Positions 1 through 37,317 of a stretch of 37,317 nt of DNA are shown here, one piece after another. Location of the stretch: positions 1-37,317 of the forward strand of contig JAJZOL010000188.1 in the NCBI GenBank assembly GCA_021811565.1, in the 5' to 3' direction. Made by a program: the position numbers and the translations under genes. The notes beneath the pieces are model-generated. The model saw only the letters and a program-made list of their open reading frames with translations. It searched no databases and was not told the DNA's origin. Position 1 is the stretch's first letter; each line of letters opens with the position of its first letter. The stretch comes from a bacterium (lineage in GTDB: Bacteria > Armatimonadota > Chthonomonadetes > Chthonomonadales > CAJBBX01).

Positions 1-601
1 CCGATGTGAGGTTGGACGGGGTGTAGCCGTAAATTGGATTAGTGAAGAAAGGGAACATCTCATCTCGTATGATCCTTGTATCGGAGGGGTCCATGAAAGA
101 GGCATCCGTCACAATTCGGTTGGATGTGTAATCCGTCTCGAAACTTGATCCGGCGTTTTGAGTGGATTCCCCTGCGATGATGGAAAAGCTGCCCGAATCG
201 AAGCGATAACTTGATCCGTAGCATTGCCAGTAACTTGTCGTGCCGGGGCATCCTCCGTCCGACGACACCTGTGCTGGACCGCCGGTGTCGTCAGGGCATC
301 GGAAAATATCCTTGTTTTTTCCATAAGGCAGGATCTCAAGCTCCACCCCCTTGTGTCCCGGCTGACCTGCGGGCGGATTAACATCGTAAGCGTAAAATAT
401 GGGCATCACTTCGTCATAGTCCTGCACATACATTCTCGTCTGCATGCCTATCTGCCTTCCGTTGGAGATGCATGTGATCTCCCGCGCCTTCTCCCGCGCC
501 TGGGCGAATACGGGGAATAGAATTGCAGCGAGAATCGAAATAATCGCAATTACCACGAGCAATTCAATCAATGTAAAGGCGTTCGCCTTTTTTTCGGACA
601 T
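1..601 (-). CDS. Prepilin-type N-terminal cleavage/methylation domain protein (DUF1559-like / type II secretion pseudopilin), truncated by the left window edge
   Basis: Reverse complement from 601 reads MSEKKANAFTLIELLVVIAIISILAAILFPVFAQAREKAREITCISNGRQIGMQTRMYVQDYDEVMP...; canonical FTLIELLVVIAIISILAAILFPVFAQAREKAR prepilin signature; RBS-like AAAGGATGG upstream. Absent from the ORF track because it is open at the window edge. Confidence 0.95.
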   Translation of the reverse strand, partial: MSEKKANAFTLIELLVVIAIISILAAILFPVFAQAREKAREITCISNGRQIGMQTRMYVQDYDEVMPIFYAYDVNPPAGQPGHKGVELEILPYGKNKDIFRCPDDTGGPAQVSSDGGCPGTTSYWQCYGSSYRFDSGSFSIIAGESTQNAGSSFETDYTSNRIVTDASFMDPSDTRIIRDEMFPFFTNPIYGYTPSNLTS

Positions 602-662
602 TTAAACCATCCTTTCGTTCAAGTCGGGAACGAGGGAAGGATGCGCCACTGAGATTACGCAT

Positions 663-703
663 AAAAAAAGCCGCAACCTTCGGTGGGAGCTGAAAGTAGC
701 GGC
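663..703 (-). terminator. Intrinsic terminator forming the expression platform of the TPP riboswitch
   Basis: Minus strand GCCGCTACTTTC-AGCTCCCACC-GAAGGTTGCGGC followed by TTTTTTT: stem with one mismatch plus a U-tract, between aptamer and start codon. Confidence 0.8.
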
Positions 704-723
704 GTAACAAGTCTTCGTACTTG

Positions 724-814
724 TTCGCTTCCCTCCGTCGGCATTACCCGTATCAGGTGTAAGGGGTTCTCCGAAATTCGGAATCTCAGCCAGCCTTAAA
801 GCCAGCACCCCCAG
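724..814 (-). promoter_or_regulatory. TPP riboswitch (THI element)
   Basis: Minus strand TCGCTGGGGGTGCTGGCTTTAAGGCTGGCTGAGATTCCGAATTTCGGAGAACCCCTTACACCTGATACGGGTAATGCCGACGGAGGGAAGCGA contains the conserved GGGGTGC, GGCTGAGA, ACCC, ACCTGAT, GGGTAATGCC and GGAGGGAA blocks; P1 closes as TCGCT/AGCGA. Confidence 0.96.
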
Positions 815-1062
815 CGATATCATTTATTATATCTTACGAAACAATCATCCTGCAAGTGACCTCCGCGGTTGCATTTTTTTTGATGCTCTGTCTCAGACGG
901 CAATTTACCGCATCGAGTGTAATTGCGAAACTATATGGAAACGGTTTGCGAAGTGCATTTTACGCTTAATCATACTCCGTAGATCGAATCATGCAATTCT
1001 CTGAAGGCATACATTCTCTCTTAGATATGTATTAGGCTGCGGATTTCAATGAACCTGAGTAA

Positions 1063-2787
1063 TTAGTTGCCTCCGGACGCAACTACTGATTGAACCGGAT
1101 ACAGAGTATTGGTCGTCAACAACGGGAAATAAGAGTAGTTCAATACCCTCTTGAATAGATCGTCGATTTTCGGTGAAAAAGTATCCCCCCAATTGGTTGC
1201 ATCCAGTTTGTTCGCCGCTTTCAATTCGGCGGTCTCAGGGTCTATCTGATGTGCGATATGATAAAGACAGGATAGCGCCATATGCACATCCGCCGAGGAA
1301 TCATTCACGCGCTCTACGCTCCTCAACAGTGGGAGCGCTTTTGTCGGATTATTCACCGCGAGGTAATAGAGCGCTCTGGAATACTCACAATATGGGTTGT
1401 TGGGATCGATATACAACCCGAATCCGCTCAACATACCCGCTACATCATACACGCGTTTCCCTTGCGTCAACGCCTCCATTGCCGTTAAAGAATAAGCCAC
1501 GGAAGCCATTGGGTTTTTCTCCAATGCGGATAGGAGCAACGTGTGAGCATCGTCGAGATTGTTTGCGAAATAGGCTTGCAAAAGATTCACTTCGGGCTGA
1601 CCGCCCATCATGGCTTCCGCCTGCAATTCCTCCTTTACGGCGCGAACCTTTTGTCCTCCCTGCAAATCCGCATAGGCTGCCATGATCCAATCAGCGGTAG
1701 TGGATATGTCTCCGTTTGATGGGGCGGTGGCGTCGGAATCGACTTCGGATATCACCGCTTTGCGGGCCTTGTCAGGTTGGTGCATGATAACATAGTACAT
1801 CCCCATAAGCGCATGGGTTGCGGCATCTCCGCGTTGAGATGTGATGAGATCTCGCAAAGTACTCCAAGCGTTGATGAAATCGCCGGAATTGATATAGGCG
1901 AGCGCCAAACGATTGGCGATATTGATGGGAACGTTATCCAAACTTCCGCATTTCTTATAGGATTGGATTGCATCGTACCAATCGTAAATCGAGGCGTAGT
2001 AATCGCCTTGGAGCATATTCTTATCCGTGGAGGATGCGTTTGCAGGCACGGATTGCGACTGGATTTTTTTAATCTCCTTGAAGATCGTCACTGCTTGGTT
2101 CAAGTAAGGAATGGACGTATTGGATTGAAGGTTTTTGTCCGCAGCGTCCACAAGGAAGGAGACTTTCATGGTGCGCAGAGTGGTATCGTTATCGGGAACT
2201 GGGAGTTTGTTGAGCATCTCAATGGCCTGATCGGGATGCCCGCTTTGCTTCAAATACTGCGCCATCGCACGGATTGCGTTCGGGTTATTCGGATTGATCT
2301 TCATCGCGCGTGCGCACTCCACCTGAGCGGTATCCAAATCTCCCTTCTTAAGCGCCTCCATCGCCATCTGCGCGTGTTTGTCCGCGCCGAGGGAAAGCTG
2401 ATTATCGAAGATGAGATGCAGGTCCGCCTTAACCGTGGTTCCGTCCTGCTCGGTGGCGACCGCCGTGATGGTGTGAGGGCCATCGTTATAATTCAGAGTG
2501 TCAAAGGAGACCTCGTAAGGAGTTGCGGTTTTCGTACCGATCACCGTTCCATCCACCTCGATATCCACTTTGGTGATAAATACATTATCGGGGTAAGCCA
2601 GCATTGCGCGGATATTGATGGTTTTGCTAACCGTTTCCCCATCCTGATGATTAAAAGTGATTGTAACATCCGCACGAGCGACAACGCACGCGAATAGTAA
2701 AAGCACAGCCGATAGAACAAACCCGAAATTTCGGTGTGAGATTGAAAGACGCTTCACACTCATCGCTTCTCCTCCATGATCTCTCAT
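1063..2787 (-). CDS. Secreted TPR-repeat protein with N-terminal Ig-like domain
   Basis: 574-aa ORF with signal peptide, Ig-like segment (VFITKVDIEVDGTVIGTKTATPYEVSFDTLNYNDGPHTITAVATEQDG) and TPR-like repeats (AKKGDLDTAQVECARAMKINPNNPNAIRAMAQYLKQSGHPDQAIEML). Confidence 0.85.
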   Translation of the reverse strand: MRDHGGEAMSVKRLSISHRNFGFVLSAVLLLFACVVARADVTITFNHQDGETVSKTINIRAMLAYPDNVFITKVDIEVDGTVIGTKTATPYEVSFDTLNYNDGPHTITAVATEQDGTTVKADLHLIFDNQLSLGADKHAQMAMEALKKGDLDTAQVECARAMKINPNNPNAIRAMAQYLKQSGHPDQAIEMLNKLPVPDNDTTLRTMKVSFLVDAADKNLQSNTSIPYLNQAVTIFKEIKKIQSQSVPANASSTDKNMLQGDYYASIYDWYDAIQSYKKCGSLDNVPINIANRLALAYINSGDFINAWSTLRDLITSQRGDAATHALMGMYYVIMHQPDKARKAVISEVDSDATAPSNGDISTTADWIMAAYADLQGGQKVRAVKEELQAEAMMGGQPEVNLLQAYFANNLDDAHTLLLSALEKNPMASVAYSLTAMEALTQGKRVYDVAGMLSGFGLYIDPNNPYCEYSRALYYLAVNNPTKALPLLRSVERVNDSSADVHMALSCLYHIAHQIDPETAELKAANKLDATNWGDTFSPKIDDLFKRVLNYSYFPLLTTNTLYPVQSVVASGGN

Positions 2788-2923
2788 CTTGCGGGATGAG
2801 CTTTCTTTAATATAATAGGGGCGGCGCTAAGTAAATCCCCTCGCTGCATTTATGTCACAGGGGATTGTGGGATATTCAGTTTATTTCATGAATTATACTT
2901 TAACATGCGAGTGCGTACATAAC

Positions 2924-4165
2924 TTACAAGGGATCAATATCCGCCACAGCCGGAGATCGATCAAAATAATACACCAAACGCGCACTTAAGTCGTCATTGG
3001 GATCTCCTTGGGCGATTTCCAAATGGAATCTCGCTTTCACGGATTGCCCCGGTCCGATGGATCCGAGCATAGCGATCGTCGAAGGCGTAATACGAGAGTG
3101 TGATTTGGAATGCAGAACGAATCGCGCGTTGCCCACCGTGCCCCCTCCGTAATTCGCCAAGGTAATGTTCACTGCATATGTGTCTGGCGGTCCGGAGGAA
3201 CTCTTGATCCAATTTAGTTGCGGCAGCAGTTGCAGACAGCACATACTAGTTTCGCTAAGGGAATCCCGAAGATCGCCGATATATACGTCGAACTCCTTGT
3301 CCACTATAGTATGGTTCGCAAGCTTGATGTTTTCAAGCAGTGTCTGAATATTGGAGAGAAGAAACAGAGCGCGATGGATATTCCTTAGTCGATCGTAACG
3401 GTTGGATACGGATACCCCTTGTGACACTATGCTGATCTGCTCCCGACATTCATTATAGGGGCCATTTAGTACTCGAAAGAGGTGAGAACTATGTTTTTTT
3501 AAGCCTCTTATGACATCGAGCAAGTTCTGTGTGTTTTCCACCATTCGCGCGGTTTGATTTACAATAATCAAAAGGGTCCCCTGTTCTGGTTTTTGCCAGA
3601 TCACCTTCGTGACATTTCCAGGATGCAATTGAGGAACGGATTCCAAACGATCCAATCCGATATCATCAGCGGAACCCTGCAGGGAAAAGTCGACTTTACT
3701 GAAAGTAAGACACCCGGCGGGCAGTTTTACGGTGATGATGTTTCGTATCTTGCTGTCACTAGGGTTTGTGAATAGCAGGCATATTTTGTACCCTTCGCGC
3801 GTTGCGAGGATGTTGTTCATAACGGATGATCCCTCCGGGGGCAACACCATACCTTCCATGTCCATCTTTTCAAGAAGATGCTTTGCTTGATCCGGAAGCG
3901 CAGAAGACTGTTTGATGATGTCATCCGTGGTCATTAGGTTACCGGTGTTTGTGCATGCGTCCATAGAGATGTAGCGTTGAATCGGCTGTGCGGTTTGATT
4001 GACGTTTGGCTGCGCGGGAGGTGCGTTTTGCTCTGTGGAGTTATCCTGCATGCCTGGAATGACAAGAAGGAATAAGAGAGCGGACATCCCCAATACGATG
4101 GGGGTCTGGATCGCTTTTCCACCTCCCTTGATTACGGAATGGATAAATGTGATTAGATGTTTCAT
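2924..4165 (-). CDS. Membrane-anchored/secreted protein of unknown function, CARDB-like C-terminal region
   Basis: Listed ORF begins at 4243, but start ATG at 4165 (MKHLITFIHSVIKGGGKAIQTPIVLGMSALLFLLVIPG) is preferred: RBS-like GGGAAAG and ATGA overlap with the upstream gene stop. C-terminus NITLANYGGGTVGNARFVLHSKSHSRITPSTIAMLGSIGPGQSVKARFHLEIA resembles a CARDB beta-sandwich. Confidence 0.7.
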   Translation of the reverse strand: MKHLITFIHSVIKGGGKAIQTPIVLGMSALLFLLVIPGMQDNSTEQNAPPAQPNVNQTAQPIQRYISMDACTNTGNLMTTDDIIKQSSALPDQAKHLLEKMDMEGMVLPPEGSSVMNNILATREGYKICLLFTNPSDSKIRNIITVKLPAGCLTFSKVDFSLQGSADDIGLDRLESVPQLHPGNVTKVIWQKPEQGTLLIIVNQTARMVENTQNLLDVIRGLKKHSSHLFRVLNGPYNECREQISIVSQGVSVSNRYDRLRNIHRALFLLSNIQTLLENIKLANHTIVDKEFDVYIGDLRDSLSETSMCCLQLLPQLNWIKSSSGPPDTYAVNITLANYGGGTVGNARFVLHSKSHSRITPSTIAMLGSIGPGQSVKARFHLEIAQGDPNDDLSARLVYYFDRSPAVADIDPL

Positions 4166-4398
4166 ATTTCTTTCCCTGGTTTTTCCAAATGCACAATGCG
4201 TTTTAGCAGTTGTTCGCGTTCCATCATGATTGCATGTCCGCATCCCTCACATATCAATCCGATATCCGCCCCAATACGCCGCACTCTCCACGTGCGACTT
4301 CCGCAAGGGTGAGCTTTTCTCAGCTGAACGATATCACCGGGCTCAATTTGCCAGTTCAAGGTTCCTTTTTCCACCAAAAACGATATTCCCGAAAACAA
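4162..4398 (-). CDS. DUF951-family small protein
   Basis: 78-aa ORF with the family-like pattern GDIVQLRKAHPCGSRTWRVRRIGADIGLICEGCGHAIMMEREQLLKRI; stop overlaps the next start (ATGA). Confidence 0.85.
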   Translation of the reverse strand: MFSGISFLVEKGTLNWQIEPGDIVQLRKAHPCGSRTWRVRRIGADIGLICEGCGHAIMMEREQLLKRIVHLEKPGKEI

Positions 4399-4660
4399 GC
4401 CGTCTTATCATTGCGCATCCAACATGGTTATGAAGTGTCGCATTTCCAGGGATTTTCGCTTGCCTCGCTCATTGGGAGATTGTTAAATGCGCCAAAGGTC
4501 ATTCGGCCTTCACCAGTCATTATAACATAGAACGGACGGGGGATGTGTCGTTTAAGGATTATCGCTCTCCATTTCATGTGCTTCATTGAACGCTTCGTAG
4601 GCGGATTCGTTGGTATAATGATATCATTGTCACCAATCACTTGAAGATATTGAGGTTTCG

Positions 4661-5560
4661 ATGCAAATTACGAAAACCACCAATCAGTTTTGGAAACTTC
4701 TTAAGGAGATTTCCCCTCAGGACATTGAGGATGAAAGCCAAATTCCATTTAGAATATACGTAGTATGCAGCCCTGGGGATCGCAAGGGCATCGAAACAAT
4801 CCTGTTCAAATCACACCCCCTGAGCCAGATTTTGGACTCGTCTCATCAGGTGGAATTCATGGATGAATGCCCGTCATCCTACGGAGAGAAGGATATCATC
4901 ATCGATTCGAGAGACACTACGCCTCTTGATGTGAACATGTCGCAATACTATTTCCACCTGAGATATTTCGGAGACTGGCGCAAATTGATTCTTCGCATTT
5001 TGGAATGCCGTGGCGATATCAGTCTCTCCCTTGCTCGTCACATTCCGGCATTTCGTGAGCACAAGGCGGATCAGGTTATCAGGGAGTGTTGCATGGTGAA
5101 CGCTCAATTTGTAGTCATTAACTCCCTCCCTGCGATTATCCCGTTTGCGATTCCGCTGCTTCCGGTCTCCATGGTGGGGGATATCGTCACCTTGACGAAG
5201 AACCAGATGATGATGACGCTCAAATTGGGTGTGATTTATGGGTTCGAGGCTGATTGGCGATCAAGAGGCATGGAGATGCTTCCGATATTCGGGAATGCGT
5301 TCGGTTGGAAGTCTATCGCACGAGAGGTGTTGGACTTAATGCCTGCGGGAATAGGTATCGTTCCGCGCGGAGCCATTGCATACGCTGGGACCGCCGCAAT
5401 CGGAAAGGTGATGCGGGCTTATTACAGCAAAGGCGTGCCTGTAAGTCTCACCGCCATCAATCGGCAGTATCGCGACCAAATAGACGAAGCCACGCGGATT
5501 GTCAAACAGATGCTTCCACGATTTCTGGAGAGCAGAAAACGACATGGAGAGGGCAAGTGA
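4661..5560 (+). CDS. DUF697-like (YcjF-type) membrane-associated protein
   Basis: C-terminal half NAQFVVINSLPAIIPFAIPLLPVSMVGDIVTLTKNQMMMTLKLGVIYG...AIAYAGTAAIGKVMRAYYSKG resembles DUF697; no GTPase motifs seen in the N-terminus. Confidence 0.7.
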   Translation: MQITKTTNQFWKLLKEISPQDIEDESQIPFRIYVVCSPGDRKGIETILFKSHPLSQILDSSHQVEFMDECPSSYGEKDIIIDSRDTTPLDVNMSQYYFHLRYFGDWRKLILRILECRGDISLSLARHIPAFREHKADQVIRECCMVNAQFVVINSLPAIIPFAIPLLPVSMVGDIVTLTKNQMMMTLKLGVIYGFEADWRSRGMEMLPIFGNAFGWKSIAREVLDLMPAGIGIVPRGAIAYAGTAAIGKVMRAYYSKGVPVSLTAINRQYRDQIDEATRIVKQMLPRFLESRKRHGEGK

Positions 5561-5596
5561 TTGCAGAAATGCCTCACTTGCCGCAACTCTCCTCCC

Positions 5597-6679
5597 TCAT
5601 TTCGGAATATTCAGATAATTTCCATACCCAATAATCACGGTGGATGATACAAGTACCGCCAAGCCAAGCGCGATCAGCCAGTGAGTTCGTTTGCTGGTAC
5701 CCTTCCACTCCTTGAGAGCTATTCCCCACAACATACTGAAGATCATGATGCTTGCCATATGCAAGGTCCAACTAGAGAATGAGTAGCTACCCATTTTGCT
5801 TTGACCCATGGTGTAGAAGAAGAACTGAAGATACCATGTTATCCCTGCCATTGCCGAGAAGAGATAGTTGTTGGCAATGAGCGAGGCTCCTTCCTTTTGC
5901 CCATCTACGACGCCAAGGTATTCCCGACCGGAGCGATTTTTAATGTTAAGCGCGGCGCACCAAACGAAATTGGTTACAAAACCGCCAAGCAGAACGGGTA
6001 TCAGAACCGGCAAGCCCTGCCAAATTGCAGACCTTCCATGGTGTTGCAGAATGTTCACGGCGTAATCGTTAATCGGTTTACCCGCATCCAGTCCAAAAGC
6101 CATGCAGGAACTCATGATGCCGGAAAAGGTGGCGATCGCCATGCCCTTGCCAAAATGGAATTCCGTGATCGTACTCTGTTTCTGCTCCGTGGTTAGCTCA
6201 CGCTCCTTGGACATGCCCGCCATTCCACTGACGCCAATGCCTATCACGCTCGCAAATACGCCAAGCAGGATGAATTTGCCTGATAGGGTCGAGAAAATAC
6301 CTGAAAGCTGCCCGTGAAAGATAGGCGGGATCATAGTACCGAATACCGCCGTGTAGCCTAGAGCGACCGCCATTCCCAAGGCGATGCCAAGGTATCTCAT
6401 CGTCAATCCGAATGTCAGGCCTCCCACGCCCCACAACATCCCGAACAGAAACGCCCAAAAGAGGACATGTATGGGTGTGTGAGCTAGTATGGACCAAACT
6501 CCCGGTACTAAAAGCGAAGCCATGAGTGCGGGCATGATGATCCAACTGAAAAAGCCGCCGGCAAGCCAGTATGTTTCCCACGACCAACGTCTGACCTGCT
6601 TGTATGGAATATAAAAGCTGGCGGCTGCGAGTCCTCCCGTCCAATGCAAAAGGACTCCGAGGAATGGGTTAGGTGTCAA
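5597..6679 (-). CDS. rhaT: L-rhamnose/proton symporter family protein (RhaT-like)
   Basis: 360-aa multi-TM protein MTPNPFLGVLLHWTGGLAAASFYIPYKQVRRWSWETYWLAGGFFSWIIMP..., recognisable RhaT N-terminus; rhamnosidase nearby. Confidence 0.88.
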   Translation of the reverse strand: MTPNPFLGVLLHWTGGLAAASFYIPYKQVRRWSWETYWLAGGFFSWIIMPALMASLLVPGVWSILAHTPIHVLFWAFLFGMLWGVGGLTFGLTMRYLGIALGMAVALGYTAVFGTMIPPIFHGQLSGIFSTLSGKFILLGVFASVIGIGVSGMAGMSKERELTTEQKQSTITEFHFGKGMAIATFSGIMSSCMAFGLDAGKPINDYAVNILQHHGRSAIWQGLPVLIPVLLGGFVTNFVWCAALNIKNRSGREYLGVVDGQKEGASLIANNYLFSAMAGITWYLQFFFYTMGQSKMGSYSFSSWTLHMASIMIFSMLWGIALKEWKGTSKRTHWLIALGLAVLVSSTVIIGYGNYLNIPK

Positions 6680-6784
6680 CGAATTTCTCCTTTGCAGTTA
6701 TTGTGAAATAATACATAACGCGCTTCGCCAATCCATGTCATGATCCATTATGAACATTTGAAGTGTTTTTTGCAATTGATGGCA

Positions 6785-8200
6785 TTAACATATCCGAATG
6801 GATTCCATGCCGATCAACGAGGCGAGTTTTTCCAGATTAGAGGCGATATGACCGGTTCCAATGGCGCAATGATGCGCAGGCCCTGCATAACACCATCGAT
6901 TCACGAACTCCTTGGCGCCGATGGGAAACCTGTATCTGCTGTTAGTGTTTCCGATTTGAAGAATGGGTCCGGGAACCGATTCTCCTTCCGCGAAGAGGAG
7001 TTTCAGCTTGCCATGTCCATCCTGAATGACTGAGAGGAGCGTCACCGGACCGTTTTTAACGCGCATTTCTATGGATAGTCCCTTGCCCGGTTTTCCGTGG
7101 TAGACGGGGAGAGGCACCAATTTGGCGGGACCGTCGGATATGGCGAGATGGGCGGGACCATCGTGCCCCAGAAGCACAATGTCGTCATTAAAGTCCATGG
7201 CGTAGAATTCAGAGAAAGAGCCTCCGCATCCGAAGAGGTCCAATATCTTCATCGCCTGAGCGTTTTTGATTTCGCACTCCCCCGCCACAGGAACACCATG
7301 AGCGGTGAGCAGGGAGTTGCCGGCGATTACCGAGGTGACGATGTCCTCGTATTCATTGCCTTCATACCCCTCGTAATAATATGCCATGGAGCCTATTTGA
7401 TGGTTTTGAACCAATTTATCCAAGGCGCAAGAGGTTTTCGCCGCTCTTACCAATTCATATGCTGAGCATTGCGGGCTAACCACAAATTCGCCGTGAAATT
7501 GCTTTAGTTTGATTTTTATCTCCTCGTCCGAAATCGAATCTCGTAAAGCCTTGAGTTCACACATCTCTAATATCTCGAAATGACATCCGAGCGCTGCTGA
7601 CTGCTGCGTCATGTCGCTATAGACATCAAGCATCCCCCCATAGTAATGCCCTAAAACGCCAACCCGATTGAGCCGCAACCCCTCGCGCACCTTGGCTGCG
7701 GAGACCCAATCCTCGATCTCGTTCCAAGCCTCGGAATCGGGGTCAAGAGTGCCGGTAATAAGATGGTATTCGATACCCGCTCTGTTGAAAACGGAGGCAA
7801 TCTCCGGCGCCGAGCAGGCTTGGCAGTGGGCGAGCCATTCCCCCGTCATCAAACCACGATCCCCCAGCGCGTTGAAGGATTCATAATCTATCGCCTTGAC
7901 GGGTTGGAGGTTGAGGACGATAACCGGTACGTTCGCTTTTTGAACAACAGGCAAAACCGTGGAGCTTAACGCATAGGTGGAGATGTAAAGAAAAAGAATA
8001 TCCGCACACTCCCTTTTGAAGAAATCACCCGCAAGCCTCGCTTTTTCCGGGGAATCCACCATTCCCGCGCTGACAACCTCGGCGTTGAAGGATTCGATGC
8101 GGGATTTTACTGTTTCCAGATAGCTAGTGAGGCGGGGGAGAAGGGATGGGAACTGTCCCCAGTAGGTGTCCAAGCCGATGCCGAACAGACCGATTTTCAT
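6785..8200 (-). CDS. L-fucose/L-arabinose isomerase-family protein
   Basis: 471-aa ORF MKIGLFGIGLDTYWGQFPSLLPRLTSYLETV...ADILFLYISTYALSSTVLPVVQKANVPVIVLNLQP, typical of the sugar isomerase N-terminal domain; family-level call only. Confidence 0.8.
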   Translation of the reverse strand: MKIGLFGIGLDTYWGQFPSLLPRLTSYLETVKSRIESFNAEVVSAGMVDSPEKARLAGDFFKRECADILFLYISTYALSSTVLPVVQKANVPVIVLNLQPVKAIDYESFNALGDRGLMTGEWLAHCQACSAPEIASVFNRAGIEYHLITGTLDPDSEAWNEIEDWVSAAKVREGLRLNRVGVLGHYYGGMLDVYSDMTQQSAALGCHFEILEMCELKALRDSISDEEIKIKLKQFHGEFVVSPQCSAYELVRAAKTSCALDKLVQNHQIGSMAYYYEGYEGNEYEDIVTSVIAGNSLLTAHGVPVAGECEIKNAQAMKILDLFGCGGSFSEFYAMDFNDDIVLLGHDGPAHLAISDGPAKLVPLPVYHGKPGKGLSIEMRVKNGPVTLLSVIQDGHGKLKLLFAEGESVPGPILQIGNTNSRYRFPIGAKEFVNRWCYAGPAHHCAIGTGHIASNLEKLASLIGMESIRIC

Positions 8201-8426
8201 AAGGTGTCTCCTTTGAGAAGGCGAAGGGAATTGACGGTTGGGCGAAGTACGTACCTATTGTGTCATATTTCCCCGCAAGAGCAAAACAGACTGCCAAAAA
8301 TCGAAGCGTGAAGGTGAGTTGAAAAGATATCTGCGCATTTTCATCGGATTTCGACTATTATAAAGTAGATTAATGCAGCAATTCGGATTTCGATTGTAAG
8401 TTCTCAAGCGTCCGGAGGAACGAGGA

Positions 8427-8762
8427 TTGGGTAAATTGACAGAGGCAACGATTCAACGGGTGATTGATACCGTCGTGCGGGAAACGAATCCGGAGATGGT
8501 ATATGTTTTCGGATCTTACGGGCGTGGAGACGCTAACGAGACCTCGGATCTGGATATATTGATTGTTGAAAGGGATGAATTTGGCGAAGACCATAGTAGA
8601 TGGTCGGAACTAAAACGGATACGAAAAGCCTTATCCGAATTTCGTGTTTCAAAGGATATTGTAGTGATCAGCGTGGGGGAGTTTGAATACTGGAAAGGCT
8701 CCTCGGTTCACTTAGTGTCGCATGCCATAAGGGATGGAAGGTTGCTTTATGCCCGATCTTAG
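8427..8762 (+). CDS. MNT-type minimal nucleotidyltransferase (putative antitoxin)
   Basis: GSYGRGDANETSDLDI matches the GSx10DxD nucleotidyltransferase motif; TTG start preceded by GGAGGAACGAGGA. Confidence 0.9.
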   Translation: MGKLTEATIQRVIDTVVRETNPEMVYVFGSYGRGDANETSDLDILIVERDEFGEDHSRWSELKRIRKALSEFRVSKDIVVISVGEFEYWKGSSVHLVSHAIRDGRLLYARS

Positions 8763-9147
8763 AGGCGCGGAGGCGCTATTAAATATGGCTCGAAAAGATC
8801 TGATGGCGTTGCGAGGTATGTTATCCGAGGCAACTTTTTCTGATGAGATATTTGGATTTCACGCTCAACAGGCTGTGGAAAAAGGATTGAAATGTTGGCT
8901 CAGCATACTTGTATCCGACTTTCCACGCACCCATGATTTACAACTTCTCTTTAGTTTGCTTATTGAAGCCAATGCGGATATTACTCCAGAAATGAAGTTA
9001 TTGGAGGATTTAACCGATTTCGCAGTTATCTTCAGATATGGCGAGGTTGATTTGGGAGAGAGCATGGATCGTCCAAATGTAATATCTCAGGTAGCGGATT
9101 TGATTGATTATGTGGGAGAGGTGTTAAACCTGTATAAGCGACAGTAA
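8749..9147 (+). CDS. HEPN domain protein (putative toxin partner)
   Basis: FGFHAQQAVEKGLKCWLSILVSDFPRTHDLQLLFSLL is the HEPN-family pattern; overlaps the preceding MNT gene. ATG at 8749 is preferred over 8734 because GGAAGG lies upstream. Confidence 0.9.
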   Translation: MPDLRGAEALLNMARKDLMALRGMLSEATFSDEIFGFHAQQAVEKGLKCWLSILVSDFPRTHDLQLLFSLLIEANADITPEMKLLEDLTDFAVIFRYGEVDLGESMDRPNVISQVADLIDYVGEVLNLYKRQ

Positions 9148-9256
9148 TCAAATTTGCATTGTAATCAATAGGTTAGCATTGGCGTAGGCTACTCTTGGGC
9201 GGTAAGGCGACTTCGCATGCTTATATTGGTGACTGGTTTTTGATTGGTCCCACAAT

Positions 9257-10453
9257 CTAAATTGTCATGTTATCGGCGGTGCCTGGTACCGCCGGTCCAC
9301 ATCCCTCCGGTAAATTGGCTACAACCAGATCCGCCGCTTCCTCCTCATCCACGCAGCCGAGATCATCTCCCGATGCGCTCACGACCTTATACCGACCATC
9401 CAGCAACATTTGCACATAAGGCGTATCGGTTGTGAAAGGATAACCCGTGCAGCGGCTAAAGCATAACCTGTTGTAACTTATATATGGAAACAGTTGCCTC
9501 AACTGAGGTCGGCGGGATGCCGATATAACAATGGGTCTCATTTGGGGAAACGACGGAGTTTTACGGAGATAGGAGAGCCACCTATATTCGACCTCCTCTC
9601 CTCGTTCATAGTATTCGGCGACATCGTTAGCCAACACATAATGAAAACGGGCTGCAAGATTAGCGGTATTGCAGTCAGTCATGATCCATGTGTTGATTGC
9701 TTGAGCCATCTCGATTATGTCAGGTGTTTGACCGTTTGCAAGACAGACGCCGCGAGCCCAGAAGTCGAATACAAACAACCTATTCTCGTTCGAGATATAA
9801 ACCTGCGAAAACCTTGATGCGGATTCGACACGCGCGTAGACCACAGGAAGGTGTTCAAGCCTCGGTTTCGAGACACTAAGGGAAGAGCCTATTTCGCGAA
9901 GAGCAGCTTGCAGAGCGTTAGGAAGTCCCTTGAGTGCGATGAGATCCGGGTACAGATTGTTGATCGTTTTGGCAAGTTCCAAATAGCTCCGACCTCTATT
10001 CTCAACATTTACTCGTCGAGTCTCGTATACAGGTGCGTGTCTTTTCGAAGGCGATATCCGCTGTTTAATCCTATCAGTCAATGAGTACAACGAGTAACGG
10101 CTGTTGGTTCCGGATTGATTGATCCGACAACGCCTTTTGATGCGTTCAGCCTTAAGATCGTATAATGCCGCAATAATAAGCCCTGTCAATATCAAGCCAG
10201 GGGAGATATATGTGGCAGTGATTTGTTTAACTGAGAAAAAAAGCAGCGAAAGACTTAGAGCCGAAATAAGGAGCATAATGTAGAATGCAGACTCACTATC
10301 TCGGCGCATCCGATGCAAATCACTTTCGGTTGCCATAGGTAATTCATTTACCGTGAGTTTCTTGAACTGGAACATGCGAACCCATAGGATAATTAATATG
10401 GGGAGTAGTATCATAGTGTCTTCCGCTTGATTTCGGATTAAGCAGATACTCAC
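9257..10453 (-). CDS. Hypothetical protein with two N-terminal TM segments
   Basis: 398-aa ORF; hydrophobic pair FYIMLLISALSLSLLFFSV / ISPGLILTGLIIAALYDL; start may be the internal Met near 10414 (MILLPILIILW). Confidence 0.6.
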   Translation of the reverse strand: MSICLIRNQAEDTMILLPILIILWVRMFQFKKLTVNELPMATESDLHRMRRDSESAFYIMLLISALSLSLLFFSVKQITATYISPGLILTGLIIAALYDLKAERIKRRCRINQSGTNSRYSLYSLTDRIKQRISPSKRHAPVYETRRVNVENRGRSYLELAKTINNLYPDLIALKGLPNALQAALREIGSSLSVSKPRLEHLPVVYARVESASRFSQVYISNENRLFVFDFWARGVCLANGQTPDIIEMAQAINTWIMTDCNTANLAARFHYVLANDVAEYYERGEEVEYRWLSYLRKTPSFPQMRPIVISASRRPQLRQLFPYISYNRLCFSRCTGYPFTTDTPYVQMLLDGRYKVVSASGDDLGCVDEEEAADLVVANLPEGCGPAVPGTADNMTI

Positions 10454-10454
10454 T

Positions 10455-10630
10455 TCTTTAGTAATTCGACCAACACACCCTGAGATTCACGAAACCTATT
10501 ACGAGAAAGGCCGCGATAAGGACGACATTGAACCGCCTGCTCCAACTCGGGAACCGACCAAGCAGACGACAAGACACCCTTTCATCCCCCTGTCAACGCT
10601 TCCCTTTTTCCAGCCATGTATCTTCGGAAG
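10455..10630 (-). pseudogene. Decayed 3' fragment of a paralog of the 13003..13353 membrane-protein gene
   Basis: Minus-strand translation CRLLGRFPSWSRRFNVVLIAAFLVIGFVNLRVCWSNY* aligns to CRLLGRCPSWSKQFNFIFTTFLLGIGVVNLGVCLGILLGR*; upstream DNA (ATGGCTGGAAAAAGGGAAGCGTTG vs ATGGCTGGAGGAAGGGAATCGTTG) still aligns but in a shifted frame with a stop. Confidence 0.75.
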
Positions 10631-10688
10631 TCATAGATTTATTATCCACGCGAAATAGCGATGGATTCTTCATCGGGGGACTCCACGC

Positions 10689-10940
10689 CTAGGTATCGTT
10701 CAGTACGCTATCACGATTAAATCCTTTTTCCTTGAGCCAGTTGTTCAGTCTTTCATTTGTCAGTCTCGCTATATATCTCCATCGCATCCCGTTTGTAAAC
10801 TGCTCGCAGTGATAAAGAAAGTAATTTCCTTCCTTGTCCCGAAAAAGAGCCTCATCCAGTTCCATGCCTTGATTACTTGCCGCAAAACCGGTAATTTCAC
10901 TCATCTGCCAGTCATCCTCAACCGGCGCGATTCGCATCAT
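10689..10940 (-). CDS. Small hypothetical protein
   Basis: 83-aa ORF, charged composition (EALFRDKEGNYFLYHCEQFTNGMRWRYIARLTNERLNNWLKEKGFNRD), RBS-like GGAG upstream. Confidence 0.5.
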   Translation of the reverse strand: MMRIAPVEDDWQMSEITGFAASNQGMELDEALFRDKEGNYFLYHCEQFTNGMRWRYIARLTNERLNNWLKEKGFNRDSVLNDT

Positions 10941-11078
10941 TTTTTTACTCCTTTCTCCATATCGGCGGACATAAACTTCATGGTTTCAGCCCCCTTGTCA
11001 TGTGATGTAAATTTGACATGAAGGCTGCCTCTCTTTATTTAGATGCACAAGAAGTGGAGCCTGGAGCGGTGTTCGGCG

Positions 11079-11390
11079 TCAATGACTCCATCTCTTGAGG
11101 GATGAAAGATATGCGGAAAGGGAACATACAACAGAGACGCTTACGGCAAACGTTAGCAGCGCAACTTCCATGGATCCCCCTTTGAGATTTACGATAAATT
11201 GGGGAGCGACTAGAACAGCCATCAAAAGTAACACTACAGGAACGGCGCCGGGATGCGCCGCATTGATTGTCCATCCCATCCATTTGATGTGCCTTGGCAC
11301 GATCACTCGGGGGTCCGACTTGCAATAATAAACACCCCACTTTTGGTTATGCGGATCTTTCCAGCATGTTTCGATTTCGTCTGATGTCAT
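11079..11390 (-). CDS. DUF5808-like small membrane protein
   Basis: CWKDPHNQKWGVYYCKSDPRVIVPRHIKWMGWTINAAHPGAV matches my recollection of the DUF5808 motif, followed by two TM segments. Confidence 0.7.
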   Translation of the reverse strand: MTSDEIETCWKDPHNQKWGVYYCKSDPRVIVPRHIKWMGWTINAAHPGAVPVVLLLMAVLVAPQFIVNLKGGSMEVALLTFAVSVSVVCSLSAYLSSLKRWSH

Positions 11391-11605
11391 CGTCCCGTCC
11401 TGCTTTTGGTTTTTACGTCGAATGCCGTCTAACGATCCAATGCATAGCCACGCGTTTGAGACGAGTGGCTATGATAACCCGATAGTCGTTGTTTAATTCG
11501 AACCAAACACAAACATAAAGTACGATCAATGTGGTGACCCATCACCCCCACGCCGTAATGGGGTGCGATAAAATTTGGTGGTGACGGATAGGTTTATCCG
11601 GGCAA

Positions 11606-12322
11606 TTAATCCCGCCGGTCGGGATTTTCGGCGCTTCTTCGCTGCCACCACTGCATAAATTCATCAACGCTTCGCACCTGAGCATCAATCACGGCTTCAT
11701 ACACGTGGACCGATAGCATCGTCCTGCGATACTCCGGCAGCGAACAAATAGCTCGCTTCACTTGAAGGATGCGAAAGCGCACATCATCGGTTAGCGCGGC
11801 GCTCCAGCGTTGGCGGTTCGGGCGGTGCTTGGTAAACTCTCCAGGGGGGGGCGTCCAAAGGTCTAACATCCATATGATCGCTTGACTGCTTTTCTTTGGA
11901 TTACTTACCCTTATCCCCCAATAAAGATCTTCGGCGGGTCCCGTACCAATTCCAGGCTCACGTCGAGGATCCATGCCGACAAGTCGCCATGCCCAGCCTG
12001 TTGCCGCCAACCGATTGCCTAAGTCCCAATGCACATCCCAGTCGAGTTGCTCCCGCTCGCGCTCGAAATCCAAGTCTCGCCAAGTCATGGTTTGCATCAC
12101 GTATGACCCGACCGGATAGAAACCTTCCGCGAGAATAATCTTCCTCAAGCCGGAATCTTCAAGCATTTGATCTGCTTCGGTGCGCAGCTCCGCCTCACGT
12201 TCAAGCAGCCACCCCTTCTCATCGGTGGCCACGGCGTCCTTTTCAATCACAGCGATGATCCTTTTCTTCCCGTATAATCGGCAATCTTCGGGTCGCCAAC
12301 TACCTGCGTAAGCGATTTTCAC
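11606..12322 (-). CDS. Hypothetical protein, possible nucleotidyltransferase-fold
   Basis: 238-aa ORF; YPVGSYVMQTMTWRDLDFEREREQLDWDVHWDLG is suggestive of a GS...DxD core. Start codon uncertain. Confidence 0.55.
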   Translation of the reverse strand: MKIAYAGSWRPEDCRLYGKKRIIAVIEKDAVATDEKGWLLEREAELRTEADQMLEDSGLRKIILAEGFYPVGSYVMQTMTWRDLDFEREREQLDWDVHWDLGNRLAATGWAWRLVGMDPRREPGIGTGPAEDLYWGIRVSNPKKSSQAIIWMLDLWTPPPGEFTKHRPNRQRWSAALTDDVRFRILQVKRAICSLPEYRRTMLSVHVYEAVIDAQVRSVDEFMQWWQRRSAENPDRRD

Positions 12323-12398
12323 CGCCCCATGGAAGTGTATCGGTAATATCAGCCTGCCGTATTCGGCGGCGAATCATGGGACTTTCCTTCCCACCAAT

Positions 12399-12836
12399 TT
12401 ACCGCAATCGATCTCGAAGGTTACCGAAGAAAGAAGAGGAGTGCATATGTCGAACCATCGCAGCCCACTTATCTTCGGCTTTGACATTTTTTTTAAGGCG
12501 GGTTTCCTCTTGCTTCATGAGCTCCAAGACTCTGGTGTCTTCATCCTCGTATAACCAGTATCCATGCTGATTTTCACAAAACTCCATTTCAAGATCGTAG
12601 AGCCTGTATTTGAATTTCCTCAAAATCGAATTACACTCGGGGCATTTTGCCGCTGTGGGCGTGGAACTGAAAATCAGCGTACCCTTGTCGTGTTCACCGA
12701 AGTCGAAGACCTCGTCTTCCAATTCGTCAAGTTCCTGATGCTCTAGCCACATGCCTTTGCAGGCTTCGCAGAAGTTAACATTGATCCGGTGCCTCGTCTT
12801 TGGCGTCATCTCAATGTTGCATTGTGGGCATTTCAT
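12399..12836 (-). CDS. TFIIB-type zinc-ribbon (zf-TFIIB) protein
   Basis: MKCPQCNIEMTPKTRHRINVNFCEACKGMWLEHQELDELE and second CxxC set KCPECNSILRKFKYRLYDLEMEFCENQHGYWL; start at 12836 chosen because GGAGGAAAGC precedes it (ORF track starts at 12893). Confidence 0.9.
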   Translation of the reverse strand: MKCPQCNIEMTPKTRHRINVNFCEACKGMWLEHQELDELEDEVFDFGEHDKGTLIFSSTPTAAKCPECNSILRKFKYRLYDLEMEFCENQHGYWLYEDEDTRVLELMKQEETRLKKNVKAEDKWAAMVRHMHSSSFFGNLRDRLR

Positions 12837-13002
12837 GCTTTCCTCCATATAAAGTATTTCTCTCTCAGCTTCCAACCATCCAAAGCTGAGCAATTCCGGC
12901 CGGCGGATGGCTCCGGAAGCCTGGAATTATTGTAACATACGAATCATCGTTAATATCGAGGAACTGTCGGCGTTGCCTCCGAATCGTAGTGATGTTTTCA
13001 TC

Positions 13003-13353
13003 TCACCTTCCGAGCAATATCCCCAAACACACGCCGAGGTTCACCACGCCGATGCCGAGAAGGAATGTGGTAAAGATAAAATTGAACTGCTTGCTCCAAC
13101 TCGGACAACGGCCAAGCAGACGGCACGATGCGGGCTTTCCCCCGCCGCCAACGATTCCCTTCCTCCAGCCATAAACCTTCAATAGCCCGAGCGTAGTGAA
13201 AACCACTCCCACGAACGCATTCGGCAACCAATTAAACACCTTCTCGACGTTCGCCGACATTTGAAAATGAGGCAGCCAACCGGAGGGAATCAAAAGAGCC
13301 GTAAGTGGCAACATGCACAAAATGATGAGCAATAATCCGATGGAGTTTCGTTT
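13003..13353 (-). CDS. Small multi-TM membrane protein
   Basis: MKRNSIGLLLIILCMLPLTALLIPSGWLPHF...NWLPNAFVGVVFTTLGLLKVYGW...FIFTTFLLGIGVVNLGVCLGILLGR; paralogous remnant at 10455-10630 supports it being a real gene. Confidence 0.65.
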   Translation of the reverse strand, partial: KRNSIGLLLIILCMLPLTALLIPSGWLPHFQMSANVEKVFNWLPNAFVGVVFTTLGLLKVYGWRKGIVGGGGKPASCRLLGRCPSWSKQFNFIFTTFLLGIGVVNLGVCLGILLGR

Positions 13354-13392
13354 CATGCGTGTTTGTCTCTCTCGTCGCGCTATTATCTGCAT

Positions 13393-15750
13393 CTATCTCC
13401 CTATCGGGAGTATCACTGACCAATCGCCGGATACCTTTTCCACCCTCTCAACCCTCCCTTCGCCCCCAAACCTTTTGGGGAGATGGAGATATATGGGGAC
13501 GGGGGTTTCCAGATGGTAGTGAACGCCATCGGACTCACGATTCCAATTGATCCTAATAACCCCCTTCTCCCCAAGCAGCGGGATGGCTCCGCTCGCCTCC
13601 CTTAGGGAGCCGGGATAGAGGCTCAGTTTAAAATTACGCTCGCCCAAGTCGTAACGGGGTTGCAGTCCCAATAGGAATCGCGACATCTGCCAAGTCGGAC
13701 ATCCTGACCATTGATGACAATGGCTCCAGCGGGTGTCAAAAACCTCGAGCCATGTCGTGCGATCGTCGCCCAGCATCCATCCCCAGCATTTGCGGTACTG
13801 ATCCAGCGCAAAGTTCATCTCCCCGTGTTCGATCAGAACGGGCATGGCGTAGTGACCGAAATAGGGGGTAATGAGCATGGGGTTGTTCGCCCCGGGATCG
13901 CTCAGCCTGGGCGCGTTCGGGTTGTTCGGGAAACATTTTAACATATGCTCCATGATGTATTTGACGCAGGTCTTCTCCTCGCTTTCATTGAAAAAGCCCT
14001 CTCTCAATCCGAGAACCGCGCGATGGTACCCTATTCGCGACCAGACATCACCACCTTTTTTGAATTCGTCCGAGAAATATCGCCCAATGATGGCGGACAT
14101 TTGATCCGCCAACACTTGATATTGAGCGGCATCGCTTTTTTTACCGATCGCGTCGCACCAGCGAACCATATCGCGGAGGGCGGCGAGATAGTACAAATTG
14201 ACCGCCATGTCGGAAGGACCCGGATTGCGCACGTAGCCCCAATCCACAAACCCCCAACCCAGGGAGTCGCTGACGCCATCGCTGGTCGTCTGTTTTTCAA
14301 ACGCCTCCATGTTCTTCACTGCGGCGGGGTATAGCTCCTTCAACAGTTCGTGATCTCCGGTTAGCTCCCAGTAGTGGACGCAAGCCGTAACCCACTGCGC
14401 CGCGTAAGTGGATAGATAGGCGGTGCCGCCTGGAGAGAGCCCCGCAACAAGTCCGTCGGAGCGGGCGCATTCGGCGGATTGCACCAGTCCTCGTTTCAGT
14501 AAGCGCATATCGTTGTAAGCTACCGAGGAGATATCCATACCCACCGATACCACGTCCCCTGTCCATTCCCCGCGTTCCCTGGTGGGATTATCGATCAGCG
14601 CATCCTCACTGCATGCACGAAGGGTCGCGACTCCGACGTTCCATATTTTATTCAGCAGCGGATCATCGGTGTGGAAGGAGCCTTGCGGTTCACCGTAATA
14701 CGTTCTCTCGACGATCTCCTCCTTGATAAAATGAATCTCTTTCGGTGGCGCATACACATGTATCTCCAGAAACCGTCCGCCCTTTGGCGTGAGTGGAAAG
14801 AACTCCTGCACCCCGCCGCGAGCGACATAATGATCCATGTTGCAGGATTCCCCTCCGGAAAGCGTGATCCATGGAGAGACCCTGCCTCCTCTAAGCTCCT
14901 CGGAGTAGGCGAATTCCACAACCGCGCCTGCAGGCAAATCCAACACGAAACTTGGCCGCATCAATCGGACCCTGCCCAAGTCGTATCGCCTCCATACGCC
15001 ATCAGGCGGAGTGTTTTTGGGAGTTAGGTCGGCGAGGTAAAATCGTGCAGCAGGATCATCCTTTTCGTAGCCGAACTCATTTACAAACTCCCCGGATGCG
15101 ATGGGCCTGATGTGATGAACGATAGCGAGCGTATTCGCAGTGGTTAGAGGTTCCAACTTGCCGAGATTTGGATTCACAGTGACCGGGGAATTCCATCCGG
15201 AATCGTCGAAATCATCCTCCTTCCAGCCTGCGGGGATCTGACGCGTGTCGCACCATTCGATAAATCCAAGCTCGGGATTAATTCGCCGGACCTGAGAATC
15301 ATATCCGTTCAATCGGATGCACTTCCAAATCACCGGAATTCTGACGCCTCTTTGCATCGCGACGCAGTGAAGAAAGGGTCTCGGATTATCGAGAATCCTT
15401 GTCACAACTCCTACCTGATGCACCTCTATCGCCAACACATGACGCCCAGCGGAGAGATGGAGATGGTATGTCTGATATTCGGGATAGGCGGTCGGAAATC
15501 TTGCAGGTCCTTCGCAAAAATAATGACCGTCCATCCACCCGACATACCACGATGCGCCTATTATCTGGATATCGCAATCCTGTTTCGTCTTGAGATCGAA
15601 ATGACCTCGAAAAGCGACGTAATAATCCGGCTCTTCATTGTTTACATTTCGATACCACATAAATTGTGGGATGGGTTGAACAGCGGCATCAGCGAATGCG
15701 AAAACGGAAAGACTCAACAAGACGAATAACAGCAACTCGGCGAAATGCAT
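13393..15750 (-). CDS. Alpha-L-rhamnosidase, GH78-like, secreted
   Basis: Signal peptide MHFAELLLFVLLSLSVFAFADA; domain-like text GVWRRYDLGRVRLMRPSFVLDLPAGAVVEFAYSEELRGGRVSP and TLRACSEDALIDNPTRERGEWTGDVVSVGMDISSVAYND...TTWLEVFDTRWSHCHQWSGCPTW, characteristic of bacterial rhamnosidases. Start 15750 preferred over 15834. Confidence 0.92.
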   Translation of the reverse strand: MHFAELLLFVLLSLSVFAFADAAVQPIPQFMWYRNVNNEEPDYYVAFRGHFDLKTKQDCDIQIIGASWYVGWMDGHYFCEGPARFPTAYPEYQTYHLHLSAGRHVLAIEVHQVGVVTRILDNPRPFLHCVAMQRGVRIPVIWKCIRLNGYDSQVRRINPELGFIEWCDTRQIPAGWKEDDFDDSGWNSPVTVNPNLGKLEPLTTANTLAIVHHIRPIASGEFVNEFGYEKDDPAARFYLADLTPKNTPPDGVWRRYDLGRVRLMRPSFVLDLPAGAVVEFAYSEELRGGRVSPWITLSGGESCNMDHYVARGGVQEFFPLTPKGGRFLEIHVYAPPKEIHFIKEEIVERTYYGEPQGSFHTDDPLLNKIWNVGVATLRACSEDALIDNPTRERGEWTGDVVSVGMDISSVAYNDMRLLKRGLVQSAECARSDGLVAGLSPGGTAYLSTYAAQWVTACVHYWELTGDHELLKELYPAAVKNMEAFEKQTTSDGVSDSLGWGFVDWGYVRNPGPSDMAVNLYYLAALRDMVRWCDAIGKKSDAAQYQVLADQMSAIIGRYFSDEFKKGGDVWSRIGYHRAVLGLREGFFNESEEKTCVKYIMEHMLKCFPNNPNAPRLSDPGANNPMLITPYFGHYAMPVLIEHGEMNFALDQYRKCWGWMLGDDRTTWLEVFDTRWSHCHQWSGCPTWQMSRFLLGLQPRYDLGERNFKLSLYPGSLREASGAIPLLGEKGVIRINWNRESDGVHYHLETPVPIYLHLPKRFGGEGRVERVEKVSGDWSVILPIGR

Positions 15751-15823
15751 TCTGTTAATTTTCCACTCCTTTGAGGTTACAATCCGGATAAGATCAGCCG
15801 TTTCCATCCGAAACATGTCATGT

Positions 15824-16723
15824 CTATCGCGCATTCAACAATTGATTCCACTCCGATCGATTCATCGCCGTCACATGACCGTCCAGAAATCCCACATACC
15901 TGGAGCCATCCTTTTGCGCATGAGGTTCGTATATCACCGGCGTATTCATAGGGAGCTTAATTGAATTCAGTTTTTGTTCGCCGATGTCGATGTTTAGCGT
16001 GTATGGGGTATGGGTTCCAGGCAGATAGAATACCTCGGTGTGTTTCACATAAGGATATAGAGCCTTGACGAAAGCGGAATAATCCGTCATCGGAGGAAGG
16101 GTCATTTTATTATCCTGAGCGTACATCATCAATGCTATGAGAATTTGATTCAGGTTTGATTTGGAAATCTCGTTATTGTACCTGTAATTGTTCGTGAGCA
16201 GTGCGGAGAGATCAAATGGAGAGATGTTCAGGATATCATCCGCAGGTTGTAAATTAAGCAGGCAGAGATGCAATTCGGTGTCCGGGGTGATCGATTTATT
16301 CATTTTATATGCGGAATTCACTTTTACCATCGACGAATACGCGTTCCGCAAAGAGTAGGCGATCAAATAGGGTGTTCCGTTTAGCATTGCAGTCCGTCCC
16401 TGAGTGAAATACAGGGAATTCTCATCGGTGGCTGTTTCGCTTGGACCTTCCGATTTTCGCCCGTGATTTGATGAAAGATTGAAACTGCTCCAGAGAATGT
16501 CCAGATTCTTTAGCTTCATGGTTAACGGTGCAATCTGTCCCGTGAAGAGAGCCATTTCGGCGAAACTGGATTCATGCTGGTTGGGAGATGCCGAAATATC
16601 AATGGCATGGGAAACAACGGTTTTCCCAGCTGGCGTATTAGGCGCGCTTGCGGGTGGGTTTTGCGCCGCCAACACAGGTAAGGCGCAATACATCAGAAAC
16701 AGAGAAAAGAACGATCTTTTCAT
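15824..16723 (-). CDS. Secreted hypothetical protein ending in a YVGFLDGHV motif (DUF1559 C-terminus-like)
   Basis: Signal peptide MKRSFFSLFLMYCALPVLAAQ; C-terminal DGSRYVGFLDGHVTAMNRSEWNQ resembles the H-x-DG end of DUF1559-type prepilin proteins, without a prepilin leader. Confidence 0.7.
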   Translation of the reverse strand: MKRSFFSLFLMYCALPVLAAQNPPASAPNTPAGKTVVSHAIDISASPNQHESSFAEMALFTGQIAPLTMKLKNLDILWSSFNLSSNHGRKSEGPSETATDENSLYFTQGRTAMLNGTPYLIAYSLRNAYSSMVKVNSAYKMNKSITPDTELHLCLLNLQPADDILNISPFDLSALLTNNYRYNNEISKSNLNQILIALMMYAQDNKMTLPPMTDYSAFVKALYPYVKHTEVFYLPGTHTPYTLNIDIGEQKLNSIKLPMNTPVIYEPHAQKDGSRYVGFLDGHVTAMNRSEWNQLLNAR

Positions 16724-16771
16724 GGCAGGCATCCTTTCGTTTTGCAGTTGACTGGCGAGAGTGAACTATCC

Positions 16772-17437
16772 TTAGGAATAAGAGCATTTGTCTCAGGTGC
16801 CAGATTCATGCCATGCGTTTTTAGCATTTTCGAATTGCCTGTAAGCGTGCAATATGATTTTTCAAAGATATCTTACCATAACGTCTGATATTTGTCGATT
16901 CTCCTATTTGATCAATCTATTAGAATTTCATGAACGGATTAGCACTTTTGATGAGAGAAACTCCTAAAGTGATGGCTCCTTTTTTGGAGAGGCAATTCGA
17001 TCTTCTGAAGTGTAAGCGAGCTTCGGCGCGAAAGTTTCCAACATAGCATGAACTATTCCCAATATATTCATCAAACTCCTTGACAAGCTCTATCAAAAGT
17101 GATATTCTGCGAGGGATATTAAAAATCCGTCGAGAGGGATGAGCCTGCATCATCATCGGACCTGCGAACGGAGAAGTTCCACCCACTTTCTGTAATCCTT
17201 TTTTGGACAGCGTGTTTCCAAATATGACCCGAACGGAGAAACGCGAACATGCCTGCGTAGAAGTTTAAAATAATTGTAAATGATGTATCATATTGTAATT
17301 ATTAAAAAGGAGTATGTTATGGTTAAAAATAAAATATACCCGTCATAATGGATGCTTTTATTATGCGGTATTATTGGGACACAATTATACCATATCATTA
17401 TTATATTGGATAATTTTAGATATTCTGGAAAATTTAT
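16772..17437. repeat. ~0.66 kb direct repeat, copy 1 (truncated at its right end by the ISL3 element)
   Basis: Begins TTAGGAATAAGAGCATTTGTCTCAGGTGCCAGATTCATGCCATGCG...; near-identical to 20047-20715. Confidence 0.95.
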
Positions 17438-18687
17438 GGTTCGTCGCTGTTTGTGTGGGTGGACGTTGACATGGTATCCTATCTGCAAGCTCATTTCACC
17501 AATGGATAGACAACAAAATGAACCACGAAAACGCACTTATCGCCGATGCGCTTGGATTGCAACCACCCTATCAGGTTTCAGCGTCGATTTTAATATGGAA
17601 ACCGGTGAGCTCCACATCCATTTCGATTACCCTGGGGGAAGCGAGTTTCCCTGTCCCGAATGCAATGATTCCTCCAAGGTGTATGACAGCAATGTCCGAC
17701 AATGGCGTCATTTGAACTTCTTCGAACATCGAACATTTCCTCACGCATCGGTTCCACGCGTTAATTGCAAGCGATGCGGCGTGAAAACGGTAAGAGTTCC
17801 CTGGAGCCGTCCCGAAAGCGGATTCACCTTGTTGTTCGAGGCGATCGTCATCATGCTTTGTCGGTCAATGCCCGGTAAAAGCCGTAGCCCGGATATTGAA
17901 CGTTCACGACACCCGCATTTGGCGCATTGTTACGCATTACGTGGAGCAGGCGCGTTCGAAGGAGGATATGGACGGTGTTGACGTATTGGGCGTGGTCGGT
18001 GAGCTTGTCGAACCGTGGATGAAACCTCCGTCAAGCCCGGTCACAACTATGTCAGCGTTTTCGCGGACGTGAGAAGAAAAAAGGTTCTGTTCGTTATCGA
18101 GGGAAAAGACAAACGCACATTCGAGAGTTTCAACGAGGAGTTCGGAAGGCGCCGCGGATTCCCTTCCAACATTAAAACGATTTGCATGGACATGTCCCCG
18201 GCGTACATTTATGAGAAAACTTGTTTTCGATGAGGGTGCGTTGAACGAGTTTCCCGATGCCAATATCACGTTTGACCGGTTTCACGTGGCCAAGCTTGCC
18301 AACGAGGCCGTCCGATCAGGTTCGTCGTCAGGAAGTCAAGGTTAACGATCTTCTGAAAAACAGCCGTCACATCTGGCTGAAGCGACCGGAAAATCCGACT
18401 GTGCGCCGGAAGGACAAGCTCGAAATGCTGCAAAGGCTTAACTTTTCAACGGCAAAGGCGTACTCCTCGCGCATTCTTAATTATTTCCCGGATCGACTGA
18501 CAAACGGTCTAATGGAGGGGATAAACTCCCTGATACAGGCTGTCAAGGCCAAGGCGAGGGGGTATCGAAACACGAGTTATTTTAAAACAATCATTTACCT
18601 TATAGCGGGCAAGCCGAACTTCGAGTTGCCCGGATGAAACATGCGAGAAGTGGTAATATTATTACCCACACCAAATAGCGAGGAGCC
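17438..18687 (+). mobile_element. ISL3-family insertion sequence
   Basis: Left terminus GGTTCGTCGCTGTTTGTGTGGGT (17438) and right terminus ACCCACACCAAATAGCGAGGAGCC (ending 18687) are near-perfect inverted repeats; encloses ISL3-like transposase sequence; flanks AAATTTAT (17430-17437) and AAATTTTT (18688-18695) resemble an 8-bp target duplication with one mismatch. Confidence 0.9.
17502..18637 (+). pseudogene. ISL3-family transposase, disrupted by frameshifts
   Basis: MDRQQNEPRKRTYRRCAWIATTLSGFSVDFNMETGELHIHFDYPGGSEFPCPECNDSSKVYD... (frame 1), then MDETSVKPGHNYVSVFADVRRKKVLFVIEGKDKRTFESF, then VKVNDLLKNSRHIWLKRPENPTVRRKDKLEML...DRLTNGLMEGINSLIQAVKAKARGYRNTSYFKTIIYLIAGKPNFELPG, in different frames. 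Confidence 0.9.
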
Positions 18688-18835
18688 AAATTTTTGTTCT
18701 TTGGTCACAGTCATCCTATGTTCTCCTTTCGCTCCTTGTAAGCATAGATGAGTTCGTATTCCTACTTGTTATCCCCGTGGGATAATCTCTTGATCCGAAA
18801 GTTTTCGCATAGGTTTTAACCTCGTTATTTCTTTC

Positions 18836-19069
18836 TCACAATTTCTCCAGCGCTCCTACGAATTCTTCCGGTGTTATTTCAACCTCCCGGAGGATTTCTC
18901 TGACCAATGGACGGGCGAGGTCCCTCTTCGGGTGGTTCGGAACGGTGGTCGTCCTTCCATCAGGGTGGCGGTAAAAGACATGACTTCCTTTCTGCCGCAC
19001 TGCCTGAAAACCTAAACTCAACAGTATCTTCTCCATCGTCTTGAAATCTACGACGGGAAGCCGGGTCAT
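18836..19069 (-). CDS. hicA: HicA-family mRNA interferase toxin
   Basis: MTRLPVVDFKTMEKILLSLGFQAVRQKGSHVFYRHPDGRTTTVPNHPKRDLARPLVREILREVEITPEEF: typical HicA with GSHVFYRHPDGR and TTVPNH. Confidence 0.95.
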   Translation of the reverse strand: MTRLPVVDFKTMEKILLSLGFQAVRQKGSHVFYRHPDGRTTTVPNHPKRDLARPLVREILREVEITPEEFVGALEKL

Positions 19070-19284
19070 ACGGTTACCTCAATCTGTTGCAATCCTACAA
19101 ACCGGGGCAGGTCTTCCGTTGAACCCTTGTATTCCTCCAGGCACAACTCCAGAACTTCTTTAAGGTTTTTCTGAAGCTCATCTAAAGTCGCTCCCTGGGT
19201 ATGGGCACCAGCTATATCCGGCACAATACCAACATAAAGTTTTGTTTCAGGGTCCCATTCCACATAGGCAGTAAAGGTTCTCAT
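19066..19284 (-). CDS. hicB: HicB-family antitoxin
   Basis: FTAYVEWDPETKLYVGIVPDIAGAHTQGATLDELQKNLKEVLELCLEEY: HicB-like fold; 4-bp ATGA overlap with hicA; GGAGGTGAACA before ATG. Confidence 0.92.
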   Translation of the reverse strand: MRTFTAYVEWDPETKLYVGIVPDIAGAHTQGATLDELQKNLKEVLELCLEEYKGSTEDLPRFVGLQQIEVTV

Positions 19285-19308
19285 TGTTCACCTCCATAGA
19301 AAAATTTT

Positions 19309-19339
19309 ATTCTTTGTGCGCAACATCTGTGCAAAGAAT
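19309..19339. promoter_or_regulatory. Inverted repeat upstream of hicBA, candidate autoregulatory operator
   Basis: ATTCTTTG-N15-CAAAGAAT, perfect 8-bp arms, 25 bp upstream of the hicB ATG. Confidence 0.4.
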
Positions 19340-19392
19340 GTTTCATACGGTTTAGTATCTTATCAGCCTTTTCGCACAAGAATCCTGCAGCA

Positions 19393-19953
19393 TTACGCGG
19401 TGGTCATTCCCGCCATTGACGGTATGACGACGATTTGTATTAGTTTAAGTGCGGTGATTGCTGCACGCTTGCCCATTGTCGTCAGATAGTACTTGTTTGT
19501 ATGTCCGATTTTTTTGATAAGACCATGAAGGTGCAATCTTTTAGCAAGCGAGAAACCTGTGAGGTAGTTATGGCCGGTGAGTTTGTCATGCCAGGGTTCA
19601 AAGGACGGACAGGCTTCCATAGCTGAGAATATATGCACCAGTCCGTCGCCTTCGTCCCGTTTGGCAATGATATCCTGGATGCGGGTTTCTTTGCGAAAGG
19701 CGCCTTTAGTGCGTATAAACTCGATCTCAAGACCGTTCTCTTGTGCGAGTTGCTCTGCATTCCGGCGCAACTCGTCACGGAGCGGCTCGGTGAACCGAGG
19801 ATAATCAAAGAGACGAATACCCAGGGAACGCAGGTGGTCGGCCATGCCATCGCCGTGGCAGATGCCAGGCAGGGTGCCGCTTATGACGATGCGGTCAAAA
19901 CATGAGAGCATACCGTGAATCTGAGAGTTGTGTCTTTCGATCAAAGAAACCAT
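19393..19953 (-). pseudogene. Internally deleted and frameshifted ORF fusing N- and C-termini of a longer protein family of unknown function
   Basis: N-terminus MVSLIERHNSQIHGMLSCFDRIVISGTLPGICHGDGMADHLRSLGIRLFDYPRF and C-terminus HLHGLIKKIGHTNKYYLTTMGKRAAITALKL look like the two ends of a family I recall as much longer; the overlapping frame reads ITTSQVSRLLK exactly where an -RLHLHGLIKK- continuation is expected, indicating an indel. Confidence 0.65.
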
Positions 19954-20046
19954 AGGATATCTTCCTGTGTGCCACTGGGCGAATGTGTTGTATAACTAAT
20001 TACGACGCCAGAGCCGGATTTCCTCTTTGGTTCCAGCTATGCCAGG

Positions 20047-20715
20047 TTAGAAATAAGAGCATTTGTCTCAGGTGCCAGATTCATGCCATGCGTTTTTTAG
20101 CATTTTCGAATTGCCTGTAAACGTGCAATATGATTTTTCAAAGATATCTTACCATAACGTATGATATTTGTCGATTCTTCTATTTGATCAATCTATAAGA
20201 ATTTCATAAACGGATTAGTGCTTTTGATGAGAGAAACTCCTAAAGTGATGGCTCTTTTTTTAGGAGGCAATTCGATCTTCGGAAGTGTAAGCGAGCTTCG
20301 GCGCAAAAGTTTCCAACGTAGCATGAACTATTCCCAATATATTCTTCAAACTCCTTGACAAGCTCTATCAAAAGTGATATTCTGCGAGGGACATTAAAAT
20401 CCGTCGAGAGGGATGAGCCTGCATCATCATCATCGGACCTGCGAACGGAGAAGTTCCACCCACTTTCTGTAATCCTTTTTTGGACAGCGTGTTTCCAAAT
20501 ATGACCCGAACGGAGAAACGCGAACATGCCGGCATAGAAGTTTTTAAATAAATGTTAATGATGTATCATATTGTAATTATTAAAAAGGAGTATGTTATGG
20601 TTAAAAATAGAATATACCCTTCATACTGGATGCTTTTATTATGCGGTATCCTTGGGACACAATTATACCATATCATTATTATATTGGATAATTTGAGATA
20701 TTCTGGGAAATTTAT
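20047..20715. repeat. ~0.66 kb direct repeat, copy 2
   Basis: TTAGAAATAAGAGCATTTGTCTCAGGTGCCAGATTCATGCCATGCG... through TTCTGGGAAATTTATAG; aligns to 16772-17437 with scattered differences. Confidence 0.95.
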
Positions 20716-20830
20716 AGTCAATTATTCAGCTTGGCTCAAAAACGAAGGTATCCAAATGGAAATTATATATGTTATATTTATTTCCATTATATATATAATA
20801 AAGTGGTTGGTTACGAAACTATACGCTTGA
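20597..20830 (+). CDS. Small two-TM protein carried at the right end of repeat copy 2
   Basis: AAAAAGGAGTATGTT-ATG; MVKNRIYPSYWMLLLCGILGTQLYHIIIILDNLRYSGKFIVNYSAWLKNEGIQMEIIYVIFISIIYIIKWLVTKLYA. In copy 1 the equivalent ORF stops early (CCG TCA TAA). Confidence 0.5.
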   Translation: MVKNRIYPSYWMLLLCGILGTQLYHIIIILDNLRYSGKFIVNYSAWLKNEGIQMEIIYVIFISIIYIIKWLVTKLYA

Positions 20831-21244
20831 AATATGCATGAGCCTTAGCTTATTGGTTATAATGCATTTCATTATCTCTGTTGACTTACAATGCAGTCTT
20901 AAGTCGGGTTCCTATCCATATCATGCATTAGATATTAATTCGGCAACTAAATATCAAGGAATATATTAACTTCATCAAGAGTGATTTCTCATATTTTATC
21001 ATCTATTTAATTGCCGATTTAATAATATTATCACGATGGCTTGAAGACCAAGGGCGCGGGGATATGCCAACACAAATTGTTCTTACCGTCAGGCATACAT
21101 GCTAATCTTAGGAACAAAAGATCGGAATTGCTGATATCGTTTTCTACAAGTATTTCGTTTAATTCAGGGGATATCATGCATTCCTTGGATTGGCGATGAA
21201 AGGGCCGTCTTGTATAGTTATCCATAAGTTGAATCTTCGGAGCT

Positions 21245-22285
21245 TTATTGCCGGGTTTCCTGAAGAGCCTCAAGTACAACCGGTATCGATTCGCGCCAAT
21301 TGTCGGGGTATTGTTCCGAAACCTCAAAGGCGAACAGCCTGCCGTTCTCGCTGCCGCGCTGCACCATATCCAGAACCTTGTCGTGCAGTTTTTTAGGCGG
21401 AAGCATGTAATGCCCGACTCGAATATTGCACCAGAACAGCTTATCACGCCAAGCTGCACGTGCCTCCTCCAATGGCATATCCCCCTCATTAGGCTCCGTG
21501 AGAGACTCGATGAGATCAATCGGAGCTTGGGCGATCAGACGCTTGCAGGATGCCGTTCGTCCATCGTAATGAGATCCGACAATCTTGCCCGCTTGGCGGA
21601 GGATCGGGAAGCACTCGTTGTATACTGGAAGAAGGTATTTTTCATACCTTTTGGGACCTAATGACTCCGCAGTGAAATTCTCAAGGTTGGATACGAACCT
21701 GCCAGGACCTTCCGCCACGATCTGAACTCTCTTTCTAAAGTTCACAAGCAAGGCTTCATATAGCTCCTCTATTTCATTTTTCATATCCAGCAGGTGCAAG
21801 GAGAAGTTTTCCAGTCCTACCAAATCCACGAGGATTGTTTGCAGAGGCGTGCGACCAATGGAGGAGAGGGCAACTCCGTACGGGGCTATTTTTCGCTCCA
21901 TTTCCAAAAATTCTTCGTATCGTGCGGTGTAATCCGTGTGGCGCACGATCCAAAGCATCACCCTGTAATCATCCGCCGTTTCCAGTAGGTGTTTTCTCGC
22001 CCAGCCGTTTAGCCACGTCTGATGTAGGTTGCCAACGGGTGTTTTTATGGTTTGGCGATGATACATCTCTCCGTTTTCAGAGTATTCATCGTTCAGGTAT
22101 TCCACCTCCTTCGTTTCCGAACGGAACGGGCTAACGTGCCATGTCACACCAAGTCCGGCATCGAACATGGGTTGCCACTCAGGCTCGTTTTGAGTGTGTC
22201 GCCATTCGTTTTGATAAATGGTGTAGGGAATGATATCCGGTCGTTCCCCAGCCCAGAAGAGTTCCAATCGTTCCCTGATATTCAT
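21245..22285 (-). CDS. Uroporphyrinogen decarboxylase/methylcobamide methyltransferase-superfamily protein
   Basis: MNIRERLELFWAGERPDIIPYTIYQNEW...GRTPLQTILVDLVGLENFSLHLLDMKNEIEELYEAL...IVGSHYDGRTASCKRLIAQAPIDLIESLTEPNEGDMPLEEARAAWRDKLFWCNI: URO-D-like fold. Start 22285 preferred. Confidence 0.85.
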   Translation of the reverse strand: MNIRERLELFWAGERPDIIPYTIYQNEWRHTQNEPEWQPMFDAGLGVTWHVSPFRSETKEVEYLNDEYSENGEMYHRQTIKTPVGNLHQTWLNGWARKHLLETADDYRVMLWIVRHTDYTARYEEFLEMERKIAPYGVALSSIGRTPLQTILVDLVGLENFSLHLLDMKNEIEELYEALLVNFRKRVQIVAEGPGRFVSNLENFTAESLGPKRYEKYLLPVYNECFPILRQAGKIVGSHYDGRTASCKRLIAQAPIDLIESLTEPNEGDMPLEEARAAWRDKLFWCNIRVGHYMLPPKKLHDKVLDMVQRGSENGRLFAFEVSEQYPDNWRESIPVVLEALQETRQ

Positions 22286-22439
22286 TGACCCACCTTTGCT
22301 CGAAACGTGATAGCGGATTATACCACAACCGATCAAATTCAAACGAATGCGGTGACCTTGAGCACGGGATTAGAAAATACGTTGACAATCATGTCAGGGA
22401 CCATTGACAGATACATGTTTCGAGTCGTATAATTGAGTT

Positions 22440-22934
22440 ATGAAACAGTTGCAGGATGAAAATATTAACTCAGGTGATATCGACGAGTGTGCATCGATGA
22501 TTCTGGAAACGGTGCCGTTTATCATGCGCGTGATACGCGCGGAACGTCGTGAATTGGGAGGGGACATCTTGCCCTTGCCTCATTTCCGTGTCCTTGCGCA
22601 TTTAAATCGCAATCCTGAGTCATCGTTATCCTCCCTTGCCGAGGAGATCGGATTGACGCTTCCATCCATCTCGAAAATCGTGGAGGCATTGCATGAGAAA
22701 GGTTTGGTTTCCAGGCGGGAATCGGAACACGATCGACGGTATATTCGCCTATCCGTGACTTCTGAAGGAGCGCTTGCGTTGCAAGTTGCGAGGCTTGAAA
22801 CCCAACGCAAGTTGGCCAAAAGGTTACAGGAGGCGTCACCGGAGCAATGCGCGTTTATTAGCGAGGGACTTCGTTCGCTGAGAGATGTTTTCACACAGCG
22901 AAAAAACAACGAGGTCGATAGTAGCGGGGAATAA
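22440..22934 (+). CDS. MarR-family transcriptional regulator
   Basis: LPLPHFRVLAHLNRNPESSLSSLAEEIGLTLPSISKIVEALHEKGLVSRRESEHDRRYIRLSVTSEG. Confidence 0.95.
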   Translation: MKQLQDENINSGDIDECASMILETVPFIMRVIRAERRELGGDILPLPHFRVLAHLNRNPESSLSSLAEEIGLTLPSISKIVEALHEKGLVSRRESEHDRRYIRLSVTSEGALALQVARLETQRKLAKRLQEASPEQCAFISEGLRSLRDVFTQRKNNEVDSSGE

Positions 22935-22935
22935 C

Positions 22936-23742
22936 ATGGAAATTCTTCGAACGGAATCCTTGACGCGACGTTTTGGAGCTTTCACGGCGGTGGATGAGGT
23001 TACATTCACCATGGAGAAAGGGGAGGTGTTCGGACTTCTCGGTCCTAACGGTGCGGGCAAGAGCACCACTCTTAAAATGCTGACCACACTGCTTCCGCCC
23101 ACATCGGGCAATGCGTACATTCAGGATTTTGATCTAATCCATCATGCAGGAGACGTGCGCAGATTGATAGGGTATGTTCCCCAAGCGTTATCCGCTGATG
23201 GAGCGCTGACCGGATACGAGAACCTGCTAATATTCGCCAAACTCTATGATCTACCGCGCAAGGAGCGAGAGGCGCGGATTCAAAGATCCCTGACATTCAT
23301 GGGTTTGGAGGAAGCCGCCGGCAAACTTGTGAGGGACTACTCCGGCGGAATGATACGTCGGTTGGAGATTGCCCAATCGATCCTTCATCACCCACCGATT
23401 CTCTTTCTCGATGAGCCCACGGTCGGCTTGGACCCTCTGGCGAGGAAAGCGGTGTGGGATAATTTGGAACAGCTGAGAGAGGAATACGACACAACGATTC
23501 TGTTAACCACACATCACATGGAGGAGGCGGATTACCTTTGCGACAGAATAGCTATTATGCATCATGCAAAGCTTGCCGCAATTGGCGCCCCCGATCTATT
23601 GAAGGCTACCTTGGATAAGCAAGATGCAACGTTGGATGATGTCTTCATACATTACACTGGCAACGCGATGGATGAAAACGAATTAGGAGGGAATTTCCGT
23701 GATACCACAAGAGCGCGGAGAAATGCGCGGCGTATCGGGTAG
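22936..23742 (+). CDS. ABC transporter ATP-binding protein (multidrug/ABC-2 type)
   Basis: Walker A GPNGAGKST, signature YSGGMIRRLEIAQSI, Walker B ILFLDEPT; ATG at 22936 immediately follows the marR stop. Confidence 0.97.
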   Translation: MEILRTESLTRRFGAFTAVDEVTFTMEKGEVFGLLGPNGAGKSTTLKMLTTLLPPTSGNAYIQDFDLIHHAGDVRRLIGYVPQALSADGALTGYENLLIFAKLYDLPRKEREARIQRSLTFMGLEEAAGKLVRDYSGGMIRRLEIAQSILHHPPILFLDEPTVGLDPLARKAVWDNLEQLREEYDTTILLTTHHMEEADYLCDRIAIMHHAKLAAIGAPDLLKATLDKQDATLDDVFIHYTGNAMDENELGGNFRDTTRARRNARRIG

Positions 23743-24556
23743 CGCGTCAACCGGAATTGCCGCCCGACCCGGAGTCCTATCGTCCGCATGGGCGTTTATA
23801 ACGAAAACGGCGGTCATCGCGGAACTGGAGGTTCGGAAACTCCGTCACGATCCCACGGAGGTGTTCACACGCGCCGTACAACCGGCGTTATGGTTATTAA
23901 TCTTCGGAGAGGTTTTTACACGTGCACGAGCCATTCCAACCGGCGGGATTCGTTATTTGGATTTCATGGCGCCGGGTATTTTGGCTCAGAGCGTGCTCTT
24001 CATTGCGATCTTTTACGGGATCGCCATCATTTGGGAGAGGGATCTGGGCATTGTTCACAAATTTCTCGCCAGTCCCACTCCGCGTCCCGCAATCGTCCTG
24101 GGCAAGGCCGTATCAGCGGGGATCAGAGGGCTCATGCAGGCGGTTGTGATCTATCTTCTGGCTTTGCTTGTGCACGTGAAACTAAACTGGAATCCCTTTG
24201 CGCTCTTGGGAGTTGCGTTGACTGTCATTCTGGGAGCCGCGCTTTTCTCAACTCTTTCTCTTATCATCGCGTGCATTGTGAAAACGAGAGAGCGGTTCAT
24301 GGGAATTGGACAGGTGATCACGATGCCTCTATTCTTCGCAAGCAATGCAATCTATCCCATTGCGATGATGCCAGACTGGCTAAAAGCGGTATCGCGTGCA
24401 AACCCTCTCACCTACGAGGTGGATGCCTTGCGCTCCCTCATGCTGCAACATGGAGTTGGAGTGTATGGGTTCTGGTACGATTTCACCGTGCTCATTGTCT
24501 CGATAGTTATTTTGGTCTCGATCGGTGCGAAGCTTTATCCGAGAGTTGTAAACTGA
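23699..24556 (+). CDS. ABC-2 type transporter permease
   Basis: GTG start overlapping upstream gene; ALWLLIFGEVFTRARAIPTGGIRYLDFMAPGILAQSVLFIAIFYGIAIIWERDLGIVHKFLASPTPRPAIVLGK is characteristic. Confidence 0.95.
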   Translation: MIPQERGEMRGVSGSASTGIAARPGVLSSAWAFITKTAVIAELEVRKLRHDPTEVFTRAVQPALWLLIFGEVFTRARAIPTGGIRYLDFMAPGILAQSVLFIAIFYGIAIIWERDLGIVHKFLASPTPRPAIVLGKAVSAGIRGLMQAVVIYLLALLVHVKLNWNPFALLGVALTVILGAALFSTLSLIIACIVKTRERFMGIGQVITMPLFFASNAIYPIAMMPDWLKAVSRANPLTYEVDALRSLMLQHGVGVYGFWYDFTVLIVSIVILVSIGAKLYPRVVN

Positions 24557-24582
24557 AAAGGATGATGAATGCGCTAAGTGAG

Positions 24583-24804
24583 CAGGTAATTGCTAAATTC
24601 GAATCCCAAGTATATCACCGAACGTGAAATGAGCGATAATAGCCACATTTCCTGAATTTTGCAATTACCTCTGAGAATAATGAATTAGGGAGGAATTTGC
24701 GGCTTCCCTGATTTCCGGGTAATTGCAAAGTTCGTAAAAGGGAGTATTTATCGCACATTTCATGCGATGAGATATCCCTTAAAGACAAATTTTGCAATTA
24801 CCTG
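24583..24804. repeat. MITE-like / structured element built from four alternating copies of (A)GGTAATTGC
   Basis: CAGGTAATTGC at 24583, GCAATTACCT at 24661, GGGTAATTGC at 24717, GCAATTACCTG at 24794; 17-bp arms AGGTAATTGCTAAATTC/GAATTTTGCAATTACCT with one mismatch. Confidence 0.75.
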
Positions 24805-24829
24805 TTTTTTTGCATAAAGTGGAATTCTT

Positions 24830-25972
24830 TTAAGGTTCTATCCTATAGATATGCACCTGATAGGGAGTGAAGCTATCCTGGAACGTTCCTTGCCGAGCCT
24901 CGATGGTCCGGTTTTCATTTATCACGGTCACCCGAGAGCTTTCGAGTGGCGCCGGGATATGGAACGTTGCGGTCGTGTCATTGTCCCTCATCCCAATGGC
25001 GAACAGATAAATGGCACCATTGTACTCTCGCGAAAGCATGGAGATGGGAACCCCTTCGTTTGAGGTGGACACCGTGACATTCCTCTTTGGTGAGGGGCTT
25101 TGAAGGATGGGGTTCATGGCTTGAATTTGCGAGTTCAGCTTGGTGACCGTCTTCAGCATCTCCGGTTCATCTAGCAAAGCGTGTTCATCGAATTTCGGTT
25201 TGAACTGGTGTACGAAATAGATTAGTCCTTTCGCCCCGTGGATGATTGCCATCCAAACCTCGGAACGCACCTCATTCGGGGTCGCCATCCCGTTTCCGTC
25301 GATATTCGTGCACTCGATGCAGCACCAAAGAGATTTTTTTCCGTCCGTCCACTCCTTCAGTCGATCCAATCCTTTCGCGATCAGCCACATCTTTTTCAAT
25401 CCCTCTTTAGGTCCGAATTGGGCGATTGGGTAGATGTCAAAGGAGATGATATCACCTCCCTTCACATAAGTGAGATAGTCCGAGAGTTTCGCCCCCGTGC
25501 CTCTCCCCATCCATTGGTCGTTCGCAACACCCTGACCGAGATTGAGCATGCTGGGGCGGGAGGGATCGTTGGAATGGATTTTCCTGTAAATATCCACCAC
25601 TTTTTCGGGGGGAACGCAAGTACCGTATCCCCCTTGCGGCAACGGCTGAGCGTTATCAGGTTCGTCTTGCTGCATCCAACCGAAGATGGTGTGGTCTTGC
25701 AAATGCTTCAATGCGGTCTCATTTTGCTCGCAAATTACCCTCATTCCCGTCTTCTTCAAAGCTGAAAGTTGTGCCTCCGTTGGGCCTTGCCATAAACCCA
25801 CATACAGATTAAATCCGGCTTGTTGATATTCCGGAGCCAAGACTGGGTTTTGGAGCCATACGGCGATGGGAAAGGGGGTTGCGGCAAGGGATTGCATGGA
25901 CTTGGCGAAGGCGTTATACATTGCGCAGGCGATAAAAACTGTGGAGAAAAAAGGGATTACACGATGCATCAT
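24830..25972 (-). CDS. Secreted glycoside-hydrolase-like (TIM barrel) protein
   Basis: Signal peptide; FGWMQQDEPDNAQPLPQGGYGTCVPPEKVVDIYRKIHSNDPSRPSMLNLGQG... WMAIIHGAKGLIYFVHQFKP pattern of GH-like barrels; family not assigned. Confidence 0.75.
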   Translation of the reverse strand: MMHRVIPFFSTVFIACAMYNAFAKSMQSLAATPFPIAVWLQNPVLAPEYQQAGFNLYVGLWQGPTEAQLSALKKTGMRVICEQNETALKHLQDHTIFGWMQQDEPDNAQPLPQGGYGTCVPPEKVVDIYRKIHSNDPSRPSMLNLGQGVANDQWMGRGTGAKLSDYLTYVKGGDIISFDIYPIAQFGPKEGLKKMWLIAKGLDRLKEWTDGKKSLWCCIECTNIDGNGMATPNEVRSEVWMAIIHGAKGLIYFVHQFKPKFDEHALLDEPEMLKTVTKLNSQIQAMNPILQSPSPKRNVTVSTSNEGVPISMLSREYNGAIYLFAIGMRDNDTTATFHIPAPLESSRVTVINENRTIEARQGTFQDSFTPYQVHIYRIEP

Positions 25973-26099
25973 ATCGATTACCCTCCGAAACTATCGTTGT
26001 AAAAAGGCGCAAATCACCCTCCTGGAATGATTCGCGCCCAATAAAACCGATTGTAGGAAGCATACGATCGGAATTAAAAAGCCGATCACCTTACAGAGA

Positions 26100-26642
26100 T
26101 TACTGATGCACGATGGTGTTTTCCGAAGAGAGACGATCCACATTCAGACCGATTGGAAGAATCGGATATGCATCCTCTTCAGGAAAATGCAATTGATTGG
26201 AGGTTGCTGCTAAAACATCCAACGCTTCAATAATCTTGTTAAGCAATTCGGGATCCATCTCTTTGATGCAATCCGAAAGGTGCGCCAAGCGTTCCGAATG
26301 GAGTTGGGACGCCGCCTCTCTGGATCGTTCTGTTAGCGTCAGGCGTACCGCTCTTCTGTCGTAAGGATCGGGTTTTCTCTCGACCAATCCCTGTCTAACT
26401 AGTCGTTCTACTAATCGAGACGCGCTCGGCAAAGCCACTCCCAAGGCTTGGGCGATATCAACTAACTTGCTACCTTCTCTTTCAATGACAAGCTGAAGGC
26501 ATTTGAACTGCATCATTGGAAGCTTTGCCATGGATGGAGGAGGAGGCACACTGGTGATCACGTTTCTCATGACCATTGTGAGCGATCGTCTTAAATGCTC
26601 AATCTGTTCTTGTGATGGTTTCATAGTGGCAGCTCTTTTCAT
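26100..26642 (-). CDS. MarR-family transcriptional regulator
   Basis: MMQFKCLQLVIEREGSKLVDIAQALGVALPSASRLVERLVRQGLVERKPDPYDRRAVRLTLTERSREA: wHTH typical of MarR. Confidence 0.93.
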   Translation of the reverse strand: MKRAATMKPSQEQIEHLRRSLTMVMRNVITSVPPPPSMAKLPMMQFKCLQLVIEREGSKLVDIAQALGVALPSASRLVERLVRQGLVERKPDPYDRRAVRLTLTERSREAASQLHSERLAHLSDCIKEMDPELLNKIIEALDVLAATSNQLHFPEEDAYPILPIGLNVDRLSSENTIVHQ

Positions 26643-26791
26643 GAAAATAGGATGAAAGAAGAGAAGGAAAACTACTATCCCTCATTAATATAATACAATG
26701 AATTAATACATACTTGCATGCTTTTTTTACAAGACCGAAAAAATATTTTCAAAATACACTATGGAAAACGGGGCTTACTTCCGATACTACG

Positions 26792-26836
26792 CTAATAGTT
26801 GCATAAAGACAACAATAACACGAATGCAACTATTAG
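26792..26836. promoter_or_regulatory. Perfect 13-bp inverted repeat between the divergent MarR gene and 26849 gene
   Basis: CTAATAGTTGCAT (26792-26804) N19 ATGCAACTATTAG (26824-26836), directly upstream of the GGGAGGAA RBS. Confidence 0.75.
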
Positions 26837-26848
26837 GGAGGAACTCCA

Positions 26849-27442
26849 ATGACCATTTCAGGGATTGGTCTGCAGGACGTCAACGGATTACAGTCCATTG
26901 GATCTCTTCTGCAGATTCAACAAAACACAACAAGCTCCACCGATCCTACTTTGACGACATCGTCGTCCTCAACTCCGGCAAGTGATGTGCAGATATCCGG
27001 GCCGGGAGAGTTCATGAGCAACCTTCAAAGCCTTCTATCCCAGGACCCCAGCCAGTTCCAACAGGTGGTTTCGCAGATGGCGACGCAGGTGCAACAAACA
27101 GCTCAGCAGGTGGGCGGCGCACAGGGGCAGCAACTGTCCGAATTCGCCTCGAAACTGCAGCAAGCGGCGCAATCGGATAGTTTGGCTCCGCTTCAGCCAT
27201 CGCAGAGCACAAACAACGGCGTTCAAGGCGCCTACGGACAAAACAACTCCGTAAGCCAATTGATGGGTGCTCTGCATGGCGGGCGCCATGGGCATCATCA
27301 CGGCGGATCGGTTTCCGCTTCGGACGGATCCCAATCATCCGGGAATACACAGAACTCATCAAGTTCGCAAAGCCCTCTCGCGTCTCTTTTCCAAACATTG
27401 AACACTGAATTGACTCAGGCTCTTTCCGGAACAAACAGTTAA
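26849..27442 (+). CDS. Low-complexity Ser/Gln-rich protein with His-Gly segment, unknown function
   Basis: MTISGIGLQDVNGLQSIGSLLQIQQNTTSST...LHGGRHGHHHGGSVSASDGSQSSGNTQNSS; RBS GGGAGGAA and downstream terminator support it. Confidence 0.75.
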   Translation: MTISGIGLQDVNGLQSIGSLLQIQQNTTSSTDPTLTTSSSSTPASDVQISGPGEFMSNLQSLLSQDPSQFQQVVSQMATQVQQTAQQVGGAQGQQLSEFASKLQQAAQSDSLAPLQPSQSTNNGVQGAYGQNNSVSQLMGALHGGRHGHHHGGSVSASDGSQSSGNTQNSSSSQSPLASLFQTLNTELTQALSGTNS

Positions 27443-27466
27443 AGCATGTTCCAGCGTGCCCGGAGG

Positions 27467-27506
27467 AGCGACGCATCGAGTGTATCTCGACGATGCGTCG
27501 CTTTTT
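27467..27506 (+). terminator. Intrinsic terminator
   Basis: AGCGACGCATCG ... CGATGCGTCGCT perfect 12-bp stem followed by TTTTT. Confidence 0.92.
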
Positions 27507-27584
27507 CATTATCACATCAAAAAAGATGGATTCAGGGTTTACGACGGGGTAAAACATTCCTAATTATCTTTTGGGAGAAATGTA

Positions 27585-28607
27585 ATGTCAAATTTCGCCA
27601 AACCCCGCGCATTATATGTGTTGTCATCCGATTCCTTCAATAAGATTTACGGCGTTGAGGAGAGATGGGATATATCGAAGTTGGTGGACATTTCCGCTGT
27701 TTCTTATTCCCCAAAGAATATTGCATCCGATCCTTCACTTATGGAGGATGTCGAGATCATTCTTTCCGGTTGGGGAGGCCCAATATTGGACGCCACCTTT
27801 TTAAGCCGCGCTCCAAAACTCAAAGCTTTCCTCTACGGAGCGGGTGCGACGGGGGGGATGATCCATCGGGAGGCATGGGAGCGAGGGATTCGTGTCACCA
27901 GTGCCGCGAAGATTAATGGAATTCCTGTTACTGAGTACACCCTGGCGGCCATCCTCTTTTCCCTCAAGCATGTACTTCGGTTCATGCGGCTCATGCATGG
28001 CGCCCCATCCTATCCGCGTCAGCATGAAACTCTGCCCGGAGGGTACCGCTCCACGGTGGGGTTGGTGTCGCTTGGGGCGATTGGAAAGGAGGTTGCCCGC
28101 CGACTGAAGGCTTTCGATATGGAGATCATCGCCTACGATCCTTTCTTACCCGACGATGAGATGCGAAATCTCGGAGTACAGAGAGTCAACTTGGAAGACG
28201 CCTTTTTTCGTTCGGACGTCGTCTCAATTCATACCCCTTGGCTTCCCGAAACGGAGGGTATGATCACAGGTGCGCATATCTCCTCCATGAAACCCGGCGC
28301 GACGCTTATCAACACCTCCCGGGGGGCTGTCATCGTGGAGCGGGAGATGATCGAAGTTTTGAGCGAGCGCGTGGACTTAATGGCGATTCTCGATGTGACC
28401 TATCCCGAGCCTCCGCAGAACGAATCCCCGTTGTGGTCACTGCCGAACGTCTTTCTGACACCTCATATTGCAGGCTCCGTGGATGGCGAATGCAGGCGGA
28501 TGGGCGCTTTTATCGTTGAGGAACTGAAAAGATACTTGCGGGGAGAGGAGATGGATGGGGAGATTCATCCTGAGAATGCAATGCACATTTCGCATCGAAC
28601 TACTTGA
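27585..28607 (+). CDS. D-isomer-specific 2-hydroxyacid dehydrogenase family protein
   Basis: STVGLVSLGAIGKEVARRLKAFDMEIIAYDPFLPDDEMRNLGV...PWLPETEGMITGAHISSMKPGATLINTSRGAVIVEREMIEVL...LTPHIAGSVDGECRRMG. Confidence 0.95.
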   Translation: MSNFAKPRALYVLSSDSFNKIYGVEERWDISKLVDISAVSYSPKNIASDPSLMEDVEIILSGWGGPILDATFLSRAPKLKAFLYGAGATGGMIHREAWERGIRVTSAAKINGIPVTEYTLAAILFSLKHVLRFMRLMHGAPSYPRQHETLPGGYRSTVGLVSLGAIGKEVARRLKAFDMEIIAYDPFLPDDEMRNLGVQRVNLEDAFFRSDVVSIHTPWLPETEGMITGAHISSMKPGATLINTSRGAVIVEREMIEVLSERVDLMAILDVTYPEPPQNESPLWSLPNVFLTPHIAGSVDGECRRMGAFIVEELKRYLRGEEMDGEIHPENAMHISHRTT

Positions 28608-28645
28608 TACACGGGCTAAAATCGTATTTAGTGAAGGAGATAGCC

Positions 28646-29947
28646 ATGTTTCGTCCAAGTTCGTTCGCCTGGAATTATAAGCGTACGATGTTACCCCTGG
28701 TATGCCTCTTTTTTTCGCTGTCATGTTTCTCAAACGCCGCTCCATTGCAAATCCCCAATCGTCTTTTTAACATTCAAAGTTATGGTGCGAAACCTGACGG
28801 TAAAACGGATGACACGGATGCGTTTCGAAACGCCATGCAGGCGTGTGAAAAGGCGGGCGGAGGAACCATCGAGGTCCCCAATGGAAGGTATCTTACCGGT
28901 CCCCTCGACCTTCAGAGCCATACGAACCTACATCTGTCTTCCGGAGCTATGATTCTTTTCACGTACCGAAAAGAGGCGTATGCTCTCGCAAACGGCGGAT
29001 ACCATCCGCTGCTACTGGCTAGAAATATATCCGATATCGCGATTACCGGCAAGGGAACCATGGATGGCGAAGGTGCGCCATGGTGGAAGGCTTTCCTTGA
29101 AGCGAAAAAAAAAGGCGTACCGATGAGGCGTCCTTCGATGGTCGTGTTCGATCATTGCAAGCATATCCTCGTTCAAGGGATCACCTTGTTAAATTCCCCG
29201 AATATCCATCTGAATCCAGAGTATTGCACGGATGTGCGGATTGAAGGCGTAACCATTCGATCACCCATGAATTCACCTAACACCGATGGTATTGATCCGA
29301 CGCATTGCAGGAATGTGACGATCACCCGATGCACCATCGATACCGGGGATGACTGCATCGCGATTGGGTCGGGAATGGATCATAGCAGGAAGCCATTTGG
29401 ACCGTGTAAACATATTCATGTCTCTGACTGTGTATTCTTGCATGGGCACGGTATGTCCATAGGGAGCTTCACCGAGTCGGGGGTGAGGGATGTGATGGTG
29501 GAGAATTGCGTCTTTAATGGCACCGATAACGGCATCCGACTGAAATCCGAAAGGGGCAGAGGGGGATTGGTTGAGAACCTGACCTATCGGAACATCACTA
29601 TGAAAAACGTCAGAAAAGTGATCGATATTGAAAGTTATTATCCCCATTCACCGAAGTTCGGCCAGTTGGAAGCACCGCAACCCGTCAGTGCAAGCACTCC
29701 CGTTTGGCGCGACATTACCATCCGAAACCTCCGCGCCATCGATTGCCTGGATGCGGGGATCATTGTTGGATTGCCCGAGGCTCCTGTTTCTCATATTGAA
29801 TTGAAGCATGTATTCATCTCCGCCGAGAAAGGATTAAGGATCAGCTATGCAAGTCACATAAGATTTATTGATACGACGATCCGGAATTCGTTCAAGACCA
29901 AGGCGATTTATAAGGAGGATGTCAGGGATTTCAAGCAATTAAAATAA
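28646..29947 (+). CDS. Glycoside hydrolase family 28 (polygalacturonase-like), secreted
   Basis: FNIQSYGAKPDGKTDDTDAFRNAMQACEKAGGGTIEVPNGRYLTGPLDLQSHTNLHL, NTDGIDPTHCRNVTITRCTIDTGDDCIAIGSG, HGHGMSIGS; start at 28646 after GGAGATAGCC. Confidence 0.95.
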   Translation: MFRPSSFAWNYKRTMLPLVCLFFSLSCFSNAAPLQIPNRLFNIQSYGAKPDGKTDDTDAFRNAMQACEKAGGGTIEVPNGRYLTGPLDLQSHTNLHLSSGAMILFTYRKEAYALANGGYHPLLLARNISDIAITGKGTMDGEGAPWWKAFLEAKKKGVPMRRPSMVVFDHCKHILVQGITLLNSPNIHLNPEYCTDVRIEGVTIRSPMNSPNTDGIDPTHCRNVTITRCTIDTGDDCIAIGSGMDHSRKPFGPCKHIHVSDCVFLHGHGMSIGSFTESGVRDVMVENCVFNGTDNGIRLKSERGRGGLVENLTYRNITMKNVRKVIDIESYYPHSPKFGQLEAPQPVSASTPVWRDITIRNLRAIDCLDAGIIVGLPEAPVSHIELKHVFISAEKGLRISYASHIRFIDTTIRNSFKTKAIYKEDVRDFKQLK

Positions 29948-30144
29948 CGATTGCGCCAAACAAAGAATTCAAATATGGCATTGATGAACAAGATGCAAAG
30001 GATATCTAAATACAACTGTGATTTTTCCTATTCCAATTGCGATGCATGACTTCAATCAACTATTTTTAACCGTGGTGAGGACCTAAGTTGGCAAAGGTTT
30101 ACTGAAGAAAAAGATGGAGAACATGCACATGCATTCCTTTTTTT

Positions 30145-30889
30145 GGTTCCTTGCTGTTTTGTGTTGGTCATATTATTTGCAATTCTTGAGAGTTGCCTTC
30201 ATCTCAGCCAAACGAAATGGAGAACAAAGTAAAATATACGACCGAGTGTGAGCTTTTCGCAGCTGACTCGGGCTTGACCATCCCCATTTAGGTTAAAAAA
30301 GTGGAATTCAATCCTGAGGAAGGCGAGCTTCACATAAATATCCACTTCCCCCTTGGCAATCATTTCGTATGCTTCGTATCCAGCAATCTCAGAATAGCTG
30401 AGACACCATGGTTCATCAATGGCGCACTTTGATTTTTTTCTAGCGCAAGACCTATCTTCACGCCTGCGTCTCTCGAATTGACTGCCCCTGCGGTGTGAAA
30501 ACATAGCATATATGATTTTTCATGAATGAATCTCATTTTCTAGAGCTTTGGGAAATATCGGATCGCGTGAGTGCCTTCGCTCATTTGGAGGCTTGGCGTC
30601 AATGGGTTTTGAGTAGAGATATTGGGACCGAGCATGAAGAGACCGGCGAATACGATTATAGTGCATGAAACGCAAATACTAAAGCACTTTCACGACATCT
30701 CACCAATGGATTGACGGAGGGGAATAACTCTCTTATCCAGTCCCCGAAGGACAAGCCCGAAGGTTATCGGAATCCCCGTTTTCTCAAAACAATCATTTAC
30801 CTGATTGCGGAAAATCTCGATTTTGCGCTACCCACATAATAGAATGAGGTAGAGCAAATAATATTATCCACACGACGTAGCTGGGAACC
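30145..30889 (+). mobile_element. Decayed ISL3-family element with internal deletion
   Basis: Left-end-like GGTTCCTTGCTGTTTTGTGTTGGT (30145); transposase-like fragments VKKVEFNPEEGELHINIHFPLG (cf. FSVDFNMETGELHIHFDYPGG) and LTNGLTEGNNSLIQSPKDKPEGYRNPRFLKTIIYLIAENLDFALPT*; right-end-like TATTATCCACACGACGTAGCTGGGAACC (ending 30889). Confidence 0.8.
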
Positions 30890-31544
30890 TAAAATAGTTG
30901 ATCATCACAATCGCTATCAAATCATCGGACTTGCAACACCTTCCATCCCCGATCCCCGAAATCTCCACAAACTTCCCCATAGAGCCTTTTTTTATTTAGC
31001 GCGAAGCCGACTTGCTGTTGAAAAACACTTCTTTGACCAAGGGGAAGCAAATGCTTAATCGGCTCATGGACGGGCTTTTGGCGTATTTCGGTCTTGGGTT
31101 CGTTTGGTAAAAAATGGTTTTTTTGATGTGTTAAAGTCATCCTCCGGAATAGACTGCCAAAAATGTATCATCCTGATTCATCCGGAAACGGGACAAGCTA
31201 AGCCATCGGAACATCAATCTATCCATTATGGCTGAGGGCATCCTCGGGACATCCATCAATCGAGTGGCGCCATGATAACGTCGGAGAATCTTCATTGCAA
31301 TCGGTTTGAGGTGGGTTCGATGCGGTACGCGGAATCGCTTGGAGGGCTTGCATGGGCCGTATGCTGAGATACATCAAATATCCGCTCTAACCGCTCAGCC
31401 TTCCGAACCGTTCCCGGTTTATTTCCGTCAAATGACAATGATGATAGGGGAATGATAGAATAATAAAATAACCGGACTGTCTCATTTTTATTGACAAGTT
31501 CCTGAATACGTCCGAGGAGTATTTTCATCAAGGAGCAATTCATA

Positions 31545-34319
31545 ATGCCATCCCGTCGTAAATTTATCTCGCAAGCCATCCAGACTATAGCCTTTGCAGT
31601 AGGGGGTGAGGAACTGTTGAGTTCGAATACACCACTTTTAGCCGCTGAGAAACCGAAACGATCCTCGGCGGTGGACGCCGATCGCTGGCTGGAGATAGAC
31701 CTCTACTGGTTCGACAAGGATCACATCCGCGAATCCGCATCGGAATTTCTCCATCGCGTGGACCCGCTATTCTCAGGACTGAGTGGATGGCGCGGCATCA
31801 TCCTGAACGTGGGCTGGCTTATCGATTACATCGCCGAATGGAACGGCGACCTTAATCAACCCATACCGCTGCTTCGAGGCGCATCCCAGCAACCCTGGTC
31901 CAAAGTGGAGGGGTTGCTCACGGGGGATACGGCGGAGCGGATGGATCAGTGGCGGGAACGATTTGCGCATCCCGTTGTGGAGTGGAAGAGGGATTATCAG
32001 GCATGGACCTACGGCGATTTAAAGACATTGGCGAATGAATTGCGCACCATCGCCGCGCGGAGATACGACATCAACGGGCTTCGCGTCGGTACGTTAGTGT
32101 TGGATTGGAGGAGCATATACGGCAGTCAACCTCACATCTTCGGAACGGAGCATCCGGAGGCGTACCGCACCGGCACGATTGATTACACTGCAATGTTGCA
32201 CACCGACAACCGGCGTTACGCCGCTTTTCCAACCGGCATTCCCGAGGGAGTTCCCATTAGGGATTTCTTCGGAAGGCAATGGGGCAATTTATCGAAGTTG
32301 GTGGGGTTGAACGCCATTGTTTTAAGGGACAGCTTTCTTTTCAAAGGAGTTTACACTCGCGGATATGGACCTCAGGGCTCTGTTCCGACCGATCCCGTCG
32401 CTGCAGCCCGATGGAGCAGAGCTGTGGCGGCTTTTGTGCGCGCCACCAAACTTGGGAACCCAAAGGCTTTGGTCATCGCCTATTCCAACGCCGCCAGTGC
32501 GATATCGGATTGGAGAGTAAATTGCGTGGACTTCGAGGCTTTGGCGAGAGAAGGGTATCTTGACGCTTTCATCGATCAAACATGGGCGGGGGCATGGAAC
32601 GAGGTTGGAGTGCGGGATGGCGACTTTTGGAATGCGCCTATATTGGGATGGACTTATCAACTCGCAACGGTTTTGCTCCACGCGGCGATACTGGCGAAGA
32701 CGAAAGTGCGTCACTACGTACTCACGGAGACTTTCGACGCTTGGGAATCCTGGGACATCATCCACACTGCACCGGAAAGGCTAAGGTGGGGGATTTGGGC
32801 GTACCATCATGCAACAGTCAAAACACCGTCCGGATTGAAAATGCCTAGAGGTACGTATGTTTCTTGGATGAACCAAGGGAAGAGATTGCTTACGGACAAG
32901 GACGTCGCTTGGTTGGCGGGGAATATCAACGACGCCATAACGGATGCCCGAAGAACCTCCCATATTTACGGACCGACTTTAGTGTATTGTCGCGATGAAA
33001 TCAAGTGGGAGATGGAGCATGCGCCATCCGTGTTTGAGAAGGAATGGATTGACGAGCAGGCGGGGTGCCTCATTAAGTGGGGGGTTCCTATTCTTTCCGT
33101 GACCCGATCGGAGTGGCTGGGCGAGATAACGACGGACATGCCTGTTCTATCCATTCCGGATCATTTGCCGGAGGAGCAGGTGCGAGTAATCGAGCGAATT
33201 ATTCATGAGGGACGTCCAATCGCCATCTTTGGAAGCCCCGCTGGAGGCGTGGATTCAAGGCTATCCAAACTCTGCGGAATCACCACATCCGATTCCCACC
33301 CATCCCCAGCCATGACTGCAGATGTGAGGTGGTGCGCCGCAAATGACTCTGTTCCTCAATGGTGGCAAGTGGATTTGGGGAATCCCATTTCTGTCAATCG
33401 TATCGTTATCCGTTGGGAGTTCGATGGAAAGACATACGATTATCAAATTGATGGTTCCCTTGACGGCGCTGTTTGGAGACCGCTTGCTGATCGAACGAAT
33501 AACGCCGACCATTTACAAATTCAGACACTGACCATTAAGGCGGAGCCGGTGCGATATATACGAATTACCATAACCCAATTGCCTGATCCCGGGGTGTGGG
33601 CGAGCATTCGAACAGTACATGTGTATGGCGAAGGCTCTGGCGATAAGGATCTGGCACTCCATCGCCCCGCCGCAGCGTCATCCAGCCAAACGCAGCTTGG
33701 ATACACACCCGATCAGCCTGTATCCGGCAAGGAGGAAGGATTGGTCGGCCATCCGGCTGGAGCCGAATGCGGATTGATCAGTGGGGTTCCCAATTCGTTT
33801 CCGGTATTTCAGGAATTTAGCAGGAACCGCGCATTGCCGGATGCTCAAGTGATCTATACAGTGAATGGCAGCCCCTGTCTCGTCATGAAGAGAAGCGTAC
33901 GGCAACGAACGCTCTTCTGGGATCCTGCGGAGTTGCGCATCGGAGCCGGAGGACCTCTAATCAACTATCTTGTGAGCGTTTACCCCTATGTGATGACGGC
34001 GAGAGCTATGAGTGTTTTGCTCGAAGGCGGCGAGTGCCCGTATGTCCGGAATATTCCCCCATATGACACACTGACGATCGTGGCTTGGCGGTTGAAGGAT
34101 GGAACCCGTACCGTTCTTGCAGGGAATACAGAGGAGGGCTTGAAAAAGATTGAGGGACCGGATTACACTCGCAAGGTGATGTTAACCCTGCCGGCAAACT
34201 GGCGAGATGGAACTGACAAGGTCTGGAACGAATGGTCGGGAGGTACAACCACCATTAGCAAAAAAGGTTTGCTCATAATATTGGGACAGGAGGCGTCGGG
34301 ATTGTATAGGATTCCGTGA
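31545..34319 (+). CDS. Exported (Tat-like signal) protein with discoidin/F5-8C-like domain, glycoside-hydrolase-like context
   Basis: 924-aa ORF, N-terminus MPSRRKFISQAIQTIAF; VPQWWQVDLGNPISVNRIVIRWEFDGKTYDYQIDGSLDGAVWRPLADR...VRYIRITITQLPDPGVWASIRTVHVYG is discoidin-like. Confidence 0.85.
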   Translation: MPSRRKFISQAIQTIAFAVGGEELLSSNTPLLAAEKPKRSSAVDADRWLEIDLYWFDKDHIRESASEFLHRVDPLFSGLSGWRGIILNVGWLIDYIAEWNGDLNQPIPLLRGASQQPWSKVEGLLTGDTAERMDQWRERFAHPVVEWKRDYQAWTYGDLKTLANELRTIAARRYDINGLRVGTLVLDWRSIYGSQPHIFGTEHPEAYRTGTIDYTAMLHTDNRRYAAFPTGIPEGVPIRDFFGRQWGNLSKLVGLNAIVLRDSFLFKGVYTRGYGPQGSVPTDPVAAARWSRAVAAFVRATKLGNPKALVIAYSNAASAISDWRVNCVDFEALAREGYLDAFIDQTWAGAWNEVGVRDGDFWNAPILGWTYQLATVLLHAAILAKTKVRHYVLTETFDAWESWDIIHTAPERLRWGIWAYHHATVKTPSGLKMPRGTYVSWMNQGKRLLTDKDVAWLAGNINDAITDARRTSHIYGPTLVYCRDEIKWEMEHAPSVFEKEWIDEQAGCLIKWGVPILSVTRSEWLGEITTDMPVLSIPDHLPEEQVRVIERIIHEGRPIAIFGSPAGGVDSRLSKLCGITTSDSHPSPAMTADVRWCAANDSVPQWWQVDLGNPISVNRIVIRWEFDGKTYDYQIDGSLDGAVWRPLADRTNNADHLQIQTLTIKAEPVRYIRITITQLPDPGVWASIRTVHVYGEGSGDKDLALHRPAAASSSQTQLGYTPDQPVSGKEEGLVGHPAGAECGLISGVPNSFPVFQEFSRNRALPDAQVIYTVNGSPCLVMKRSVRQRTLFWDPAELRIGAGGPLINYLVSVYPYVMTARAMSVLLEGGECPYVRNIPPYDTLTIVAWRLKDGTRTVLAGNTEEGLKKIEGPDYTRKVMLTLPANWRDGTDKVWNEWSGGTTTISKKGLLIILGQEASGLYRIP

Positions 34320-34492
34320 TGACACTCAAATGAGTTCAAGCGTCAGAGAGACGAAGTGGAACCGTGGTGAGCGTGGGATTGCGTCGATATTAGTCCAATT
34401 TACTGGATTCCATAGTGCCCTTATAAACTGAGTATTACATATTTCACATATCAACAATTCGTTGGGAATCTTTAGCCGAGAATGGATTAATA

Positions 34493-35140
34493 ATGGAAAA
34501 TGAGATCAATCAGCGTCAAAAAAGAATTCGAGTAGCGCTTCGATTGGAAATCATCACAATAGTTTGGATGCTATTGGAGGCGACTGGTTCGATTATTTCA
34601 GCCATAATGGCGAAGAGTATGCTCCTTATGGCATTTGGCATGGACAGCGTCGTAGAACTATCATCTGCCTTGCTTCTATATTGGAGACTTCTGAAAGAAG
34701 CCAATGTTGAACAAGATGAGCTTGAGCATATGGAGGCGTTAGAAATCAAAGTATCCCGCCTGAGCGGTTACATACTGTTTGGTTTATCTGTTTATGTCGT
34801 GTTGCAGTCCTGTGTCGGGTTGATTTATCATCACGAGGCGGAATCATCCTACATAGGCTTAACCATAGCCGTCATCGCCGCTCTGGGTATGCCGATTCTG
34901 GCAAGAGCGAAAATTCGTATTGCTGAGGTGATCGGAAGCAAGGCGCTTCGCGGGGACGCCATGGAGACAATCACATGCGGATATCTTTCATGGGTGTTGC
35001 TTATAGGGTTGATAGTCAATATCTTATTTCATTGGTGGTGGTTGGATAGCGTAGCCGCTTTGGTTTTGGTTCCGTTTCTAATAAAGGAGGGACGCGAAGC
35101 AATTCATGGGGAATGCTCCTGCCATTCCCGTGATACATAG
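34493..35140 (+). CDS. Cation-diffusion-facilitator-like membrane protein
   Basis: VWMLLEATGSIISAIMAKSMLLMAFGMDSVVELSSALLLYWRLL...LRGDAMETITCGYLSWVLLIGLIVN....WWWLDSVAALVLVPFLIKEG: CDF-like helices with FGxDSxxE and D-A-x-E elements. Confidence 0.8.
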   Translation: MENEINQRQKRIRVALRLEIITIVWMLLEATGSIISAIMAKSMLLMAFGMDSVVELSSALLLYWRLLKEANVEQDELEHMEALEIKVSRLSGYILFGLSVYVVLQSCVGLIYHHEAESSYIGLTIAVIAALGMPILARAKIRIAEVIGSKALRGDAMETITCGYLSWVLLIGLIVNILFHWWWLDSVAALVLVPFLIKEGREAIHGECSCHSRDT

Positions 35141-35480
35141 ATTATTCAAGCGGGTTATACATTGAGCTCATTTCAGAATTCTGAAGATGACGCTAATATC
35201 TCTCATTGAAAACTTAGTAACACATCTTAAAAAACGAACATGCAATTATCTCTCTTAGAAATATGGCTGATACCGAGTATACGCAAACGATTTGTCTTTT
35301 CGATGTACCATGGTGGACAACTTAGTCATGGCATTGAAGGATCACCATCGTTTTCATAAAAAATCTTCTAATCAATCCTTGACTTTAATTGTGATTTGCT
35401 AGCATTAATATCTGATGTTACGGAAGGTTGATTCTGAGAGGATCAACCCATAATAATCCTGTCGAAGGAGCGCATTCACC

Positions 35481-37268
35481 ATGATACGTTTCATTCCACC
35501 TCTTCTTTTGATCGCTTTGTCCATACCCATCATGTCAAAAGCGGAATTGACACTCGCGAAAAACGGGAAAACATCCTATTCCATTGTCATCTCGCCGGAC
35601 GCCTCTTCCACCGTGTCTCACGCTGCGAATGAGCTTGCAGCCGATCTACAAACGATGTCCAATGCTGATTTCCCCGTGGTGACCCATGCCGTGGACGGTC
35701 CTGAAATATTCGTCGGACCGAGTAATTTCCTCAAGGAGAAGTACCCCTCAATAAAACTCAGCGACTTGCCGGACGAGGGGTTCGTCATTCGAAGCGAGGG
35801 GGCGAATCTCGTGCTGGCAGGCAAAGATGATCGAGGGACACTCTACTCTGTCTACACTTTTCTGGAAGAGCATCTTGGTGTGAGATGGTTCTCGCCAAAC
35901 GACACTGTTATGCCCAATCACAACCCCATGACGATCCCTTCAATTGACGAGAAGCAAGCGCCGGCATTCATGTATCGCGATACGGATAACCATATCGTGC
36001 TGGGTCACGCCGCTTGGGATGCACATCTTAAGTTGAATGGGGTGAGCGATCCGGATCAAGAGGATTTAGGCGGGATCAATCGTCTCTTCAACGGCGCCGA
36101 GAATTTCTACCAGTTGGTGCCGCCATCCAAGTATTTCGCCGATCATCCTGAATATTTCAGTTTGATTAATGGGCAACGACGGGATACCGGGGATTCTCAG
36201 CTTTGCCTTACGAACCCCGACGTATTTAACATTATCGTGAATGAACTCACAGCGCAGGCGAAAGCTGATCCCAAGTTGCTCACCCTCGGACTGTCGCCAA
36301 ATGACGCAGGGGATGGGGAATGCCAGTGTCCGAACTGCAAGGCGGAGGATGAAAAGTACGGTGCTCCTTCCGGCACCCTTCTTCACTTTGTGAACAAGGT
36401 TGCCGCCGCCGTTCAAGCGAATCTCCCAGGCAGGAAAATCTGGGTGGAGACCTTGGCGTATCAGTACACCGAAAAACCGCCGACCCCCGGAACAATCTCT
36501 CCGGCGTCAAACGTTTTGGTCTGCCTAGCCCCTATCCACATGTGCGACGCCCATGCCATCGACAAAGACCCTGTGAACAAAGCCTCTTTGGATAACCTGC
36601 TTGGGTGGGGGAAGGTCGCTCCCGGGCATCTGCAGGTGTGGCATTATGTGACGAATTACGCGAATTACATGCAGCCTTTTCCCGACTGGGACGAGATCGG
36701 CGCGGACATGAAGTTTTATCATGACCACGGTGTATCCGGAATGTTCTGCGAGGGCAATTACAACTCCAACGGCGAGATGATGGCAATGCGCACATGGGTG
36801 CTTGCGCATCTCTTCTGGAACCCCAATCAGGATGTATGGAGCCTGGTGAAGGAGTATTGCGACGGCTATTACGGGCATGGCGGCAAATACATCTATCAAT
36901 ATCTAAGGCTCATGCATGATCAGTTCCTCAAGCCAAATATCCATCTGTTCATCTACGATTCTCCTCACGCCGCTTACCTCTCTCCTGAGGTGCTGAAAGA
37001 GGCGAACAAGCTGTTTGACGAAGCGGAATCCGCCACTGTCTATTATCCTGATGAGCTGAATAGGGTTCGTGAGGCGAGAATCAGCATTCGCTACGTGGAT
37101 CTTGTGGATCAAATCCCCAACGCCCAGTCCACAGCGCAGCAAAAAAGCGATTTCCTTAAGAAATTGAATCAATTTGCTGAAGACATCAATTTTTACAAGT
37201 TTGACTATGTTTCCGAGGGGAGACCTGTGTCCTCTTGGATTACCCAATTGGAAAACGCAGCGAAATAG
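35481..37268 (+). CDS. DUF4838 domain protein (alpha-glucuronidase N-domain-like/GH20-like), secreted
   Basis: Signal peptide; SSTVSHAANELAADLQTMSNADFPVV...DEGFVIRSEGANLVLAGKDDRGTLYSVYTFLEEHLGVRWFSPNDTVMP; SPNDAGDGECQCPNCKAEDEKYG: DUF4838 hallmark. Confidence 0.92.
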   Translation: MIRFIPPLLLIALSIPIMSKAELTLAKNGKTSYSIVISPDASSTVSHAANELAADLQTMSNADFPVVTHAVDGPEIFVGPSNFLKEKYPSIKLSDLPDEGFVIRSEGANLVLAGKDDRGTLYSVYTFLEEHLGVRWFSPNDTVMPNHNPMTIPSIDEKQAPAFMYRDTDNHIVLGHAAWDAHLKLNGVSDPDQEDLGGINRLFNGAENFYQLVPPSKYFADHPEYFSLINGQRRDTGDSQLCLTNPDVFNIIVNELTAQAKADPKLLTLGLSPNDAGDGECQCPNCKAEDEKYGAPSGTLLHFVNKVAAAVQANLPGRKIWVETLAYQYTEKPPTPGTISPASNVLVCLAPIHMCDAHAIDKDPVNKASLDNLLGWGKVAPGHLQVWHYVTNYANYMQPFPDWDEIGADMKFYHDHGVSGMFCEGNYNSNGEMMAMRTWVLAHLFWNPNQDVWSLVKEYCDGYYGHGGKYIYQYLRLMHDQFLKPNIHLFIYDSPHAAYLSPEVLKEANKLFDEAESATVYYPDELNRVREARISIRYVDLVDQIPNAQSTAQQKSDFLKKLNQFAEDINFYKFDYVSEGRPVSSWITQLENAAK

Positions 37269-37288
37269 ATAGAAAGAGGATTTTGCGC

Positions 37289-37317
37289 ATGCCTTATAAT
37301 TTCAAGTATCTTCATGC
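37289..37317 (+). CDS. Start of a further CDS, truncated at the right window edge
   Basis: GAAAGAGGA RBS-like followed by ATGCCTTATAATTTCAAGTATCTTCATGC (MPYNFKYLH...). Confidence 0.4.

Follow-up and report, generated by a model that had tools for sequence, protein, structure and literature searches.

The left end of the window, by which we mean the whole 37,317-nucleotide stretch analysed here (the entire contig C246 of genome G000, the window's own genome), raises the question of why a TPP riboswitch should stand directly before a prepilin gene. A sequence-only reading of this DNA had placed a TPP aptamer at 724–814 and an intrinsic terminator at 663–703, both on the minus strand, with a prepilin gene as the next feature. 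It offered two explanations: either a pseudopilin-like protein is under thiamin control, possibly as the first gene of a thiamin-uptake operon running off the left edge, or the riboswitch was orphaned by rearrangement. The features of the region are listed here in the order of transcription.

826–855, minus strand: likely sigma-70-type promoter, read from the sequence (−10 TATAAT at 831–826, weak −35 TTGCAG at 855–850, spacer 18)
713–822, minus strand: TPP riboswitch aptamer, RF00059, full length (cmscan, 75.6 bits)
663–703, minus strand: intrinsic terminator in the expression platform, with an antiterminator as the alternative fold (folds of −55.0 versus −55.1 kcal/mol; core z = −3.3)
610–615, minus strand: Shine-Dalgarno AAAGGA, 8 nt before the prepilin ATG, likewise read by eye
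18–601, minus strand: prepilin-type gene (H-X9-DG/DUF1559-like; PF07963, TIGR02532), N-terminal 194 codons of 252, the rest on G000:C231
1–23, no strand assigned: assembly artefact, an inverted thiN snippet (G000:C231 1043–1021; blastn) whose codons are not of the gene

A covariance search with RF00059 recovers the aptamer well over the gathering threshold of 54.3 bits (E 2e-15). The match covers model positions 1–105, the conserved cores CUGAGA and ACCUGAU/GGUAAU align to the model, and there is no other Rfam match anywhere in the window. The terminator (GCCGC...GCGGC-TTTTTTT) is confirmed too, with a core of −14.7 kcal/mol whose z-score is measured against shuffled sequences, and the ATG that follows AAAGGA, at 601 on the minus strand, makes the prepilin gene the next feature, so all three elements of the sequence-only reading stand. 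Computed folding of the leader (aptamer through T-run) is bistable: in the antiterminator state the 3' half of the aptamer pairs with the terminator loop region. This is how a TPP-repressed transcriptional switch should be expected to look. A hairpin with a T-rich tract is also present in about half of the 36 relatives examined. The TATAAT just upstream of the aptamer plausibly belongs to a sigma-70-type promoter, which is missing from the list of the consensus scan because its −35 element matches too few bases.

The prepilin gene of the window is truncated by the contig end. Its C-terminus lies on contig C231 of the same genome, which overlaps the window over 250 bp at 99.6%. The first 17–23 or so bases of the window are the inverted piece of thiN, and this chimera probably prevented the assembly from joining the contig to C231; the last codons that the window shows (...TPSNLTS) were accordingly rejected as real protein. 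On C231 the prepilin is followed by a thiamin pyrophosphokinase gene, thiN (match 561–1148), and then by a sodium:solute symporter gene (1187–2617). The operon is uninterrupted in G001, a genome of the same genus, and the order in both genomes is TPP riboswitch, prepilin, thiN, ThiV-like sodium symporter. Extension to the left therefore supports the suggested thiamin-uptake operon, with the prepilin as its first gene. The thiN product scores 141 bits against the TIGR01378 equivalog (NCBIfam; cut-off 76.4) and the symporter 93.9 bits against PF00474 (SSF, Pfam), its putative specificity for thiamin being read from its context with thiN. Between G000 and G001 the prepilin differs by 48 synonymous and 3 nonsynonymous changes, and this dN/dS of 0.014 indicates strong purifying selection. 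A second TPP riboswitch of the window's genome (G000:C45:1641-1737) precedes the genes for hydroxyethylthiazole kinase (thiM) and thiE, so this genome has two separate thiamin regulons.

The protein is a prepilin by its N-terminus, where a prepilin peptidase site and hydrophobic helix match PF07963 (N_methyl) at 33.5 bits and TIGR02532 at 28.9 bits. The DUF1559 half of its original label holds only loosely: against PF07596 (gathering 23.3) the window protein scores 20.2 bits and its sister is also below threshold (20.2–21.9 for the two), and the ortholog in G033 scores 40.2. The H-X9-DG motif of the full-length protein, H202 to D212-G213, is nearly invariant in alignment A1, which also shows the soluble domain to be highly conserved among orthologs. 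The core motifs YGSSYRF, RDEMxPWF and QWHxRGG..DGHAKF are specific to the clade. An AlphaFold model made with 51 orthologs (pLDDT 92.4; a first model from a shallower alignment reached 78) predicts a 51-residue pilin helix (13–63) and a compact mixed domain, within which the H-X9-DG segment lies. In the PDB, Foldseek matched the pilin helix of both models and nothing in the soluble domain, so no binding pocket can be inferred by homology.

Far from being absent from every relative, the arrangement recurs throughout the phylum. Orthologs of the prepilin are found in 136 of 291 Armatimonadota genomes at 208–461 bits, the next class, paralogs, reaching at most 177. All 136 genomes have a TPP riboswitch directly upstream on the same strand; counted per match, 141 of 142 are linked, 137 of them within 250 nt (median 74). 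Profile A1 was built from 34 of these genomes, and the other 102 form an independent test in which relatives are not statistically independent. The linkage spans about a dozen families. It is also selective, for the genomes examined hold about 50–60 prepilins each, and there profile A1 gives the riboswitch-linked prepilin 430–444 bits and the next prepilin at most 157; only one of about 55 paralogs is ever the TPP-linked one. Around other prepilins, 75 control loci (509 kb), drawn both from these genomes and from further phyla, yielded no riboswitch at Rfam thresholds, some of these loci being unrelated prepilins drawn from a profile scan of genome contigs and matched via the universal N-terminus. 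Regulation of the prepilin by the riboswitch is thus strongly supported by comparative sequence evidence, and of the two original explanations it is thiamin control of a pseudopilin-like protein that the operon in G000 and G001 and the linkage bear out.

In the tree, the TPP-linked prepilins form a 54-row clade (support 99/99) and a 6-row clade (100/99), both apart from the paralogs. The 6-row clade is a second group of prepilins behind a TPP riboswitch, seen in families f17, f41 and f43 (L074, L084, L260, L255, L267, L256). In f43 its prepilin again stands before thiN and the symporter, and G274 and G275 show the four-part order with this clade. As a side reading, this second clade may reflect independent recruitment or replacement of the prepilin.

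The genes behind the prepilin vary. With gene calls in GC-rich relatives based on motifs and tblastn, the full riboswitch-prepilin-thiN-symporter order was seen unbroken in most genomes of f1 and f2, in many of f3 and in G094 and G237. In f14, f28, f6 and f30 the prepilin stands under its riboswitch without adjoining thiN or symporter, and almost all of these genomes have no TPP riboswitch other than the one that precedes the prepilin. In such split operons thiN and the symporter, when both are found, are usually paired elsewhere (for example G177:C11:272771-274809, G103:C2:143311-145453 and G216:C4:37039-39071), and the riboswitch stays with the prepilin, not with the pair. Many genomes of f3 and f14 do not have thiN and the symporter side by side, and no close symporter homolog was found in some f14 genomes; the partner of the prepilin is therefore not always the same.

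ThiC is absent from 46 of the 52 genomes tested and TPK is present in 51 (48 over the cut-off). In Fimbriimonas ginsengisoli (G116, name inferred) the only TPP riboswitch precedes this prepilin ortholog, and strain Gsoil 348 is reported to lack thiamin biosynthesis completely except for TPK (OP10G_4820), to have envelope genes of the diderm type and to encode 79 PulG-like genes (PMC4072686). Strict auxotrophy was considered as an explanation and rejected: five prepilin-bearing genomes also carry ThiC, so it is not required, and both the window's own genome and Chthonomonas calidirosea have thiC. G003, of the window's family, lacks the prepilin and has thiC behind the riboswitch instead. In G001 an in-frame TGA and a change of frame interrupt ThiC (G001:C10:72979-74218), possibly a pseudogene or a sequencing error; in the window's genome thiC is long and open.

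A second vitamin shows a similar pattern. We searched 14 of the ortholog-bearing genomes for cobalamin riboswitches and obtained 15 matches, of which 11 (nine over the cut-off, two below) have a prepilin of a different clade 11–226 nt downstream. These cobalamin-linked prepilins form one clade (support 96/67). Three of the loci, each a cobalamin riboswitch before this second distinct prepilin clade, are given here; there are eight more.

G000:C138:16419-16570 (L281): cobalamin riboswitch, window's own genome
G015:C1:2136329-2136480 (L272): cobalamin riboswitch
G001:C44:5219-5368 (L273): cobalamin riboswitch

Downstream of this prepilin, G094 encodes a BtuF-like protein plus CobU, G008 has BtuF-like proteins, and G001 has CobA and CobU. 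In two or three cases the prepilin thus clearly heads B12-salvage genes; at several other loci no B12 gene was recognised after the prepilin. Three of the remaining four matches precede BtuF-like or ribonucleotide-reductase-like genes, as judged by eye from translations. A separate prepilin clade under cobalamin riboswitches thus appears to do for B12 what the TPP-linked clade would do for thiamin.

We propose that a thiamin-salvage operon has its 5' end at the left end of the window and encodes a prepilin-like protein, ThiN and a ThiV-like sodium:solute symporter. With enough TPP in the cytoplasm, the aptamer would bind it, the terminator would form and the operon would be off; when TPP is scarce, the antiterminator would let transcription run into the prepilin gene first. 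This OFF polarity is deduced from the terminator platform and established riboswitch biology. The hydrophobic N-terminal helix of the prepilin would either anchor it in the inner membrane or be built into a type IV pilus or pseudopilus, and the clade-unique soluble domain would most likely bind thiamin or a thiamin phosphate and carry it as far as the envelope, or across it, to the symporter; ThiN would then make TPP. From gene context we infer that the prepilin takes part in thiamin acquisition and, a step further, that it captures a ligand. On balance we consider it probable that this is a salvage operon with a dedicated prepilin-like protein that captures thiamin, that the B12 loci are its analogue, and that both encode vitamin-repressed, vitamin-specific capture proteins.

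How the protein would work is less constrained; it may act on the surface as a filament, shuttle as a retractable carrier or stay anchored in the membrane as a periplasmic binder. Because the B12 operons already encode a BtuF-like protein, and because no TonB receptor plug domain was found in 20 of the 42 genomes searched, the window's own included, a role before the inner-membrane step is suggested. The boldest form of the proposal, that vitamin-specific, riboswitch-controlled pilin-like proteins on a type IV- or type II-like machine capture B1 and B12 outside the cell and move them across the outer membrane, standing in for TonB-dependent receptors, strikes us as rather unlikely. Such replacement is not general, since one or more TonB-dependent receptors occur in about half of the genomes.

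About as unlikely, in our estimate, is that the prepilin binds thiamin in the periplasm while anchored in the inner membrane, passes it to the symporter, forms no filament and never reaches the surface. It would account for the place of the prepilin beside the symporter in the core operon and for the high conservation of the soluble domain, and a prepilin N-terminus can serve as a simple membrane anchor. However, sodium symporters normally work without a binding protein, and the B12 operons of G094 and G008 already have a gene for a BtuF-like binding protein immediately downstream of the prepilin, which would make the prepilin redundant there in this role.

More doubtful still is an adhesin or pilus subunit made during vitamin starvation, by which the cell would attach to vitamin-producing neighbours or particles with no vitamin bound. 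The absence of ThiC from most of the ortholog genomes tested fits such a role, as does the interpretation of the F. ginsengisoli fimbriae as attachment organs (PMC4072686). Adhesins usually diversify, whereas dN/dS here is very low, and the TPP-linked and cobalamin-linked prepilins have separate, deeply conserved soluble domains, which suggests ligand specificity. An orphaned riboswitch with the prepilin as an incidental neighbour, conceivable because prepilins are so abundant in these genomes, has a negligible chance of being right against unbroken linkage over about a dozen families, the singling out of one paralog, control loci free of riboswitches, purifying selection and split operons that keep the riboswitch with the prepilin.

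The favoured reading, thiamin capture by a dedicated prepilin-like protein, can be set beside several known systems. With TPP riboswitch (RF00059) salvage and transport operons the locus shares a canonical aptamer, a terminator platform and downstream thiN and transporter genes; here, however, a prepilin comes first and in many genomes is apparently the sole gene under control. A ThiV-type sodium:solute symporter under a TPP riboswitch is known in SAR11 (PMC11452348), and the symporter here is of the same superfamily in the same kind of operon, but it is paired with a thiamin pyrophosphokinase and preceded by a prepilin. That pairing points to thiamin, not the pyrimidine HMP, as substrate. Like other H-X9-DG/DUF1559 (PF07596) prepilin-like proteins of Armatimonadota, Planctomycetes and Verrucomicrobia, the protein has an N-terminal methylation motif, a helix and a C-terminal H-X9-DG; it differs in belonging to one orthologous clade with its own conserved core that is always TPP-riboswitch-linked in the genomes analysed. 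BtuB-type TonB-dependent receptors are likewise vitamin-repressed uptake components, controlled by cobalamin riboswitches, yet they are beta-barrels, unlike the pilin-like helix and small domain seen here.

Among 5.39 million open papers, a set with few subscription journals, we found no paper that connects this prepilin with a TPP or cobalamin riboswitch and none containing both "riboswitch" and "Armatimonad"; the single co-mention of TPP riboswitch and prepilin is a pneumococcal competence study (PMC6560143). The linkage ties a well-understood sensor to a protein superfamily whose dozens of copies per genome are unexplained, and gives a functional handle on an H-X9-DG prepilin, since the regulation itself names the likely substrate. 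Together the two vitamins suggest that Armatimonadota use dedicated pilin-like proteins for vitamin capture. Recurrence with B12 in a different clade makes "one pilin-like protein per vitamin" directly testable, and cultivated species are at hand in C. calidirosea, F. ginsengisoli and probably Capsulimonas. If prepilins do carry vitamins through the outer membrane, this would be a new principle of nutrient uptake.

Two further observations concern other loci. A Verrucomicrobia contig with a prepilin-like gene contains a MISL RNA (RF03079, 602.7 bits) at L128:7210-7963. Within the window, positions 5597–6679 of the minus strand hold an open reading frame that resembles a sugar-proton symporter (RhaT-like by eye) and is unrelated to the riboswitch-prepilin finding.
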